Shown in pieces: positions 1 through 64,000 of a stretch of DNA of 64,000 bases. The position numbers were made by a program, and so were the translations under genes. Within the stretch, counting starts at the first letter, position 1. Each line of letters begins with the position of its first letter. Origin of the DNA: Erythrobacter sanguineus (GTDB taxonomy: Bacteria; Pseudomonadota; Alphaproteobacteria; Sphingomonadales; Sphingomonadaceae); the NCBI RefSeq assembly GCF_900143235.1, contig NZ_FRDF01000015.1, positions 1-64,000 of the forward strand. Direction: 5' to 3'. The notes under the pieces are model-generated. The model saw nothing but the letters and a program-made list of their open reading frames with translations, did not search any database and was not told where the DNA came from.

Positions 1-63
1 AAGATCGAGCAGATTGAAAAGAGCAACCCTGAATGGGGTGACCTTTTCGAGCAGATCAACTGA
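1..63 (+). CDS. 3' end of an unidentified gene (partial)
   Basis: Frame 1 is open from the window edge to a TGA at 61-63 and encodes 20 residues ending in GDLFEQIN. The tail is acidic and hydrophilic, as expected for a protein C-terminus, and a hairpin follows directly after the stop, which supports a real gene end. The fragment is too short to identify the product. Confidence 0.5.
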   Translation, partial: KIEQIEKSNPEWGDLFEQIN

Positions 64-72
64 CCGCCAGCG

Positions 73-92
73 ATCCCAGCTTTCGCTGGGAT
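73..92. repeat. REP-like hairpin, possible terminator
   Basis: Eight-base perfect arms (ATCCCAGC and GCTGGGAT) flank a TTTC loop ten bases after the stop of the upstream gene. There is no T tract, so it is a poor classical terminator. The 'CATCCCAGC-GAAA-GCTGGGATC' pattern is a common extragenic palindrome in sphingomonad genomes, from general knowledge; copy number was not checked. Confidence 0.5.
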
Positions 93-185
93 GACGGGGA
101 AACAAGGTGTCTGCTTCCCACCCACAACCGGCCATAAAGTGCCAAGTGAAGATCGCCCGAAAGCGGCCACCCTCTCTGGCGACCA

Positions 186-300
186 ATGGTCGCGCAGCGA
201 CCGCAAGGCCGCCGAAACGTTCAAGTGCCCGCCCGTAGCTACGCGACCTTCAGGTCGCATGAGCGAGGATTTCGCGCTCTCGGACGCGAGTGCGGAACAA
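186..300 (-). repeat. Dispersed intergenic repeat, copy A
   Basis: Read on the minus strand, this stretch matches copy B at 8753-8832: both carry GTTCCGCAC, then GCGCGAAATCCTCG, a TCATGCG, CCTGAAGG and CGC block, and further on TGCGGTCGCT followed by GCGCGACC. Spacers between the shared blocks differ in length and sequence. Both copies are intergenic and lie next to catabolic genes. It is not an insertion sequence and encodes nothing recognisable. Confidence 0.55.
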
Positions 301-395
301 CAAAGACTCCCCCCACCCCACAAAATTGACGATACGCCCCGCGCTCCCACTCGGCTATCCCCTTGGGCAGAACCGCAACCAGGGAGAGGTGCGCT

Positions 396-1160
396 ATGGA
401 TCTGGGACTCAAGGGCAAGAAAGTCATCATGAACGGCGGGGCGCATGGCCTTGGCCTGGCCTCGCTCAAACTGTTCGCAGCCGAGGGCGCGGATGTCGCG
501 TTTTTCAGCCGCAAGGAAGACAAGATCGAGGCCGCCAAGGCCGAAATCGACGCTGCCGGGCCGGGCAAGGTTTTCGCTGAGGTGTTCGACATGGCATCGG
601 GCACCGAAGCCTATCAGGCATGGCTGGAAAAGGCCGTGGCCGAACTCGGCGGGTGCGATATCTTCGTTCACACCGCCAGCGCCTCGGGCACCGGTGGGGC
701 GGGGGACTGGCAGGCCTGCCTCGACATGGACCTGAAAGGTGCGGCCTTCGCGGTCGAGACGCTGACGCCTTATCTTGAAGCGTCGGACACCGGCTCGATC
801 GTAATGCTCTCCTCTACCGCCGCGCTCGAAACCTTCATCGCGCCCAACCCCTTCAACGCGATCAAGGCCGCGCTGATCACCTATGCCTCGCAGCTGTCAC
901 AGGCCTATGCCGCCAAGGGCATCCGGGTGAACACCGTCAGTCCCGGCGCGATCTATTACAAGGGCGGCAACTGGGAAGTGATCGAGGAGCACATGAAGCC
1001 ATTGTTCGACGGCACCCTCGCCAAGATGCCGATGGGCCGCTTCGGCAACCCCGAGGAAGTGGCCAATGCGATCGTCTTCGTCGCCAGCCCGGCGGTGCCT
1101 TACATGACAGGCACGAATCTGGTGGTGGACGGCGGCTTCACCCAGCGCGTTCAATTTTAA
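396..1160 (+). CDS. SDR-family oxidoreductase with Phe at the catalytic Tyr position
   Basis: A 254-residue classical short-chain dehydrogenase/reductase. The start at 396 is preferred over upstream in-frame codons because a GGGAGAG lies just before it and the product then begins MDLGLKGKK, normal for the family. The nucleotide-binding turn is NGGAHGLG near residues 13-20. The active-site Ser is in MLSST and the Lys in FNAIK, but the position 13 after the Ser, usually Tyr, is Phe (codon ttc). The C-terminal VDGGF motif is present. The substrate is unknown. It precedes the TPP-dehydrogenase genes by about 100 bases, separated by a large inverted repeat. Loss of the Tyr hydroxyl suggests altered or no redox activity. 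Confidence 0.85.
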   Translation: MDLGLKGKKVIMNGGAHGLGLASLKLFAAEGADVAFFSRKEDKIEAAKAEIDAAGPGKVFAEVFDMASGTEAYQAWLEKAVAELGGCDIFVHTASASGTGGAGDWQACLDMDLKGAAFAVETLTPYLEASDTGSIVMLSSTAALETFIAPNPFNAIKAALITYASQLSQAYAAKGIRVNTVSPGAIYYKGGNWEVIEEHMKPLFDGTLAKMPMGRFGNPEEVANAIVFVASPAVPYMTGTNLVVDGGFTQRVQF

Positions 1161-1168
1161 GAGCAAAC

Positions 1169-1238
1169 TTCCGTTCGCCTCGAGCGTAGTCGAGAGGCTT
1201 GGTGCGGGGTGTCTCGACTTCGCTCGACACGAACGGAA
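1169..1238. repeat. Large imperfect inverted repeat (REP/BIME-like)
   Basis: Outer arms TTCCGTTCG (1169-1177) and CGAACGGAA (1230-1238) match perfectly. Inside them, CCTCGAGCGTAGTCGAGAGG pairs imperfectly with TGTCTCGACTTCGCTCGACA. The loop is about ten bases. It sits between the SDR stop and the ribosome-binding site of the E1-alpha gene, so a transcript crossing it would fold into a stem of about 30 pairs. It could protect or terminate the SDR mRNA. Confidence 0.6.
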
Positions 1239-1258
1239 ATCTGAGAGGTAACAGATTC

Positions 1259-2239
1259 ATGGCCCAAATCGCCAAAGAGATCGACCGCGACAAGCTGCTC
1301 GACATCTATACCCGCACGATGAAGGTGAACCGCACCGACGAGAAATTCCGCGAGCTGCTGATGGGCGGCAAGGTGGCGGTGATGTATTACTGCGTGCGCG
1401 GGCAGGAGCTGGTTTCCGCCGCGGCCGTGGCGGCGCTGGAAAAGGACGATTACGTCGTCTGCACCTATCGCGGGCAGGGCGAGCAGACCGCCAAGGGCAT
1501 CCCGATGGAAAAGTGGTGGGGCGAATGCCTCGGCAAGGCGACCGGCACCTGCAAGGGCAAGGGCGGCACCATGCACATCACCGATCCCGAAACCGGAATC
1601 ATGGTCACCACCGGGGTGGTCGGCAGCGGCCTGCCGATTGCCAATGGGCTTGCCATGGCGAGCCAGAACAACGGCGATGGCCGGGTAACGCTGGTCAGCT
1701 TTGGTGACGGGGCGGCCAATATCGGCGGATTTCACGAAGCGATGAACATGGCCCAGCTTTACAAGCTGCCGGTGATCTTCCTGTGCCAGAACAACCGCTA
1801 TGGCGAACACACCGCCTATGCCGATCACACCGACAGCCGCAGCATCGCATCGCGCGCCGAAGGCTATGGCATGAAGGGCGTGACGGTTGACGGCAATGAC
1901 GTGCACCAGATCTACCCGGCGATGCAGGAAGCCGTCGCCCGCGCCCGCGCCGGTGAAGGCCCGACGCTGGTTGAGGCCATGTGCTACCGCATGATGGGCC
2001 ACTTCTTCGGATCGGACTTCAGCTACATGCCGCCCGAACATATCGAGGAAATGAAGGCGGAAGATCCGCTGCCCAAGCTGCGCAAGGTGATGCTGGAACA
2101 CCAGTTCACTGAGGAAGAGCTGGATGCCGTCGTGGCCGATATCGACGCGCAGATCGATGCGGCCGTGCAGCACGCGCTCGACGCGCCGCTGCCGGACACT
2201 GATGAAATCTACAAAGACGTGCTGGAGGAGACCGCCTGA
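1259..2239 (+). CDS. TPP-dependent dehydrogenase E1 component, alpha subunit (pyruvate/acetoin type)
   Basis: A 326-residue E1-alpha subunit of a 2-oxoacid or acetoin dehydrogenase complex, which decarboxylates or cleaves its substrate on thiamine diphosphate and passes the acyl group to a lipoyl arm. The TPP motif is visible as GDGAANIG followed about 25 residues later by QNNRYGEHT. Further family signatures are YRGQGEQ and GKGGTMHI. The ATG at 1259 is chosen over an upstream in-frame GTG because the latter lies inside the inverted repeat and AGAGGTAACAG precedes 1259. The stop overlaps the start of the beta subunit (TGATG), indicating translational coupling. Acetoin dehydrogenase AcoA is the closest functional guess; the substrate cannot be read from sequence. 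Confidence 0.9.
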   Translation: MAQIAKEIDRDKLLDIYTRTMKVNRTDEKFRELLMGGKVAVMYYCVRGQELVSAAAVAALEKDDYVVCTYRGQGEQTAKGIPMEKWWGECLGKATGTCKGKGGTMHITDPETGIMVTTGVVGSGLPIANGLAMASQNNGDGRVTLVSFGDGAANIGGFHEAMNMAQLYKLPVIFLCQNNRYGEHTAYADHTDSRSIASRAEGYGMKGVTVDGNDVHQIYPAMQEAVARARAGEGPTLVEAMCYRMMGHFFGSDFSYMPPEHIEEMKAEDPLPKLRKVMLEHQFTEEELDAVVADIDAQIDAAVQHALDAPLPDTDEIYKDVLEETA

Positions 2240-3225
2240 TGGCCCAGATCACCATGACCCAGGCGCTGAACCTCGCCATCGACGAAGCAATGGCCGATGA
2301 TGCGGGCGTGTTCTGCCTTGGCGAGGATGTTTCGGCCAAGCAGGGCGGCGGGGTGTTCAAGGTCACCTCGGGCCTGACCGAAAAATATGGCGAACATCGC
2401 ATCCGCGCGACGCCCATTTCCGAAACCGCGATCATCGGCGCGGCGGTTGGCGCGGCGCTCGCCGGGCAGCGGCCGATTGCCGAGATCATGCTTATGAACT
2501 TCGTCGGCGTGTGCATGGACCAGATCGTCAACCACGCCGCCAAGCTGCGCTTCATGAGCGGCGGGCAGACCCCCTGCCCGATCGTGATCCGCACCACCAC
2601 TGGTGTCGGTGTGGGCTTTGGTGGCCAGCATTCCGATATGCTGGAGGCGTGGTTCGCGCACGTCGCGGGCATCCATGTCGTCACCCCGTCCAACGCCGCC
2701 GATGCACGCGGACTGATGCGGGCGAGCATCGACGCCAATGATCCGGTGATCTTCATCGAGAACATCCTGTGCTACGGCCTCAAATCCGAAGACCCCGGCC
2801 CGGGTTACCGCGTGCCGCTGGGCAAGGCCGCGGTGGCGCGGGAAGGCACTGATATCAGCCTCATCACCTATGGCCGCACCGTGCTCGATGCGCTCGAAGT
2901 GGCGAATGATCTCGCCAAGGAAGGCATCAGCGTCGAGGTGATCGACCTGCGCACCATCGCCCCCTATGATGAGGCAACCGTGCTGGCATCCGTGCGCAAG
3001 ACCGGCCGTGCGATCACCCTGCATGAAGCGGTGCGCCCGTTCGGCACCGGAGCGGAACTCGCGGCCAATATTCAGGAAAAATGCTGGGATGATCTCAAGG
3101 GCCCAGTGCGGCGGATCGGCGGGACGTTCTCTGCGGTGCCGTTTGCCACCCACCTCGAACAAGCATGGATTCCGCAAAAGTCGGACATCGTCGCACAGAT
3201 CAAAGCATCGGTAGGTAAGCTCTAG
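2239..3225 (+). CDS. TPP-dependent dehydrogenase E1 component, beta subunit
   Basis: A 328-residue E1-beta (transketolase-like) subunit, full length for the family. It opens with ITMTQALNLAIDEAM and contains FCLGEDVSAKQGG, RATPISE and IEVIDLRTIAPYD-like segments typical of AcoB/PdhB. With the alpha subunit it forms the TPP site of a heterotetrameric dehydrogenase. The start codon overlaps the alpha stop by one base, and the next gene begins one base after its TAG, so alpha, beta and the lipoyl protein form one tight operon. No E2 acyltransferase or E3 gene follows in this window. Confidence 0.92.
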   Translation: MAQITMTQALNLAIDEAMADDAGVFCLGEDVSAKQGGGVFKVTSGLTEKYGEHRIRATPISETAIIGAAVGAALAGQRPIAEIMLMNFVGVCMDQIVNHAAKLRFMSGGQTPCPIVIRTTTGVGVGFGGQHSDMLEAWFAHVAGIHVVTPSNAADARGLMRASIDANDPVIFIENILCYGLKSEDPGPGYRVPLGKAAVAREGTDISLITYGRTVLDALEVANDLAKEGISVEVIDLRTIAPYDEATVLASVRKTGRAITLHEAVRPFGTGAELAANIQEKCWDDLKGPVRRIGGTFSAVPFATHLEQAWIPQKSDIVAQIKASVGKL

Positions 3226-3226
3226 A

Positions 3227-3457
3227 ATGGCATCTGAAATCCGCATTCCCAAGCTCGGCATGAGCGCTGTCGAAATGACCCTCGTCGAATGGATGTTCGG
3301 CGATGGCGAAGCGGTGGAGAAGGGCGACATCATCTACACGGTGGAAACCGACAAGAGCACGACAGAAATCGAAGCGCAGGCCAGCGGGGTCATCCGTCCC
3401 ACGGGCGAGGAAGGCGCGGTCTACAAGGTCGGCGATCTGATCGGGATGATCGAGTAG
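3227..3457 (+). CDS. Free-standing lipoyl (biotinyl-lipoyl) carrier protein
   Basis: A 76-residue protein made of a single lipoyl domain. The hairpin with the modified lysine is TVETDKSTTEIEA, in which the Lys of ETDKS (around residue 44) is the expected lipoylation site. It begins SEIRIPKLGMS and ends GDLIGMIE, so both beta-sheets of the domain are complete. In ordinary 2-oxoacid dehydrogenases this domain is the N-terminus of E2; here there is no subunit-binding or catalytic acyltransferase domain. It starts one base after the E1-beta stop and must be the swinging arm for this E1. The acyltransferase partner is either encoded elsewhere or not needed. Confidence 0.88.
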   Translation: MASEIRIPKLGMSAVEMTLVEWMFGDGEAVEKGDIIYTVETDKSTTEIEAQASGVIRPTGEEGAVYKVGDLIGMIE

Positions 3458-3468
3458 GGCTGGAGCAA

Positions 3469-3855
3469 GTGGCTAGTCCGAGAGAGATGCTCGCTGCCAT
3501 CTATGCCGCAGCGGGTGCGCGCGACTGGGACCGGGTGGAAAGCCTGATCCATCCCGATTTCGTGTTGTATGAGGCGAACTCGCTGCCCTTTGCGGGCGAA
3601 TGGCGCGGCAAGGACGCGCTGCAACGCTGCGCCGCGGCGATGTATGGCACGTGGGCAGAGGCCAGGGTCGACATCCACGACATCACCGGCGGCGATACCC
3701 ACGCGGTGGTGGTGCTGACGCTGACGATGCACCCCAAGGATGGCAGCGCGCCTTTCAGCCAGACCGTGTGCGAGGCGGGCAGTTTCGAAGACGGCCTGCT
3801 CAAGAGCTTGCGCATCCACTATTTCGACGCCGCCGAAATCGCCGCGCGAGCGTAA
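3469..3855 (+). CDS. SnoaL-like (NTF2-fold) protein
   Basis: A 128-residue protein with the NTF2/SnoaL pattern: an N-terminal helix REMLAAIYAAAGARDWD, then LIHPDFVLYEANSLPFAGEWRG and a beta-rich half ending SLRIHYFDAAE. Such proteins are small cyclases, isomerases or hydrolases, or have no known activity. The GTG at 3469 with GGAG close by fits best; the in-frame ATG at 3487 is the alternative. It follows the lipoyl gene by 11 bases and is probably the last gene of that operon. The substrate is unknown. Confidence 0.72.
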   Translation: MASPREMLAAIYAAAGARDWDRVESLIHPDFVLYEANSLPFAGEWRGKDALQRCAAAMYGTWAEARVDIHDITGGDTHAVVVLTLTMHPKDGSAPFSQTVCEAGSFEDGLLKSLRIHYFDAAEIAARA

Positions 3856-3968
3856 GGCGGACGGGCACAAGGCGGCAGGGCATTCGGCAGCAAAGTGCCA
3901 GCAAGCTTTCGCTTTTGGAAAGATGTTTCTATCAGGGTGACGAAACTTCAATTCCAAGAAAGAATCTG

Positions 3969-5018
3969 ATGACAGATGCCGACTGCGCAGAAGGTGCAGA
4001 AACTGCTGCGCTCGATCCGCGAATTCTCATGCGTGAACTCAGGATTTTTGCCGAGGCCCACCCCGGGCGCAGCTTCTGGGAGCTCGCCATCACCGTGGTT
4101 CCCTTTATGGGCATCGTGGCTCTGATGCTGTTTGCAGTTCAAGCCGGGCACTATCTGGCGCTTGCGCTGGTGCCCTTGGCAGGCCTGTTCCTGCTGCGCA
4201 TTTTCATCATCCAGCATGATTGCGGCCATGGCGCGTTCCTTCCCGGCCGGATCGGCAATGACTGGACGGGGCGGGCGCTGGGCGTGCTCACCTTCACGCC
4301 CTATGATTGCTGGAAGCGTTCGCATGCGATGCATCATGCCAGCACCGGAAATCTGGATGCGCGCGGATATGGCGACGTCGACACGCTCACTGTGCGGGAA
4401 TTCCAAGCCGCCAAGCGGTCACAGCGGCTGCTTTATCGTCTTTATCGCCATCCGGTCGTGCTGTTCGGGATCGGGCCTGCCTACCTGTTCCTGCTGCGCC
4501 ACCGCTTGCCGATCGGCCTGATGGACAAGGGGGCGATCTACTGGGTCAGCGCCATGGCGACCAACCTTGCCATCATCGCGATCCTTGGGGGGCTGGCCTA
4601 CGCCTTCGGCCTCGGCACGACCACACTGGTTGTGCTGCCGGTCTTGCTCGTTGCGGCTTCGCTGGGGGTGCTGCTGTTCTATGTCCAGCACCAGTTCGAA
4701 CACGCGCACTGGGACGACACGGATAACTGGTCGTTCCACCAGGCGGCGCTTTACGGCAGTTCGCATCTCGACCTTGACCAGCCGCTGCGCTGGTTCAGCG
4801 GCAATATCGGGGTGCATCATGTTCACCACCTTGCAAGCCGCATACCGTTTTATCGCTTGCCTGAAGTGCTGGCGGCCAATCCCGATCTGCACAACCTGAA
4901 CAGGTTCACGGCGCGAGAGACACTGGGGCCGCTCAGGCTGGCACTATGGTCGGAAGATCAGCGCCGGATGATCACCTTTCGTGAAGCATCGCGAGGGATT
5001 TCCGGCGTCGCGGCCTAG
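3969..5018 (+). CDS. Membrane fatty-acid desaturase
   Basis: A 349-residue integral membrane di-iron desaturase that introduces a double bond into fatty-acyl chains. The three histidine boxes are HDCGH (83-87), HAMHH (119-123) and HHVHH (283-287), with an additional HQFEH at 241-245. Hydrophobic stretches near residues 45-80 and 190-240 are the membrane hairpins. The ATG at 3969 has AAGAAAG upstream. It stands alone on the plus strand after a 113-base gap and is convergent with the TIM-barrel gene; the two stop codons overlap within the sequence CTAG. The regiospecificity cannot be told; the length and boxes resemble acyl-lipid omega-type desaturases. Confidence 0.88.
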   Translation: MTDADCAEGAETAALDPRILMRELRIFAEAHPGRSFWELAITVVPFMGIVALMLFAVQAGHYLALALVPLAGLFLLRIFIIQHDCGHGAFLPGRIGNDWTGRALGVLTFTPYDCWKRSHAMHHASTGNLDARGYGDVDTLTVREFQAAKRSQRLLYRLYRHPVVLFGIGPAYLFLLRHRLPIGLMDKGAIYWVSAMATNLAIIAILGGLAYAFGLGTTTLVVLPVLLVAASLGVLLFYVQHQFEHAHWDDTDNWSFHQAALYGSSHLDLDQPLRWFSGNIGVHHVHHLASRIPFYRLPEVLAANPDLHNLNRFTARETLGPLRLALWSEDQRRMITFREASRGISGVAA

Positions 5019-5845
5019 CTCTGCCGATCCAGCCATGCCCGGCTGGTGCGGGCAACTTCACGCGCGCGTTCGGCAAGGTCGGGGAAGGTTTCGCGCAAGG
5101 CGGCTGAACGTTCCTCGACCGCCAGCGGCAGGTGGCCGGGCAACGTGTCCACCATCGCGGCCAGCGGCAAACCGCCTTTGCCCAGCGGCATCCGGCGGTT
5201 GATGGCATCGTCGATGATCGCATCGAAATTCATAAGGTCAGGGCCGTCCGCAGGCGCATCGCAGGGCTGGCAGTAAGACAGCCATTCGTGCGGGATCGCC
5301 GCAAGGTCTTCAGCGGTTCCGCCCGATCGCGCCCAATGCAGCGTGTCGATGAGCAGCGCCTTGGCCTCGCCTTCGATGGCTTCGAGGATGGTGCTGGCCA
5401 TGTGGATCGTCTTCACTTCGGTGAAGATGCCGAATTCGAGATTGACCCGCACACCAGTGCCTTGCGCCCGGTCAACCATCGCCTGAAACTTGGCCGTCGC
5501 CGCCGCCATGTCGGGATCGCTGGAAACGCAAAGCAGGTTGCGCGCGCCCAGCTCGGCGGCGATGTCGACCAGCTCGGTGAGCCACGGATCGGGCGGGCCG
5601 GGCATGATCCATGCGACCTCCAGATCGAGCAATTGCACGCCAGCGTCCCGCGCCTGTCGGCGGATGGCGCGGGTGGTGGCCGAGGTCCATGTTTCACGCT
5701 CGGCCCACATGCCGCCGAAGTCGAATTCGGACGCAGCGGCGCATTCGATGAGTTGCGAAGGGGTGGCCTCAGGCATGATCCCGGCGGCGAGCGAGATCAG
5801 TCGGTCAGGCACCGGGAGCGGTTCCCGCAGGGATGCCGCGACCAA
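5015..5845 (-). CDS. Sugar phosphate isomerase/epimerase-like TIM-barrel protein
   Basis: About 276 residues resembling the AP-endonuclease-2/xylose-isomerase-like barrel family: RLISLAAGIMPEATPSQLIE at the first strand, a metal-site-like LEFGIF in the middle and LLIDTLHWARSGG later. These proteins isomerise or epimerise sugars or act on inositols and cyclic diketones. The start is uncertain: TTG at 5845 is the most upstream, GTG at 5812 would also retain the first strand, and the ATG at 5776 would cut it. It is the last gene of a minus-strand operon with the SDR and Rieske oxygenase, which suggests a role in handling an oxygenated ring product. Confidence 0.75.
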   Translation of the reverse strand: MVAASLREPLPVPDRLISLAAGIMPEATPSQLIECAAASEFDFGGMWAERETWTSATTRAIRRQARDAGVQLLDLEVAWIMPGPPDPWLTELVDIAAELGARNLLCVSSDPDMAAATAKFQAMVDRAQGTGVRVNLEFGIFTEVKTIHMASTILEAIEGEAKALLIDTLHWARSGGTAEDLAAIPHEWLSYCQPCDAPADGPDLMNFDAIIDDAINRRMPLGKGGLPLAAMVDTLPGHLPLAVEERSAALRETFPDLAERAREVARTSRAWLDRQS

Positions 5846-5902
5846 GTCCGCACGGCACCTGAGCGTGCTTTTCGGTTCGCATCAGCCTGAACCGAAAACG
5901 CA

Positions 5903-6655
5903 TCACAACGTCTGGCCATCATCCAGCACGAAATCCGTGCCCGTCACGAACTCCGACGCGTCGGAACACAGGAACAGGATCATCGCGTCCAGCCCCTCCT
6001 CGCCCATCAGCCGTCGCTTGGGAAAGCGGGCGATCTGTTTCCTGCCGGGTTCGGTATCGAACCACGCATCATTGATTGCGGTGCGGATATAGCCGGGAGA
6101 GATAGTGTTGACGCAGATTCCGGCCCGCGCCCATTCCCGCGCCAGGGTGCGCCCCGCCTGCACCACGCCCGCCTTGGACGCGGCATAGGCGACGAGGCCG
6201 GGGGAAGGTTCGAAGGCGGTGATCGAGGCGATCATCACGATCCGTCCCCCGGTCACCCCATGCGCCATCATCCGCTTTGCGCCCTCACGCGCGGTCAGGA
6301 TCGCGCCCTTGAGGTTGATGGCGAGGGTCTGTTCGATCTCGCCTTCGGAGATCGAGGTTGCCATGCCAGCACCGTCCACGCCCGCATTCGCAATCACCGT
6401 GTCGACCGGGCCAAAGGCCGCCTCTGCCGCGTCGAACCCGGCGATGATATCCGCCTCACGCGCGACATCCATGCCGATCGCGGCGGCATTTGGCCCGATT
6501 GCGCCTGCCAGCGCCTCCAGCCGGTCCTTGCGCCGCGCGCCAAGCGCGACCTGCGCGCCGCTGGCCGCGAGAATCCGTCCAAAGCGCGTGCCGAGGCCGG
6601 ATGATGCACCGGTGATGAGCGCGGTGCGCCCCGTCAGTTCAAAGGAAAAGCCCAT
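5903..6655 (-). CDS. SDR-family oxidoreductase
   Basis: A 250-residue classical SDR, full length. Visible elements are TGASSGLG (NAD(P) turn), NAG in VIANAGVDG, and the catalytic set Ser in IASITA, Tyr and Lys in YAASK. It ends with the usual FVLDDGQTL. It starts six bases after the stop of the Rieske oxygenase, so the two are co-transcribed; a dihydrodiol or alcohol dehydrogenase acting on the oxygenase product is the natural inference. The substrate is not determinable. Confidence 0.88.
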   Translation of the reverse strand: MGFSFELTGRTALITGASSGLGTRFGRILAASGAQVALGARRKDRLEALAGAIGPNAAAIGMDVAREADIIAGFDAAEAAFGPVDTVIANAGVDGAGMATSISEGEIEQTLAINLKGAILTAREGAKRMMAHGVTGGRIVMIASITAFEPSPGLVAYAASKAGVVQAGRTLAREWARAGICVNTISPGYIRTAINDAWFDTEPGRKQIARFPKRRLMGEEGLDAMILFLCSDASEFVTGTDFVLDDGQTL

Positions 6656-6661
6656 GCCCGA

Positions 6662-8089
6662 TCATTTAGCCGCCGGCAGCTCTCCGTCGATATATTTCTT
6701 CAGCGTGGTCTGGAAATGCCGCACCCGGCTGTCCTGATAATGGCCCAGCTCCATCTTGCCTTCCTTCATCGTCTTCATCCCTTCCTGCACGAAGGGCAGG
6801 TTGGCCATGTCCTGATCGAACACATTGGCAAGCTGCGGCCCCATGATGTCATTCGCCCAGGCAAAGGGTTCGTCATCCGGGATATAGGTCGGTGCGACTG
6901 CCCGGGGGCGTTGCTCGCCCTTGGGGGTGGGAAACAGCAGGCGGATTTCCATGATGCACCAGTCAGGCGTGTCGCCGGGCAGCCAGCGGTACACCAGCGT
7001 CGGCAGAAACCCGATCCACGGCGAGAAATTGGGGAAGATATTATAGGTGAAATTGTCGAGAATTTCGGTGTCCGAAGCGTCCGAATAATCATGGCCGTAA
7101 TTCTCGGCAAAGCCCTTGCGCCCCGCCTCCGCGAGGATTTTGCGTGCGCCGAGCGGGTCGCCCGCGTCGTAGGCTTCGTCCGGGCCTTCAGTGGCGTTGA
7201 AGCGGCGGTTGGTGCGTGCATCCTGCCCGCCCGAGAACTCGTTCATCTTTTCGAGAACGTAGTCGGAGTTCTTGCCCTTCATATGCGGGCTGAGCACGCC
7301 CGACGGCGTGATCGCGCGATTGAAGTGATCGCCGATCAGATCATACCGCGTATTGGCATCGCCGAGGAAGGCGAGCAGCTGCGGGTGGGTTGTGACCGAG
7401 TGCCATGCTTCCATGAAAGCTTCGGCGGTAGCCTTCCAGTTCGCGGGGATCTTCTTCTGCACCCACATCCCGGTGTAGCGATTGCCGAAATCATAACGTT
7501 CGTAATGGTTTGCCGCCGGGCCAAGCCAGGTCTTGAAATCGGGCAGATCGTGGTTCTCGGTCAGCATCACGAAGCCTTCCCACAGCTCGATGCGGGCTTC
7601 GGGCAGGCTCATGTCCTTGTCTTCGAGGTGCTTGAAATCCCACGCGCAGGGAATTTCCTTCAAGGACCCGTCATTGCGCCAGGTAAAGCCGTGGAAGGGG
7701 CAGCGCAGTTGCACTGAATTGCCGCTTTCGGTGCGCAGCTTGCGCCCGCGGTGGAGGCAGGCATTGTAGAACGCCTTCACGCCGCCGTCCTTCTGGCGGA
7801 TCAGCAGGAAGCTCTTGCCCGCGATTTCGAACACCACGCTATCGCCTGCATCGGGCAGCTCATCCTCGCGCGCGGCGAACAGCCAGACATTGGGCCACAT
7901 TTTCTCGCGTTCAGCCTGCGCGAACTCTTCCGAGATATAGGGCGCCACCGATAGGGGATCGTCGCCCATTTCGATGGTCGTTTCCTCGAACAGATAGTCC
8001 GGCGGACGCCGGGTGTCGCCGTTGAGCATGTCGGTATAGCTGATCCCCGGGCAGCGGTCAGCGCGGGCAATGTCCTTGATCTCGTTCAT
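6662..8089 (-). CDS. Rieske non-heme iron ring-hydroxylating oxygenase, alpha subunit
   Basis: A 475-residue oxygenase component that uses electrons from a reductase to hydroxylate a substrate. The Rieske [2Fe-2S] ligands are CLH (C111, H113) and CPFH (C130, H133). The mononuclear iron site begins with EAWHSVTTH (H230, H235). Length fits aromatic-ring or alicyclic oxygenase alpha subunits. No beta subunit, ferredoxin or reductase gene is adjacent, so electron transfer must come from elsewhere. It is the first gene of a minus-strand operon and is divergent from the VOC gene; the shared 118-base promoter region contains an inverted repeat. The substrate is unknown. Confidence 0.92.
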   Translation of the reverse strand: MNEIKDIARADRCPGISYTDMLNGDTRRPPDYLFEETTIEMGDDPLSVAPYISEEFAQAEREKMWPNVWLFAAREDELPDAGDSVVFEIAGKSFLLIRQKDGGVKAFYNACLHRGRKLRTESGNSVQLRCPFHGFTWRNDGSLKEIPCAWDFKHLEDKDMSLPEARIELWEGFVMLTENHDLPDFKTWLGPAANHYERYDFGNRYTGMWVQKKIPANWKATAEAFMEAWHSVTTHPQLLAFLGDANTRYDLIGDHFNRAITPSGVLSPHMKGKNSDYVLEKMNEFSGGQDARTNRRFNATEGPDEAYDAGDPLGARKILAEAGRKGFAENYGHDYSDASDTEILDNFTYNIFPNFSPWIGFLPTLVYRWLPGDTPDWCIMEIRLLFPTPKGEQRPRAVAPTYIPDDEPFAWANDIMGPQLANVFDQDMANLPFVQEGMKTMKEGKMELGHYQDSRVRHFQTTLKKYIDGELPAAK

Positions 8090-8127
8090 CGGGCCTTGCG
8101 TCCTTTCGGGTGGTCCCCGTTCTCATC

Positions 8128-8152
8128 CTCGCACTTTGTGCAGTGTTGCGAG
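8128..8152. promoter_or_regulatory. Candidate operator between divergent Rieske and VOC genes
   Basis: CTCGCA at 8128-8133 and TGCGAG at 8147-8152 form a perfect six-base inverted repeat with a 13-base spacer; an inner GCAC-TTT-GTGC is also symmetric. It lies in the only gap between the divergently transcribed oxygenase and VOC genes. This is inference from symmetry and position only. Confidence 0.3.
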
Positions 8153-8207
8153 CTGAGAATATCACACAGGTTCGCCCCACGGTCACCCTAGCGGATTGGA
8201 GAGGAAT

Positions 8208-8744
8208 ATGGCGCTCAGCGGAAAAATCGCGGCTCTTGGCGACATCATGCAGCTGGCCTTCGTGCCGGAGGATTTCGACGCGGCGGTGGCGCACTGGACG
8301 CAGACCATGGGTGTCGGGCCGTTCTTCCTGATCGAGGGCATCCACCTTGACAGCATGAAATATCGCGGCGAGCCGACAGATGCGGTGTTCGATCTCGCGC
8401 TCGCTTATTGGGGCGATATCCAGATCGAACTGATCCGCCCGCGCGATCATCATCCGTCGATCTATCGCGGCGAATATGGCGCTACCGGCAACGGGCTGCA
8501 CCACGTGTGCATTCTGGTCGATGATATCGCCGAAGCGCGGCGGGTGTGTGCCGAGGCCGGCGCGGAGGTGGTGATCGAGGGCACCTTCGGCACGAGCGGG
8601 GTGATCTATGTCGATGCCGGTGGCGGGCCGGGGACGCTGGTGGAGATCCTCCAGCAGGCCAAGGACGGGCCAGACCTGTTCGGGATGATCAAGGCCGCGG
8701 GCGTGGGCTGGGATGGCAGCGAGCCGCTCAGGAAGCTGGGGTAA
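8208..8744 (+). CDS. VOC-family (glyoxalase/dioxygenase superfamily) protein
   Basis: A 178-residue protein with paired beta-alpha-beta-beta-beta modules: DIMQLAFVPEDFDAAVAHW at the start and NGLHHVCILVDDIAEARRV for the second module, with LVEIL supplying the last metal-ligand-type strand. The family includes epimerases, lyases and extradiol dioxygenases, some acting on CoA esters. ATG 8208 is preceded by GAGAGGA, better than the in-frame TTG upstream. It ends with GWDGSEPLRKLG, nearly the same tail as the VOC protein at 62.7-63.2 kb (GWDGADLLRELG), so the two catabolic blocks carry paralogues of one subfamily. Confidence 0.85.
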   Translation: MALSGKIAALGDIMQLAFVPEDFDAAVAHWTQTMGVGPFFLIEGIHLDSMKYRGEPTDAVFDLALAYWGDIQIELIRPRDHHPSIYRGEYGATGNGLHHVCILVDDIAEARRVCAEAGAEVVIEGTFGTSGVIYVDAGGGPGTLVEILQQAKDGPDLFGMIKAAGVGWDGSEPLRKLG

Positions 8745-8752
8745 GATTCCTT

Positions 8753-8832
8753 GTGTTCCGCACGCCATTCGGCGCGCGAAATCCTCGTTCATGCGTCCTG
8801 AAGGCCGCATCGCTGCGGTCGCTAGCGCGACC
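8753..8832 (+). repeat. Dispersed intergenic repeat, copy B
   Basis: Matches copy A (186-300, opposite strand) in three blocks: GTTCCGCAC, the GCGCGAAATCCTCG/TCATGCG/CCTGAAGG block, and TGCGGTCGCT with GCGCGACC. The copies have diverged by point changes and spacer length. It fills most of the gap between the VOC gene and the convergent LuxR-type regulator. Confidence 0.55.
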
Positions 8833-8903
8833 GAATTCAGAGCATAGACGCGAAGTAAGCGCTGACCGTCGGCGCAGCCATCGCGAGCGCACGCGCGCGT
8901 TCC

Positions 8904-9713
8904 CTAATCAGACGCGCCCAGATACCCCAATTGCCCCGCCTTGAAGATCGTCTGCGCACGGTTGACCGAGTCCAGCTTCTCCCCAGCGCGGTGGATGTGA
9001 TAGCGGATCGTGGCGTGTGACCGGTTGAGGATCATGCTGATTTCCTTGTCGGTCTTGCCGATCGCGGCCCAGCGCAGGCATTCGACTTCGCGCTTTGACA
9101 GCACGCAGTCGGACGGGATCCGCCGTTTGGTGCGGTTGGCCTGGACATAGCCTGCGACAAAGCGGCGCGTGACCATTGCGAACAGCGCACCATATTCGGC
9201 GAATTCGCCCGACAGGTCTTCCTTCTCGCGGTCCATGCTGATGAAGCTGCTGGCAGAGATCTGGCCGAACGGCAGGTGGACGGGAACCACGATCGCCGCC
9301 TTGCAGAGCGAACGCTTTTCAAAGTCGGCGAGGTCGATCTCGTCGAGGTAGCAATTGCGCCAGCGGGTGTTGAAGCCGCGGGCATTGATCCAGAAGGGTT
9401 CGCTTTCATAGCGGCAGGCGCGGGGCAGCGGCGAATGCAGCGCAAGGCGATGATCTTCCCACCAGCGCGCGCCGTCATCCAGCCAGCGGAAAATGTCGGC
9501 ATTAAGGATCGTGCCGTCGGCATCGACCATCGGTTCCTTGGAGGAAATGTCATCGCATACGGCGATCTGCATCCCGCGTTCCTGCGCGATTCGGGCGAGG
9601 TTAACGGCGGCATCGTGAATATCCTCGGGACAGGTGATGGTCACCTGTTCGAGCAATAGTTCAAGCGATTCACGGCCTTGCGGTGTCCGCAGCTCGACAA
9701 CATTATGGGCCAT
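8904..9713 (-). CDS. LuxR-type transcriptional regulator
   Basis: A 269-residue regulator with a C-terminal LuxR/FixJ helix-turn-helix: SKREVECLRWAAIGKTDKEI is followed by NRSHATIRYHIHRAGEKL and a conserved VNRAQTIFKAGQLG end. The N-terminal 190 residues look like an autoinducer/ligand-binding domain with WW and aromatic pairs (DDGARWWEDH). No luxI synthase is nearby, so it is an orphan or senses a non-AHL ligand. ATG 9713 has GGAG about ten bases upstream; an ATG at 9734 in the same frame has no binding site. It is divergent from the acyl-CoA synthetase and probably controls this block. Confidence 0.85.
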   Translation of the reverse strand: MAHNVVELRTPQGRESLELLLEQVTITCPEDIHDAAVNLARIAQERGMQIAVCDDISSKEPMVDADGTILNADIFRWLDDGARWWEDHRLALHSPLPRACRYESEPFWINARGFNTRWRNCYLDEIDLADFEKRSLCKAAIVVPVHLPFGQISASSFISMDREKEDLSGEFAEYGALFAMVTRRFVAGYVQANRTKRRIPSDCVLSKREVECLRWAAIGKTDKEISMILNRSHATIRYHIHRAGEKLDSVNRAQTIFKAGQLGYLGASD

Positions 9714-9847
9714 TGCGTGCCTGGCTCCTCTCATTTGTTTTTTCGAATCGGGACACTAGCGCAATTTTTCGCCATGTCCTCTCCAATTACGTAGGGGAAA
9801 CAGTGTGGCCTGGGGGCTAGCGAAAATGACAAAGGAGTATGTCGGAC

Positions 9848-11476
9848 ATGGGTTTTGAGGGCGCGAATTTCGGGTTGGCGGTAAAGCAGCTGGCGCAGGC
9901 CATCGCGCCAGAGCGCCCCGCGCTGGTGCATGGCGCGCGGATCGTAAGCTGGGGCGAGCTGGATTCCCTGACTGACCGGATCGCTGCAGGTCTTGCGGCG
10001 CGCGGCCTGAAGCCGGGCGATATTGCAGGCCAGATGCTGCGCAACACCCCCGATTATCTGCTCGCCTATTTTGGCTGCGTGAAGGCCGGGGTGGTTCCGG
10101 TGAATGTGAACTACCACTACAAGACCCGCGAACTGGCCGATATCTTCTCCCGCTTCGGGCTGAAGGCGCTGTTCACGGAGAGCGATTTCACCGAAGTCGC
10201 GCATGAGGCGATGCCGGAAGGCACGCTGACCGTGGATGTCGGCGGATCGGATTGGGGCGCGCTGTGCACCCATGATCTGGCCGCGGACTTCGCTGTTCAT
10301 GCCGATCCGCAGGCGCTGTTCCTGACCGCCACCGGCGGCACCACCGGGATGCCCAAGGCGGTGATGTGGCCGATGGCAGAGGCGTGGCAGGCGTTCAGCA
10401 TTGGGGTGTGGCAGCGCGGGCCGGGCCTCCCGCCCTTTGTTGCCGCCAGCCTTGATCAACAGGCCGCCGAAGCCGCCACCATCGGCCCGGATCATCCCGC
10501 CAGCAGCTCGCCGTTGCTGCTGCTCAGCCCGCTGATGCACGGGGCGGGGCAGTTCACCGCTGTCATTCACCTGCTGAAGGGCGGCACGCTGGCGCTGTTG
10601 CCCGCGCCCAAATTCGATGCCGATCTGGCGCTCGACGAGGTAAGGCGGATCGGCGCGCGGGGCATCTTCATCGTCGGGGATGCCTTCGCCCTGCCGCTGG
10701 CTGACAGGCTGGACGCGCGCGGCGACGGGGCCGAGGTGCTGGCAAGCCTGCGTTCGATGACGTCATCGGGCGCAGTTTTCTCGCCCGCGCTGAAACAGCG
10801 TTTGATCGCGCATCATCCTGCGCTGATGATTATCGATGCGCTCGGTTCGTCGGAAAGCTCGGGCACGGGGATTGTCATCACCACCGCGCAGGGATCGACA
10901 GGGGGGGGCAAGTTCCAGCCCTTGCCGGGGCGCGAGACGAAACTGTTCGACGAAAACCTCAAGGAGATTCCCCCCGGCAGCGACGGTGTCGGCATCGTGG
11001 CGCGCACCGGCCCGCTGCCGCTGGGCTATCTTGGCGAGGACGAGAAGAACCGCCAGACCTTTCCCGAAATCGGCGGCAAGCGGTGGTTGATGACCGGCGA
11101 CCGCGCGCGCTGGGCGGCGGACGGGACGATGGAATTCATCGGCCGCGACAACATGTGCATCAACACTGGCGGCGAGAAGGTTTTTCCCGAGGAGGTCGAG
11201 GCGGTGTTGCTCGATCATCCGGCGGTGCATGATGTGCGCGTGGTGAGCCTGCCTGATGCGCGCTTCGGCAGAAAGGTGGTGGCGGTGATCGAAGCCGAAG
11301 GCGATGCGGCGCAAGACGGGCTGGCAGATACGCTCGATGCCCATGCGCGCGAAGGGCTGGCGGGCTACAAGATCCCGCGTCTTTATCTGTTCACCAAAGG
11401 CTCGCTCCGCCTCAACAACGGCAAGCCCGATTACAAGACCGCCCAGGCGCTGGCAGACGCGGCGGGCGCGCAATAG
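9848..11476 (+). CDS. Acyl-CoA synthetase (FadD-like, AMP-binding)
   Basis: A roughly 542-residue member of the acyl-adenylate-forming family that makes an acyl-AMP and then the CoA thioester. The P-loop is TATGGTTGMPK (around residues 155-165). Later motifs are GDRARWAADGTMEFIGR and NTGGEKVFPEEVE with the conserved hinge, and a C-terminal catalytic Lys in NNGKPDYK. ATG 9848 is ten bases after AAGGAG; the in-frame ATG at 9839 is too close to it. Similar enzymes (FadD19/FadD3 class) activate sterol side chains or ring remnants, consistent with the neighbouring oxygenases, but the true substrate is unknown. Confidence 0.88.
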   Translation: MGFEGANFGLAVKQLAQAIAPERPALVHGARIVSWGELDSLTDRIAAGLAARGLKPGDIAGQMLRNTPDYLLAYFGCVKAGVVPVNVNYHYKTRELADIFSRFGLKALFTESDFTEVAHEAMPEGTLTVDVGGSDWGALCTHDLAADFAVHADPQALFLTATGGTTGMPKAVMWPMAEAWQAFSIGVWQRGPGLPPFVAASLDQQAAEAATIGPDHPASSSPLLLLSPLMHGAGQFTAVIHLLKGGTLALLPAPKFDADLALDEVRRIGARGIFIVGDAFALPLADRLDARGDGAEVLASLRSMTSSGAVFSPALKQRLIAHHPALMIIDALGSSESSGTGIVITTAQGSTGGGKFQPLPGRETKLFDENLKEIPPGSDGVGIVARTGPLPLGYLGEDEKNRQTFPEIGGKRWLMTGDRARWAADGTMEFIGRDNMCINTGGEKVFPEEVEAVLLDHPAVHDVRVVSLPDARFGRKVVAVIEAEGDAAQDGLADTLDAHAREGLAGYKIPRLYLFTKGSLRLNNGKPDYKTAQALADAAGAQ

Positions 11477-11516
11477 CGCTGGCCCGCCTCGGGCTCGGGA
11501 CGGCGGCTGCGGCCGT

Positions 11517-11675
11517 TCATTCCCCGGATTTGCGCCATTTGCGATGGGCGACCCGGATGATGGGGGCGCCGCAGTGCCGGCAATGGCCGGCATAGCGCGA
11601 TCCGTCCCACTTGACGTCCCTGCGCTGCGGCTCGTGGCGGCCCGTGGTGCAACCGATAAGGGAAATGAAGGACAT
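11517..11675 (-). CDS. Small zinc-ribbon-like protein
   Basis: A 52-residue basic protein starting MSFISLIGCTTGRHEP and containing GHCRHCGAPIIR, then AHRKWRK and stop. The CxxC knuckle with an earlier Cys (C9) and several His could bind one zinc. No good ribosome-binding site is visible (upstream is GCAACCCCTCC). The protein-like composition, the CxxC motif and a fit exactly between two unrelated genes argue for a real gene; I believe similar short proteins occur in sphingomonads but cannot verify. Function unknown. Confidence 0.6.
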   Translation of the reverse strand: MSFISLIGCTTGRHEPQRRDVKWDGSRYAGHCRHCGAPIIRVAHRKWRKSGE

Positions 11676-11884
11676 GGAGGGGTTGCCCCGGTTTCAGGGT
11701 TGGAGGTTCTGCTATGCGAAGTCCGCGAACGATAATCGGCCCGGCGACCCGATTTGCACCGGTCACGCCGCGGGCGCGCCATTGTCCGACGCGCCGACGT
11801 AGAAATACATAGGTCAAATGGCTTAAGCGTGTGTGACAAGGCATCGCCCTTGCCCGCTGCCGATTTGCGCGCCATGGCGCAGAC

Positions 11885-13486
11885 ATGGCGACGCATGATG
11901 CATCAGGGCAGACGCATGACGTGGTGATCATCGGCTCGGGCGCAGCCGGGCTGACCGCAGCGCTCGCGCTGGCTGAAACCAGGCGGGTGCTGGTGCTGGC
12001 CAAGGGTTCGCTGACGGGCGGATCGACCGCCTGGGCGCAGGGTGGGATTGCCGCGGTGCTCGATGCCGGCGACACTTTCGACAATCACGTGCGCGATACG
12101 ATGGTGGCTGGTGCGGGGCTCAACGATCCTGACACGGTCGAATTCGTGATCAGCCGCGCGCCGCAATCGATCGACCGGTTGACCGAGCTGGGCGTGCCGT
12201 TCAACCGCGAAAGCGGCGATCTGCACCTGACGCGCGAGGGCGGCCATTCGCACCGCCGGATTGTGCATGTCGACGATGCAACCGGCTGGGCGGTGCAGGA
12301 GGCGCTGCTGCGCGCGGCCGAGGCCAACCCCAACATCACCCTGCTGCCGGGGCGCACCTGCATCGACTTCATCACCGACCGCCACCGCGAGCAGTTCTCG
12401 GCTGCGGGCCGCGTTTGGGGCGTCTATGCCCTCGACGAGGAAAGCGGGCGGGTCGAACGCCACGTGGCGCGTGCCACCATCCTTGCCACCGGGGGCGCGG
12501 GCCGCGTCTACCAGTTTTCCACCGCCCCGCGCGGCGCCACCGGAGACGGGATCGCGATGGCGTGGCGAGCGGGCGCGCGGGTTTCCAACATGGAAATGAT
12601 GCAGTTCCATCCGACCTGCCTGTACAATCTCGACGTCAAGAACTTCCTGATTACCGAAGCCGTGCGGGGTGAGGGCGGGCATCTTCTCCACCCCGAAACA
12701 GGCCGCCGCTTCATGGTCGATTACGATCCGGAGCGCATGGAGCTGGCCCCGCGCGATGTGGTGGCCCGCGCGATCGACGATCAGATCAAGCGTTTCGGCC
12801 TCGATTACGTGCACCTCGACATCAGCCACCAGCCGGCTGATTTTGTGAAGGGGCATTTTCCGACGATCCACGACAAGTTGATGACCCTCGGCATCGACAT
12901 GACGGCGCAGCCGATCCCGGTCGTTCCGGCGCAGCATTACACCTGCGGCGGGGTGGTGGTGGATCTGGATGCGCGCACCGACATTCCGGGGCTATGGGCG
13001 GCGGGCGAATGCACCGAAAGCGGGCTGCACGGCGCGAACCGGCTGGCGTCGAACAGCTTGCTCGAATGTTTCGTGTTCGGCGAGGCGGCGGCGCGCGATA
13101 TTCTGGGACGCTGGGACAGCCTCGAAGCGCCGCCTGCAATCCTGCCATGGGACGAAAGCCGCGTCGCCGATTCGGACGAGGAAGTCGTCATCAAGCAGAA
13201 CTGGACCGAAATCCGCCGCTTCATGTGGAACTATGTCGGGATCGTGCGCACCACCAAGCGGCTGGAACGCGCCGCCAGCCGGATCGACCTGCTGATGCGC
13301 GAGGTCGACGAATATTACGGGGCGTTCAGGGTGACGACGGACCTGATCGAACTCAGGAACCTGCTGCAATCGGCCCAACTGATCGTGACCTCCGCGCTGC
13401 GGCGCAAGGAAAGCCGCGGGCTGCATTACACGCTGGATTATCCCGAACTGGCGGATGAGGCGAAGGATACGGTGCTGGTGCCCTAG
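11885..13486 (+). CDS. nadB: L-aspartate oxidase
   Basis: A 533-residue flavoprotein that oxidises L-aspartate to iminoaspartate, the first step of de novo NAD synthesis. The FAD Rossmann motif is VVIIGSGAAGLTAALAL at residues 13-29; GSTAWAQGGIAA, TREGGHSHRR, FHPTCL and WAAGECTESGLHGANR are hallmarks of NadB among fumarate-reductase-like flavoproteins. The length is normal. nadA and nadC are not in the window, so it is monocistronic here. A GCGCCATGGCGC palindrome lies just upstream of the start. Confidence 0.95.
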   Translation: MATHDASGQTHDVVIIGSGAAGLTAALALAETRRVLVLAKGSLTGGSTAWAQGGIAAVLDAGDTFDNHVRDTMVAGAGLNDPDTVEFVISRAPQSIDRLTELGVPFNRESGDLHLTREGGHSHRRIVHVDDATGWAVQEALLRAAEANPNITLLPGRTCIDFITDRHREQFSAAGRVWGVYALDEESGRVERHVARATILATGGAGRVYQFSTAPRGATGDGIAMAWRAGARVSNMEMMQFHPTCLYNLDVKNFLITEAVRGEGGHLLHPETGRRFMVDYDPERMELAPRDVVARAIDDQIKRFGLDYVHLDISHQPADFVKGHFPTIHDKLMTLGIDMTAQPIPVVPAQHYTCGGVVVDLDARTDIPGLWAAGECTESGLHGANRLASNSLLECFVFGEAAARDILGRWDSLEAPPAILPWDESRVADSDEEVVIKQNWTEIRRFMWNYVGIVRTTKRLERAASRIDLLMREVDEYYGAFRVTTDLIELRNLLQSAQLIVTSALRRKESRGLHYTLDYPELADEAKDTVLVP

Positions 13487-13583
13487 CCGCCATGGCAAGC
13501 GCCTCTGGAACAACGAGGTTCTGTCGGGGTTCATCTGATGCGTTCTAGCCAAGCGTGCCGACCATTATCCGAGGGCGCCCCCG

Positions 13584-14510
13584 ATGAAGAAAATCCTCCC
13601 TCTTCTTTGCCTTATCGCGTTGATCCCGCAGGCAGCAACCGCCCAGGACCCCGCCGCATCCGAAAATTCCATCGTCGTCACCGCCCAGCGTTCCGGCGCG
13701 CCGATGTGGACGATTGATACGCCCACTGGCACGATCATCCTCGTCGGAGAGATCCGCGCGATCCCCAAGACCACCCCGTGGCAGCCTGACCGATTGAAGG
13801 ATGCCACCGCCGAAGCGCAGCGGGTGATCCTTGGCGCGCGGCCCAAGATTTCTCCGGGTGATGTGCTGCGACTGATGTTCAGCGGTTCCAAGTTCACCAA
13901 ACTGCCGGACAAGACCGAAGCGAGCAAATATCTAAGCGACGCGCAATGGGCGCGGCTGGCAGCGCTGGGCGAGGCGCATGACGAGGATTATGCCCGCAAG
14001 AGCTTCCTGCTCACCTCGTTCCAGATGCTGCGCAAGGAACTGCGCTTCAACCGCGACACCACCGATGATGCTTCTGATGTGGTCAAGAAGGCCGCTGACA
14101 AGGCCGATGTGCCGATTGAACGCGCCGCCACCTTGCGCGGCGAGGATCTGATCGACAACCTCGCCGAAGCCGAACCTGCGGCCCACATCCCCTGCCTGAC
14201 CGCGGCGATGGATGCGGTTGAGGCTGGCCCCGATATCGTCGAACAGCGCGGTGCGGATTGGCGGCGCTATGATATTCCGGCGGTGATGGCGAACCCGCTC
14301 GAACAGGCACTGGGCCAATGCTGGCCATGGGCGGACGAGACGCTCGGCAGCGAATTGCGCACGATCTGGGTGGAAGCGATAAACCGCGCGCAGGCTGAAC
14401 CGGGTGTTACGCTTGCCGTGGCGCCCTTGCGCGTGCTGGCTGAATCCGACGGCGTGCTTGACCGGCTTGAAGCGCAAGGCCTCGACATCTCCGGCCCGGC
14501 GTGGAAGTAA
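13584..14510 (+). CDS. TraB/GumN-family secreted protein
   Basis: A 308-residue protein with a Sec signal peptide (MKKILPLLCLIALIPQAATA, cleavage before QDP). The mature part begins with PMWTIDTPTGTIILVGEIRAI, the family's opening strand-helix unit, in which the usual GTxH is replaced by VGEI. Downstream it has DIVEQRGADWRRYDIPAVM and ends VLDRLEAQGLDISGPAWK. TraB/GumN proteins are putative metal-dependent proteases of the Tiki type; loss of the His in the opening motif makes catalytic activity doubtful. It is followed by the alpha/beta hydrolase after 37 bases. Confidence 0.75.
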   Translation: MKKILPLLCLIALIPQAATAQDPAASENSIVVTAQRSGAPMWTIDTPTGTIILVGEIRAIPKTTPWQPDRLKDATAEAQRVILGARPKISPGDVLRLMFSGSKFTKLPDKTEASKYLSDAQWARLAALGEAHDEDYARKSFLLTSFQMLRKELRFNRDTTDDASDVVKKAADKADVPIERAATLRGEDLIDNLAEAEPAAHIPCLTAAMDAVEAGPDIVEQRGADWRRYDIPAVMANPLEQALGQCWPWADETLGSELRTIWVEAINRAQAEPGVTLAVAPLRVLAESDGVLDRLEAQGLDISGPAWK

Positions 14511-14547
14511 CCCTCGCAAAGCACCAGTGCGAGAGGCCCGATCACCA

Positions 14548-15438
14548 ATGCCCACCATCACCACCTCCAATACCGGGATCGAAATCTTCTACGAGGACCA
14601 CGGAGACCCCTCGAACGAGGTGATCCTGCTGGTGATGGGCCTTGGCGCGCAGCTGACCTTGTGGCCGGATGAACTGGTAGAAGCGCTGGTGAGCGAAGGC
14701 TACCGCGTGATCCGCTATGATAACCGCGACATCGGCCTGTCCCAGAAGATGGAAGGCGCGCGCGCGCCCGGCCTTGCGATGCAGGTGCTGCGCAAGAAGA
14801 TCGGGTTTCCGGCCCGCGTGCCCTATACCCTTGCCGACATGGCGCATGACGGGATCGGCCTGCTGGACGCGCTGGAGATCAAGGCGGCGCATGTCGTGGG
14901 CGCATCGATGGGCGGAATGATCGCGCAGCTGATGGCGGTGCATCACGGCCCACGCTTGCTCAGCCTCACCTCGATCATGTCGACCACCGGGAATGGCAAA
15001 TTGCCGCAGGCCGAAAAGCACGCGATGGACGCGCTGATCGCGCCGCTCAAAAGCATGGACGAGGAGGCGCTGGTTGCCCACGGGCTCAACGTCGCGCGCA
15101 ATATTGGCAGCCCCGGCTTTCCCTTCGATCCTCACCAGCAGCGCGAAAAGGTGCTGCGCAATGTCCGCCGCAGTGTCTATCCGCCGGGCCTTCCGCGACA
15201 GCTCGCCGCGATCATCGACGATGGCTGCCGCCGTTCACGCCTCGCCGATGTGCGCGTGCCGAGCCTCGTGCTGCATGGCGAGGATGATCCGCTGGTCAAG
15301 CTTGAGGCGGGCGAAGACACTGCGCGGGCGATCCCGGGCGCACGGCTGGTGACGATCCCCGGCTGGGGCCATGACATCCCGCCCGAACTGATCGGGCAGG
15401 TCGCAGGCGAGATCGTGACCCACGCGCGCGGCAGATAA
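14548..15438 (+). CDS. Alpha/beta-fold hydrolase
   Basis: A 296-residue single-domain hydrolase. The nucleophile elbow is GASMGG (Ser around residue 117), the acid is in HGEDDPL and the catalytic His in GWGHD near the C-terminus. The early LLVMGLGAQLTLWP forms the oxyanion region. It resembles esterase/3-oxoadipate-enol-lactonase-like proteins; the substrate is unknown. ATG 14548 has GAGAGG upstream, better than the far upstream in-frame codon that lies inside the previous gene. Confidence 0.88.
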   Translation: MPTITTSNTGIEIFYEDHGDPSNEVILLVMGLGAQLTLWPDELVEALVSEGYRVIRYDNRDIGLSQKMEGARAPGLAMQVLRKKIGFPARVPYTLADMAHDGIGLLDALEIKAAHVVGASMGGMIAQLMAVHHGPRLLSLTSIMSTTGNGKLPQAEKHAMDALIAPLKSMDEEALVAHGLNVARNIGSPGFPFDPHQQREKVLRNVRRSVYPPGLPRQLAAIIDDGCRRSRLADVRVPSLVLHGEDDPLVKLEAGEDTARAIPGARLVTIPGWGHDIPPELIGQVAGEIVTHARGR

Positions 15439-15473
15439 GCCGAACAGGATCTAGGCAGCACAGGATCAGGCCA

Positions 15474-16694
15474 TTACCCCCGATAGGCGCGGCGCAGGAC
15501 ATCAAGCGCCTGCCCGACCACCTGATCATCGCCGAGGTTCGCCAGCGCAAGCGCGGCCGAGCCTCCGTTGAATGCCGCCAGAACGGGTGCGCCCAGATAG
15601 GGGTGCAGATTGAGCCACAGGTTGAACTGACCGCGCGGCAAGCCCGTTTCCGGGGTGTAGATCCAGGTTGCGTCGTCCCAGAAGACAGCATCAAATCGAA
15701 GATAGAGCTTGTCGAGGACACCCATTCCCGAACGCCCGATGGCAGCGAGTTTGCCGGCTGGCAATGGCGGGTCGAAACCAATGGCCCCTGCCTTCAGCAC
15801 GCCCAGGGGAACGGTAAGGATGACGGCATCGAAGGCCCGAAGGCCTTGCCCTTCGACGTCAAGCGCAACGCCTGCCGCCATGATCCTGACGCGGCTGACC
15901 GCACTGGAAAGCGCGACATCGTAATCGCCTTCCAGCGTTTTCAGGAGTGCCGAATAGCCGCTGGCAAAGGCCACATCACCCCCGCCATAGCCATCATTGC
16001 CTTCAAGGGCATCGGCATCGACAAGATCCGGGTCTGCCCCGAAAGCGGTCTGCGCTTCGACCTCTTCGAACAGCCAATCGGGTTGGGCCATCGCCCTCAC
16101 CTTGCGGCCCTGGCCATCGCGCACCACGTGGCTGTCAGACATCCCGAAGCGCTTGAGGCCGATCGCGTCTGCCAGTTCGCCAAGGGGGTTCCCGTCGACC
16201 CCATGAATCCAGCTGGCGCCAAGATCGAGCGGAACGCCCAGAGCATGCGAAGTCCGGATGCGCCCTCCAATCCGGTCGCGCGCTTCGAAAATTGTCACTG
16301 TGCGGCCCGCTTTCGCCAGCGCCTGCGCGGCAGCCAGTCCGCTGATGCCTGCGCCGATAATGGCAATCCGTTCATGGGAGGTCCGGCCCACCGCCTTCGC
16401 CACGATCACGCCGGATTCATAGGCCGCATGAACGGTGCTGCCATAATCGGGATGGCAGGCCTCGCCAGCAAAGAACACTGCTTCGGCGATCGGCTCTGCG
16501 AGGGAAAGCCTGTCGCCCGCTTTGGCAGTCTTCGCCGCATAGGAATATGATCCCAGCGAGAGCGGATCCTTGCTCCAGTTGGTCCGCAAGTACCCGGCGA
16601 GAGGCTGTCCGATCCCGGCATGGTGTCGCAAGGCCGGGCTGCCGATTGCAAGATGTGCCGAGATTGCGGCCAGCAATGTTCTCCGATCCATCAT
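15474..16694 (-). CDS. Flavin amine oxidase with circularly permuted domain order
   Basis: A 406-residue protein of the monoamine/polyamine oxidase family. The usual C-terminal segment is found first: GYLRTNWSKDPLSLGSYSY (34-52), then FFAGEAC (74-80) and STVHAAYESG (86-95). The FAD-binding N-terminal segment follows: IAIIGAGISGLAAA (110-123), FEARDRIGGR (136-145) and GASWIHG. The protein ends at LDVLRRAYRG, exactly where the usual chain would run on into the GYLRTNW segment. A hydrophobic leader MMDRRTLLAAISAHLAIGS precedes the moved piece. The frame is open without interruption. Normal members oxidise amines with FAD; whether the permuted form folds is unknown. It is convergent with the hydrolase. 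Confidence 0.85.
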   Translation of the reverse strand: MMDRRTLLAAISAHLAIGSPALRHHAGIGQPLAGYLRTNWSKDPLSLGSYSYAAKTAKAGDRLSLAEPIAEAVFFAGEACHPDYGSTVHAAYESGVIVAKAVGRTSHERIAIIGAGISGLAAAQALAKAGRTVTIFEARDRIGGRIRTSHALGVPLDLGASWIHGVDGNPLGELADAIGLKRFGMSDSHVVRDGQGRKVRAMAQPDWLFEEVEAQTAFGADPDLVDADALEGNDGYGGGDVAFASGYSALLKTLEGDYDVALSSAVSRVRIMAAGVALDVEGQGLRAFDAVILTVPLGVLKAGAIGFDPPLPAGKLAAIGRSGMGVLDKLYLRFDAVFWDDATWIYTPETGLPRGQFNLWLNLHPYLGAPVLAAFNGGSAALALANLGDDQVVGQALDVLRRAYRG

Positions 16695-16815
16695 TGCATC
16701 GTCTCTGCCTTGCGCCCATCGGCTGTATCCGAATGGAGCAAAACCGTGATCGGTTCCAGTGGGCGTGCCGGGCGACCGGCATTGACTTGCCCCTTCACGA
16801 GCGCAATTCTCGGGG

Positions 16816-17283
16816 ATGACGTTTTTCAGGCCTTTGCTTGTCCTTGTAGCAACCTTCGCGCTGACGGGGTGCGTTCATGCCCGACAAGCCGATTGCCCGT
16901 CTCGGGACGATGCCCGGGCCGAGATCGAGCGGGCCATTCATGATTTCTTCGATGCGCTTCGCAAGGAAGATCAGGGGGCCTTCCAGCGGCTCGTCACCGG
17001 GTCATTCTACGCGTTTGACGTTGGCAAACGCTTCGATGGGCCAGAGCTTTTCGATGTCATCAAGGACGCTCACGCACAGGGTGTGCAGATCAATTGGTCG
17101 CTGGGCGCGATCGATACAGAACTGCAATGCGACGTGGCGTGGTCGGCTTGGGAGAATGTCGGCAGTGTGGGCATCCCGCCCGATCTGGAACCGGTTCGCT
17201 GGCTCGAATCCGCTGTCCTGATTCGCGAGAACGGGGACTGGAAGATCGACTTCTTTCATTCCCAGCGCGCAGCCGAGAACTAG
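16816..17283 (+). CDS. Putative lipoprotein with an NTF2-like (SnoaL/DUF4440-type) domain
   Basis: A 155-residue protein. The leader MTFFRPLLVLVATFALTGCVHA contains a lipobox LTGC, so Cys18 or 19 is probably lipidated and the protein sits in the periplasm on a membrane. The remainder (EIERAIHDFFDALRKEDQGAF, then beta strands ending GDWKIDFFHSQR) is a typical NTF2-like fold. Function unknown. It starts about 120 bases from the divergent amine oxidase gene and is convergent with glpX. Confidence 0.72.
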   Translation: MTFFRPLLVLVATFALTGCVHARQADCPSRDDARAEIERAIHDFFDALRKEDQGAFQRLVTGSFYAFDVGKRFDGPELFDVIKDAHAQGVQINWSLGAIDTELQCDVAWSAWENVGSVGIPPDLEPVRWLESAVLIRENGDWKIDFFHSQRAAEN

Positions 17284-17369
17284 GCAACGGACCGGCCTGA
17301 CGCCCGTTCGTCCGGCTGATCGCCAATGTCATGGCCGCGCTTGTTGCGACCCCTGTTCCTACAAGCCGA

Positions 17370-18386
17370 TCAGGCGATCCGGTGCTCACCTCTGATCCAC
17401 CGCACCGTGCCAGAAGAAGCGCGCATCACCACGCTTTCGGTGGTCATGTAGACTTCGCCTGTCGGCTTGCGGCGGCGCTTGACCCCGTCGAGCAGCGAGC
17501 CTGACGTCACGCCGGTTGCAGCAAAGATGCAATCGCCTTTGGCGAGGTCTTCCAGCTTGTAGATGCGGTCGAGATCGGTGATGCCCCACTTGCGGGCGCG
17601 CGACTTTTCGTCGTCGTTGCGGAACACCAGCCGCCCGTTGAACTGCCCGCCGACGCAGCGCAGCGCGGCCGCCGCCAGCACGCCCTCGGGGGCGCCGCCC
17701 TGGCCCATGTACATGTCGACCGTGGTATCCTCGTCGGTCACCGCGATCACGCCGGCCACGTCCCCGTCGCCGATCAGCACCACGCCGCAGCCGATGCTGC
17801 GCAATTCGGCGATCAGTTCCGCATGACGCGGCCGGTCGAGCACGCAGACGTTGATCTGCGACGGATTGCAGCCCTTGGCCGCGGCGACCGCCATGACATT
17901 TTCGGTCGGCGACTTGGCGAGGTCGATGATGCCTTCGGGATAGCCTGGGCCGACCGCGAGCTTGTCCATATAGACGTCCGGCGCATTGAGAAGGCAGCCT
18001 TCTTCTGCCGCCGCCAGCACTGCCAGCGCATTGGGCCCTGCCTTGGCGGTGATGGTGGTGCCTTCAAGCGGGTCCAGCGCGATGTCGATCTTCGGGCCTT
18101 TGCCCATGCCGACCTTTTCGCCGATGAACAGCATTGGCGCTTCGTCACGTTCGCCCTCGCCGATCACCACGGTGCCGTCCATGTAGAGATTGTCGAACGC
18201 CTTGCGCATCGCCGCGACGGCCGCGGCATCGGCCGCCTTTTCATCGCCGCGCCCGATCAGTTCCGCCGCCGCAATCGCTGCCGCTTCGGTGACGCGCACC
18301 ATTTCCAGCACCAGCACGCGCTGGATCGCGTTTTCGCTCCCGGCTTGCTTGCTTGCAAGGAGGTCGGTATCGGTTGGCGAGTTCAT
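17370..18386 (-). CDS. glpX: Fructose-1,6-bisphosphatase, class II (GlpX)
   Basis: A 338-residue cytosolic phosphatase of gluconeogenesis that hydrolyses fructose 1,6-bisphosphate (some members also sedoheptulose bisphosphate). Signatures are GTVVIGEGERDEAPM, DIALDPLEGTT (metal-binding DPLEGT), and GDGDVAG. The ATG at 18386 is chosen over an in-frame TTG two codons earlier. In sphingomonads glpX usually lies next to homoserine dehydrogenase; here hom is the next minus-strand gene upstream, with a plus-strand secreted-protein gene inserted between them. Confidence 0.95.
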   Translation of the reverse strand: MNSPTDTDLLASKQAGSENAIQRVLVLEMVRVTEAAAIAAAELIGRGDEKAADAAAVAAMRKAFDNLYMDGTVVIGEGERDEAPMLFIGEKVGMGKGPKIDIALDPLEGTTITAKAGPNALAVLAAAEEGCLLNAPDVYMDKLAVGPGYPEGIIDLAKSPTENVMAVAAAKGCNPSQINVCVLDRPRHAELIAELRSIGCGVVLIGDGDVAGVIAVTDEDTTVDMYMGQGGAPEGVLAAAALRCVGGQFNGRLVFRNDDEKSRARKWGITDLDRIYKLEDLAKGDCIFAATGVTSGSLLDGVKRRRKPTGEVYMTTESVVMRASSGTVRWIRGEHRIA

Positions 18387-18462
18387 GCGCAATTCAGCCC
18401 TTTATCGCTCTGGTGCCTGCTCTCGTAGCGTCCAGACTATTCTTGCCCCGGCGCATAAGCTG

Positions 18463-19119
18463 ATGGAGACGGGTTTGTCGAGCAATGCCACGCGCTTCGT
18501 GCCGGGTTTTCGTACCGCCATGTCGGCGCTTGCGCTGATTGCGGCGCCGCTTTTCATGGTGGGTTTTGCAGAACCATTGGCAGCGCAGGATGACAGCGCT
18601 GCGACATCAGGCGCGACACCGCCGCCGGCCGAGCCCGCCCAACCGCAGGAACGCCGACCCATCAACATCATGGTCACCGTCCCAAGGGGCGACGTGAATC
18701 AGGCACAGGCGCAGGAATGTGAAGACCGCGCCGATGCCGGCACGATCAGCGGCGAGATCGTGGTGTGCCGCCAGATCGGCGATGATGGCACCAATTCACT
18801 AAGCGGTAGCCGCGAGGAAGCGCAGAAGCGTTATGCGCAGGAAACCGCCTTCAAGGGCACAGTGCCGCCGCCAGACATGTTCGGCATCGCCGATAACGGC
18901 AAGGGCATCGGGCTTGGCGGGGTGCCGCCTCCAGCGGTATTCATCGACGTCGAAGCCCTGCCCAAGGCCCCCTCCGGTTCCGACGCCGACCGGATTGCCC
19001 GCGGCCTTCCGCCGCTGAACGAGGACCGCGAACTGTCCGAGGAAGAAGAAAAGGCGCGGCGCGAGGCGATGGGGATCAAGACCACTGTTCCGCCCCGGCC
19101 AAAGAAAAAGAAGAAATGA
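18463..19119 (+). CDS. Secreted or periplasmic protein of unknown function
   Basis: A 218-residue protein with an N-terminal hydrophobic segment (MSALALIAAPLFMVGFAEP) and a likely signal-peptidase site after PLAAQ. The mature part is Pro- and Ala-rich at first (TPPPAEPAQPQE), has two cysteines in QECEDRADAGTISGEIVVCR, a Gly/Pro loop near GIGLGGVPPPAVF, and an acidic then lysine-only tail (EDRELSEEEEKARRE to KKKKK). No enzyme motif is visible. An internal ATG at 18520 is an alternative start that keeps the signal peptide. It is divergent from glpX. Confidence 0.7.
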   Translation: METGLSSNATRFVPGFRTAMSALALIAAPLFMVGFAEPLAAQDDSAATSGATPPPAEPAQPQERRPINIMVTVPRGDVNQAQAQECEDRADAGTISGEIVVCRQIGDDGTNSLSGSREEAQKRYAQETAFKGTVPPPDMFGIADNGKGIGLGGVPPPAVFIDVEALPKAPSGSDADRIARGLPPLNEDRELSEEEEKARREAMGIKTTVPPRPKKKKK

Positions 19120-19143
19120 GGCCGGGCGGGTGACGGCCACTGC

Positions 19144-19395
19144 GTGATCGCTCGCCATGCTGCTTGCGGCATGGCGCCTTCCTGTCGGCGCTGGACCATC
19201 ACTGTCGAAGCGTTTCCCCTCCTGCTGGCAGGACCCGATGCGGAGCGGGTGGCGCGCGGGCGGCTGCAGCACGAAAATGAAAATGAAAATGAAAATGAAA
19301 ATGGCATGACGCCGCTGAAACCCGAGCAACGCGCCCGGATCGAAGCGGAACTGGGCCCGCCCGAAACTCGGCAGGCCGATCCCGGCGACGGGTAG
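19144..19395 (+). CDS. Doubtful small ORF containing an Asn-Glu repeat
   Basis: An open frame of 83 codons with a GTG start that lies inside a hairpin and has no ribosome-binding site. The middle encodes five Glu-Asn pairs from a GAAAAT repeat. The part after it, MTPLKPEQRARIEAELGPP, has natural protein composition and might be translated alone from the ATG at 19306 (29 residues). It ends six bases from the convergent hom stop. It could equally be non-coding. Confidence 0.3.
   Translation: MIARHAACGMAPSCRRWTITVEAFPLLLAGPDAERVARGRLQHENENENENENGMTPLKPEQRARIEAELGPPETRQADPGDG
19153..19176. terminator. Hairpin after the secreted-protein gene
   Basis: CGCCATGC and GCATGGCG form a perfect eight-base stem with an eight-base loop, 34 bases after the stop at 19119. 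There is no T run after it, so termination, if any, would be factor-dependent or the stem may only stabilise the mRNA end. Confidence 0.35.
19273..19302. repeat. Hexanucleotide tandem repeat (GAAAAT)5
   Basis: Five perfect copies of GAAAAT in an otherwise high-GC region. The unit length is a multiple of three, so copy-number change would not shift a reading frame. It is AT-rich and strikingly unlike its surroundings. Confidence 0.9.
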
Positions 19396-19400
19396 CTACG

Positions 19401-20729
19401 CTAGAGCGGCAAAATCGGCAGCACCAGCGGTTCACCCGTGAGGCTTTCTGATCCTTCGAGCAGTGTCAGCGCGGCGGACACGTTGGCTTCCTGCCCTTCG
19501 TGGGTCACCATCGCCACCATCACTTCACCCGCTGCGTTGCCGCGACCTTGCTGGATCAGGCTTTCGATCGACACATTGCCGTCGCGCATCGCGGCGGTGA
19601 TCTCGGCCAGCACGCCGGGGCGATCCTTGACCATGAAGCGGATATAGGTGCGCTCGGTCCGGTGGCCCGGTTCGGCAGGGGGCAAGGCGGCGAGCTGTGC
19701 CACGGGAATCGAGAACGGCGCGCCCACTTCATCGCGGGCAATATCGATCAGGTCTGCCGCGACCGCACTCGCGGTCGGCCCGTCGCCTGCGCCCGCCCCC
19801 TGAAACAGCAGGCGTCCGGAAAAATTGCCCTCGGCCACGACCGCATTGGTCGGCCCGTCAACCGCGCTCAAGGGGTGGCCTCTGGCGACAAGGCACGGGC
19901 GCACGCGTTGCAGCAGGCGCGGGCCATCTTCGGTGTCCTCGACATCGGCCTCGCCGATCAGGCGGATGACGAACCCCAGCGCATCGGCCTGTGCGATATC
20001 GGCAGCGCGCACCTGGGTGATACCGCACACCCGCACGCCGGCAAAATCCACCCGCGTGCCGAAGCCGATGGCAGAAAGGATCGCCAGCTTGTGCGCCGCG
20101 TCCACGCCTTCGATGTCGAAGGCTGGATCAGCCTCGGCAAAGCCGCGCGCTTGCGCTTCGGCCAGCACATCGGCGAAATCGGCCCCGGTGCGCTCCATGG
20201 TCGAGAGGATATAATTGCAGGTCCCGTTGAGGATGCCGTAGACCTTGGTCAGCGCATTGGCGCTGGTGCCTTCGCGCAGCCCCTTGATCACCGGGATCCC
20301 GCCCGCGACCGCCGCTTCGAATTTCAAGGCAACGTTGTTGGCCTCGGCCAGTTCGGCCAGCTCCAGCCCGTGATGCGCGATCATCGCCTTGTTGGCAGTG
20401 ACCAGAGCCTTGCCTGCCGACAGCGCCGCGCGCGAGAGCGCGAGCGCCGGACCGTCAGACCCGCCGACCAGTTCCACCACCACATCGACATCATCGCGCC
20501 GGGCGAGCGCGCTCATGTCGTCTTCCCATGCAAAGCCGCTGATATCGACCCCGCGATTCTTGCTCCGATCGCGCGCGCTTACCGCCACCACCTCGATTCG
20601 CCGCCCCGCGCGGGCAGAGATGATCCCCGCATTGGTGGCGAGCAGCCGGATGACCCCGGCGCCGACGGTGCCGAGACCGGCGATGGCGATCCGAAGAGGG
20701 GCAGTGCGAAGCGGGGCGGTGGTGGTCAA
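19401..20729 (-). CDS. hom: Homoserine dehydrogenase
   Basis: A 442-residue enzyme reducing aspartate semialdehyde to homoserine, the branch point to threonine, methionine and isoleucine. The N-terminal Rossmann motif is IAIAGLGTVGAGV (residues 14-26); GILNGTCNYIL, AEADPAFDIEGVDAAHKLAIL and the catalytic Lys in HKLA are diagnostic. The last 90 residues are an ACT domain (FMVKDRPGVLAEITAAMRDG) for allosteric control. The start is TTG at 20729, supported by TGGAGG five bases upstream and by the absence of an ATG before the Rossmann strand. Confidence 0.95.
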   Translation of the reverse strand: MTTTAPLRTAPLRIAIAGLGTVGAGVIRLLATNAGIISARAGRRIEVVAVSARDRSKNRGVDISGFAWEDDMSALARRDDVDVVVELVGGSDGPALALSRAALSAGKALVTANKAMIAHHGLELAELAEANNVALKFEAAVAGGIPVIKGLREGTSANALTKVYGILNGTCNYILSTMERTGADFADVLAEAQARGFAEADPAFDIEGVDAAHKLAILSAIGFGTRVDFAGVRVCGITQVRAADIAQADALGFVIRLIGEADVEDTEDGPRLLQRVRPCLVARGHPLSAVDGPTNAVVAEGNFSGRLLFQGAGAGDGPTASAVAADLIDIARDEVGAPFSIPVAQLAALPPAEPGHRTERTYIRFMVKDRPGVLAEITAAMRDGNVSIESLIQQGRGNAAGEVMVAMVTHEGQEANVSAALTLLEGSESLTGEPLVLPILPL

Positions 20730-20798
20730 GCGGGCCTCCAGACGTTGTCGGAGAGCGCGCTTAACCTGCCTCTGCGCGTGGTCAACCCGCCTTGCGGC

Positions 20799-21692
20799 TT
20801 ACTCGCCTTTGGTGATGCGCCGTTCGCATGGGCCGAGCGCCTCGATCACGAAGGCATAATCGCTTGCTGCCAGCCGCCGTGGCACAGGGTCACGGGCAAG
20901 ATTGGCGTTGCTCGGCAGCTGCGGTGGCAGCGCGCAGGCAAGCCGATACCAGCGCAGGGTTTCAGGCGCGGGCGGGCGAGCGGACGAATCGATGATCTCG
21001 CCCCACGACACGCCCCATTGCACCCGCTGCCCCGGACGGCGCAGGACCGTGATCGAAACCGGCGAGCGGTCGTCGGTGGCAAGGAATATCTGGGTTTCCG
21101 ATTCGCCCGCCAGCGTTCCGGGCACGGCAAGTGCATCGCTGATCCCGGTGATGCGCGGCGGCGGATCGGCGGCATAGACCTCGTTCAGCACCGGCCGCAG
21201 CTGCGCTTCGAGTGCGGGCGTGTAGGCCAGCTGCGCCGCCGGACTGACCAGCCGCACCTCGCCCGCGCGGCCCGCAACAATATCGGCGAACAGCACCATC
21301 TCGCGGTTCTTCAGCTTGGGCACCTTGCCCCTGGCATCAAGCGGCATGTCGACGAGATAGGCGAGGCTCTCACCCACCGCGCTGCGGCCGGCGATCAGGG
21401 CAACTGTCTGTGCCTCGATATAGAGGCGGGCGAATCCGGGGGCGAGACCGGGCGCGCGTTCCGGCTTGAGCGCCGTCTGGCGCCGAATCCTTGCACGAAT
21501 GACAAGGTCGGCGGCATTCGAAAGCGTGGCCAGATCGGCATAGGTCGGCCCATCAGGCGCATCTGGGGCAAACGCCGTAGGGGACTGGGCAAAGGCCGCG
21601 GAAGAACCAAGGGTCAACCCGGTCGCCGCGACCCAATGCACCGCCATACGTTTGGAAAAACACCTTAATTTCCAGTTAACCTGTCGCTTCAT
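20799..21692 (-). CDS. Conserved secreted protein of unknown function
   Basis: About 297 residues with a basic N-terminus (MKRQVNWKLRCFSKR) and a signal peptide MAVHWVAATGLTLGSSAAFA cleaved before QSP. The mature protein repeatedly uses beta-type segments (ADLVIRARIRRQTALKPE, LAYLVDMPLDARGKVPKL, GEVRLVSPAAQLAY) and has two Cys in its C-terminal half (RLACALPP and LGPCERR), which could form a disulfide. GTG 21704 and ATG 21647 are alternative starts. It lies upstream of hom on the same strand, 69 bases away. No function can be assigned. Confidence 0.68.
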   Translation of the reverse strand: MKRQVNWKLRCFSKRMAVHWVAATGLTLGSSAAFAQSPTAFAPDAPDGPTYADLATLSNAADLVIRARIRRQTALKPERAPGLAPGFARLYIEAQTVALIAGRSAVGESLAYLVDMPLDARGKVPKLKNREMVLFADIVAGRAGEVRLVSPAAQLAYTPALEAQLRPVLNEVYAADPPPRITGISDALAVPGTLAGESETQIFLATDDRSPVSITVLRRPGQRVQWGVSWGEIIDSSARPPAPETLRWYRLACALPPQLPSNANLARDPVPRRLAASDYAFVIEALGPCERRITKGE

Positions 21693-21704
21693 TGCTGCTT
21701 TCAC

Positions 21705-22078
21705 CCGCTGGTTCCTGCGTCGTTTCTAACACCCTCCATTGCACATTGCGCGCAGTGAATCCGCCCTGAACCGATAAAGCGTTTGATTGGGTAGGGCTTG
21801 CTCGTTAAAGCCCCGAAAGCTGATCGCACGGGACTGGGGACATTGCCGCGCGGTGGGTATGGTTGTGCATTTGTGCGAATGCCCGCGTATGCGGCTTTGT
21901 GGAGTGCGTGCCAGTCGGGGTTGGACGAGGCGATAAGGTGCCATTGCGCGCTCGCGGTCTCAATTCCCGGCATGGGAGGACTGAAATTTACGGGATCTGC
22001 CTGCCGGCGTGCTTGGTCGGCGGGCGGTAATTGTGCCGGGCATCTTGTCCGGCCTGAAATTGGAGAGAAAGCGACTGG
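21705..22078. other. Divergent promoter region between the secreted-protein gene and tonB
   Basis: About 370 bases with no credible gene: open frames here lack ribosome-binding sites and protein character. The region must hold the promoters of the minus-strand secreted-protein gene and the plus-strand tonB-exbB-exbD operon. No clear Fur box, riboswitch or strong inverted repeat was recognised. GAGAGAAAG just before 22079 is the tonB ribosome-binding site. Confidence 0.4.
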
Positions 22079-22744
22079 ATGGCCTACGCTGACCAACAAC
22101 AGAGTGGAAACAGGGTCGTTTCCATCGGCATCGTGGTGGTGATCCATTTGTTGATCGGGTACCTCCTCGTCACCGGCCTTGCTATCAATGCAGTGAAGCA
22201 GGTCGTCGAGCGGGTGACTACGGTCGACATCGAGGAACCCCCGCCCCCTGAGGAACCGGACGAGCCGCCGCCAGAGCAACCGGATGTGGCGCCGCCGCCG
22301 CCGGTCGCGCCGCCGCCGCCGATCAACATCGCCCCGGCTCCGCCGCCGATACAGACGCAGCCGACGATTCCGCCGCCGTCACCGCCGGCTTTGCGGATTC
22401 CGCCGCCTGCGCCGGTCGCGCCACCTGCGCCTCCGCCCGCGCCGTCCAAGGCACGCGGTGCGCGCACCAAGAACGAGCGTAGCTGGGCGTCCCGCATTCA
22501 GGAAAACTATCCTGCCCGCGCCCTGCGCGAGGAAATCGAGGGCACCGTCGGCGTGCGCGTCACCGTGACGCCCGACGGCCGCGCCACCGGCTGTTCGGTC
22601 ACCGCCTCCAGCGGTTCGGATATCCTCGACAAGGCCGCCTGCGCCGGCATGGAACGTTATGCCCGGTTCGAACCGGCGCTTGACGATGCTGGCAACCCGA
22701 CCAGCGGCGGCTACGCGACGCGGATCACCTATCGTTTGAACTGA
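22079..22744 (+). CDS. tonB: TonB energy-transducing protein
   Basis: A 221-residue TonB, which spans the periplasm and passes proton-motive energy to outer-membrane receptors. A single membrane helix lies at residues 13-34 (VVSIGIVVVIHLLIGYLL), followed by a long proline-rich stretch at roughly 52-125 with PPPP runs, and a C-terminal TonB domain from SWASRIQENYPARAL to the end, including VTVTPDGRATGCSV. Two Cys in the C-terminal domain (GCSV and AACAG) may pair. First gene of the tonB-exbB-exbD-exbD operon. Confidence 0.93.
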   Translation: MAYADQQQSGNRVVSIGIVVVIHLLIGYLLVTGLAINAVKQVVERVTTVDIEEPPPPEEPDEPPPEQPDVAPPPPVAPPPPINIAPAPPPIQTQPTIPPPSPPALRIPPPAPVAPPAPPPAPSKARGARTKNERSWASRIQENYPARALREEIEGTVGVRVTVTPDGRATGCSVTASSGSDILDKAACAGMERYARFEPALDDAGNPTSGGYATRITYRLN

Positions 22745-22819
22745 CGGACCAATCCGGTCACGGCCTTGGTGGAGAAGGCCGCGACCACCAGGACAATTCT
22801 TTCAAGAGGACTACTCGCA

Positions 22820-23599
22820 ATGAACCTTATCATTCTCGCCGCGGCTGCCGAGGCACCCGAAAACAAGTTCGGCTTCGTCGAAGCCATGAAGGAAGGCGGC
22901 CCGGTTGCCTGGTCGATCCTTGCCGTGATGATCATCATGAGCGTCGGCTCGTTCTACATCCTGTTCACCAAGCTGTTCGAGCAGAACAAGATCATGAAGC
23001 AGTACAAGGCCGTGCAGACCAGCTTCTGGCGTGCGGGCAGCCTACGTGAAGGCGCCACCAAGCTTGAAAAGGACAGCGCATGGCGCCAGCTCGCCGATGA
23101 TGCGGTCAAGGCCCAGGACGAGCATGGCAAGATGACCGACAGCCTCGAATCGCATGATTACATGCATGGGTCGATGCAGCGTTCGGAAGATTCGATCAAC
23201 GCGGTGCTCTCGGGCGGTCTGCCGTTCCTCGCATCGGTCGGTGCGACCGCGCCGTTCATCGGCCTGCTCGGCACCGTGATCGGGATCTACCGCGCGCTGA
23301 TCAACATCGGGATCGCCGGTTCGGCATCGATCGACAAGGTCGCGGGCCCCGTCGGTGAAGCACTGATCATGACCGCGATCGGTCTGCTCGTCGCTGTGCC
23401 TGCGGTGCTTGCGTTTAACTGGCTGCAGTCGCGCAACCGCCGGATCAGCGAGCTGCTCAACAGCTTCTCGACCGACATTCTCGCCTTCATCAACTCGAAC
23501 GGTGCGGTGAAGCCAGCCCCGACGACGGCGGCTCCGGCAACGAAGCCGGCCAAGCCCGCCACCACCACCGGCGGCGTCGCGACCGCTCCCAAGTCCTGA
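22820..23599 (+). CDS. exbB: ExbB/TolQ-family proton-channel protein
   Basis: A 259-residue inner-membrane protein of the MotA/TolQ/ExbB family that forms the pentameric stator around ExbD. Membrane helices are at about 29-51 (VAWSILAVMIIM), 134-156 (LPFLASVGATAPFIGLLGT, the signature region) and 183-202. The last 30 residues are an Ala/Thr/Pro/Lys-rich tail (PAPTTAAPATKPAKPA) not found in short ExbB proteins. ATG 22820 is preceded by AAGAGGA, better than the far upstream in-frame codon. Second gene of the operon, 75 bases after tonB. Confidence 0.92.
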   Translation: MNLIILAAAAEAPENKFGFVEAMKEGGPVAWSILAVMIIMSVGSFYILFTKLFEQNKIMKQYKAVQTSFWRAGSLREGATKLEKDSAWRQLADDAVKAQDEHGKMTDSLESHDYMHGSMQRSEDSINAVLSGGLPFLASVGATAPFIGLLGTVIGIYRALINIGIAGSASIDKVAGPVGEALIMTAIGLLVAVPAVLAFNWLQSRNRRISELLNSFSTDILAFINSNGAVKPAPTTAAPATKPAKPATTTGGVATAPKS

Positions 23600-23662
23600 T
23601 CGGAAGGTTCCGGCGGAACCCTGTGCGCCCATAGCGTGCAGGCTCCGCCGGGCCGCCGGTCG

Positions 23663-23682
23663 GCCTGCCCGCTGCGGCAGGC
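23663..23682. promoter_or_regulatory. Intercistronic hairpin between exbB and exbD
   Basis: GCCTGCC and GGCAGGC pair perfectly around a six-base loop in the 131-base gap between exbB and exbD; a second small stem GGTTCC-GGC-GGAACC lies 35 bases earlier. The gap is far longer than others in the operon. Such stems can stabilise the upstream mRNA or partly terminate transcription, which would fit the need for more ExbB than ExbD. No T tract follows. Confidence 0.35.
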
Positions 23683-23731
23683 GCGACGGATGCTTTCAAG
23701 TCAAGATTTTTGACACAGGTAGGAATTCACA

Positions 23732-24262
23732 ATGGCGATTTCGACGGGAGGCGGGGCCGATACCCCAATGTCCGACATCAACACCACGCCGCTGGTGGAC
23801 GTGATGCTGGTGCTCCTGATCATCTTCCTCATCGCGGTTCCGGTGGCGATCCAGACGATCGAGAAGCTGGAAATTCCGGTGTTCGAATCGATCGAATCTA
23901 AGGACAAGGCGGAAAACCTGCTGCTTACGATCAGCACCACCGATGCCGACGGTCGCAGCGCAGGGGAACCGGGTTTCACTGGCGCATCGCGACAGGGTGA
24001 ATGCCGGGTCTACTTCAACAACATCACGCCCGTGACGTCGGAGGAGCTCTACGACCAGGCCTTTACGCGGCTTGATAACATCGTGACCCGTGCAGGTGGC
24101 CCGGAAGCCATCATGCGCGAGCCCGATCTTATCCCGCAGGTTCACATCCGCGGCGACGTCAACGCGCCGTGGCGCTGCGTCGCCGGGGCGATCTACAACG
24201 TGCAGGCCGCCGGCTATCCGACCGTAGGGTTCATTTCGAACCCGGTCGATCCGAACGGCTGA
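23732..24262 (+). CDS. exbD: ExbD/TolR-family biopolymer transport protein (first copy)
   Basis: A 176-residue protein with one membrane helix at about 20-40 (NTTPLVDVMLVLLIIFLIA). Asp23 is the proton-carrying residue of the family. The periplasmic part is longer than usual and has two Cys (GECRVYF and WRCVAG), which may pair; it ends GYPTVGFISNPVDPNG, the typical ExbD end strand. It works with ExbB and TonB. A TAGGAA lies before the ATG. Followed by the second exbD after 32 bases. Confidence 0.92.
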   Translation: MAISTGGGADTPMSDINTTPLVDVMLVLLIIFLIAVPVAIQTIEKLEIPVFESIESKDKAENLLLTISTTDADGRSAGEPGFTGASRQGECRVYFNNITPVTSEELYDQAFTRLDNIVTRAGGPEAIMREPDLIPQVHIRGDVNAPWRCVAGAIYNVQAAGYPTVGFISNPVDPNG

Positions 24263-24294
24263 TCCGGCATCACGCGATTTAAGGAGTAACTGAC

Positions 24295-24726
24295 ATGGGT
24301 ATGTCCGGAGGAAAGCTCGACGGCCAACCGATGATCGACATGAACATGACGCCGCTGATCGACGTTTTGCTCGTTCTGCTGATCATGTTCATCATCACCA
24401 TCCCGGTGGCGACCCACTCGGTCGACATCGATCTGCCGCAGGGCAACCCGCCGCCGCAGGATGTGGTTGTCGATCCGATCAAGAACAAGCTGATCCTGAC
24501 CGATCAGGACCAGATCCTGTGGAACGGCACCCCGGTGAACGAAGGCCAGCTGATTACGCTGCTGGCCGAAACCACCCGGATGTCGACCGAGCCCGAATTG
24601 CAGTTCGAGCCCGAAGCGCTCGCGAGCTATGAAATCTCGGCCCGCGTGCTGCAGGATATCAAGTCCTCGGGCGTGACCAAGTTCGGCTTCGTCGGCAACG
24701 AGAAGTACCGCACTTTCGGCAAGTAA
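24295..24726 (+). CDS. exbD: ExbD/TolR-family biopolymer transport protein (second copy)
   Basis: A 143-residue ExbD of normal length. The helix is MTPLIDVLLVLLIMFIITIP with Asp23 in the conserved place, and the periplasmic domain ends TKFGFVGNEKYRTFGK. AAGGAG lies before the ATG. Two exbD genes with different periplasmic domains behind one exbB is the common sphingomonad layout. A strong intrinsic terminator follows 39 bases after the stop, so this closes the operon. Confidence 0.93.
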   Translation: MGMSGGKLDGQPMIDMNMTPLIDVLLVLLIMFIITIPVATHSVDIDLPQGNPPPQDVVVDPIKNKLILTDQDQILWNGTPVNEGQLITLLAETTRMSTEPELQFEPEALASYEISARVLQDIKSSGVTKFGFVGNEKYRTFGK

Positions 24727-24764
24727 GCTTCAGAGGCGCCGCAGGGTACCTCAAGAGTAGTCCA

Positions 24765-24797
24765 AAGGGGCGTTGCGAGCGATCGCAGCGCCCCTTT
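24765..24797 (+). terminator. Intrinsic terminator of the tonB-exb operon
   Basis: AAGGGGCG (24765-24772) pairs with CGCCCCTT (24789-24796); inside, TGCGA pairs with TCGCA after one T/G mismatch, around a four-base loop GCGA. A short T-rich TTTCTC follows. It lies 39 bases after the second exbD stop. Confidence 0.75.
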
Positions 24798-24815
24798 CTC
24801 GCGGCCCCCGCACAA

Positions 24816-24831
24816 TGTTTCACGTGAAACA
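24816..24831. promoter_or_regulatory. parS: parS site, ParB-binding centromere
   Basis: TGTTTCACGTGAAACA is a perfect match to the 16-base bacterial parS consensus. ParB binds and spreads from it, and in alphaproteobacteria the ParB-parS complex also recruits the MipZ division inhibitor, encoded here at 30.4-31.3 kb. The site lies in the non-coding gap after the exb terminator. A second perfect site is at 54502-54517. Confidence 0.9.
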
Positions 24832-24864
24832 TTTGCGGAACATTGAGCCAGCGCGACCAATCCG

Positions 24865-25238
24865 TTGCGCACCGCATACCGGTACGCGTCAGGCAACGTC
24901 CTGATTGTGATGATCCTTGCCATGCCGATGCCGGTCAACGTCACTCCGGTCGACCTGCCGGGCAAGCCGAAGCCTCCGGTGCTGCCGGTGCCCGCTGAAA
25001 ACGCCATCATGATCGATTCCGCCGACCGTTGGTATGGAATGGCGGCGCCGTTTCGGAAGGCCAGTTACGCACACAGGTCGCTGCCGCCAGTGCGCTTGGG
25101 CAGCAGCCTGTGCTGCGTTTCGAACCGGATGCTTTCGTCAGCTACGATGCCGCGGCGCGCACCATCGCGTTGATCAAGGAAGAGGGCGCAACCAGCTTCG
25201 CCTTTGTCGGCAACGAAAAATACCGCACGCTCGACTGA
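24865..25238 (+). pseudogene. Decayed third exbD, frameshifted
   Basis: Two overlapping frames together resemble the second ExbD. The first (to about 25027) has VLIVMILAMPMPVNV and VDLPGKPKPP, then AIMIDSADR; the second (from about 25029) continues LVWNGGAVSEGQL and ends TSFAFVGNEKYRTLD, matching ILWNGTPVNEGQL and TKFGFVGNEKYRTFGK of the intact copy. One missing base near 25027-25028 joins them. The N-terminal cytoplasmic part and the start of the membrane helix, with its Asp, are lost, and no ribosome-binding site is present. It is a duplicate of the adjacent exbD that has degraded; a sequencing error could explain the frameshift but not the missing start. Confidence 0.75.
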
Positions 25239-25245
25239 TCGCCCG

Positions 25246-27771
25246 CTAGTCGTCTTCAGGCAGCGGATCAGGCCGCATCGCTGCGGCGATCAGCCCCTCG
25301 GCCTCAAGCAGCAGTTCATCGTCCACCGCGCCTTGTGGCACCGCCTCGCGCCCGATCATCGTCATCACTGGCACCGCCAGCGGCGACACTCGGTCGAGCG
25401 TCACATGCACCAGTTCGCGCTCCGAGCGTTCGAGCAAGTCCGCCAACCGGCCGACGTCCGTCATCCGCGCCCGCGCATCGGCCCATGCGGCCTCGATCAA
25501 CACGTGATCCGGCTCGTATTTCCTGAGCACATCATAGATCAGATCGGTCGAGAAGGTGACCTGCTTGCCGGTCTTGCGCTGCCCCGGATGCTGGCGTTCC
25601 ACCAGCCCGCTGATCACCGCCACTTCGCGAAAGGCGCGGCGCAGCAGGTGGCTTTCGGTGACCCATTCCACGAATTCCTCGGTGAGGATGTCGGGCGACA
25701 GCAGCGGCGCGGGATCGGTGACGGGTTTCAGCCCCCACACCGCAAGGCAATAATCATTGGCGACGAACCCACCCGGCAACAGCCCGCGGCTCTCCATCCG
25801 CCGGGTAATAAGCATTCCCAGACTCTGGTTCGCGTTCCACCCTTCAAAGGTATAATAGGCGGTGTAATGCTTGCCCTGATGCGGGAAGCTTTCGGCCAGC
25901 AATTCGCCCGGCGCGGGCAGGCGGCTGCGATAATCCTGCATCTCCAGCCATTCGCGCACATCATCGGGGAACCGCCCCCAGCCTGCCCGGTCGGCCAGCA
26001 GACCTTGCACACGGGTGGAAAGATGCGTGGTGAGCGGCAGCCGCAGCCCGCCATAGCTCGGGATGGTGGCGCTGTTCTTCGCCGCGCGCACCACCACGTC
26101 CATGTCCTTGATGCTTTCAACCTCAAGGCTCATGCCGGCGAAAAAGAACGTGTCTCCGGGAGAAAGCTGCGCGGCAAACCGTTCCTCCACCTTGCCGAGG
26201 CTGCGCCCGTTCCTGAAGCGCACGGTGAGCATTTCGGAATCGACGATGATCCCGGCGTTCATCCGGTGGCGCTGCGCCTGATTGGGGTGGGCGAGCCGCC
26301 AAACACCCGCCTTGTCCCGCACAATCCGCTGAAACCGGTCATAGGCCTTGAGCGCATAACCGCCATTCGACACGAAGTTCAGAACGCGGGCAAAGGTTGC
26401 TTCATCCACCCAACTATAGGCAAGGCTGCTGCGCACCTCGGCCAGCAGCGAATCCTCGTGGAACGGCCCGGCGCAGGCGCAGGCCATCACGTGCTGGGCG
26501 AGCACATCGAGGCTGCCGGGACGAAACGCCTCGCCATCGCGCTGGCCTTGATCGACCGCCTGCTTGGCGGCAATGGCCTCAAGGAATTCAAAGCGGTTGC
26601 CGGGCACCAGCACCGCGCGGCTGGGGGTGTCCAGCCGGTGCCCTGCGCGCCCGATCCGTTGAAGCAGGCGTGATGATCCCTTGGGCGCGCCCATCTGCAC
26701 CACCAGATCAACATCCCCCCAGTCCACCCCCAGATCGAGGCTGGCGGTGCATACCAGCGCGCGCAGTTCCCCCCGCGCCATCGCCTCTTCGACCTTGCGG
26801 CGGGCTTCGGTCGAAAGGCTGCCGTGGTGGATGCCGATGGGCAGATGATCGGCGTTTTCCTCCCACAGGCACTGGAAAATGAATTCGGCGAGAAAGCGCG
26901 TGTTGGTGAAAATCAGCGTGGTGCGGTTGGCCTTGATGGCCTGGTAGAGCTGCGGCACCGCCCAGCGTCCGGCATGCCCACCCCACGGCACGCGTTCTTC
27001 GACGGGGAGCAGGATTTCAACCTCCGGGTCGGCTCCCGGCTCGCCCAGCACCAGATCGGCAGCGGTAATTTCGCCAGTCTTGCCTGCGCCTTGCGGGGCG
27101 AGCCATTCCTGGAAACCGCGAGAGTTGGCCAGTGTCGCGGACAGCGCGACCCGTTGCGCGGTTGGTGCAATGGCATGCAGCCGCGCAAGGCTCAGCGTCA
27201 GCAGGTCGCCGCGCTTGTCGGTGGCGAAGGCGTGAACCTCGTCGATGACGATCCGCCGCAGCCCCGCGAACAGCTCAGCGCTTTCGGGATAGGACAGCAG
27301 CAGAGATAGCGATTCGGGTGTGGTCAGCAGGATGTGCGGGGGCTGTTCGCGCTGGCGCTTCTTGCGGTTCGACGGCGTATCGCCGCTGCGCGTCTCGACG
27401 CGGATGGGCAGGCCGATCTCGTCAATGGGCGCGATCAGGTTCCGCTTCACGTCCTGCGCCAGCGCCTTCAAGGGCGAGACATAAAGCGTGTGCAAACCCT
27501 CTGGCGGGAGCGATCCGGCGGACGGCACGAAGGCGCACAGCGTCGGCAGAAATCCCGCCAACGTCTTGCCCGCCCCAGTGTCCGCCACCAATAATGCATC
27601 GCGGCCTAAGCTGGCCTTTTCGAGCATGTCGCGCTGATGCTGCCGCAAACGCCAGCCGCGCGCAGCAAACCACGCAGCAACTTCTGGCGGGAGGGCGGCG
27701 TCATCGGCGGTCACACCTCGCGGTGTGGCCGCTCGCCTTGGCGCGGGCAAGCGCCGATCAGTAAACTTCAC
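25246..27771 (-). CDS. Ligase-associated Lhr-type DEXH helicase
   Basis: An 841-residue superfamily 2 helicase of the large-helicase-related (Lhr-Core) type, 3'-5' DNA translocase of the ligase-associated repair set. Motifs in order: Q-like LRQHQRDML, Walker A VADTGAGKTLAG (around residue 62), Walker B DEVH, LSATLAN (motif III), and the second RecA lobe with CTASLDLGVDWGDVD and QRIGRAGHR (motif VI), then the Lhr winged-helix and beta-barrel region. GTG 27771 is the start; its first 14 bases overlap the end of the DUF2059 gene. The nuclease gene (pdeM) that often follows is absent: the pseudo-exbD lies there instead. Confidence 0.92.
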   Translation of the reverse strand: MKFTDRRLPAPRRAATPRGVTADDAALPPEVAAWFAARGWRLRQHQRDMLEKASLGRDALLVADTGAGKTLAGFLPTLCAFVPSAGSLPPEGLHTLYVSPLKALAQDVKRNLIAPIDEIGLPIRVETRSGDTPSNRKKRQREQPPHILLTTPESLSLLLSYPESAELFAGLRRIVIDEVHAFATDKRGDLLTLSLARLHAIAPTAQRVALSATLANSRGFQEWLAPQGAGKTGEITAADLVLGEPGADPEVEILLPVEERVPWGGHAGRWAVPQLYQAIKANRTTLIFTNTRFLAEFIFQCLWEENADHLPIGIHHGSLSTEARRKVEEAMARGELRALVCTASLDLGVDWGDVDLVVQMGAPKGSSRLLQRIGRAGHRLDTPSRAVLVPGNRFEFLEAIAAKQAVDQGQRDGEAFRPGSLDVLAQHVMACACAGPFHEDSLLAEVRSSLAYSWVDEATFARVLNFVSNGGYALKAYDRFQRIVRDKAGVWRLAHPNQAQRHRMNAGIIVDSEMLTVRFRNGRSLGKVEERFAAQLSPGDTFFFAGMSLEVESIKDMDVVVRAAKNSATIPSYGGLRLPLTTHLSTRVQGLLADRAGWGRFPDDVREWLEMQDYRSRLPAPGELLAESFPHQGKHYTAYYTFEGWNANQSLGMLITRRMESRGLLPGGFVANDYCLAVWGLKPVTDPAPLLSPDILTEEFVEWVTESHLLRRAFREVAVISGLVERQHPGQRKTGKQVTFSTDLIYDVLRKYEPDHVLIEAAWADARARMTDVGRLADLLERSERELVHVTLDRVSPLAVPVMTMIGREAVPQGAVDDELLLEAEGLIAAAMRPDPLPEDD

Positions 27772-28594
27772 TCACGTCCGGTGCCGGATCGAAAACGCTG
27801 TCTTCAAGCTCATCCATTGGGATGCCTAGCACCTCTGCCAGCCGTGCGCGTTCTGCCGTAGTCAGGTCGGCCCACGATTTTTCGGGTGGCAGCGCAGCCA
27901 TCTTCGCTTCCAGCTTGGCGGTAATGTCGCCCATGCTGGCCAGCATCGCAGGCAGCGCCTGCATGCTGGCGCCCATGACCTGCGGATCTGCCATCAGCTT
28001 CATGCTCTCGCTGGCATAAAGCCCGCCGGTGGGTGTTGCGAAGAATGCGCCGATATCGGCCAACTGGGCCGCATCGAAGCGCGCGGCATAGGCTTTGGTC
28101 AGCCCCTCGCGGAACAGCGGTTCGATGGTTACTGCAGCCTCGGCCATGACACCGCGCATCATCTCGTTCATCACGTCTCCGCGCTGGACAAAGCCGGGAT
28201 CCAGCAGGGTCGCCAGCTCGATCCGCTGTTCGGTCGGGAGCTGATCCAGCACTTCCGGATCGACGCCAAGCCGCGATTGCAGCACCAGCAATGCCCCGCC
28301 TTCGCCTCCGAACATCCCCATCATGGGGGCGAGCATGCCGTCCATCATCTCGCCCATCATGGCGGCATAAAAGCCTTCGGGAAGCATGGTCGCGGTCAGG
28401 GCACCAGCCGCAGGAAGGCGCGCTTCCTGTTCGGGCGTAAGCGGCTCGGCCTGGAATATCTGCGCGACCATATCCATCACTTCGGTCATCTGCGCGGCAT
28501 TGGTGGCTGCGGGGTCCTGCGCAGCAAGCGGCTGCGGCACCAGCGCCAGCGCGGCCAGCCCGCTGACAGCGGCAATAATCCGGCGTCGTATCAT
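27758..28594 (-). CDS. DUF2059-domain secreted protein
   Basis: A 278-residue protein with a signal peptide (IIAAVSGLAALALVPQPLAA, cleaved before QDP). A Met-rich stretch (MMGEMMDGMLAPMMGMFG) at about 80-97 is unusual. The DUF2059 region is REGLTKAYAARFDAAQLADI followed by FFATPTGGLYASESMKLM. The domain is widespread in proteobacteria and of unknown function. Its 3' end overlaps the helicase start by 14 bases, so the two are probably co-transcribed and possibly translationally coupled. Confidence 0.82.
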   Translation of the reverse strand: MIRRRIIAAVSGLAALALVPQPLAAQDPAATNAAQMTEVMDMVAQIFQAEPLTPEQEARLPAAGALTATMLPEGFYAAMMGEMMDGMLAPMMGMFGGEGGALLVLQSRLGVDPEVLDQLPTEQRIELATLLDPGFVQRGDVMNEMMRGVMAEAAVTIEPLFREGLTKAYAARFDAAQLADIGAFFATPTGGLYASESMKLMADPQVMGASMQALPAMLASMGDITAKLEAKMAALPPEKSWADLTTAERARLAEVLGIPMDELEDSVFDPAPDVSEVY

Positions 28595-28621
28595 TGTGAT
28601 CCTCCCTTGGGTTTCAGGCCC

Positions 28622-30037
28622 TTAATGCCCCACGCTTTGCCCGCGTTCCAGCCCTGATAATGCAAGCTGCGCGTCGATCTGGGCGAGCAGCCGATCGAGC
28701 CCTTCCTCGCTCTCGCTTTCGGCGCGGGCTACCAGCACGTCCTGCGTGTTCGAGGCGCGCAACAGCCACCAGCCATCGGCGGTGTTCACGCGCACGCCAT
28801 CGGTGGCATTGACGCTTTCGACCTCGGCACCGGGATTGGTGGTAAGTCGCGCGGCGATTTCGGCCATCGCCGCGAACTTGCGCGCCTCATCGACCTGAAA
28901 GCGCATTTCGGGCGTGTTGAGCATCGGCGGGATCGCAGCCCGCAACTCGGTCACTGACTTGCCCAGTCGCGCCGCCGCCGCCAGCAGCCGGACACCTGCA
29001 TAAAGCGCATCGTCGAAGCCATAATAATCATCGGCAAAGAACACGTGCCCGCTCATCTCGCCGGCCAGAGGGGCGCCGGTTTCCTTCATTTTGGACTTGA
29101 TAAGCGAATGGCCGGTCTTCCACATCAGCGGCTCACCGCCCAGTTCCGCGACCCGGTCGAACAGCGCGCGGCTGGCCTTCACATCGGCGATAATCGTCGC
29201 ATTAGGGCGGGTTTTGAGCAGATCCTCGGCATAGATCATCAGCAACTGATCGCCCCAGATCACCCTTCCGGTGCCGTCTATCGCTCCGATCCGGTCGCCA
29301 TCCCCGTCAAAAGCCACTCCGAAATCGAGGTTCTTTGCGGCGACGAGCGCCCGCAGATCAGCCAGATTGGCCTCGACAGTCGGATCAGGATGGTGGTTGG
29401 GAAAATGTCCGTCAACTTCGGTAAACAGCAGGTGATGTTCCCCGGGCAGCCGGGCGGCGAGCGCTTCGAGAGCGGGGCCGGCAGAGCCGTTTCCGGCATC
29501 CCAGCCAACCCGCAGGGTTTCGAGCCTGGCGGGATCGATTCCGGCCAATCCCTCGAGCAGGCGCTCGACATACTCGCCCATGATATCGCGCGTGGTGACT
29601 TCGCCCATGCCGCTGGCGAACGCCCCGTCTGCTGCCAGTTTCCCGAGCTTCTGGATATCGGCGCCGAAGAACGGCCGGCCGAGAAATACCATCTTGAAGC
29701 CGTTGTAATTGGGGGGATTGTGGCTGCCAGTTATCTGAATGCCGCCATCCACGTCTTCGGCTGACGCCTCGGCATAATACAGCATCGGGGTCGCGCTGAG
29801 GCCGATCTGCACGACATCGCAGCCGCTGCCAGTCAGCCCTTCGACCAGCGCATGTTCAAGCATCGGCGAGCTGACCCGCCCGTCATAACCCACCGCCACG
29901 GTCTTTCCGCCCGCCTCGCGCAGCAGCGTGCCGAACGCACGGCCGATCGCGCGCGCATCATCGGCACCCAACGTTTCGCCAATGATCCCGCGAATGTCGT
30001 ATTCGCGCAGAACGGTAGGGTGGAACTGGTGTTGCAT
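28622..30037 (-). CDS. Phosphomannomutase/phosphoglucomutase
   Basis: A 471-residue alpha-D-phosphohexomutase interconverting hexose 1- and 6-phosphates for sugar-nucleotide and polysaccharide synthesis. The catalytic phosphoserine is in TGSHNPP (Ser105), the Mg site is FDGDGDRIG, the sugar-binding loop GEMSGHVFF and the phosphate loop near the C-terminus is RASNTQDVL. The N-terminal VLREYDIRGIIG is typical for AlgC/PgmG-type enzymes. It precedes the DUF2059 gene by 27 bases on the same strand. Confidence 0.93.
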   Translation of the reverse strand: MQHQFHPTVLREYDIRGIIGETLGADDARAIGRAFGTLLREAGGKTVAVGYDGRVSSPMLEHALVEGLTGSGCDVVQIGLSATPMLYYAEASAEDVDGGIQITGSHNPPNYNGFKMVFLGRPFFGADIQKLGKLAADGAFASGMGEVTTRDIMGEYVERLLEGLAGIDPARLETLRVGWDAGNGSAGPALEALAARLPGEHHLLFTEVDGHFPNHHPDPTVEANLADLRALVAAKNLDFGVAFDGDGDRIGAIDGTGRVIWGDQLLMIYAEDLLKTRPNATIIADVKASRALFDRVAELGGEPLMWKTGHSLIKSKMKETGAPLAGEMSGHVFFADDYYGFDDALYAGVRLLAAAARLGKSVTELRAAIPPMLNTPEMRFQVDEARKFAAMAEIAARLTTNPGAEVESVNATDGVRVNTADGWWLLRASNTQDVLVARAESESEEGLDRLLAQIDAQLALSGLERGQSVGH

Positions 30038-30124
30038 GAGAGGCAGCTTCCTTTGTCTTGCGATGCCGTTGTGGCCTGCGACTGGGCCGCAAATGTGTCA
30101 ATCCTGGGATGACCTCAGGTTGGC

Positions 30125-30427
30125 TTAGCGTCCGTCTCCTGCGCCCGGGGCCGGCAGTTCGGCGAGCAAGAGATCGCGCGCGGCGTTGGCTTCCTGCATC
30201 GCCGGCGTGGTCCCGCCGCGGTCGGGATGAACCAGTGCGACCAGCCGCCGGTGCGCGGCAATCACTTCCTCGCGGCTCGCGCCGGCTTCGACCCCGAGCA
30301 GGCTGCGGGCCCGCCTCAGCGCCGATATGCGGGTCGAGGGGCCGCGCAGGTAATCCCATGGCCATTTGCCCAGCGCCCAGCGGCATGCGAGGCACACGGC
30401 AGCCGCCAGAACGACATAGCGCAACAT
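30125..30427 (-). CDS. Membrane-anchored J-domain protein
   Basis: A 100-residue protein with one N-terminal membrane segment (YVVLAAAVCLACRWALG) followed by a J-domain: SLLGVEAGASREEVIAAHRR, the essential HPD in LVHPDRGG, and a final helix EANAARDLLLAELP. It resembles TIM14/DjlA-like short J-proteins that stimulate DnaK at the membrane. It starts four bases after the mipZ stop, so the two form an operon. Confidence 0.88.
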   Translation of the reverse strand: MLRYVVLAAAVCLACRWALGKWPWDYLRGPSTRISALRRARSLLGVEAGASREEVIAAHRRLVALVHPDRGGTTPAMQEANAARDLLLAELPAPGAGDGR

Positions 30428-30431
30428 CCGG

Positions 30432-31268
30432 TCAGGCCAGTTCGAGCGCGTTCTGGGGGCGCGCGAATTCGGGCAGGTTCAGCGCCTTGACCAGGCTGCG
30501 CAATTCCTGCCGCGCGATCAGATGGCTGGTGCCCAGCTCACCCAGATGCCCCTTGTCGAGCAGGGTCAGGCCCGACGGGAAGAGTTCGCGATAGATCACG
30601 CGTTCCGATAGCCCCTGCGTCACCCGGAAACCCACCCGTCTGGCCATTTCGGTCAACGCCTTTTGCAGACGCACCATGTTGCGCGCCTCGACATGGCCGG
30701 TGCGGTTGCGCACCACGATCCAGTCCATTTCCGGGCGTTGCTGTTCGATCGTCATGCGGCTGCGCTTCATCCGCGCTTCCCAGATCAGTTCGGCAAAAAA
30801 GGACAATTTGTTCACCTTGAAGGTCTCGGCATCGACCTGCCCGATGAGGTCGAAATCGACGAAGCTGTCGTTCATCGGCGTGACCAGCGTATCCGCGTTC
30901 TCCACTGCGATGCGAGCGAAGGGATCATCGCGTCCGGGATTGTCGATGATGAGGAAATCGCAGGTCGCCTCCAGCCGGCTGATCGCCGCGAGCAGTTCTT
31001 CGGGGGTTTCCCCGCGGAACACCTCGCAATCGGGGGTTGGCAGGGTCAGGCGGCGCTTTTCCAGCGTCGCCAGGCGGTTTTCAATATAGCGATGCATGGT
31101 GCGCTGGCGCGGATCGAGATCGATCGATGCCACCCGCGCGCCCAGATAGGCCAGCGCCACCGCGACATGGACGGCAGTGGTCGATTTGCCGGTGCCGCCC
31201 TTTTCATTGGCGAAGACGATGCGGTGGGCCTTGCCGGGAATCCGCCGTGCGGGGGCAGTGCTGGCCAT
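30432..31268 (-). CDS. mipZ: MipZ, ParA-like ATPase for division-site placement
   Basis: A 278-residue ATPase with a deviant Walker A NEKGGTGKST, LDPRQRT (switch region) and DNPGRDD. The regions PMNDSFVDFDLIGQVD, MDWIVVRNR, and RVGFRVTQGLSERVIYRELFPSGLTLLD match my memory of Caulobacter MipZ closely. MipZ binds the ParB-parS complex, forms a gradient from the poles and blocks FtsZ polymerisation away from midcell. ATG 31268 is preferred to a TTG two codons upstream. Two parS sites in this window are in keeping with it, although parA and parB are not here. Followed by the J-domain gene. Confidence 0.93.
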   Translation of the reverse strand: MASTAPARRIPGKAHRIVFANEKGGTGKSTTAVHVAVALAYLGARVASIDLDPRQRTMHRYIENRLATLEKRRLTLPTPDCEVFRGETPEELLAAISRLEATCDFLIIDNPGRDDPFARIAVENADTLVTPMNDSFVDFDLIGQVDAETFKVNKLSFFAELIWEARMKRSRMTIEQQRPEMDWIVVRNRTGHVEARNMVRLQKALTEMARRVGFRVTQGLSERVIYRELFPSGLTLLDKGHLGELGTSHLIARQELRSLVKALNLPEFARPQNALELA

Positions 31269-31375
31269 AATCAACGAAAACCTCTTGTTCTTGCGCCGCG
31301 GCGTCCCGCCCCCGCTTTGAAAAGCAGAGCGGCGCGGCTAGGGATGCCGCCGGTTCTATCGGCAGGGGAAGGCCC

Positions 31376-32245
31376 GTGCAAATTGCGACAACGCGTGATG
31401 TGTTGAGAAATGCGCTTGATGTGCTGCGCCAGCAAGGCGCGGGGCGAATCGCGCTGGTGCCGACGATGGGCGCGCTGCATGAAGGCCACCTGACACTGGT
31501 GCGCCGCGCGCGGACGGCGGCCGATCACGTGGTCGCCTCGATCTTCGTCAACCCGAAACAGTTCGGCGCGAACGAGGATCTGGATGCCTATCCGCGCCAG
31601 CTGGCGGCGGACGCGGCGATGCTGGAGGGTGAGGGCTGCGCCTTGCTATGGGCGCCGCAGGTGGAGGAAATCTATCCGGCGGGCTTTGCCACCAATGTCA
31701 GTGTGGCAGGCGTGAGCGAAGGCCTTTGCGGCGCGGCGCGGCCCGGCCATTTCGACGGGGTGGCAACCGTGGTGTTGAAGCTGTTCAACCAGGTCCAGCC
31801 CGACATGGCGTTTTTCGGCGAGAAGGATTTCCAGCAGCTCGCCGTGATCCGGACGATGGCGCGCGATCTCGACCTTACCCGCCCGCATGTCGGCGCAATC
31901 ATCGGCGTGCCGACCATGCGCGAAGTGGACGGTGTGGCCATGTCGAGCCGCAATCGCTACCTTTCGCCAGCGCAGCGTGGATCGGCGGCAGCGCTTCCGG
32001 CTGCGATGCAGGCGGCGATCGCCGCGATCGAGAACGGTTCCGATGTCGTGCTATCGCTGGAGCGGCTGGAGGCAGCGCTCATCGCCGCAGGCTTTGACAG
32101 TATCGATTATGCTGTGCTGGCCGATGCCGTCTCTTTGGCCCCGCTCAAGGCACTGGGCGATACACCTGCGCGCCTGCTCGTGGCCGCACGGATCGGCGGG
32201 ACACGGCTGATCGACAACATGCCGGCGGAGCCTCGCAGCGCCTGA
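31376..32245 (+). CDS. panC: Pantothenate synthetase
   Basis: A 289-residue ligase joining pantoate and beta-alanine with ATP, the last step of pantothenate synthesis. It has the HIGH-like VPTMGALHEGHL, SIFVNPKQFG, GEKDFQQL and the KMSKS-like MSSRNRYL, all in normal order. The start is GTG at 31376, with GGGGAAGG in good position. It is divergent from mipZ and followed by the tRNA-Gly gene. Confidence 0.96.
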   Translation: MQIATTRDVLRNALDVLRQQGAGRIALVPTMGALHEGHLTLVRRARTAADHVVASIFVNPKQFGANEDLDAYPRQLAADAAMLEGEGCALLWAPQVEEIYPAGFATNVSVAGVSEGLCGAARPGHFDGVATVVLKLFNQVQPDMAFFGEKDFQQLAVIRTMARDLDLTRPHVGAIIGVPTMREVDGVAMSSRNRYLSPAQRGSAAALPAAMQAAIAAIENGSDVVLSLERLEAALIAAGFDSIDYAVLADAVSLAPLKALGDTPARLLVAARIGGTRLIDNMPAEPRSA

Positions 32246-32303
32246 TTGGCCAAAACGGCGTTGACGCACGCCCTTGCCTGATGGCATTGGCGCAAGCGAG
32301 CGG

Positions 32304-32377
<74 letters not shown>

Positions 32378-32662
32378 CAATCCTCCAGAATCCCCCAAAA
32401 GCCGCAGAAACCGACATTCCGGCACGCAGTCATGGGTTCGGGACGCCGCGTCTCCGGTGACAGAGTGGTTTTGCCGGCCGATTTCGATCCCTTGCCATCG
32501 GCTGGGGGGCGGGAAAACCGGTGTGGCTTTTCCGAGGGTTCTCATCCACGCGCTGACGGCTGGGCGGCTGCGGCAGTATTCCTGCTTGAGCTTTTGTGGT
32601 TCTTGGCCGAACATCAAGCTTGGCGATGGGGTCTGGGGCACTTGAGCAATCTGGGTGGATCG

Positions 32663-35143
32663 ATGAGAAAGACGCGAAACGTGCGCCTGGCGGTGCTTTT
32701 GCTTTCCCTGTCCGTGCTGCTTGCGCCGCTCGGCGCCAGGGCTGATTCACAGGGGATCGCCGTGCCGACTGGAGAGACCGGGTTGTTGCCGGTTCGCACC
32801 GATGCCGCCGAGGGGCGCATCCTGCTGACACTGCCGCGCCCGGCCGAGGACGGCGTGGCGCTGCGCCTGCTTTACAGCACCGCTCTCAAGACCGGGCTCG
32901 GCTCGGCGCCGCTGACGCTTGATCGCGGTCGCACCGGCAACACCCAGCTGCTTGCATTCCGGCGGATCGGCGGCAAGGTTGCGGTGCAGTTCGAAAACCC
33001 CCGTTTCCGGGCGAGCGCCGGCGGTCCCGACCGGCAAAAGGCGGTGGCCAGCGATTTCGGAACCTCTACGGTCTGGCTGACCAATATCGCCGAAACGCTG
33101 AGCGATGGCCGGCTGGTGATCGACATCGCGCCTTTCCTCGTGCTGGATGCGCTGGGCATTGCTGGTTCGCTTAACCAGGATCAGGACCCGTTCGGCATCG
33201 GTTCGGCGACGGCGATCGGTGGCAAGGGGTTCAAGCTGGAGGAAAAGCTCAGCCTTGCTGATCCAGCCTCGGTCAGGGTGTTTCCCGACAATCTTGAGGT
33301 GGACGCGGTCCAGACCTATGTCTCCGACAGGCCGGGCGCCGAGGTCGAGAACATTGTTCCTGATCCCGGCAAGATCACCTTCATCGTTCACCACAGCTTT
33401 GTGCGCCTGCCCGAGCCGGGCTTTGTTCCGCGCCGTTTCGATCCGCGGCTGGGCGGTATTGCGACTCAGGCGGTGGATTTCTCCGCGCCGATGGGCGCGC
33501 CGGTCGTCTATGACATGGCCAACCGCTTCCGGTTGGAAAAGGTCGATCCGACCGCGCTCCGTTCGCTGGTGAAGAAGCCGATTGTCTTCCATCTCGATCG
33601 TAACACGCCCGAGGCAATCCGTCCGGCACTGCTGGAAGGAATCGGCTGGTGGGCCGACGCCTTCGACGCGGCCGGCTTTATCGATGCCTTCCGCGTTGAA
33701 ATGCTGCCCGAAGGGGCCGATCCGCTCGATGTGCGCTACAATATGGTCAATTGGGTCGACCGTGCCACACGCGGCTGGGCCTATGGCCAGCAGATTGTCG
33801 ATCCGCGCACCGGGGAGATCGTCAAGGGCATGGTGGTGCTGGGCTCATTGCGGGCGCGGCAGGACATCCAGATCTTTCAAGCGCTGGTCGGTGCCTCAGA
33901 GCTGAACAGTGGCGGGCCCAATGATCCGGTAAAGGTCGCACTCGACCGGTTGGCCCAGCTCGGCGCACACGAGGTTGGCCATACGCTGGGCTTCGCCCAT
34001 AATTTTGCCGCCAGCACGCAAGACCGCGCCTCGGTGATGGATTATCCGCCGCCGCGCATCGGGTTGACCGATGGCAAGCCCGACCTGTCCGATGCTTATG
34101 CCAAGGGGATCGGGGACTGGGACACCGCGACCGTGCGCTGGCTCTATGCCGGGGCGGACGAGCGCGAAACAGCCGAAGCGGCGACACGCTTCCGCTATGT
34201 GAAGGACGACAACGCCCGCGCGCCTGACGCTGCCTATGCCTGGGGCGGGTTGTGGGACGATGGCGCCGATCCGGTTGCCGAGCTGGGTCGGCTGATGGCG
34301 GTGCGCGGTGCCGCGCTATCCCGCTTTGGCCTTGGTGCGCTGACCCCCGGCGAACCGGTGTCGAACCTGCGCCGCCGGTTCGTTCCGCTATGGCTCTTGC
34401 ACCGCTATCAGCTGGTGGCAGCGGCCAAGCAGATCGGCGGGCTCGATTTTGTCTATGCGGTCAATGGCGGCGGGCGCGAGACGGCCAAGCCGGTTGCTCC
34501 GCAAGCGCAGCGGGCGGCGCTGGATGCGGCGCTGGCGACGCTGCGGCCCGAGGCCTTGCGCGTGCCGCCCGCCTTGGTGCCGCTGCTTTCGGCCGCGCAA
34601 AACGGCAGCACTGATCGCCAGTATGAAACTGAAATATTCGCCACTGCTGGCGGCCCGGTGTTCGATCCGCTGGTTGCCGCCGATGCCGCGGCGCAGCTGA
34701 CCGTGCAGACGCTGCTCGCCCCGCGCAGGCTGGCGCGGCTGGTGCTGCAAGGCGACAGCAATCCTGCCGCGCTGGGTGTGACCGAACTGTTGGACCGGCT
34801 GACCGACATGGTGCTGGCCTCGACCGGGGACGACCTTGGGCGCCGCATCGCCTACCGCACGTTGTCCACCATGGCGCAGGTCGCGCACCGGCCCGACACC
34901 ACGCCGGAGGTGGCCGCCGCGCTCGACCAGAAGCTCAACGACGTTGGCAATGCGCTGGCGCGGGGCAAGGCCGGCGGGGCCGAACGCGCCTGGGCGCTTG
35001 CCCTGTCGCGGCGGCTGCGCGATCCCGATCAGCGAGCCCAGCTTGCGGCCAGCCTGCCGCGCATGGCCCGTGTGCCGCCGGGCGATCCGATCGGCGAGGA
35101 TAACTGGATGGACCTGTCCAGTCTCCTGACGGTCAGCGAATGA
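32663..35143 (+). CDS. Secreted zinc-dependent metalloprotease (DUF5117-type)
   Basis: A roughly 826-residue protease. The start at 32663 (MRKTRNVRLAVLLLSLSVLL) gives a signal peptide cleaved near GARADS; upstream in-frame codons lie within the tRNA and give no signal. The active site is HEVGHTLGFAH (H436 and H440 as zinc ligands, E437 catalytic, third His at the end). The region before it (FIVHHSFVRLPEPGF) and GWWADAFDAAGF are typical of the large metzincin-like DUF5117/DUF4953 proteins of sphingomonads and Bacteroidetes. The 285 bases upstream hold no gene. Followed by an M20 peptidase after 40 bases, suggesting a joint role in peptide use. Confidence 0.9.
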   Translation: MRKTRNVRLAVLLLSLSVLLAPLGARADSQGIAVPTGETGLLPVRTDAAEGRILLTLPRPAEDGVALRLLYSTALKTGLGSAPLTLDRGRTGNTQLLAFRRIGGKVAVQFENPRFRASAGGPDRQKAVASDFGTSTVWLTNIAETLSDGRLVIDIAPFLVLDALGIAGSLNQDQDPFGIGSATAIGGKGFKLEEKLSLADPASVRVFPDNLEVDAVQTYVSDRPGAEVENIVPDPGKITFIVHHSFVRLPEPGFVPRRFDPRLGGIATQAVDFSAPMGAPVVYDMANRFRLEKVDPTALRSLVKKPIVFHLDRNTPEAIRPALLEGIGWWADAFDAAGFIDAFRVEMLPEGADPLDVRYNMVNWVDRATRGWAYGQQIVDPRTGEIVKGMVVLGSLRARQDIQIFQALVGASELNSGGPNDPVKVALDRLAQLGAHEVGHTLGFAHNFAASTQDRASVMDYPPPRIGLTDGKPDLSDAYAKGIGDWDTATVRWLYAGADERETAEAATRFRYVKDDNARAPDAAYAWGGLWDDGADPVAELGRLMAVRGAALSRFGLGALTPGEPVSNLRRRFVPLWLLHRYQLVAAAKQIGGLDFVYAVNGGGRETAKPVAPQAQRAALDAALATLRPEALRVPPALVPLLSAAQNGSTDRQYETEIFATAGGPVFDPLVAADAAAQLTVQTLLAPRRLARLVLQGDSNPAALGVTELLDRLTDMVLASTGDDLGRRIAYRTLSTMAQVAHRPDTTPEVAAALDQKLNDVGNALARGKAGGAERAWALALSRRLRDPDQRAQLAASLPRMARVPPGDPIGEDNWMDLSSLLTVSE

Positions 35144-35183
35144 GCGCTGGCATAGGCCCGGCACGAACAGGGGAACGACAGGC

Positions 35184-36632
35184 ATGAGCAAGCCACGCAT
35201 GATCCAGAGCCAATGGATGCGAACCGGAACTGCGCTGGCGCTCGCCGCGGCCTTGCTGGCATCGGTCGGCGGGGCGAAAGCTGCTGACCGCGCGCCCCTG
35301 ACGGCGGATGGGCAGCAGGCGTTCGAGATATACCGCGACATCATCGCGATCCGCACCGCGCGCGGGCAGGCGAAGACTCCCGAGATGGTCGCCTATCTGG
35401 TGGCCCGCCTGAAGCAGGGCGGTTTTGCCGATGCCGACATCGCAGTTAGCGATTATGACAGTGCCGGCGAGCCGGTGCAGGGCCTGATCGTGCGCTTTGC
35501 CGCAGGCAAGCCGGACGGGCGCAAGCCGATTGTGCTGCTCGGCCACATGGACGTGGTCGATGCGCTGGCGGAGGACTGGGTGCTGCCGCCTTTTTCCCTG
35601 ACCGAACAGGATGGCTATTTCTTCGGGCGCGGCACCAGTGACAACAAATACGGCATCACCAATCTCGTCCAGACCTTTATCCGGCTAAAGCAGGAAGGAT
35701 GGACGCCTGCCCGGGATCTGTATCTGGTGTTCTCGGGTGACGAGGAGACTGGGATGATCTCCACCCGCGCGCAGGCGGACTATGTCGCGCGCGTGATCGA
35801 TCCGGCCTATGTGCTCAATTCCGACGCGGGCGGCATCACGCTGGCCCCCGACCGCACCCCGCTGGCGATGGCGGTGCAGGCGGCGGAAAAGACCTTCGCG
35901 ACCTTCGAGCTGACTGTTACCAACCCCGGCGGCCATTCCTCGCGCCCGCGCAGCGACAACGCGATCTACGAGCTGGCGGATGCGCTGCGGCGGATCGCCG
36001 ATCACCAGTTCCCTGTTCAGGCAAGCGCGTTGACCCGTTCGTTCCTCGGGGCGCTGGGGCAGATCACGCCCGGCGAACAGGGCGCAGCGATGCGCAGCTT
36101 TGCCGCCGACCCTACCGACGAATCGGCGATCGCGGTGCTGCGCGCCAATCCCGAAACGGTCGGTACGCTCGGCACGACCTGCGTCGCCACGATGCTCAAG
36201 GCCGGGCATGCTGAAAACGCGCTGCCGCAATCCGCCACCGCCACGGTCAACTGCCGGATCTTTCCGGGTATCGGCGCCGCAGCGACCGAGGAGGCGCTCA
36301 AGCAGGTGATCGCCAATGATGCGGTGCAGTTCAGGCTTGTCACCGACGTGACGGAAAGTCCGGAATCCGCTGTCCCTGACGAGGTCATGGCAGCGCTGCG
36401 CAAGACCATCGATGCGCGCTATCCGGGCCTGCCGATCCAACCCTATATGGAATCAGGCGGCACCGACGGCATGCATTACCGCGCCCGCGGCTATGCCACG
36501 GTCGCGATTTCGGGCGCGGCGAGCCGCCCGCAGGACATGTACGCCCACGGCCTCAACGAGCGGCTGTCGGTGGACAGCTTTCATGGCGGGCTCGACCATT
36601 GGTACCGGCTGCTCAAGGAACTGGCTGGCTGA
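35184..36632 (+). CDS. M20-family metallopeptidase (secreted)
   Basis: A 482-residue dizinc exopeptidase or amidohydrolase with a signal peptide (GTALALAAALLASVGGAKA). Zinc-ligand motifs: LLGHMDVVD (H121), GRGTSDNKYG with the bridging Asp, FSGDEETGM (catalytic Glu and ligand), and a final SGGTDGMHYRARG region. A dimerisation domain starting near NPGGHSSRPRSDNA lies in the middle. It likely removes residues from peptides in the periplasm. Convergent with the LPOR remnant, six bases away. Confidence 0.92.
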   Translation: MSKPRMIQSQWMRTGTALALAAALLASVGGAKAADRAPLTADGQQAFEIYRDIIAIRTARGQAKTPEMVAYLVARLKQGGFADADIAVSDYDSAGEPVQGLIVRFAAGKPDGRKPIVLLGHMDVVDALAEDWVLPPFSLTEQDGYFFGRGTSDNKYGITNLVQTFIRLKQEGWTPARDLYLVFSGDEETGMISTRAQADYVARVIDPAYVLNSDAGGITLAPDRTPLAMAVQAAEKTFATFELTVTNPGGHSSRPRSDNAIYELADALRRIADHQFPVQASALTRSFLGALGQITPGEQGAAMRSFAADPTDESAIAVLRANPETVGTLGTTCVATMLKAGHAENALPQSATATVNCRIFPGIGAAATEEALKQVIANDAVQFRLVTDVTESPESAVPDEVMAALRKTIDARYPGLPIQPYMESGGTDGMHYRARGYATVAISGAASRPQDMYAHGLNERLSVDSFHGGLDHWYRLLKELAG

Positions 36633-36638
36633 CCAACC

Positions 36639-37148
36639 CTACGCGCTTTGCGGGATGGCAGGGCGTTCGAGGCCGACAAGTCTGCCGCTGAGATCCCACA
36701 GCCGGGACGATCGCTGCGGGTTTTCCGCTTTCGCCGACTTTTCCGCTTTCGCCGACAAGGGTTGCGCGAAGGCGCGAGCGTGAGGCTTCTGGCGGTTGCC
36801 CCAGCTCCAATGGACGCCCGAAGTCGTGAACTCCGGATCGGCGATCACCTGCGCCACGCGCTCGCCCGATAATGGCTGGGAGACATAACCCCTGGTCACA
36901 TTCTTCTGGAACCACGGAAAAATCGACTGGAAAGCCCTGGGCGCGTGGTGGAACAGCGGCGTGTCGGCGACGCAGCCGGGGTAGACCGTGGCGCAGATGC
37001 TCCTGGTATCGGCGTGGAACCGGGCGTGAAGTTCGCGGCAGGCCATGATGACATGCCAGCCCCGCGCGGCGAGGGCGCGTGCGGTCCACAGGCCAACGCC
37101 TGAAGATGCTCCGGTGACAAGGGTGGTCTTTTCAGATTCGATTGTCAT
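36639..37148 (-). pseudogene. Internally deleted light-dependent protochlorophyllide reductase (LPOR)
   Basis: 169 codons that join the first about 37 residues of an SDR ([20 protein letters not shown], then [10 protein letters not shown]) to a C-terminal half highly characteristic of [45 protein letters not shown] and [12 protein letters not shown] normal LPOR is about 310-320 residues, so some 140-150 residues are gone in frame, including the NAG and the catalytic YxxxK. The junction lies near 37026-37040, within [14 protein letters not shown] reduces protochlorophyllide in light during (bacterio)chlorophyll synthesis; this version cannot. The frame is still open with an 18-base duplication near its end. 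No other photosynthesis gene is in the window. Confidence 0.82.
36721..36756. repeat. 18-base perfect tandem duplication inside the LPOR remnant
   Basis: The 18-base unit beginning TTTTCCGCTTTCG occurs twice head to tail (36721-36738 and 36739-36756). On the coding strand it gives a repeated AKAEKS-like segment. The unit is a multiple of three, so the frame stays open. It fits relaxed selection on the remnant. Confidence 0.9.
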
Positions 37149-37377
37149 GGCATCACGGATTGCCGCAAGGCTGCACCGGTTTCAACGGGTCAACACCGCA
37201 AGCTGTCGATCGCTTGCTGTGCGCCTGCCGACCGGGACGGACGTGCCGCAGACATGGTGAGCGGTGCCGGGCGCGCACCTTCCCGAAGCTTCAACCCCTC
37301 AGAAGGTGGATCGCTATCGCGCCAATCGGCAAGCAAGCATGCGATCAAGGCGCGCGAGCGCCCGCTGCGGACAGGAC

Positions 37378-38220
37378 TCAATCATGGACTGGCCCAGCGA
37401 CGCTGCACGCAGCCGCATCCGGTTCCGCGTCGGTGCTTCGTGCTGCATATTGGCCGGAAGGCGTCGCAGCCTTGGCAAGTTCGGCGCCGGGCATCGGCGG
37501 GCCGGGCTGGTGCCAGACCAGCGCCGACAGGCCGAGCCACGCGGTGAACATGATCAAGTAGGGCCAGCGACGTGGCCACAGCCGGGCCACCAGCAGCGTC
37601 GCCGCCGCAGTGCCGGCGAGGGCGAGCAAGGCAGAACTTGCCGCGCGCGTGTCAATGCCGGTGCCGGTGAGCCCCGTCTGGATCGCCGTGCTGGCCCATT
37701 GCGCCGGCAACAGGGCCAGCAGCCAATCCGGCAACATGCCCGGCATGGCCGAGGCTGTTAACAGGATGGCAGCCTCGCCAGCGACCACAGCAACGGCGAT
37801 CAACCAGCCCTTGTCGGATGCGCTGCGGGCAAACAGGGCGCCGCGCGCTGCAAAGCTGATGCTGGCGATGATAAGGGCCAGCCCGGTTGACAGCGGATGT
37901 GCCAAGCGTGGCATGCCCAGTGCCTGCGCGAACAGGATGAGGCCAGCCCCGGTCAGGAGCGCAAGAACAACGCCGATCCACAGGCGCCCGGCAGCGGCCG
38001 CTGCGATCATGCCGGCTCCCATCAGGCCTAACGCCAGTATCGGGCCACCAATCAGGGCCAGCGGCGCCGGAGCAGGTGCCTCCACAAACAGCAGCATGGC
38101 AAGGGCAGGCGCCACAACCCCGGCCAGCGCCGCAGAGAGCCAGGCCAGAAACGGCCAGGCCGGAGGTTGAGCATGCGGCAGGAACTTCATGCGACAGTCA
38201 CTGGTTGAAGCGCCAGACAT
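37378..38220 (-). CDS. Integral membrane protein of unknown function
   Basis: About 280 residues with six or more hydrophobic helices: FLAWLSAALAGVVAPALAML, LALIGGPILALGLMGAGMI, IGVVLALLTGAGLILFAQAL, GLALIIASISFAARGAL, GWLIAVAVVAGEAAILL, LLALAGTAAATLLVA and YLIMFTAWLGLSALVW. The C-terminal tail is soluble. No transport or enzyme motif is visible. The start is uncertain between ATG 38220 and ATG 38190 (MKFLPHAQ); neither has a strong ribosome-binding site. The 229 bases downstream to the LPOR remnant hold nothing recognisable. Confidence 0.65.
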   Translation of the reverse strand: MSGASTSDCRMKFLPHAQPPAWPFLAWLSAALAGVVAPALAMLLFVEAPAPAPLALIGGPILALGLMGAGMIAAAAAGRLWIGVVLALLTGAGLILFAQALGMPRLAHPLSTGLALIIASISFAARGALFARSASDKGWLIAVAVVAGEAAILLTASAMPGMLPDWLLALLPAQWASTAIQTGLTGTGIDTRAASSALLALAGTAAATLLVARLWPRRWPYLIMFTAWLGLSALVWHQPGPPMPGAELAKAATPSGQYAARSTDAEPDAAACSVAGPVHD

Positions 38221-38335
38221 TGTCGAGCAGGAACCATCAGTGACGCCCTGATCGGGTCATGGTTGCGAAGACCATCCCACGGCACCGGAAGCAGGAATCG
38301 GGCCGTATCCGCTCAGTCTGTTTCTGCCGCTCAGG

Positions 38336-38761
38336 TCATAGCGAGAAGCGGATCCCACTCACGAACCTCGATCGATCCGAAAACTGGCCGAATATGCCGC
38401 TGCGTGCGCCATAGAAAATGTCGCCGCCAATGAAAATCGCAAACCGGTCGTCGAGCCGCCGCTCCAGTTCAAGCCGCACAAGTCCGTCCGCGTCTGTGAG
38501 CGATTGCCGACGACCTGCCACAATATGATCGGATGCCGCCCGCATGAGCGCGTCTGCACCCCCCTCTTTCAATGGCAAGGTCGCGATTGTCACCGGGACG
38601 AGTAACAGAATCGGTCTGGCCAAAGCGCACTTGCTTGCTGCGCACACGACGCGGCGTAACTCGCCCCGACACCAGATCAGCCGCCGACGCCCGTGCGGCG
38701 CTTGAGCATTTCCAGCGCATGATGCGTCAGCATCCTGGCGCGCTGGCATAACGTGCAGCAA
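38336..38761 (-). pseudogene. Possible remnant of an outer-membrane beta-barrel gene
   Basis: Only the last 50 or so residues look like a protein: GLVRLELERRLDDRFAIFIG, then GARSGIFGQFSDRSRF and VSGIRFSL at the stop. Alternating hydrophobic residues and the aromatic/hydrophobic end resemble the final strands of an alginate-export-type porin. The upstream part is Arg/Ala-rich without a barrel pattern or signal peptide, so the rest of the gene seems lost. The surrounding 630-base gap (38221-38850) holds nothing else recognisable. Chance open frame is a real alternative. Confidence 0.35.
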
Positions 38762-38850
38762 ATGGCGTTACGCCAGTGCAGATGAGCGGCTGGCAATACA
38801 GGCAGCACCCTGACCGGACGCGGGAAGCAAGCTGCCCTGCTTCGGCGGGC

Positions 38851-39762
38851 CTAGCCCACCGCGCGGTCGGCCTTGTCCTTTTCGTTGGTGCCCTTGATCA
38901 TCGCGCGCATCGCCTCCCACTCGGCATCGCCCAGCGCGTGGAGCATGGGGTAGAAGGTGCCGCCATTGGCCTGATAGCCTGCGCCGTCGATGGCGATGGT
39001 CTGGCCGTTCACATATTCCGCGCCCGGCCCCATCAGGAACACCGCGAGATTGGCAAGTTCGTGCATCTCGCCAGCACGGCCCATCGGATTGAGATCATTC
39101 TTGGAATTGCCGCCCTGACCGCCGGGCGAGAGCCGCGCGTTCATGCCCTTGGTCGGGAAAAGGCCCGGAGCGATGGCGTTGAAGCGCAGCCCGTAGCGGC
39201 CCCATTCGGTCGCAAGGCTCTGGGTCATGGCGTTGATCGCGGTCTTGGACATGGCGGACGGCACAACAAAGGCGCTGCCCGACCATACCCAGGTGGTGAG
39301 GATCGACAGGAAGCTGGCCTTTTTCTGCTCCGCAATCAGACGCTTGCCGATGTCGAGCGTGACATAGAATGTCCCGCGCATCACGATGTCGGCGATGGCG
39401 TTGAAGCCGCCGACCGACAGATCCTCGGTGCGGCTGATGAAATTGCCCGCCGCATTGTTGACCACGCCGGTCAGCGCGCCGCCATCGGCCCAGATCGCAT
39501 CGACCATTGCATGGATCGCGTCGGCATCGCGGATGTCGCAGGCCATGCCGACGATCCGGCCGCCCGATGCGCCATGCGCTTCGGTCAGTTCGGTCGCGGT
39601 TTCATCCAGCTTGTTCTGCCGCCGTCCGCAGATATAGACGGTCGCACCCAGTTTCAGGAAGCCTTCCGCCATTTCGCGGCCCAACCCGGTGCCGCCGCCG
39701 GTGACGAGGATGCGCTCGCCCGCCATCAGGCCTTCACGGAACATCAGCTTCGATACGTCCAT
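38851..39762 (-). CDS. SDR-family protein, 2,4-dienoyl-CoA-reductase-like
   Basis: A 303-residue SDR. NAD(P) motif TGGGTGLG near residues 21-28, VVNNAAGNF, and the active-site region VVPSAMSKTAINAMTQSLA, in which the usual Tyr four residues before Lys is Ser. That pattern, and TEWGRYGLRFNAIAPG, match the 2,4-dienoyl-CoA reductase/peroxisomal DECR-like group, which lacks the canonical Tyr. The C-terminus extends about 40 residues beyond common SDRs. AAGGACAAGGG precedes the ATG. Last gene of the eight-gene operon, 14 bases after the acyl-CoA dehydrogenase; probable role in reducing or isomerising an unsaturated acyl-CoA. Confidence 0.85.
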   Translation of the reverse strand: MDVSKLMFREGLMAGERILVTGGGTGLGREMAEGFLKLGATVYICGRRQNKLDETATELTEAHGASGGRIVGMACDIRDADAIHAMVDAIWADGGALTGVVNNAAGNFISRTEDLSVGGFNAIADIVMRGTFYVTLDIGKRLIAEQKKASFLSILTTWVWSGSAFVVPSAMSKTAINAMTQSLATEWGRYGLRFNAIAPGLFPTKGMNARLSPGGQGGNSKNDLNPMGRAGEMHELANLAVFLMGPGAEYVNGQTIAIDGAGYQANGGTFYPMLHALGDAEWEAMRAMIKGTNEKDKADRAVG

Positions 39763-39776
39763 TGACCCTTGTCCTT

Positions 39777-41003
39777 TCAGAGACCGAGCACGGTCTTGGC
39801 GATGATGTTCTTCTGCACTTCGTCCGAACCGCCGAAAATCGTGGCCGCGCGGTTGTTGAGATAGCGGCCCATTGCGGTTTGCGCATATTCGCTGCCCACC
39901 GGTTCGGGCGCTTCGTTGCCGTAGAGCGGGCGTTCGAGCGGCAGTTGCAGCGCATCCGGCCCGAGCAGTTCCAGCCTGAGCACATCGACCTGTTGGCCGA
40001 TATTGGAACCCAGCAGCTTGACCAGCGAGGTCTGCGGCCCCGGCGCGCGCCCCTTGGCCAGTTCGGCAAGGATGCGCAGCTCGGTCACTTCCAGCGCCTC
40101 TGCCTCCAGCCTGACCCGGGCGAGCCGGTCGCGGAAGCGCGCATCATGGGCGATCGCGCCATTGACGCCTGAAGGCTGGGTCTGGGCCAGTTCCTCCAGC
40201 CGATCGATCGACTGGATCAGGCGCGGGGCAAAACAGGATCCGCCGCGCTCGTTTTCCAGCAGGAACTTGGCGATGCTCCAGCCAGCGCCTTCCGCGCCGA
40301 TGCGGTTTTCTTCCCCGGTGCGGGCATCGGTGAAGAACACCGCGTTGACCTCGTGATCGCCCGACATCGAATGGATCGGGGTCACTTCCACGCCGGGCTG
40401 GTCCATCGGCACCAGCAGAAAGCTGATCCCGGCCTGCTTCTTCACGGTCGCGTCGGTGCGGACCAGCGCGAAGATCCAGTTGGCGTGGTGGGCGTGGGTG
40501 GTCCAGATCTTCGATCCGTTGATCACATACTCGTCGCCGCCTGCCCCCGATCCGGCTTCAAGCCGCGCGCTGGTCTTGAGGCTGGCAAGGTCGGAGCCGC
40601 TGCCGGGTTCGGAATAGCCCTGGCACCAGTAATCCTCGCCTGACAGGATGCGCGGCAGAAACCGTGCTTTCTGTTCGGGCGTGCCAAAGGCGCAGATCAC
40701 CGGGCCGACCAGCCTCAGGCCGAGGATCGCCAGCGCCGGAGCCCCGGCCAGCGCGCATTCCTTTTCGAAGATGAACTTCTGTGTGGGGGTCCAGCCGGTG
40801 CCGCCATCCGCCTCGGGCCAGTGCGGGGCAACCCAGCCTTTTTCATGCAGGATGCGGTGCCATTCCATCCCGATGTCGGGCTCGACAAACACCCCCGGCG
40901 TGCGCCGCGCGCCATCGCGCAGCCGCTCGGGCAGGTTGTCGCGCAGAAAGGCGCGCACTTCCTCGCGGAAGGCAATGTCCTGAGGCGAGAAGTCCATGTC
41001 CAT
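39777..41003 (-). CDS. Acyl-CoA dehydrogenase (large subunit type)
   Basis: A 408-residue FAD enzyme making an alpha,beta-unsaturated acyl-CoA. It shows the family order: N-terminal helical domain (FREEVRAFLRDNLPE), the flavin-binding CQGYSEPGSGSDLASL, SKIWTTHAHHANWIFALVRTD, and a C-terminal helical domain ending MGRYLNNRAATIFGGSDEVQ. The last motif contacts FAD across subunits. It shares the operon with a second, smaller dehydrogenase (44271-45353), like the alpha2beta2 enzymes of cholesterol side-chain degradation. ATG at 41003; ATG 40997 is an alternative. Confidence 0.92.
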   Translation of the reverse strand: MDMDFSPQDIAFREEVRAFLRDNLPERLRDGARRTPGVFVEPDIGMEWHRILHEKGWVAPHWPEADGGTGWTPTQKFIFEKECALAGAPALAILGLRLVGPVICAFGTPEQKARFLPRILSGEDYWCQGYSEPGSGSDLASLKTSARLEAGSGAGGDEYVINGSKIWTTHAHHANWIFALVRTDATVKKQAGISFLLVPMDQPGVEVTPIHSMSGDHEVNAVFFTDARTGEENRIGAEGAGWSIAKFLLENERGGSCFAPRLIQSIDRLEELAQTQPSGVNGAIAHDARFRDRLARVRLEAEALEVTELRILAELAKGRAPGPQTSLVKLLGSNIGQQVDVLRLELLGPDALQLPLERPLYGNEAPEPVGSEYAQTAMGRYLNNRAATIFGGSDEVQKNIIAKTVLGL

Positions 41004-41078
41004 GTCAATCGATCCCGTTCGTCGTATTCAGTCTGTCGGCTCAGCCGTCAATTCAGGCCCCATTCCAGAGCCCGTCTT

Positions 41079-41102
41079 AGGCACCTTCTCAGGCACCTTC
41101 TC
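41079..41102. repeat. 12-base tandem duplication across the ThuA stop codon
   Basis: AGGCACCTTCTC occurs twice head to tail (41079-41090 and 41091-41102). The stop codon of the ThuA gene (41089-41091) lies at the junction, so the second copy is outside the gene. A similar duplication lies at the end of the small acyl-CoA dehydrogenase gene. Confidence 0.85.
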
Positions 41103-41844
41103 TCATGGCCCAGCGGATCATGCGCCGCAGCAGGTCATGATACACATCATAATTCCACGCGCACATTTCCTTGTGCGGGTAGAAATCGGCCATCCCGGGC
41201 AGGTCATAGTGACCGCGACAATGGCCCAGCGTGTTGTAAACGATGCGACCCTCGCCGATATCCCTCGTATAAAGGATAGGCACGGCGGCCTTTTCCCAAT
41301 GGGCCTCGACAAAGCCGGTCGCCTCGCCTTCGAAGGTGGTCTGCATCAGGGTTTCGATCGGGGCGGTGGTCTTGGACAGGTACAGTTCGTCCACCACTTC
41401 GAAATCCGCGATCCCGCGGGTCAGTTCGTGATCCTTGTTCACCACCTCGACCGGGAATGGGCCGATTGGCGGATGCGCCTTGAACTGGGTGCCGAGCATG
41501 TCGAACACGTCGGGCCGATCATTCGGCGTATCAACCAGACCTTCGGCCGTGAACACCAGAATGGAGTTGGTGCCGTGCAGGGCCATCCACTTGCCACCCT
41601 TTTCGAGCCACGCCCGCAACTGCGCCGCCTGTTCCCCGGTCGGCATCAGATCGCAGGTATAGGTGATCAGAAAGCGGCATTGATCGAGCCGCTCCAGCCC
41701 CGAATAATCCGCCGCCACGGTGGTGCGGATATGCGGGTGTTCGGCCAGCATCTTCAGGATTTCAAGCCGGGGGTAGTCGATATCATGATACTTGCCCGCG
41801 GCGATGAAATGCGCGTCAATCCTGGTGGCGGGTTGTTCTGGCAT
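41089..41844 (-). CDS. ThuA-like (class I glutamine-amidotransferase-fold) protein
   Basis: A 251-residue protein with the ThuA fold: KYHDIDYPRLEILKML early, YTCDLMPTGEQAAQLRAWLE, GGKWMALHGTN (the position of the amidotransferase nucleophile elbow, no Cys here), and ILYTRDIGEGRIVYNTLGHC near the end. ThuA proteins are linked to trehalose or glycoside use, but members in catabolic clusters are uncharacterised. AGGAAC precedes the ATG; it starts 15 bases after the SDR. A second ThuA-like gene is at 47.1-47.9 kb. Confidence 0.85.
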   Translation of the reverse strand: MPEQPATRIDAHFIAAGKYHDIDYPRLEILKMLAEHPHIRTTVAADYSGLERLDQCRFLITYTCDLMPTGEQAAQLRAWLEKGGKWMALHGTNSILVFTAEGLVDTPNDRPDVFDMLGTQFKAHPPIGPFPVEVVNKDHELTRGIADFEVVDELYLSKTTAPIETLMQTTFEGEATGFVEAHWEKAAVPILYTRDIGEGRIVYNTLGHCRGHYDLPGMADFYPHKEMCAWNYDVYHDLLRRMIRWAMREGA

Positions 41845-41859
41845 ATCCGTTCCTGACCC

Positions 41860-42648
41860 TTAACTTCTGATGCTGCCGCCGCCATCGACCGTAAGATCGC
41901 AGCCTGTGGTAAAGCTTGCGTCGTCGCTGGCAAGGAACACCACCGCACGGGCGACTTCCTCGGGCTCGCCGATGCGGTTCATCGGGTGGGTGGCGGCGAA
42001 ATTCGTCTCGATGTTTTCGGGCGTGTCGGCGCCTGAAAACTTGTAGCGGTTGTACATCGGCGTGCGGATCGCGCCGGGGTGCACCATGTTGGCGCGGATC
42101 GGCAACCCGCGTTCGGCCAGATCCAGCGCGACGCTTTGCGTCAAGCCGCGCAGGCCGGTCTTGGACGCGCTGTAGGCCGCCACGAAGGACGCAGGGCGCA
42201 GCGCGATCATCGATCCGATATTGACGATGGCGCAAGCCTCGCCGCTTGCCTCCATCGCCGGGATCGCCGCGCGCATGCCGTGGAACGGGCCGTGCAGATT
42301 GATGTCGATGGTGCGCTGCCACACGTCGAGCGCGCCGTCGGGGACATTGCCCGGTTCGGAGATGCCCGCGATATTGCACAGCACGGTAAGCTTGCCGAAG
42401 CGCGCCTGCGTGGCGGCGACAGCAGCCTCCCATTGCCCGGCGTCACGCACATCAAGCGGTGTCGCCGCCGCCCGCTCGCCCAGTTCACCTGCCAGCGCCT
42501 CGGCCTTGGCCAGCTGGATATCGCCCAGCATCACGCTGCCGCCCTCAGCGATAATCAACCGCGCGACGGCCTCGCCAATTCCCTCGGCGCCGCCCGAAAC
42601 CAGCGCGACCTTGCCCTGCATGCGTCCGTTGTTTTCCGGCCGGCTCAT
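41860..42648 (-). CDS. SDR-family oxidoreductase, hydroxysteroid-dehydrogenase-like
   Basis: A 262-residue classical SDR. Motifs: SGGAEGIG (20-27), CNIAG, catalytic Ser in NIGSMIA, Tyr and Lys in YSASK, and VDGGGSIRS at the end. The general pattern resembles 3-alpha(or 20-beta)-hydroxysteroid dehydrogenases, but the substrate cannot be read off. The start overlaps the thiolase-like gene stop (ATGA), indicating translational coupling; it may act on the alcohol, ketone or aldehyde from the Ltp2-type cleavage. Confidence 0.88.
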   Translation of the reverse strand: MSRPENNGRMQGKVALVSGGAEGIGEAVARLIIAEGGSVMLGDIQLAKAEALAGELGERAAATPLDVRDAGQWEAAVAATQARFGKLTVLCNIAGISEPGNVPDGALDVWQRTIDINLHGPFHGMRAAIPAMEASGEACAIVNIGSMIALRPASFVAAYSASKTGLRGLTQSVALDLAERGLPIRANMVHPGAIRTPMYNRYKFSGADTPENIETNFAATHPMNRIGEPEEVARAVVFLASDDASFTTGCDLTVDGGGSIRS

Positions 42649-43796
42649 TCGCGCTCCAGAATCGCGACCGCCGACATGCCGGGCGCGCCATAGACGTGTG
42701 AATATCCGAAGCGCACGTTACCCGGCACCTGCCGTTCGCCCGCGCGTCCGCGCAATTGTTCGACATTTTCGTAGACTTGCCGCAGGCCCGAGGCACCAAT
42801 CGGTTCCCCGCAGGCAAGGCAGCCGCCATCGGTGTTGACCGGCAGTTTCCCGCCGATCTGTGACCAGCCATTGGCCAGCCATTCTTCCTGATCGCCGTCC
42901 TTGCAGAAGCCGTTTTCGGCCATATGCATGATTTCCGCGCCGCTTTCGGTGTCCTGAAGCTGGGCGACGGAGATATCCTCCGGCCCGATCCCGGCCCGCT
43001 CGAACGCGGCCTGACTGGCAAGCACGGTCGGCTTTCCGCCTTCCTCGATGCTGACGCCTGCCTGAAACACCTCGAAGGAATTGGGCGGGCGGGTTTTGAC
43101 CGCGATGCTGCGCACCTTGACTCCGTCTGCACCCAATTCGCGCATCTTCGTCTCGCTGGCGAGGATCAGCGCCACTGCGCCCTCGGCTGGCGAGCAGAAC
43201 ATGTACTTGGTCAGCGGATCATTGATCATCGGCGCGTTCATGATCGTTTCGAGATCGACCGGGCTGCGCCGCCATGCATGGGGCGTCAAAGTGCCATTGC
43301 GAAACGCCTTTTCCGCCACCCGGCCCAGCGTGGTGCGGCTGATGCCGTATAATTGCATGTAACGCTGGATCTTGAGCGCGAAGAACTGCGTGGTCAGCAT
43401 CATGCCGGTCTGGCCATACCATTCGGGCAGGCCGTAATCGGACGGCTTGGCGTTGAACGCCCCGCGCGGGTGCTTGTCGAAACCGACCGCCAGCGCCAGA
43501 TCATACATGCCGCTGGCAATCGCCTGCTGCGATGCGGCGAGCGCGCTGCCGCCGGTGGCGCAACCATTGGCGACATTGGTGAAGGGCAGGCTGGTCAGCC
43601 CCAGCTCGTTGACCATGATATCGGCGTTCCCCGCGGCGGCACTGCCGCCATAGGCGCATTCGATATCGGGCCATTCCAGTCCCGCGTCCTTCAGCGCCTC
43701 GCGCACGGCATAGACGCCCTGTTCGCGGCCCGATCGGCTGTCGGTACGGCCAAACGGGTGAATCCCTGCGCCGATGATGTAGACATTCTCGCTCAT
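42645..43796 (-). CDS. Thiolase-like lipid-transfer protein (Ltp2/SCP-x type)
   Basis: A 383-residue thiolase-fold protein. The nucleophile region is NVANGCATGGSALAAS and the C-terminal motif is NTDGGCLACGEPIGASG, in which the usual His of GHPxG is replaced by Glu. Such SCP-x-like proteins (Ltp2 of mycobacteria) act as retro-aldolases on the hydroxyacyl-CoA of a steroid side chain, and need a DUF35 partner. That partner is the gene just upstream, overlapping by four bases (ATGA). Together they likely release an acyl-CoA and a ketone or aldehyde. Confidence 0.88.
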   Translation of the reverse strand: MSENVYIIGAGIHPFGRTDSRSGREQGVYAVREALKDAGLEWPDIECAYGGSAAAGNADIMVNELGLTSLPFTNVANGCATGGSALAASQQAIASGMYDLALAVGFDKHPRGAFNAKPSDYGLPEWYGQTGMMLTTQFFALKIQRYMQLYGISRTTLGRVAEKAFRNGTLTPHAWRRSPVDLETIMNAPMINDPLTKYMFCSPAEGAVALILASETKMRELGADGVKVRSIAVKTRPPNSFEVFQAGVSIEEGGKPTVLASQAAFERAGIGPEDISVAQLQDTESGAEIMHMAENGFCKDGDQEEWLANGWSQIGGKLPVNTDGGCLACGEPIGASGLRQVYENVEQLRGRAGERQVPGNVRFGYSHVYGAPGMSAVAILERE

Positions 43797-44218
43797 GCGG
43801 CCTGACTTTCGATATTGGCGATGGGTCGGAAGGCGAAGGTGTCATGCGTCGCGTTGAACGGGACGATGCAGAATTCGAGATCCATGCCCAGATGCAGGTC
43901 TTCAAGCTTTGCACCTGTGATCCGGCTTTCGACGATCACCTCGCCGGGCAATTCGACATAGCCGAGCAGGAACGGCTGGAAATCCGGCGGGCCTTCTCCG
44001 GGGCCGGAACCGGGGCCTTCGTAAGGCTCCTTCGGCAAGAACCCCTGCGATGTCCACGACCACAGCTTGCCCCGGCGCGAAAGCTTGTAGGGCTCCACAC
44101 CCTCGGCTGCGTCGCCGACCGGCATCGGGAACACGATTTCACCCGACGGCAGCCGCCCGCCCATCAGGTGCGGTTCTGGCCCGTCGCTCCACAGTTCCGG
44201 ATCGATTTTCTGTCCCAC
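43793..44218 (-). CDS. DUF35/OB-fold partner protein lacking the zinc-ribbon cysteines
   Basis: A 141-residue protein of the DUF35 (ChsH2-like, rubredoxin-plus-OB-fold) family. The OB-fold part is KLWSWTSQGFLP through FLLGYVELPGEVIVESRITG and GMDLEFCIVP. The zinc ribbon that usually carries CxxC pairs is present only as LPSGEIVFPMPVGD without cysteines. In Ltp2 or thiolase systems DUF35 proteins bind the enzyme and channel the CoA substrate. The start is GTG 44218 with GAGGGGAAC upstream; the stop overlaps the Ltp2-like gene. Confidence 0.85.
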   Translation of the reverse strand: MGQKIDPELWSDGPEPHLMGGRLPSGEIVFPMPVGDAAEGVEPYKLSRRGKLWSWTSQGFLPKEPYEGPGSGPGEGPPDFQPFLLGYVELPGEVIVESRITGAKLEDLHLGMDLEFCIVPFNATHDTFAFRPIANIESQAA

Positions 44219-44243
44219 TTCGTTCCCCTCAGGCTGACGCAGT

Positions 44244-44285
44244 CATGCTGCCCCAATCACGCTGCCCCAATCATGCTGCCAACGC
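44244..44285. repeat. Three 14-base tandem repeats across the acyl-CoA dehydrogenase stop
   Basis: Units 44244-44257 and 44258-44271 differ at one base (CATGCTGCCCCAAT and CACGCTGCCCCAAT), and a third, partly diverged CATGCTGCC copy at 44272-44285 lies in the gene end. The stop codon of the small acyl-CoA dehydrogenase is at 44271-44273. On the coding strand the repeats supply several near-identical GCATGATTGGG units between the gene and the next ribosome-binding site. Confidence 0.8.
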
Positions 44286-45353
44286 ATATTCGGCGAGCAC
44301 GGTGTCGATGTCGCCGAACAGGCGGGTCAGCACCAGCACGCGCTTCAACGCATGGCCAATGGCGAGTTCATCGGTGATCCCCATACCGCCGTGCATCTGC
44401 ACCGCCTCACGCGCGATGGCATCGACATTCTCAGCGATGAAGGCCTTGGCCCCCGCTGCGGCGCGTTGCCACTTGGCGGCATCGGCACGGTCCGTCAGCG
44501 CGGCGCGGTAGAGCATAGAGCGCGATTGTTCCTCGCGCGCATAGCAATCGACCAGCCGGTGCTGCAGCGCCTGAAAGCTGCCGATCGCCACGCCGAACTG
44601 TTCGCGTTCTTTCACATAGGTGAGCGTGTCATCGAGCAGCCGCTGCCCCAGCCCGACCATCTCCGCAGCAGCGTAAAGCCGCATTTCGGCCGCGATGGCA
44701 TCCAGTTCCGCCGGATCCAGCGCCAGCTTGGCGGCAGCGGGTGCGCGGGTCAGCTTCAATTCACCCGCAATGCTGCCATCGGCGAGGCGATAGGCGCGCA
44801 CTTCAAGCCCGGCGGCATCGCGCGGCACCAGAAAGCAGGCGGTTCCGCCGCCAAGGTCTGCGGTGACGATGAACAGATCCGCCATCAACGCGCCCATCAC
44901 CATGGTCTTTTCGCCGGTGAGGGCGAACCCGTCCGCGCCTTCATCAGCCTTCATGCCCTTGGCCACAAGGCTGTAGCGCTGGCTGCGTTCGGTCCAGGCG
45001 AGGGTGGCGATGGTCTCGCCTGAAATCACGCCCGCGAGCGTCTCATGCGCACCCCCGCGTTCCAGCAACAGCGCAGGCAAGATACCGTGTTCGAGCAGCG
45101 GATCGGGCGCATTGGCCTTGCCGATCGCTTCGGCAACCAGCGCCAGATCGAGCGCCGAACCGCCCATGCCGCCCACATCCTCGCCCGCCGCCAGCGCGAT
45201 CAGGCCAAGTTCAGCCAGTTGCTGCCAACGCCCGCGATCATAGCCGGTGAGCGACAGGCGCAGCTGCCGCCGCGCGTCCACATCGACCGGCGCGGCAAAG
45301 CGCAGGGCCGAGGCAACGAACATTTCCTGTTCTTCGGACAGGTCGAAATTCAT
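44271..45353 (-). CDS. Acyl-CoA dehydrogenase (small subunit type)
   Basis: A 360-residue acyl-CoA dehydrogenase homologue, shorter than usual. The N-terminal domain (SEEQEMFVASALRF, LAELGLIALAAGEDVGGMGG) and C-terminal helices (QALQHRLVDCYAREEQSR, VQMHGGMGITDELAIGHALKR) are clear, but the flavin loop seen in the larger partner (GYSEPGSGSD) is replaced by TLAWTERSQRY. Such pairs form alpha2beta2 enzymes in which the active site is shared, as in mycobacterial sterol catabolism. It starts five bases after the P450 stop and its stop lies within short tandem repeats. Confidence 0.88.
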   Translation of the reverse strand: MNFDLSEEQEMFVASALRFAAPVDVDARRQLRLSLTGYDRGRWQQLAELGLIALAAGEDVGGMGGSALDLALVAEAIGKANAPDPLLEHGILPALLLERGGAHETLAGVISGETIATLAWTERSQRYSLVAKGMKADEGADGFALTGEKTMVMGALMADLFIVTADLGGGTACFLVPRDAAGLEVRAYRLADGSIAGELKLTRAPAAAKLALDPAELDAIAAEMRLYAAAEMVGLGQRLLDDTLTYVKEREQFGVAIGSFQALQHRLVDCYAREEQSRSMLYRAALTDRADAAKWQRAAAGAKAFIAENVDAIAREAVQMHGGMGITDELAIGHALKRVLVLTRLFGDIDTVLAEYALAA

Positions 45354-45358
45354 GAGGC

Positions 45359-46600
45359 TCAGGCTTTCCGGGTAAAGGTGATCGGCAGGCGGGTGACGCC
45401 GCGCAGCAGGATATTGGGCAGGATGCGGATTTCGTCCTCGTCGGCCACCGCAAATTCATCAAGCCGTTCGAGCAGCTCGTCAAAGGCGACCAGCATTTCC
45501 TTGCGGCTGAGCATATTGCCCACGCACATGTGCGGCCCCTTGCCGAAGGCGAGATGCGTGCGGGCATTGGCGCGGGTGATGTCGAATGCGTCGGGATCGG
45601 GGAATTTTTTCGGATCGCGGTTGGCCGCAGCATAGCGCAGCTGGACCACGCTGCCAGCGGGGATTTTCGTGCCGCCGAGTTCGGTATCCGCCTTGACGAT
45701 CCGCCACATGCCCGCGGTCGGCGTTTCGTACCGCAACGCTTCCTCGACAAGGTTGCCGATCAGCTTGGGATCGCGCCCGCCAGCCGCCGCCCTGGCCTTC
45801 GCCATCTGATCAGGGTTGCGGATCAGCTGGAGCAAGCCGCCCGCCAGTGTCGAGGTGGTGGTTTCGTTTCCGGCCACCATGAACTGCTGCATGATCGACA
45901 TGATTTCAGGGTCGGTCAGCGGGGTTTCCCCCTCGACCCGCGCTTCGACCAGATCGGTCAGCAAGTCATCGCCGCCATTGGCGCGGCGATCATCGATCTT
46001 GGCCTTCATGTAATGCTGGAATTCGACCAGGCTGCGCGCGCATTCCAGCTTGCGGTCGTGATCGACCATCTGGCTGAACCGGTCGACCGCCGCATCAGAC
46101 CATTCCTTGACTTGGCGGGGGTTGTCATCAAGCCCGATCTGCCCGGCAATCATCGCCACCGGCAGCGGCACGGCGAATGCCTCGACGAATTCGCACGCTC
46201 CCTTGTCGGCGAAGGCCTCGATCAGCTCGATCGACTTGGTGCGCATGTCGGCCTCGATCGCGTTGACCCGCGGGGCGGAGAATGCGAGGTTGACCAGCTT
46301 GCGGTTGCGGGTGTGCACCGGATGATCGGCGGTCAGCAGGGTGGGCACGTCGGGCCAGCCCTCGGCAAGGATCGCCTGAATCTCCTCATCGGCCTCGCGC
46401 CCCATCAGGACGCTGAAATCGTTGGAGTAAATCTCAGGCTTGCCGAGCGCTTCGTTACACAGGTCATAGTTGTAGACGACGTAGGTGTTCATCCCCTCCA
46501 GCAGTTCGATTTCCACCCCGGCATCATGGATGGCGCGGTAGTAATCGAACGGATCGACCAGCGTTTCGGGGGCAAACACATTGCCTTCGGGCTTGTTCAT
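45359..46600 (-). CDS. Cytochrome P450 (first)
   Basis: A 413-residue soluble P450. I-helix oxygen-activation motif VAGNETTTS, K-helix EALR, and heme loop HLAFGKGPHMCVGN with Cys359 as thiolate ligand. ATG 46600 has GGAG ten bases upstream; an earlier in-frame TTG has none. It is the first gene of the eight-gene operon and probably hydroxylates the growth substrate or a side chain. No ferredoxin or reductase gene is adjacent. The clan resembles bacterial CYPs that act on terpenoids and steroids, by general pattern only. Confidence 0.93.
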   Translation of the reverse strand: MNKPEGNVFAPETLVDPFDYYRAIHDAGVEIELLEGMNTYVVYNYDLCNEALGKPEIYSNDFSVLMGREADEEIQAILAEGWPDVPTLLTADHPVHTRNRKLVNLAFSAPRVNAIEADMRTKSIELIEAFADKGACEFVEAFAVPLPVAMIAGQIGLDDNPRQVKEWSDAAVDRFSQMVDHDRKLECARSLVEFQHYMKAKIDDRRANGGDDLLTDLVEARVEGETPLTDPEIMSIMQQFMVAGNETTTSTLAGGLLQLIRNPDQMAKARAAAGGRDPKLIGNLVEEALRYETPTAGMWRIVKADTELGGTKIPAGSVVQLRYAAANRDPKKFPDPDAFDITRANARTHLAFGKGPHMCVGNMLSRKEMLVAFDELLERLDEFAVADEDEIRILPNILLRGVTRLPITFTRKA

Positions 46601-46697
46601 CGCAAAATCGCTCCAACCCTTGGAATAATGCCCCAAGCCTAGCCATGATGGCGGCCCCGATGCGATGCACGTTTGTGTTAGGATTGCCCCGCGCGCG

Positions 46698-47087
46698 TCA
46701 GGCTCCGGCGGCTTCGGGGGTGAATTCGCGCTGGAATTCCAACATGTCGAAATAGTCGCGCCAGGCGGTGATCAGGCCATCTTCACCGATTTCAAAAGTG
46801 CCCATCACCCGGATCGCGGCTGTCCGCCCGTCCTTGAAGGTGAAACCGTCTGTCCGCTCGGTCAGCACGATCTTGCCATTCGCTGCGATAGCATGCACCT
46901 GCCAGTCGCACGCCGCGACATCGGCCATGAAGCCTTCCACCGCCGCGCGCATGGCGGGTTTGCCGGCGAACGGCTCCATCGGGATATTGTGCCAGACGAC
47001 GGTCTCCGCGCACAGGGCGTACATGGCCTCCATGTCGCCGCCGTTCCAGTGGTCGATGAAGGCGGTAACGGTTTCGGTCGGGGTCAT
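46698..47087 (-). CDS. Limonene-1,2-epoxide-hydrolase/SnoaL-like protein
   Basis: A 129-residue NTF2-fold protein. The start TETVTAFIDHWNGGDMEAMY, the strand VWHNIPMEPFAGKPAM and the end GLITAWRDYFDMLEF agree with the limonene-epoxide hydrolase family; Asp and Arg of WRDYFD are where the catalytic Arg-Asp pair is expected. It may open an epoxide made by one of the P450s. ATGA overlap with the ThuA-like gene upstream indicates coupling. It is the last gene of the molybdoenzyme operon. Confidence 0.85.
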   Translation of the reverse strand: MTPTETVTAFIDHWNGGDMEAMYALCAETVVWHNIPMEPFAGKPAMRAAVEGFMADVAACDWQVHAIAANGKIVLTERTDGFTFKDGRTAAIRVMGTFEIGEDGLITAWRDYFDMLEFQREFTPEAAGA

Positions 47088-47863
47088 GGCTGGTCTCCTG
47101 AGGTGTAATCGAGCGCTTGGCGCAGCATCCGGCGCACATGGGGATTGGCATAGGTGGCGGGGCCATCGCCGAACTGGAGGTAGACCAGCGGAGCGGGGCA
47201 GGTGCGGCTTTCCCATGCGATGCAATTGCTGCCGGGTGGGTGGTGCCAGCCTGCGCGGCTGAACATCCGGCCTGCGACCGCCTGCGCGGCGGAATGGAAA
47301 TTGGCAGCCGTGAAAGCAAAGCCTTCGGCGCGGGCGAGGGGGATAAGCGCGCTTTCGTCGATCGGGCAGAGGTAGAGTTCGTCGGTCACCGGGAAGCTCT
47401 CCGGCAAGCCGCGGGTCACCGGATGATCGGCGACCATCCAGGCTTGATAGGCGACATCGTGGCGATAGCCGGAATCCGGCATGGCCCGACCCTGCCATTC
47501 GCCCGGCTGATAGAGAAAGCCGCCGCCGAGCCATTCATGCCACGCTGGCCATTGCGCCCAGCCTGCCAGCGCATGATGCATCGCCACCGCACCTTTCCCG
47601 GCGGCAAAGCGCGCGGCGATGGCATCGCTGAAGCCTTGCGAGGGTGGGCGCATGGTCACCGCTCCATCGGCGAAGGTGTAGCCCGCCATGTCGTAGAACA
47701 GCAGCGCATCGGCATTTTCCGCCGCGCCTGCCGCAACTGCTTCTTCGGCTTCGGGATGGATCAGGTGCGTGACCTCCCAATCGCCCAATCCTGTCAGCAG
47801 TTCGGCAAAGGGGCCTTCCTCGTAAGGATGGCCCCCGGACAGCACGAGCAGAGAGCGGCCCAC
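47084..47863 (-). CDS. ThuA-like protein (second)
   Basis: A 259-residue ThuA-fold protein: RSLLVLSGGHPYEEGPFAEL, ADALLFYDMAGYTF, GKGAVAMHHALAGWAQWP and NPHVRRMLRQALDYT at the end. It shares only the fold with the ThuA protein at 41 kb. GTG 47863 starts four bases after the MDR reductase stop, and the 3' end overlaps the epoxide-hydrolase-like gene by four bases. Function in the pathway is unknown; a small-molecule enzyme rather than an amidotransferase is likely, since no nucleophilic Cys is seen. Confidence 0.82.
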   Translation of the reverse strand: MGRSLLVLSGGHPYEEGPFAELLTGLGDWEVTHLIHPEAEEAVAAGAAENADALLFYDMAGYTFADGAVTMRPPSQGFSDAIAARFAAGKGAVAMHHALAGWAQWPAWHEWLGGGFLYQPGEWQGRAMPDSGYRHDVAYQAWMVADHPVTRGLPESFPVTDELYLCPIDESALIPLARAEGFAFTAANFHSAAQAVAGRMFSRAGWHHPPGSNCIAWESRTCPAPLVYLQFGDGPATYANPHVRRMLRQALDYTSGDQP

Positions 47864-47867
47864 AGGA

Positions 47868-48878
47868 TCAGGCGATCTTGAGGATCATCTTGCCGTCATT
47901 GGTGCCCGCAAACAGCCGCATGAAGCTGTCAAAGGCGTGCTCCAGCCCCTCGTCGACATGTTCGTCGATGGTGAGCTGGCCTTGCGATGCCCAGACGCCC
48001 ATCTGCGCTGCGCCCTCGCCAAAGCGGGGCACGTAATCAGCCACCAGCAGGCCTCTGATATGCGCGCGCTTGACGATCAACTGCCACAGGTTGCGGATAC
48101 CGCGCGGTTCCGTGTTGTATTCGCTGATCAAGCCGCACAGCCCGACGCGTGAATGCAGGTTGAGGTTCATAAGTCCCGCATCAAGGATGATCCCGCCGAC
48201 ATTTTCAAAGATCACGTCCACCCCATCGGGGCAGGCCTTGGCGATGGCGGCGGTGAGCGCGGCTTCATCCTTGCCGCGATAGTCGATGGCAGCATCAAAC
48301 CCGTATTTCTCGGTCAGGCGCGCGCATTTGGCCGGGCCGCCCGCGATCCCGACCGCGCGGCAGCCGTGGATCTTGGCAAGCTGGCCCACAAGTGAGCCGA
48401 CCGCGCCTGCTGCACCCGAAACCAGCACGGTTTCGCCCGGTTTCGGCTCGCACACCTCAAGGAAGCCGAAATAGGCCGTCATCCCGACAGCGCCAAAGAT
48501 CGACAGGTAATTGGTGACGCTCGGCACGAGGCTGGGGTCGATCGGCTGGGTGAAGCCGCCGGTAACGCCGATCGAATAGTCCTCCAGCGCGTTCAGGCCC
48601 ATCACCCACTGGCCGGGTTCGAACCCCTCGGCGCGGCTTTCCTCGACCACGCCGATGGTGCTGGCGCGTACCGGATCGCCCAGAGGGATCGGCGGCATGT
48701 AATTGCCTTCCGCATCCATCCAGCCCCGCATCGCCGGATCGAGCGAGGCATAGTGGTTGCGGATCAGGAACTGGCCTTCCTCCAGCGCAGGCGCAGGTTC
48801 GCTGACGAGTTCGAAATCCTCTGCCACGGGGGTGCCATCGGGGCGGCGTTGCAGCAGGAAGCGGCGGTTGGTGGGCAT
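47868..48878 (-). CDS. NADP-dependent MDR-family reductase (zinc-independent)
   Basis: A 336-residue medium-chain reductase of the CurA/leukotriene-B4-dehydrogenase type, which reduces enones or 2-alkenals. Motifs: YASLDPAMRGWM, the nucleotide-binding VSGAAGAVGSLVGQLAKI and VDVIFENVGG, and no zinc-binding Cys/His set. AAAGGAAT lies before the ATG. It sits 22 bases after the molybdoenzyme in the same operon. A paralogue lies on the other strand at 51.2-52.2 kb. Confidence 0.9.
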   Translation of the reverse strand: MPTNRRFLLQRRPDGTPVAEDFELVSEPAPALEEGQFLIRNHYASLDPAMRGWMDAEGNYMPPIPLGDPVRASTIGVVEESRAEGFEPGQWVMGLNALEDYSIGVTGGFTQPIDPSLVPSVTNYLSIFGAVGMTAYFGFLEVCEPKPGETVLVSGAAGAVGSLVGQLAKIHGCRAVGIAGGPAKCARLTEKYGFDAAIDYRGKDEAALTAAIAKACPDGVDVIFENVGGIILDAGLMNLNLHSRVGLCGLISEYNTEPRGIRNLWQLIVKRAHIRGLLVADYVPRFGEGAAQMGVWASQGQLTIDEHVDEGLEHAFDSFMRLFAGTNDGKMILKIA

Positions 48879-48900
48879 GGTATTCCTTTGGTTGAGAAGC

Positions 48901-51039
48901 TCAGGCCGATTCCAGCTTGACCGGAATGGCGCTTTGCAGGGATTGCCCGGTGATCGGATCGTAATCGACCACCTCGCTCACCAGCCGGTTGGTTGATGAG
49001 CCCTTCTCGCGCACATCTTTCTTGGTCGCATCGGCATCGCCGTAGGCATGGGCCATCGACACGAGGCCGCGGCGCACCTTGTCGCTCGCCTTCACCACGC
49101 CGTGGATGGTGGCGTGGGGTGATGTGATCGCCACCAATCCGCCTTCCTCCAGCCCCAGCGCAGCAATGTCATCCGGGTGGATATAGGCCGGGTTGGTGGT
49201 GGTCTTGTTCTGCAATTTCTTCAGCGGATGGCCGATCGAATTGAACCGGGTCTTGGACCGGCGGCTGATCAGGCGGAAATCGAACCCTTCGCGCGAAGCC
49301 GGGTTATCGGCATATTTCCCGATTTCCGCAGGCATCGCGCCTGCCGCCAGATCGAAGCGGTGAAATTCGCCTTCGTCCAATGCTTCGACCCTGGGGTGAA
49401 CTTCGGGATAGATCACCGCCGCGCCGCCGTTGGCCTGACAATCGCGGCGCACATCGGATGGTTTCATCAGGCTGCCTGCCACCGCCAGATCGAGAAATTC
49501 CTCCTTGGTCGGCTTCCGGTCCATCGGCAGCGGGCCGCCCATCAGCTGCATCGTGATGCCCAGATGATGCGCCAGCGTCCAGAACATCTCATATTCGTCG
49601 ATCACGTCCCCCGGCGGGGCCACAACCGGCTCGACATAGCGGGCATAGGGTTCTTCGTGCCACCATTCGGACAGGTTGGTGATGTCCTCGCGCTCAAGGC
49701 ATTGCGATGGGGCCAGCACCACATCGGCGCGGCGCGCGCTGGCGCTCATCCACGGGTCGATCTGCACGAACATCTCAAGATCATCGAGCGCGCGCACCAT
49801 CTTGGCCTGATCGGGGAAGCCCACCACCGGATTGCCGCCGACCGAGATCAGCGCCCGCACCTGGCCATCACCCGGCGTGAGGATTTCATCGGCCAGCACG
49901 TTGCAGGGCATTTCCCAGCCCAGATGACCAAGGCCGCGGAAGCGCGACTTGGGCATGCCCTCTGCCCCGAACATCGGCACCGGCGGGGCCACCTGCGCGC
50001 GGCGCGCGGTCTGATAGGGGCTGAACACGCCGGGGATCGCGGCCTTTTCGCCCTCCTGCTTGAAGCGGGCGCAAATAGTGTTGAGGCAGGTGACCAGATA
50101 TTCGGTCAGGGTCCCGTTGCCCGCCATTTCCGGCCCGGTGCCGGTGGTGGCGCAGCCCTTGGACCCGGTCGCGAACATCCGTGCGGCAGCAACGAGTTGA
50201 TCCCGATCCAGCCCCGCGCGTTCGGCGGCGACTTCGGGCGGAAAGGCCTTCACCGCCTCGGCCAGATCATCGAACCCGTCGACATGGGCGGCAACGAAAT
50301 TGCGATCATACAGCCCTTCGGAAATGATCACGTTGAGCATCCCCGCCAGCATCGCCGGATCCTCACCCGGCTTTACTGGCAGATAGATATCCGCCAGCCG
50401 CGCCACGTCGCTTTCGCGCGGGTCGGCGACGATCAGCTTCAACCCCTTGGCCTTCTGATCGCGGATGCGGCGCGAGGGGCTGAAGGGCGGCACGCCGCCA
50501 ACGGGCGCATAGTGCGACACGATCGGATTATTGCCGATGAACAGCGCAACATCGCTTTCCGAAAAGGTGTTTGGCCCGGCCATCCATTTGCCATAACGGG
50601 CGGTGGTAAACACCTTGGCGGGCTGATCCAGCGTCACCGACGTGTAGAAATTGCGGCTGCCCACGGCTTGCGCGAAGCTGAGCGAGGCGGCCATCGCGGC
50701 GCTGTTCTGGAAGCCGCCCGATCCCATGAACACTGCGACCGAATGCGGGCCGTGGGTGTCGATGATGCGGCGCAGCTCGGATGCGACATGGGCAAGCGCT
50801 TCGGGCATCGGGGTTTCAACGAACTCGCCTGCGTCATTGCGCACGAGGCTGTGATGCAAACGGTTGTCCGAATTGTGCGAATCCGGCAATTCGCGTCCCT
50901 TGACGCAGGTATAGCCGCCATAGGCCGGATCATCGGGATCGCCGCGCACCTCGATCACCTTCCCGCCTTCGACATCCACTTCCATGGCGCAGTTGGCATG
51001 ACAGAAGCGGCAGAAGGTCTTGTGAGTCTGAACGCCCAT
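48901..51039 (-). CDS. Molybdopterin (bis-MGD) oxidoreductase
   Basis: A 712-residue enzyme of the DMSO-reductase/formate-dehydrogenase superfamily. The N-terminal [4Fe-4S] set is C10, C13, C17 and C45 (CRFCHANC and TCVKG). MGD-binding segments: VALFIGNNPIVSHYAP, LIVADPRESDVARLADIYLPVKPGEDPAML, and a C-terminal barrel (NKTTTNPAYIHPDDIAALGL). There is no Tat signal, so it is cytoplasmic. It heads a four-gene operon with an MDR reductase, ThuA-like and LEH-like proteins. The reaction is unknown; anaerobic-type hydroxylation or dehydrogenation of an alicyclic compound is possible. mobA, which makes its cofactor, lies 1.1 kb away. Confidence 0.9.
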   Translation of the reverse strand: MGVQTHKTFCRFCHANCAMEVDVEGGKVIEVRGDPDDPAYGGYTCVKGRELPDSHNSDNRLHHSLVRNDAGEFVETPMPEALAHVASELRRIIDTHGPHSVAVFMGSGGFQNSAAMAASLSFAQAVGSRNFYTSVTLDQPAKVFTTARYGKWMAGPNTFSESDVALFIGNNPIVSHYAPVGGVPPFSPSRRIRDQKAKGLKLIVADPRESDVARLADIYLPVKPGEDPAMLAGMLNVIISEGLYDRNFVAAHVDGFDDLAEAVKAFPPEVAAERAGLDRDQLVAAARMFATGSKGCATTGTGPEMAGNGTLTEYLVTCLNTICARFKQEGEKAAIPGVFSPYQTARRAQVAPPVPMFGAEGMPKSRFRGLGHLGWEMPCNVLADEILTPGDGQVRALISVGGNPVVGFPDQAKMVRALDDLEMFVQIDPWMSASARRADVVLAPSQCLEREDITNLSEWWHEEPYARYVEPVVAPPGDVIDEYEMFWTLAHHLGITMQLMGGPLPMDRKPTKEEFLDLAVAGSLMKPSDVRRDCQANGGAAVIYPEVHPRVEALDEGEFHRFDLAAGAMPAEIGKYADNPASREGFDFRLISRRSKTRFNSIGHPLKKLQNKTTTNPAYIHPDDIAALGLEEGGLVAITSPHATIHGVVKASDKVRRGLVSMAHAYGDADATKKDVREKGSSTNRLVSEVVDYDPITGQSLQSAIPVKLESA

Positions 51040-51163
51040 CGTGGTTCTCCCTTTATCCTGCGCAAACTACCACAGCGGTCAAACCGCTCGACTGACACTT
51101 TTGTCCGTGGAGGGCTGCGCGCCGCACCCGCAATAGGGCAGGTGAACGCAAGGAGATTGACCG

Positions 51164-52168
51164 ATGCCCACCACCACCCGCCAATGGCTCTTGAACGGAC
51201 ATCCGCGCGGTCGCGGGATCGAGATCGAGAATGACTTCAAGCTTGCCACGACCGAGCTTGCTGATCCGGCACCAGGTGAAATGCTGCTCAAGCTGCATTT
51301 CCTCGGGTTCGACCCGGCGCAAAAGGGCTGGATGGAGAACATCGCCGACTATGTCGCGCCAATGGCAATCGGTGATGTGATGCGCGGCAGCGGGATTGCC
51401 GAGGTGGTGGCCAGCAATGGCGGCAGGTTCGCGGTGGGCGAGATGGTATTCGGTACCACTGGCTGGACCGAATATCTCGTCACCGATGGCAAGGAGCTGA
51501 CCAGGGTTGAAACCGATCTGTCGCCCACCGCTGTTTTGTCGGTGCTGGGGACGACCGGGCTGACCGCCTATTGCGGGCTGTTCAAGGTCGGCAAGCCCGT
51601 GGCGGGCGACACTGTGCTGGTATCGGGCGCGGCGGGCGCCACCGGCAGCATCGTTGGCCAGCTTGCCAAGCTCGCCGGGTGCCGGGTGGTCGGTATCGCC
51701 GGCGGTCAGGACAAGTGCGACTGGCTGGTGCGCGAGGCCGGCTATGACGCGGCGATCGATTACAAGGCGGGCGGGGTGAAGGAACAGATCCGCCAACATT
51801 GCCCGCGCGGGGTCGACGTGATCTACGATAATGTCGGGGGCAAGATCCTCAACGACATGCTCGCCTGCATCGCGACCAATGCCCGCGTGGTGATCTGCGG
51901 GGGGATCAGCCGGTATGAGACGGGTTCGCTCCCCGCCGGGCCGGAGAACTATTTCAACCTCGTGTTCCGGCGCGGCACCATGGCGGGCTTCATCGTGCTC
52001 GACTGGGCGAGTGAATTCCCCGCCATCCGCAAGCGGCTCGAAGGCTTCGTCAAGGATGGAAGCCTGAAATATCAGGAAGACATCCAGCACGGTTTCGAAA
52101 ACGCGCCTGCGACCTTGCAGCGGTTGTTCAGCGGGCAGAACCGCGGCAAGCAGATGCTCAAGCTTTAG
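51164..52168 (+). CDS. NADP-dependent MDR-family reductase (second)
   Basis: A 334-residue paralogue of the MDR reductase at 47.9 kb: FLGFDPAQKGWM, GSGIAEVVASNGGRF, VLVSGAAGATGSIVGQLAKL and VDVIYDNVGGKIL. It lacks zinc ligands. AAGGAGATTGACC precedes the ATG. It is divergent from the molybdoenzyme operon with a 124-base shared promoter region, and its stop overlaps the stop of mobA on the other strand. Likely reduces an enone or alkenoyl intermediate. Confidence 0.9.
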   Translation: MPTTTRQWLLNGHPRGRGIEIENDFKLATTELADPAPGEMLLKLHFLGFDPAQKGWMENIADYVAPMAIGDVMRGSGIAEVVASNGGRFAVGEMVFGTTGWTEYLVTDGKELTRVETDLSPTAVLSVLGTTGLTAYCGLFKVGKPVAGDTVLVSGAAGATGSIVGQLAKLAGCRVVGIAGGQDKCDWLVREAGYDAAIDYKAGGVKEQIRQHCPRGVDVIYDNVGGKILNDMLACIATNARVVICGGISRYETGSLPAGPENYFNLVFRRGTMAGFIVLDWASEFPAIRKRLEGFVKDGSLKYQEDIQHGFENAPATLQRLFSGQNRGKQMLKL

Positions 52169-52689
52169 GGCAGGTCCTCGGGCCGGTTGACGTTCATCAA
52201 CGGGCGGGGGAGGTAGATCCGGCGCGCGCCGATGGCATCGGCAAAGCGGTAAAGCGACCGGCCGCCGCCCTCCATGAAGGCTTCCAGTGGATGGCACGCC
52301 GCAACCGGCCACAGCCCGACAACCGGCTGACTTGCAATAATCGCCGCGCCTTCGCCAGTCAGACTGGCGGCAAGATCATGCGGCAGGTTGGGCGCATCGA
52401 CCCCGGCGGACAGGACGTGGGCAAAACCGTTTGCCGCCGCATGGCGCAGCGCCGCCGCAAGGCCGCCCAGCGGGCCAAGCCCGGGTTCGGGCCAGTCGGG
52501 AAGGCAGGTGAAGCCCGGCTCCATGCGTCCGCACACCACATGCGCTCCGCATTGGGCATTAAGCGCGGCGGCCACCCGGTCGATCAGCCGGTCGCCTGCA
52601 AACAGCGCCTGCGCCTTGTCGCTGCCGAAGCGCTGCGCCTGCCCGCCAGCGAGGATCGCCCCCAGAAGCAAGGGTGCAGGATCAGTCAA
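52165..52689 (-). CDS. mobA: Molybdenum cofactor guanylyltransferase
   Basis: About 174 residues. LLLGAILAGGQAQRFGSDKA is the nucleotidyltransferase signature (ILAGGxxxRxGxDK), GPLGGLAAALRHA follows, and VDAPNLPHDLA holds the metal-binding Asp. It links GMP to molybdopterin, giving the MGD needed by the molybdoenzyme encoded nearby. The TTG start at 52689 overlaps the end of the small monooxygenase-fold gene by eight bases; more upstream in-frame codons would lie inside that gene and have no MobA-like sequence. Proteins of the family are about 190-200 residues. Confidence 0.85.
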   Translation of the reverse strand: MTDPAPLLLGAILAGGQAQRFGSDKAQALFAGDRLIDRVAAALNAQCGAHVVCGRMEPGFTCLPDWPEPGLGPLGGLAAALRHAAANGFAHVLSAGVDAPNLPHDLAASLTGEGAAIIASQPVVGLWPVAACHPLEAFMEGGGRSLYRFADAIGARRIYLPRPLMNVNRPEDLP

Positions 52690-53023
52690 ACGCCTCGGTC
52701 GCAACGCCCTCGGCATTATAGACCGGGCCTTCGGCATCGACGCGGTACTTGGCGCTGGCCGCACCGGTCAGGCCGAACTGGCCGATATGGTCGCGCATTC
52801 CGGCATAGGCAGGGTCCAGGAAATGCGCGGCGAGCGCCTCTTCGCTTTCCCATTCCTCGAACACGTTGACCCGCGCGGGGTTCATGCTGCAGGCGCTCCA
52901 GTCGTAATGGATGCAGCCCTTTTCGGCGAGCGCCGCCTCGATATGCGGGCGGGCGGTGCGCAGCGCTTCCTCGCGCTGCGCGGGATCGAGGTCGATCTGG
53001 GCGGAAATCAGGATCTTGGCCAT
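52682..53023 (-). CDS. Antibiotic-biosynthesis-monooxygenase (ABM)-fold protein
   Basis: A 113-residue dimeric alpha-beta barrel protein: AKILISAQIDLDPAQREEAL, a His/Tyr/Asp CIHYDWSAC and NVFEEWESEEALAAHF. These small proteins include cofactor-free monooxygenases and heme-degrading enzymes. GGAGACAAA precedes the ATG. It is in an operon between a SnoaL-like gene (upstream, separated by a long hairpin) and mobA (overlapping). Substrate unknown. Confidence 0.82.
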   Translation of the reverse strand: MAKILISAQIDLDPAQREEALRTARPHIEAALAEKGCIHYDWSACSMNPARVNVFEEWESEEALAAHFLDPAYAGMRDHIGQFGLTGAASAKYRVDAEGPVYNAEGVATEAFD

Positions 53024-53045
53024 TTTGTCTCCAGGTGTTCAGATC

Positions 53046-53110
53046 CCCCGCCTCCCCACCCGGCCACCATAGCCTGATGGCATCATTGGTGTCCGGGTGG
53101 GGAGGCGGGG
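53046..53110. repeat. Long inverted repeat with 18-base perfect arms
   Basis: CCCCGCCTCCCCACCCGG at 53046-53063 is perfectly complementary to 53093-53110. Inside, CACCA pairs with TGGTG after one mismatch, and GCC-TGAT-GGC makes a small tip stem. It fills the gap between the SnoaL-like gene and the ABM gene on the minus strand. The stem is long and GC-rich and could act as a terminator or mRNA-stabilising element; no T run follows. Confidence 0.85.
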
Positions 53111-53145
53111 CGGGGGTATGCGGTTCGAGCGAGCGAATCCGAAAA

Positions 53146-53550
53146 CTAAGCGCCAAATTCGGCGACGATGCGGAATGTCCGGCTGGTAAACACCCAGCGC
53201 CCGTCCACCTTTGCAAGCGCATCTTCATAAAGTCCGCCGACATGGCGCGCAGGGCCTTCGTTGGGCTTGAGGATTTCCTGCGTCTGCACCCGCGATGTTG
53301 CGGTGTTGCCGGTGACTGCGATCATGCACGGCACGCATTGGAAGCTCACCGCCTCCAGCCCGCCCATCGCGCCGTTCCAGAAGCCGACAATGGCGTCCTT
53401 GCCCTTGGTCTTGTGGCCCATCAGGTCCCAGTCGGCGTCGTCCGCCCAGACCGATCCCCATGTTTCGGCATCGAAACGCACCACGCCATCGGCATAGACA
53501 CCATTCAGTTCGGCAATCGCGACGCGATCCTCCAGTGGTCCGGTAAACAT
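53146..53550 (-). CDS. SnoaL-like (NTF2-fold) protein
   Basis: A 134-residue protein: EDRVAIAELNGVYADGVVRF, TWGSVWADDADWDLMGHKTK and GLYEDALAKVDGRWVFTSR. The pattern matches the SnoaL_4 group that includes small subunits and isomerases in aromatic and steroid degradation. ATG 53550 has GGGAGAG six bases upstream; ATG 53565 is five codons earlier without one. It is divergent from the SDR at 53.7 kb. Confidence 0.82.
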   Translation of the reverse strand: MFTGPLEDRVAIAELNGVYADGVVRFDAETWGSVWADDADWDLMGHKTKGKDAIVGFWNGAMGGLEAVSFQCVPCMIAVTGNTATSRVQTQEILKPNEGPARHVGGLYEDALAKVDGRWVFTSRTFRIVAEFGA

Positions 53551-53676
53551 TGCGCGCTCTCCCATTATTGCCGGAACGCTATCGGGCGGGGGATGGCCGG
53601 GGACAATGGACACTTTTGGGAAGGGTGGTCTTGCGCCGATGCGTGGTAGGCGCAGGGACGCAAGAGGAGAGACGCG

Positions 53677-54489
53677 ATGGGACAACTCGAAGGCAAGACG
53701 GCTGTCATTCTGGGAGCGGCATCGCCGGGCAACATGGGGCAGGTGATCGCCCGCCTGTTTGCCACCGAAGGCGCGCGGGTGATGGTCGCAGGGCGCAAGC
53801 AGACCCCGCTGGTCGATTTCGCCGGTGAGATCGGCGGGGAATATGCCCTGTGCGACATCACCAGCAAGGGCGAAGTGAACGCCATGGCCGACAAGGCGCG
53901 GGATGTTTTCGGGCGTGTCGATATCGCAATCAACACCACCGGCTGGGGATTGCTTGCCAGCCTGCTCGACACCACCGAGGAACAGCTCGACCAGATCACC
54001 GAACTGCAGTTCAAGGGGGTGCATCACTTCCTGCAGGCTTTTGTGCGGGTGATGGGCGAACAGGCGCCCACCGGCGGTTCGCTCATCAGCCTGTCATCGG
54101 CCACCACCAAGGCGCTGATCAACAACCACGCCGCCTATATCGGCACCAAGCGTGGGAGCGAGGCGCTGATCGAGTGCGTCGCCAATGATTACGGGCATCT
54201 CGGCATCAAGGCCAACACCGTGTCGCCCGCCTTCACCGAAAGCCCGATGACGCAGGAAAGCTTTCAGGTGCCCGGCCTCGTCGATGCCTTCGTGCCGCGC
54301 TATCCGCTGGGGCGGCTCAACACCTCGGAAGACGTGGCCCATGCCTGCCTGTGGCTGTGCAGCGACCATGCCTTCGTGACCGGGCAGAACATCCAGCCCA
54401 ACGGCGGGGTGACCCTGCGCGGCAATCCGCAGGCGCGCGATATCGAGGCAGCGGTCGGCGCCGCGATGGCCAAGCTGCAGGAGGGCTGA
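53677..54489 (+). CDS. SDR-family oxidoreductase
   Basis: A 270-residue SDR with an enoyl-reductase-like nucleotide turn LGAASPGNMGQVIA (the GxxxxxxG arrangement), TTGWGLLAS, catalytic Ser in LSSATTKA and Tyr/Lys in YIGTK. It ends NGGVTLRGNPQARD plus a helical tail. AGAGGAGAG precedes the ATG. Its upstream region has GACACTTTTG 68 bases before the start, also present before the MDR gene at 51.2 kb. The palindrome containing the second parS lies just after its stop. Confidence 0.87.
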   Translation: MGQLEGKTAVILGAASPGNMGQVIARLFATEGARVMVAGRKQTPLVDFAGEIGGEYALCDITSKGEVNAMADKARDVFGRVDIAINTTGWGLLASLLDTTEEQLDQITELQFKGVHHFLQAFVRVMGEQAPTGGSLISLSSATTKALINNHAAYIGTKRGSEALIECVANDYGHLGIKANTVSPAFTESPMTQESFQVPGLVDAFVPRYPLGRLNTSEDVAHACLWLCSDHAFVTGQNIQPNGGVTLRGNPQARDIEAAVGAAMAKLQEG

Positions 54490-54501
54490 GCGCGGCCCCG
54501 C

Positions 54502-54517
54502 TGTTTCACGTGAAACA
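54502..54517. promoter_or_regulatory. parS: parS site, ParB-binding centromere (second), within a 26-base palindrome
   Basis: TGTTTCACGTGAAACA is identical to the site at 24816. Here the symmetry extends to 26 perfect bases (54497-54522, arms beginning CCCGC). It lies in the gap between two convergent SDR genes, 8 bases after the stop of the first, so the longer stem might also serve as a bidirectional terminator. The two parS sites are 29.7 kb apart. Confidence 0.9.
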
Positions 54518-54572
54518 GCGGGCAAAGCCGGTCTGACGGGGGTCTGGAAGGGGTCAGGACCCCTCCCCGGCG

Positions 54573-55349
54573 TCAATACTGGGCTGTCCCGCCGTCAACG
54601 CTGATCTGTGCGCCGGTGATCCCGGCCCCGGCCTTGCTGGCGAGCAACACCGCGACCGCCGCGATCTCCTCCACCTCGTTCGGCCGCTTGATCGCGGCCT
54701 CGCTGGCGAACAGCGCGATCATCTCTTCAAACTCCATGCCCATCGCCTTGGCGGTGGCGGGGCCGTTGTTCTTGATGATGTCGGTGATGACAAGGCCGGG
54801 GCAGATCGCGTTGACCGTTACGCCTTGTGCGCCCACTTCGCGCGCGAGGCTTTTGGTCATGCCGTTCACTGCGTGCTTGGCCGCGGAATAGGCCGTTAGC
54901 ACCGGCTTGCCGTGCTTGCCCTCCATCGACGAGATGTTGATGATCCGCCCGTCGCCCTTTTCCAGCATCACCGGCAGGGCGCGGCGTGTTGCCCAGAAGG
55001 TCGAATAGACGTTCCACTTCATCGCTTCGTCAAAGGCGTGATCCGACAGGTTGACCAGCGGCTGCAAATCGCCCGCGCCGCCGGCATTGTTCACCAGAAT
55101 GTCGAGCGTGCCGAAATGCGCGATGGTCTGGTCGATGAACCCTTCAAGGTCGGACTGGCTCATCACGTCCCCGGCGATGAAGATCGCCCGGTCGCCAGCG
55201 CCCAGTTCGGCCAGCACCGCCGCGCCTTTTTCCGCATTGCGGGCGAACAGCGCGACCTTGCCGCCTTCGGCCAGAAATGCCTCGGCGATGCCGCGCCCCA
55301 TGCCTGCCGTGCCGCCGGTGATGGCGGCGACCTTGCCTTCGAGTTTCAT
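54573..55349 (-). CDS. SDR-family oxidoreductase
   Basis: A 258-residue classical SDR. TGGTAGMGRGIA (11-22), VNNAGGAG, catalytic Ser in NISSMEG, Tyr and Lys in YSAAK, and VDGGTAQY at the end. AAGGAGACAAAGCGG lies before ATG 55349; the longer open frame upstream is an antisense shadow of the flavoprotein gene. The pattern is that of 3-oxoacyl-ACP-reductase-like or hydroxysteroid dehydrogenases. Divergent from the flavoprotein gene. Confidence 0.9.
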   Translation of the reverse strand: MKLEGKVAAITGGTAGMGRGIAEAFLAEGGKVALFARNAEKGAAVLAELGAGDRAIFIAGDVMSQSDLEGFIDQTIAHFGTLDILVNNAGGAGDLQPLVNLSDHAFDEAMKWNVYSTFWATRRALPVMLEKGDGRIINISSMEGKHGKPVLTAYSAAKHAVNGMTKSLAREVGAQGVTVNAICPGLVITDIIKNNGPATAKAMGMEFEEMIALFASEAAIKRPNEVEEIAAVAVLLASKAGAGITGAQISVDGGTAQY

Positions 55350-55445
55350 CCGCTTTGTCTCCTTCGTCCGCATCGGTAGACGCAGCGGCGCGGGCGCGCA
55401 CCTTGCCAAAATGACGGGTTGCCGCCAAGGCCTGTGCGCGCCTCT

Positions 55446-57074
55446 ATGCAGCCCATGATAGAGACAGACGTCATCATCCTCGGCACTGGCGCAGCGGGCA
55501 TGGCTGCGGCGCTGGCCGCGCACGAAACCGGGGCCGAGGTGCTGCTGGTCGAGCGATTCGACCGGGTCGGCGGGACTTCGGCCATATCCGGCGGGGTGAT
55601 CTGGGTGGCGGATAACCCGCAGATGCGCGAAGCCGGAATGGCAGACAGCCGCGCGGACGCGCTCGCCTATTTCCGCAGCCTTGATCACGGCGATCTGGTG
55701 GACGAGACGCTGGAGGCTTTCGTTGATCGCGGGCCGGAGGCGCTGGCCTTTCTGGAAAGCATTGATGCGCTGAAAGTCGCGGTGCTGCCGGGCTATCCCG
55801 ATTACTACCTCGACCGCCCCGGCGCGAAGCCCGAAGGCAGCCGTGCGCTTGACCATGATCTGTTCAGCCTTGGCGAACTGGGCGAATGGGCCGAGCGGAT
55901 TTACGCGATTGAAGAACCCAAGCCGCTGATGCTGCGCGAAACCCCGCTCGGCGGGGCAACCGCCATGCCGCCGATGGAGGTGCTGGGTGAACGCATGGCA
56001 ACGCGGCAATGCGGCTTCGGTCAGGCGATGGTGGCGCGGCTGCTGAAAGCCTGCCTTGCGCGCGGGATTGAACCGATGCTCGGCGTTTCGACCAGACACC
56101 TGCTGCGCGATGGGGCAAGGATCACGGGGGTCGAGGCAGAGCAGAACGGCCAGCCGATCACCTTGCACGCCCGGCGCGGGGTGGTGATCGCCACCGGCGG
56201 GTTCGAATGGGATGCAGAGATGCGCCAGACCTTCCTGCGCGGCCCTGTCACCGCGCCCGCCAGCCCGCCAACCGCCAAGGGTGAGGGGTTGAAGCTGGCG
56301 ATGCAAGCGGGCGCAAAGCTGGGCAATATGACCAGTGCATGGTGGGCGCCGACCTTGGTGACACCAGACCAGCCATGGGCCAGCGGTGAACAACGCGCGC
56401 AGATCATCCTTATCGAACGCACCGTGCCGCATTCGATCATGGTCAACCGCTCAGGGCGGCGGTTCTGCAACGAGGCGGCGAATTATTCGGCGCTGGGGGG
56501 CGTGTTCCACCAGTTCGACCCGGCCAATTACGATTACCGCAACCTGCCCGCCTATCTGATCTTTGATGCGCAATATGCTGCGCGCTATCCTTTGGGCACG
56601 CGCCAGCCGGGGCAGCCGATTCCCGATTGGGTGATGCGCGCCGATACGCTGGAAGGGCTGGCGGCGCAGATCGGTATCGATGGTGCGGCGCTGGGAGAAA
56701 CCGTGGCGCGGTTCAACACCCATGCCGATGCGGGTCACGATCCCGATTTCGGGCGCGGCACCAGTGCCTATGACCATTTTTACGGCGACCGTTCGCGGGA
56801 AGGCACGGCGGTAACGCTGGGTGCGATCGGCGAGGCGCCGTTCTATGCGGTCGAGATCGCATCAGGCCTGCTCGGCACCAATGGCGGGCCGCGCACCGAT
56901 GGGCAGGCGCGCATTCTGGGCCACGACGGAGAGATCATCCCCGGCCTGCTGGGTGCGGGAAATGCCATCGCCTGTCCCACCGGCGGCATCTACGCGGGCG
57001 CGGGCGGGACATTGGGGCCAGCGCTGACGTTTGGTTATTTGGCCGGGCGGACGGCGGCTTTGGCCAACGCCTAG
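55446..57074 (+). CDS. FAD-dependent dehydrogenase, 3-ketosteroid-delta1-dehydrogenase-like
   Basis: About 542 residues of the fumarate-reductase/ketosteroid-dehydrogenase flavoprotein group. FAD motif DVIILGTGAAGMAAALAA near the N-terminus, VGGTSAISGGVIW, ATGGFEWDAEMR, and the C-terminal TGGIYAGAGGTLGPALTFGY, the KstD-type FAD/substrate loop. It probably introduces a C=C next to a ring ketone. The start is ATG 55446 or ATG 55455; neither has a strong ribosome-binding site. It is convergent with the next P450, their stop codons overlapping in CTAG. Confidence 0.87.
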   Translation: MQPMIETDVIILGTGAAGMAAALAAHETGAEVLLVERFDRVGGTSAISGGVIWVADNPQMREAGMADSRADALAYFRSLDHGDLVDETLEAFVDRGPEALAFLESIDALKVAVLPGYPDYYLDRPGAKPEGSRALDHDLFSLGELGEWAERIYAIEEPKPLMLRETPLGGATAMPPMEVLGERMATRQCGFGQAMVARLLKACLARGIEPMLGVSTRHLLRDGARITGVEAEQNGQPITLHARRGVVIATGGFEWDAEMRQTFLRGPVTAPASPPTAKGEGLKLAMQAGAKLGNMTSAWWAPTLVTPDQPWASGEQRAQIILIERTVPHSIMVNRSGRRFCNEAANYSALGGVFHQFDPANYDYRNLPAYLIFDAQYAARYPLGTRQPGQPIPDWVMRADTLEGLAAQIGIDGAALGETVARFNTHADAGHDPDFGRGTSAYDHFYGDRSREGTAVTLGAIGEAPFYAVEIASGLLGTNGGPRTDGQARILGHDGEIIPGLLGAGNAIACPTGGIYAGAGGTLGPALTFGYLAGRTAALANA

Positions 57075-58348
57075 CGTTTCTTCGCCGCAAACCCGATATT
57101 CAGTTGTTTCAGTGACCGCAGCAGAAAATGCGGGTGGTAGCTGAAATCGTTCTGCCCTTGCGCAAACCACATATCGTCAAACCGGTCGACCACTGCCTGA
57201 AACCCCCATGTCAGCTCGCGCCGGGCGAGCGGCGCACCAAGGCAGTGATGCGTGCCTGACCCGAAGGCCATGTGCGCGCCGGGCTTGGGCCGGTCGAGAT
57301 CGAGTTTCTCCGGGCATTCAAAAAACCGTTCATCCCGGTTGGCCGCGCCATAACGGACATTGATCACCGATCCGGCAGGGATTGCCACCCCGTCCAGTTC
57401 CACGTCGGCATGGGTGAAGCGCATCAGGCTCTGCACCGGGCTTTCCAGCCGCAGCACTTCTTCAACGAAGGTGCGCATATATTTGTCGGGATCAGCTTTC
57501 AGCTTGTGCCACACGTCCTTGTTCTCGATCAGCAGCTTCATCCCTGCCGCGAGCGCGTTGGTGGTGGTTTCCGAACCGCCGACAAAGGTATCGGCCATCA
57601 TCTCGGCGTGGAGTTCATTGTCGTTCAATGGCCGCCCCCAGCCTTCGATCACGGTGTTGACCAGCACGCTGATGAGTGAACCATCGGGGTGCTGGCGCAG
57701 GCGATCGAAGATCGGCTGGAAATAATGCTGCGCCTCGATCTCGCGGTCGACCATTTCCAGATGCTGATCCTCTGGCAGCATCATCGAAATGCGGTGGAAG
57801 AAGGCATCGGTCCAGCCCTTGATCCGCCACATGTCCTCACGCTGTGCGCCCATCTGTTCGCCAATGATGAACAGCGGCAACGGTACGCAGAACTGGCGCA
57901 CCCAGTCGCATTTTCCGTCATCCACGAACGCGTCGATCAATTCATAGGCAAGCGTTTCCACACGCGGATCAATGGCCTTGATGCGGCTGGGCTTGAATGC
58001 CTCGTTGAACATGCTGCGCATCTGCTTGTGGTTCGGGTCATCACGCCCGGCCAGCGTCGGCGCCGGGAGCCAGCCCTTTTCGCGAAAGCGTTCGGCCACT
58101 TTGCGCCCGCGCTCCATGTCGGTGGGGCTGGCGCGCAGCAATTCGTTGGCGGCGGTGGAGGGGAACCGGGCGGGGTCCATCAGCACTTCGCGCACGTGGT
58201 CGTAACGGCTGATGACGTAAATCTGGGTGCCGGGGATGTTGTAGACCGGGGCCTCGTCGCGCAGGGTTTTATACGCGTCGTAAGGGCATTGTTGCAGCGC
58301 GGGATCGAACAGGTTGATCTGGGGGGTGCCGGAGGGATTTGGCATCAT
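57071..58348 (-). CDS. Cytochrome P450 (second)
   Basis: A 425-residue P450. I-helix FVGGSETTTNALA, K-helix EEVLRLE, and heme loop MAFGSGTHHCLGAPLAR with Cys369. It differs clearly from the other two P450s here. Start ATG 58348 overlaps the stop of the upstream CMD-family gene (ATGA), so the two are coupled. Likely a monooxygenase for a hydrophobic substrate; redox partners not in the window. Confidence 0.93.
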   Translation of the reverse strand: MMPNPSGTPQINLFDPALQQCPYDAYKTLRDEAPVYNIPGTQIYVISRYDHVREVLMDPARFPSTAANELLRASPTDMERGRKVAERFREKGWLPAPTLAGRDDPNHKQMRSMFNEAFKPSRIKAIDPRVETLAYELIDAFVDDGKCDWVRQFCVPLPLFIIGEQMGAQREDMWRIKGWTDAFFHRISMMLPEDQHLEMVDREIEAQHYFQPIFDRLRQHPDGSLISVLVNTVIEGWGRPLNDNELHAEMMADTFVGGSETTTNALAAGMKLLIENKDVWHKLKADPDKYMRTFVEEVLRLESPVQSLMRFTHADVELDGVAIPAGSVINVRYGAANRDERFFECPEKLDLDRPKPGAHMAFGSGTHHCLGAPLARRELTWGFQAVVDRFDDMWFAQGQNDFSYHPHFLLRSLKQLNIGFAAKKR

Positions 58349-58944
58349 CGCACCTGAATCTTGTCAGCGCCCCAGGGCGCAATCGCCTCGGCCTGCCGGA
58401 ACGCCTCGGGCAATTCCTCGACCATGTGCCACGTTGCGGCCAGCCGCCCGAACCCGACAAAGAACGCGACCGTCATACCCAGTTCGACAATCTGCGCTTC
58501 GCTGAAATGTGCACGCAGATCGGCGTAGATCGCGTCATCAATCGCAAGGTGATCGGTCGCCATCAGCTCGCCGTACTTGATCGCGACCTTCTCGGCGGCT
58601 GAAAGGTTCTCGGCCTCCTGCGGACGTTCGAGCGAACACACCAGCCCCTCGGTCACCCCGTCCGCCACGGCATCGGAATAACGGATCGCCATGCACGAAC
58701 GGCACTGGTTGAAGAAGGCGATGCGCAGCCGCACCAGTTCCACCAGCCGATCGGGCAGGCTGCGGTTCTGCTTCAACGCCCCGCCAAACGCCATCAGCCC
58801 CAGCGCCTGTTCCGGACAATGCGCGAAATAGCGGGTCAGACCCTGTTCGAGATCGGTCAGGCTGTCCGGCTGGATCGCCTTGACCAGCCGTTCATCCCAT
58901 TGTTCCGGAGGCAATTTGGCAATGCGGCTTTTTGGGCGGCTCAC
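58345..58944 (-). CDS. Carboxymuconolactone-decarboxylase-family (AhpD-like) protein
   Basis: A 199-residue alpha-helical protein. LVRLRIAFFNQCRSCMAIRY carries the CxxC with the following Asp region (YSDAVADG), the AhpD-type redox or lactone-processing site. A second helix set ends MTVAFFVGFGRLAATW. GTG 58944 is the start, with GGGGAGAGAAAC upstream; longer in-frame versions run into the promoter region of the divergent P450. It overlaps the following P450 by four bases. Confidence 0.88.
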   Translation of the reverse strand: MSRPKSRIAKLPPEQWDERLVKAIQPDSLTDLEQGLTRYFAHCPEQALGLMAFGGALKQNRSLPDRLVELVRLRIAFFNQCRSCMAIRYSDAVADGVTEGLVCSLERPQEAENLSAAEKVAIKYGELMATDHLAIDDAIYADLRAHFSEAQIVELGMTVAFFVGFGRLAATWHMVEELPEAFRQAEAIAPWGADKIQVR

Positions 58945-59057
58945 GTTTCTCTCCCCATTTCGGCACTGGCAAATTAGCCCGTTTCCGTAGGGGAGAGGCT
59001 GGGGGACAACCGGTGCCACAGCAATTGGCGGATTCGCTAAGCCAGGGAGAGGCGGTT

Positions 59058-60359
59058 TTGCAGGGGCACGCACCGCGTTCGCTCGAAGATGTCGATCTGT
59101 TCGCCCCCGGCGCGCAGGAGCACTGGTACGAAGCTTACGCCATCCTCCACGAACAGGCCCCGGTGCTGCGCCTTCCCGGCGAGGGTCTGACGCCCGGCAG
59201 CGATGCCTTCGTCCTCACCAGATATGCCGATATCAAGCGGGTGGTGCGCGATTGGGATCGCTTCCCGCCGACGCTGTCGCTGCTGGTGGAGCAGATTCAG
59301 GCTTCTGGCGAAATGCCGACCCATATTCCTGATCTCGACGCGATGATCGCCTCGATTGTCACCCTGCGGCCCGACCCTGATCTGTGGCGCGCGCACCGCA
59401 AGGAGCTGACCGATCCGTGGGTGGGGCCGGGCTGCACCCGCCATGCGGGCATGATCGGGCGGCATGTCGATGATCTGATCGCCGGGATGCTGGCCAAGGT
59501 GAAGCGGGGGGAGCCGGTGGATTTCGTCGCCGATTTCGCCCGCCCCTTGCCGCAGCGCACGATGGCCGATGTGCTAGGCTTCCCGCTCGAAGACATCCCC
59601 CGGCTGGAACAATGGGGCAATGCGCAGGTCATGTCCTATGTCCACGGGACGACCCACAAGAACATCCTTACGCCGGAACAGACGGCGGAGAAGTTCCGGC
59701 TGCTGGCGGGGATGAAGGAATACGTCGCCGAGCAGACGCGGGCGAAGCGCGCGGCCCCCAAGGATGACATGGTCAGCTTCCTCACGCAGGTTGAATATCA
59801 GGCCTTGGGCCGCAAGCTGACCGATGATGAAATCAACGGCGTGGTCTATGCGATGGTTATCGGCGGGTTGGAAACGACCCAATATGCCATCGCCGAACAG
59901 GCGCAGCTGTTGTGCGAACGCCCTGGCATGTTCCACGAGCTTCGCGGCGACCGCGCCGCGATCCGCACTTTCATCGAGGAAGGGATGCGGCTGCGTTCGC
60001 CCACTCAAGGGCTTTCCACCCGCATCTGTGCGCAAGACGAAGTGTTTCAGGGCGTGAAGGTGCCAGCCGGTTCGATGCTCCACCTGCGCTGGGCGGCAGC
60101 CAATATCGACCCGCAAGAGTTCGACGACCCGCTCGACCTGAAACTCGGCCGCAAGGCCGCGACCCGCCACCTCGCCTTCAGCCAGGGGCCGCGTTCATGC
60201 CCGGGATCGAACCTGTCGCGGCTGGAACAGATGATCGCGTGGGAGCGCCTGTGCGATGCCTTTGACGACATGGCTTGCGCGCCGGGCAATGATTTCCGCC
60301 ATCAGGGCGGCATCATGCTCGGCATTCACCGCCTCCTGCTCAACCTCACCCCCGCCTGA
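59058..60359 (+). CDS. Cytochrome P450 (third)
   Basis: A 433-residue P450 with start TTG 59058, supported by AGGGAGAGG a few bases upstream; no ATG is found before the first helix. I-helix VIGGLETTQYAIA (Glu-Thr-Thr, with Leu in place of the usual residue), K-helix EGMRLR, and heme loop LAFSQGPRSCPGSNLSR with Cys381. The heme loop is atypical (Ser for Gly after Phe). First gene of a three-gene operon with an ABM-fold and a SnoaL-like protein. Substrate unknown. Confidence 0.9.
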   Translation: MQGHAPRSLEDVDLFAPGAQEHWYEAYAILHEQAPVLRLPGEGLTPGSDAFVLTRYADIKRVVRDWDRFPPTLSLLVEQIQASGEMPTHIPDLDAMIASIVTLRPDPDLWRAHRKELTDPWVGPGCTRHAGMIGRHVDDLIAGMLAKVKRGEPVDFVADFARPLPQRTMADVLGFPLEDIPRLEQWGNAQVMSYVHGTTHKNILTPEQTAEKFRLLAGMKEYVAEQTRAKRAAPKDDMVSFLTQVEYQALGRKLTDDEINGVVYAMVIGGLETTQYAIAEQAQLLCERPGMFHELRGDRAAIRTFIEEGMRLRSPTQGLSTRICAQDEVFQGVKVPAGSMLHLRWAAANIDPQEFDDPLDLKLGRKAATRHLAFSQGPRSCPGSNLSRLEQMIAWERLCDAFDDMACAPGNDFRHQGGIMLGIHRLLLNLTPA

Positions 60360-60374
60360 ACGAAGGACGCACCG

Positions 60375-60776
60375 ATGGCCACACTGCTCGCCCACATCCA
60401 GATCAAGCCCGGCAAGGAGGCCAAGTGGGAAGCGATCATGCGCGACATGGTCGCCGAAACCTTCGGCAGCGAAGACGGCGTGGTCCGCTATGAATACTGG
60501 AAGGGACAGGAGCCGCTTTCCTATTACTGCCTGCTCAGCTTCAAGGACAAATGGGCGTTCTATCATCACCAGATGTCCGACCATCACGAAGGCCATGATT
60601 TCGCTGATGTGCTGGCGGGGATCAGGCTTGAATATATTGATCCGGTCGAAGGCGCGGGCGGAAGCCTGCCGCCGACGTCAGACCCGGCGCTGCCCGATGA
60701 TGCCAGCGAAGCGATGCGCACCGCGCAGGAACGTTTTCCGCTGGATATCGCTGCATGGTGGAGCGGGCGCGCATGA
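60375..60776 (+). CDS. ABM-fold protein
   Basis: A 133-residue protein whose first 90 residues fit the dimeric alpha-beta barrel: ATLLAHIQIKPGKEAKWEAI, DGVVRYEYWKGQEPL and YHHQMSDHHEGHDFADVL. The last 40 residues are an extension ending LDIAAWWSGRA. The His cluster HHQMSDHH is notable. It starts 15 bases after the P450 stop and overlaps the next gene by four bases (ATGA). Confidence 0.82.
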   Translation: MATLLAHIQIKPGKEAKWEAIMRDMVAETFGSEDGVVRYEYWKGQEPLSYYCLLSFKDKWAFYHHQMSDHHEGHDFADVLAGIRLEYIDPVEGAGGSLPPTSDPALPDDASEAMRTAQERFPLDIAAWWSGRA

Positions 60777-61291
60777 GTATGGACGCACAGCTTCAGGCGC
60801 TGCTCGACAAGCAGGAAATCGCCGATGTGCTGCAACGCTATTCGCGCACGCTCGATTGGCTGGATGACGAGGGCCAGGCTGGCTGTTTCTGGCCCGATGC
60901 ACCGATCGACTACGGGTTCTTCACCGGCAGCGCCGCGGATTTCCTGCCGGTGGTGATGGCAATCGAGCGCGCCAGCCAGCGGCGTTGGCATTTCCTGTCC
61001 GCTCCGGCGATTGCGTTCGATTCCGCCGATCATGCCAGCGTTGAATGCTACGGCTTTGCCACGGGCATCCGCCAGCAGGAGGATGGAAGCTGGTCAGGCG
61101 GGCTCTATGGTGGGCGCTATCTGGATGAATTCGAGAAAAGAGAGGGCGAATGGCGCATCGCCAGCCGCCGCTACATCATGGACTGGAAATTGCCGCTCGA
61201 CGATCAGCCCGGCAATGAACCCAACCCCGATTTTCCCCTGCCGGTGCTCCAGATCATCGCCAGCGGGCATCCGGATTACCGGCCCTTCTAG
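60773..61291 (+). CDS. SnoaL-like (NTF2-fold) protein
   Basis: A 172-residue protein: LLDKQEIADVLQRYSRTLDW, a hydrophobic pocket segment DYGFFTGSAADF, RRWHFLSAP and EGEWRIASRRYIMDWKLP. This is the SnoaL_4 arrangement of ring-hydroxylating beta-subunit-like and isomerase-like proteins. The ATG at 60773 overlaps the upstream stop; ATG 60779 is two codons later. Last gene of the third P450 operon, followed by a strong hairpin. Confidence 0.84.
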   Translation: MSMDAQLQALLDKQEIADVLQRYSRTLDWLDDEGQAGCFWPDAPIDYGFFTGSAADFLPVVMAIERASQRRWHFLSAPAIAFDSADHASVECYGFATGIRQQEDGSWSGGLYGGRYLDEFEKREGEWRIASRRYIMDWKLPLDDQPGNEPNPDFPLPVLQIIASGHPDYRPF

Positions 61292-61313
61292 CCCCTTCCC
61301 TTGAGGGAAGGGG
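61292..61313. terminator. Hairpin between convergent genes
   Basis: CCCCTTCCC and GGGAAGGGG form a perfect nine-base stem with a TTGA loop immediately after the SnoaL-like stop and 12 bases before the stop of the convergent gene. It may terminate both directions; no long T tract is present. The GAGGGAAGGGG form is also a common sphingomonad extragenic palindrome. Confidence 0.55.
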
Positions 61314-61324
61314 AGAAGCAGCGA

Positions 61325-61678
61325 TTATTCCTCCGCAGGGTCCATGTAATCGCGGTAATAGGTCATCTTCCCGCCTTCGACCTTGTAGATGCCGACCCCG
61401 CCACGAGGTGCGTGGCCTTCCATGTGCATCGTCCAGCGCGCCCATGCGGCATGGGTATCACCGCAGATTTCATCGACGGTAAAGTGCACTTTGCGGCTGT
61501 CCATTTCCTCGACCATTGTGGTCATGAAGCCAAGGATCGCCTCGCGCCCTTCGTACCGGCCCCAGATCGGGTCTTCGAGCAGCGCGTCCTCGGCGAACAG
61601 ATCGACCAGCCGGGTGTAGTCGCCATCATCCTGAATGCGCCAGAATTCCTCGATCACGCGCTGTGCTTCGCCTGTCAT
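61325..61678 (-). CDS. SnoaL-like (NTF2-fold) protein
   Basis: A 117-residue protein: AQRVIEEFWRIQDDGDYTRL, LFAEDALLEDPIWGRYEGRE, EEMDSRKVHFTVDEICGD and VEGGKMTYYRDYMDPAEE. This matches the SnoaL_2 polyketide-cyclase-like group. GGAGGCGAGACA precedes the ATG. It is divergent from the CMD-family gene pair. Confidence 0.84.
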   Translation of the reverse strand: MTGEAQRVIEEFWRIQDDGDYTRLVDLFAEDALLEDPIWGRYEGREAILGFMTTMVEEMDSRKVHFTVDEICGDTHAAWARWTMHMEGHAPRGGVGIYKVEGGKMTYYRDYMDPAEE

Positions 61679-61797
61679 TGTCTCGCCTCCCTGTGCTGCC
61701 GGCAATGTGCCATGACATCGCCCCAAGCCCCCCTGTGAAAAAGGCGAGGGCGGGCGCGCGGGCGGGCCTGTTATCCTGTCTCCCAAGGAGAAAGCCC

Positions 61798-62331
61798 ATG
61801 TCCACCATCCCCCGCGTATCCTCCGCCATTGCGGGCGAACCAGCGCATTTCGGATCAGTGCTGGCGCACCAACCGGAGATCGCGGAAAGCTTCTTTGCGC
61901 TTTACGGCCGGTTCTGGGGATCGGACGTGCTGCCCGCGCGGATCAAGGAGGTGGCGCGGATGCGCAACGCGCGCATCACCGAATGCGGGTTCTGCCGCAA
62001 TGTCCGCTTCGACAAGGCGGTGGCGCAAGGGCTGGGCGAGGACGTGGTGGACGACATCACCGATGGCTATGAAAGCTCAGGCCGGCTGACCGATACCGAG
62101 AAAGCCGTGCTCAAATTCACCGATGCGCTGATCCATGATCCCGAATTGCTGACGGGCGATGCGCGGGCCGCCCTGCAACGCCACCTCAGCCCGGCGCAGA
62201 TTGCGGAAGCTGGGCTGGGGGTGACGCTGTTCCTCGCGCTCGCCAAGGCGTTGATCACCATGGGGCTGGAGCCGGAAGTGATGGATCGCACCGTGTTGCC
62301 CACGCCCGCTGTGCTGGAGGCTGCGGAATGA
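61798..62331 (+). CDS. Carboxymuconolactone-decarboxylase-family protein
   Basis: A 177-residue protein with ARIKEVARMRNARITECGFC followed by RNVRFDKAVAQG: the CMD/AhpD motif with CxxC (CGFC). Later helices include TDTEKAVLKFTDALIHDPE and IAEAGLGVTLFLALAKALI. AAGGAGAAAG lies before ATG 61798. The next gene overlaps its stop by four bases. The role may be decarboxylation, peroxide reduction or an unknown redox step. Confidence 0.86.
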   Translation: MSTIPRVSSAIAGEPAHFGSVLAHQPEIAESFFALYGRFWGSDVLPARIKEVARMRNARITECGFCRNVRFDKAVAQGLGEDVVDDITDGYESSGRLTDTEKAVLKFTDALIHDPELLTGDARAALQRHLSPAQIAEAGLGVTLFLALAKALITMGLEPEVMDRTVLPTPAVLEAAE

Positions 62332-62699
62332 GCGGGCCGGTGCAGGCCGCATTGGCAGGCGATCCGGTGCTGGCGGCACACTATGCCGATTTCCGCGCCA
62401 AGGCTGAAGGGGCGCTCGACCCTGCATTGGCGGCGCTGGTGCGGCAGGCGGTGGCACAGGTGCACGGGATGGAGGCGGCGCCGATCGATGACAGCGCGCT
62501 CGACGAAGGCACCTGCGCCTGCCTCGCCTATGCGCGGCGGATGCCGTTTGAACACACCGCAATCAGCGATGCCGAGGCCGCCGCGCTGGTGACGCATCTG
62601 GGTGAGCCGGGGTTTGTCGCTTTCTCGGTCGTAACGGCGCTGGCCGATGCGGAATGCCGTGCTGCGCTGGTTGATCTGCCGGGGCTGGCGGGGGCTTAA
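62328..62699 (+). CDS. CMD-like helical protein without the CxxC
   Basis: A 123-residue helical protein: ALAALVRQAVAQVHGMEAAP, GTCACLAYARRMPFEHTAI and GFVAFSVVTALADAECRAAL. It resembles the second half of CMD-family proteins and lacks the CxxC peptide. ATGA overlap with the previous gene implies a stoichiometric partner. The stop overlaps that of the convergent VOC gene in TTAA. Function unknown. Confidence 0.72.
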   Translation: MSGPVQAALAGDPVLAAHYADFRAKAEGALDPALAALVRQAVAQVHGMEAAPIDDSALDEGTCACLAYARRMPFEHTAISDAEAAALVTHLGEPGFVAFSVVTALADAECRAALVDLPGLAGA

Positions 62700-63226
62700 C
62701 CCAGTTCGCGCAGCAGATCTGCGCCGTCCCACCCCTGCGCCGCTTGCGCCACAAATTCATAGAACCCGGTGAGTTGTGCGGTCGGCTCGTAGAGTTCGAG
62801 CATATGGCCAAGGCTCACCCGGGTATCGACAAAGGCAAAGGCGGTGCCTGTCTGCGTGACCGAAAGCTGGGCGAGCGGCGCGCCGTCCCGCTCGAACCGG
62901 GCAATCGCCGCCTCCAGATCATCGACGAACAGCGCCGCGTGATGCAGGCCCTCTTTGCCAGACCCGTGCGGGAACATGTCGTGGAGGGCCGATGGGTCGG
63001 GATTGTGCTGCACCACCAGCTCCACCATCACGCTGCCCCATTGGCCGTATGCGCTGGAGTGATCAAATGGCCGTTCCACCCCGCGATGCTGCGAGGACGC
63101 GAGGGCCACGTGCCGCAACACGACAAACGGCCCTGATCCGAACTGCCGGTGATGCGCCGCCGCTGCCGCTGCAAGATCATTGACCTTGTAGGCGAGCTGG
63201 CGAACCGCCAAACCGCCGGCCAGCAC
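62696..63226 (-). CDS. VOC-family protein (second)
   Basis: A 176-residue VOC protein: GLAVRQLAYKVNDLAAAAAA, SVMVELVVQHNPDPSALHDM, EGLHHAALFVDDLEAAIARF and GHMLELYEP. The His and Glu positions of two metal-binding modules are present. Its tail GWDGADLLRELG is close to that of the VOC protein at 8.2-8.7 kb. The start is GTG 63226, one base after the acyl-CoA synthetase stop, so both belong to one operon. Confidence 0.84.
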   Translation of the reverse strand: MLAGGLAVRQLAYKVNDLAAAAAAHHRQFGSGPFVVLRHVALASSQHRGVERPFDHSSAYGQWGSVMVELVVQHNPDPSALHDMFPHGSGKEGLHHAALFVDDLEAAIARFERDGAPLAQLSVTQTGTAFAFVDTRVSLGHMLELYEPTAQLTGFYEFVAQAAQGWDGADLLRELG

Positions 63227-63227
63227 G

Positions 63228-64000
63228 CTAATTCACCGCCCGGTCCCTGCCCGCCCAATAGGGCGCGCGCAATTCGCGCCGCAGGATCTTGCCGCTGGGA
63301 TTCCTCGGCAGGGCGGGGATGAAATCGACCGATTTGGGGCACTTGTAACCCGCGATATGCTGGCGGGCGTGGGCGATGAGATCCGCCTCGGTCAGTTCCT
63401 CGCCCGGTTGCACCACCACGCAGGCCTTCACCGCCTCGCCCCACTTGGCGTCGGGCACGCCGATCACCGCCACGTCCGCCACCTTGGGATGGGCATAGAG
63501 CGCGTTCTCGACCTCGGCCGGGTAGACATTCTCGCCCCCGGAGATGATCATGTCCTTCACCCGGTCGTGGATATAGAGGTAGCCGTCTTCATCCAGATAG
63601 CCCGCGTCCCCGGTGCGCAGCCAGCCTTCGGCATCAATGGTGGCGGCGGTGGCATCCGGGTTGTTCCAGTAGCCGCGCATGTTCTTGGATGACCGTGTGG
63701 CGATCTCGCCCACTGCGCCCGCAGGCACGGGGTTGCCCGCTTCGTCGATGATCTTGATCTCCACCCCCGCCAGCGGCTTGCCCACGCTGCGCATCCGGGG
63801 GCTGCCTTCGGGCACGTGATCTTCGGGGTCCAATGCGACGATGGTGCCGCTGGTCTCGGTCATCCCGTACATCTGCACAAAGCCGCAGCCCAGCACCCGC
63901 ATCGCCTCGCGCATCAGTTCGAGCGGAATCGGCGAGGCACCATAGGTGACATATTTGAGGCGGCTGAAATCGGTCTCGGACACGCGCGGGTGGTTGAGCA
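63228..64000 (-). CDS. Acyl-CoA synthetase, C-terminal part (partial)
   Basis: Runs off the right edge; the 257 or so visible residues are the C-terminal half of an AMP-forming acyl-CoA ligase. Motifs: YGMTETSGTI (adenine and acyl-site), EGWLRTGDAGYLDEDGYLYI, DRVKDMIISGGENVYPAEVE with the hinge, and the catalytic Lys in NPSGKILRREL. It differs in sequence from the synthetase at 9.8 kb. Followed by the VOC gene after one base. Confidence 0.92.
   Translation of the reverse strand, partial: LNHPRVSETDFSRLKYVTYGASPIPLELMREAMRVLGCGFVQMYGMTETSGTIVALDPEDHVPEGSPRMRSVGKPLAGVEIKIIDEAGNPVPAGAVGEIATRSSKNMRGYWNNPDATAATIDAEGWLRTGDAGYLDEDGYLYIHDRVKDMIISGGENVYPAEVENALYAHPKVADVAVIGVPDAKWGEAVKACVVVQPGEELTEADLIAHARQHIAGYKCPKSVDFIPALPRNPSGKILRRELRAPYWAGRDRAVN

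Follow-up and report, generated by a model that had tools for sequence, protein, structure and literature searches.

MAO, PAO and LSD1 belong to the most thoroughly studied flavoenzymes. Known members of the Pfam family PF01593, namely LSD1/KDM1A, KDM1B, spermine oxidase and maize polyamine oxidase, contain the same pieces, FAD motifs and lysine as the protein analyzed here, but the order of the pieces differs. In the linear order of the superfamily the Rossmann piece comes first and the piece with the GE and TVH motifs comes last, whereas this order is reversed in our protein, which was therefore classed as a permuted branch of PF01593 and not as an ordinary member. NicA2, Pnao and related Tat-exported oxidases combine the flavin amine oxidase (FAO) fold with a Tat leader, as would be the case here; however, a cytochrome c gene lies alongside the genes of NicA2 and Pnao, and the permuted genes are without one (PMC12224317, available part). 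The words 'circular' and 'permut' were absent from the available text of that paper.

Circular permutation has been described for other folds. Rearrangements of the same kind are known for saposin/swaposin and for DNA methyltransferases, and amine oxidases are not named in the available part of that source (PMC3320104). For the flavin-reductase split barrel, again another fold, a relation to the ferredoxin-reductase flavin domain by probable permutation has been described (cited in the accessible part of PMC13327496); an amine oxidase is likewise not named in that part. A further paper, PMC11757225, contained none of the words FAD, flavin and oxidase in a word search. The original prediction knew of no described permuted member of the amine oxidase family, and indeed no permuted flavin or amine oxidase was found among the matches listed in the open-licence PMC literature, of which titles and abstract openings were covered. 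Thus, circular permutation is known and the enzyme family is known, but their combination appears to be undescribed. Such proteins are easily overlooked, because linear profile models break them into pieces. A natural permuted clade would show at which loop the fold tolerates an opening, and the design of permuted amine oxidases could be based on it as a natural template.

The window, the whole analyzed stretch of 64,000 nucleotides from Erythrobacter sanguineus, contains a gene whose product is very probably a natural case of this kind, a member of the MAO/PAO/LSD1 superfamily with a circularly permuted flavin amine oxidase fold; we infer its fold, export, chemistry and origin from the sequence. 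The reading frame had no internal stops, and the MMDRR motif at its start allows initiation at 16694 or at 16691. The features of the gene are compiled in Table 1.

Table 1. Features of the putative permuted amine oxidase gene, in window coordinates and in the order of the protein.
Feature	Position	Strand	Basis
Whole gene, circularly permuted flavin amine oxidase	15474..16694	minus	open frame, 406 aa + stop
Leader, residues 1-27, twin-arginine (MMDRRTLLAA), Tat-like	16614..16694	minus	RR columns kept in at least 90% of a 20-row alignment
Moved piece (tail), residues 28-104, C-terminal FAD-binding part (TxWxxDP, FAGE, TVHA)	16383..16613	minus	profile 346-421, i-E 1e-25
Joint of the two old termini (C to N), residues 105-108	16371..16382	minus	gap between two profile matches
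Rossmann head, residues 109-201 (GAGISG, EARDRIGGR, GASWIHG)	16092..16370	minus	profile 2-96, i-E 4.5e-38
Site without substrate-domain profile positions 97-149, residues 202-209	16068..16091	minus	profile comparison
Body, residues 210-404, conserved lysine K329 (15708-15710)	15483..16067	minus	profile 150-342, i-E 2.6e-52

The order of the pieces was determined with a reference profile of 424 positions, which was derived from 79 of 82 standard-order relatives. This profile matched the window protein in three significant pieces in the order tail, head, body, while two standard-order proteins, themselves rows of the profile, each gave a match in one piece. The Pfam model Amino_oxidase (PF01593) reached 211.5 bits, compared to a cut-off of 19.8, likewise in three stretches, and it also matched 20 of 20 rows of the relatives' alignment with E values of 0.01 or better. 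For the NCBIfam collection, none of the best 25 of 82 models reached its cut-off with the window protein. When the reference profile was doubled, tail and head were united in one match (profile 346-520, 215.5 bits) and the body formed a second match, the path of which ran from 153 to 766. With the core rotated to start at residue 104, the top-scoring single match improved from 166.4 to 255.8 bits. For rotated starts up to residue 209 the score stayed at about 256-257 bits, because the profile breaks at the missing part of the substrate domain.

These results confirmed the order that had been read from the motifs, with GYLRTNWSKDP, FFAGEAC and TVHAAYESG preceding GAGISGLAAA and RIGGR in one open frame. 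A profile alignment that placed residues 34-100 outside the C-terminal FAD-binding region had been named as grounds for rejection; the profile placed them inside this region. It had also been claimed that the end of the protein coincides exactly with the usual start of the moved segment, and the positions confirm this: the body ends at profile position 342, the tail starts at position 346, and the joint comprises four residues. The old ends are joined, there is one internal cut and no large part has been lost at the cut, which are the marks of a natural permutant.

A comparison with solved structures gave a similar picture. In the LSD1 chain 5lgn_A, residues 108-188 of the window protein aligned to 109-189, residues 235-402 to 393-567, and residues 37-99 to 582-656, whereby the last alignment, that of the tail piece, is weak when taken alone (i-E 0.18). 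LSD1 and KDM1B were the best solved chains among the matches listed. A tail-first solved structure was not found among the 60 of 103 matches that were listed, and the best stretch began at profile position 103 or later.

Next, relatives were collected. A scan of species genomes yielded 119 confirmed places, and 80 loci were kept. The tail preceded the head in 22 of these loci (L006-L024, L033, L072 and L076) and followed it in the other 58. After identical proteins had been merged, all loci collected comprised 41 distinct permuted frames, 104 standard frames and one partial frame. In the family of the window's host, permuted genes were present in 4 of 298 genomes (G000, G023, G108 and G169), and one of these, G108, contained two permuted copies side by side (L086, 1498-2757 and 2794-3984, both on the minus strand). 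The respective numbers were at least 3 of 385 genomes for the class, with the order examined for the best 30 matches, and 5 of 398 genomes for the phylum at an E value of 1e-60. In the phylum of the actinomycetote G680, 9 of 396 genomes had permuted genes, G680 included. For the phylum of a Verrucomicrobia MAG the only one of 240 genomes was the MAG itself; one further match there covered residues 107-405. No match was found in the six other genomes of the same genus that were listed, and the nearest relative of the window protein came from an uncultured Erythrobacter. The distribution of the permuted genes is thus patchy. In the tree, L007 (Verrucomicrobia) and L018 (Acidimicrobiales) grouped among Alphaproteobacterial sequences, and these two may represent transfers or binning errors.

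The search for orthologues with the same order, which had been proposed as a check, was therefore successful in many independent assemblies. An artefact of assembly or annotation, or a decaying gene, would be conceivable, since some of the genes are on short contigs from metagenomes, the end of L018 is broken and a contig end truncates L076. However, the same order occurred in isolate genomes, e.g. of Shimia abyssi (L008) and Nioella, and dN/dS values of 0.13-0.32 speak against a decaying gene. An assembly artefact confined to this locus, the other outcome that had been named as a refutation, was rejected, as the order recurred in 22 of 80 loci and 41 distinct frames, and the chance that any such explanation holds is negligible. 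Dozens of relatives with the same rearrangement mark it as a real natural variant and not a sequencing error. One candidate from a model organism, a plasmid gene of Synechocystis PCC 6803, was rejected as a permuted member, because it has the standard order. This gene, on pSYSM (L130, 2860-4197), is one frame, and its counterpart on a plasmid of Synechocystis sp. B12 (L131, 1860-2773) is a standard-order amine oxidase in pieces, annotated as two CDS.

The position of the cut was nearly invariant. In 38 of the 41 permuted frames the body ended at profile positions 339-343, i.e. within the same five positions. The three exceptions were L076, which reaches a contig end, L018, whose end is broken, and L022, which runs into a tRNA-Arg gene. 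The match of L022 (4899-6518, plus strand) continued to position 370, and it had been considered as a remnant of a duplication; this was rejected, as the frame enters the tRNA-Arg gene at 6216-6289. The joint was short in all 41 frames, with lengths of 2-11 residues.

The glutathione reductase type of FAD fold has its last helix starting at the FAD pyrophosphate and returning to the base of strand one, and a few residues could therefore bridge the old ends. The short joint would close the old C- and N-termini, and the usual FAD site would form. The sequence fits equally well to a domain-swapped obligate dimer, in which the N-terminal piece would complete the FAD site of the other chain, and a swapped N-terminal helix is known from the flavoprotein BorF (PMC13327496, accessible part). 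However, a longer hinge is usually wanted for a swap, whereas joints of only 2-11 residues look like an intramolecular bridge between neighbouring ends. We thus regard the dimer as quite improbable and prefer the simple permuted monomer.

The sequences of the permuted proteins are in accordance with a functional FAD site, as had been suggested for a permuted chain. GxGxxG, the ribose Glu, RxGGR, the Trp and Asp of TxWxxD, and GE were kept in all 41 permuted frames. The active-site lysine, K329 in the window protein and presumably of the LSD1 Lys661 type, was present in 37 of 41 permuted and 99 of 104 standard frames; in the alignment, the other four permuted frames had Thr (two), Ala (one) or a gap (one) at this position. 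The substrate-side aromatic position that we take to be the counterpart of LSD1 Tyr761 was variable, with Tyr in 15 and Phe in 5 of 41 permuted frames, and Tyr in 28 and Phe in 11 of 104 standard frames. This variability indicates that the substrate side is not fixed, which also holds for the standard proteins. The dN/dS ratios, calculated by a simple Nei-Gojobori method, were 0.129-0.317 in seven of seven pairs, and the ratios of four pairs are rough because their dS exceeded 1. Taken together, the permuted sequences look constrained.

All listed solved relatives and the 104 frames have the standard order, and thus the permuted order is most likely derived from it. For the construction of trees the proteins were rotated to standard order, so that the order of the pieces was not a character of the tree. 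The later tree covered 39 of the 41 permuted frames and 70 of the 104 with standard order; one earlier tree was built without 12 loci and L100, which has its tail in another frame, and another without 5 of 109 rows. In the unconstrained quick trees the permuted proteins did not form one group; two order changes were needed in the two earlier trees and four in the later tree, as would be expected if the order had arisen more than once at a favoured breakpoint, for example in an Alphaproteobacterial line and in Actinomycetota. However, when all permuted proteins were held in one clade, the likelihood was higher by 14.93 in an earlier tree and by 26.73 in the later tree (p-AU 0.791), and the cut point was the same in 38 of 41 frames. 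We therefore consider multiple origins unlikely, and a single origin is favoured as the better reading of the sequences. Under a single origin, the permuted order would have been born once and would then have spread patchily.

The route of the permutation may be traced via standard-order relatives and tandem pairs of standard genes. Permutation by duplication is the standard model for circular permutants (PMC3320104, available part). Two head-to-tail pairs of standard-order amine oxidase genes were found on the plus strand (L106, 604-3039, in G557, and L108, 172-2661, in G633). In both pairs, the end of gene 1 brings its tail immediately in front of the head of gene 2; a match to the permuted profile extends across this boundary, with two stop codons inside. 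Both are distant, having only 27-29 per cent identity to the body of the window protein; they show that such raw material exists, and ancestry is not implied. A frame with two tails, i.e. an intermediate of the type tail-head-body-tail, was not found among the frames collected. The original prediction had proposed a tandem duplication followed by loss of both outer parts. This is plausible, but a two-tail frame was not observed and the leader needs an extra step. In this scheme, a standard gene would have been duplicated head to tail, the tail of copy 1 would have been fused to the head of copy 2, the outer parts would have been lost, and the leader would have been placed at the front by an additional fusion to the tail.

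A second change concerned the substrate domain, of which the window protein lacks profile positions 97-149. From the alignment column of its residue 185 to that of its residue 240, the window protein comprises 56 residues. The same interval contained 53-63 residues in 24 of 41 permuted proteins and 77-107 in the other 17, compared to 88-141 residues in the 104 standard proteins. The 24 short proteins comprised 23 from the Alphaproteobacterial branch and L141, which argues that this part was lost after the permutation. Thus, the loss probably came second, and the Alphaproteobacterial branch would have undergone a later shortening of the substrate domain by about 40 residues. The top standard-order match of the class search, L096 (G634, Alphaproteobacteria; 330.7 bits), also has a twin-arginine leader, but it differs from the window protein by its standard order and its full-length substrate domain, and it was not the sister group in the tree.

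Most permuted members had a twin-arginine leader by reading, and many of those from Actinomycetota had a lipobox-like cysteine. In 38 of 41 frames an RR pair occurred no more than 75 residues upstream, and 35 of 41 showed a Tat-like pattern, whereby these upstream stretches include untranslated codons. A clear Tat leader was not recognized by reading in at least five permuted members (the second copy of L086, L088, L129, L136 and L137). Such a leader does not distinguish the permuted clade, since RR was present upstream of 82 of 104 standard frames. FAD would be taken up in the cytoplasm, and the leader would then direct the protein to export through the Tat pathway.

An amine would be oxidized by hydride transfer to FAD, as judged from the family, and the reduced FAD would then be reoxidized, most likely by O2. 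Among the 40 loci, two contained frames with a CxxCH motif, at a distance of more than 3 kb from the gene in both cases, and many flanks were 1.5 kb or shorter; in the window, the sole CxxCH frame was at 61292-61735. Thus, a neighbouring cytochrome c gene, which would point to a dehydrogenase, was not found within 3 kb in the 40 loci or in the window. Tat-bearing FAOs without a neighbouring cytochrome c gene mostly reacted fast with O2, with the exception of the enzyme from Erythrobacter sp. 1414, which was slow (PMC12224317, available part). The twin-arginine leader, the lack of a nearby cytochrome c gene and the speed of the tested relatives with O2 together lead to the reading that an exported O2-using amine oxidase is most likely encoded. 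The main rival is an exported dehydrogenase of the NicA2/Pnao kind, which would pass its electrons to a cytochrome c encoded elsewhere. The Tat-like leader would fit this as well, and so would the slow enzyme of Erythrobacter sp. 1414, given that the nearest relative of the window protein is from an uncultured Erythrobacter. As the missing CxxCH frames and most of the tested enzymes speak against it, we regard the dehydrogenase as possible, though the less probable of the two, and retain the O2-using oxidase.

The permutation itself might be useful, such that in an undescribed clade of one origin, kept across Alphaproteobacteria and Actinomycetota, the order of the pieces checks FAD loading before Tat export. 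The GE/TVH piece, which is tied to the leader, could not take its position until the Rossmann half and FAD had been placed. If this were true, only FAD-loaded enzyme would leave through the Tat pore. At present we find such a function doubtful.

The amine oxidase gene seems to stand alone. An alpha/beta hydrolase gene on the plus strand ends at 15438 and is convergent with it, the divergent neighbour is a short gene at 16816-17283 (plus strand), and a TraB-family gene and glpX lie farther out. Four other matches were found in the host genome at an E value of 0.001, all of which were Rossmann stretches of at most 60 residues, and thus a close standard-order paralogue was not found there. A DNA pattern scan yielded no site besides the known one, and a scan for promoters and terminators yielded nothing of use. 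When the neighbourhoods of 21 loci and part of the window were compared, common neighbours occurred almost only between close relatives, i.e. in the three Nioella, in L019/L020, in L023/L033 and in L024/L072. The exceptions were one match between L008 and L022 and one between L020 and L021, and the remaining shared frames overlap the amine oxidase gene itself. Elsewhere in the window, at about 19272-19302, there is a tandem repeat of about five copies of AAAATG, for which the minus-strand frames give FIFIF- or FSFSF-like stretches.
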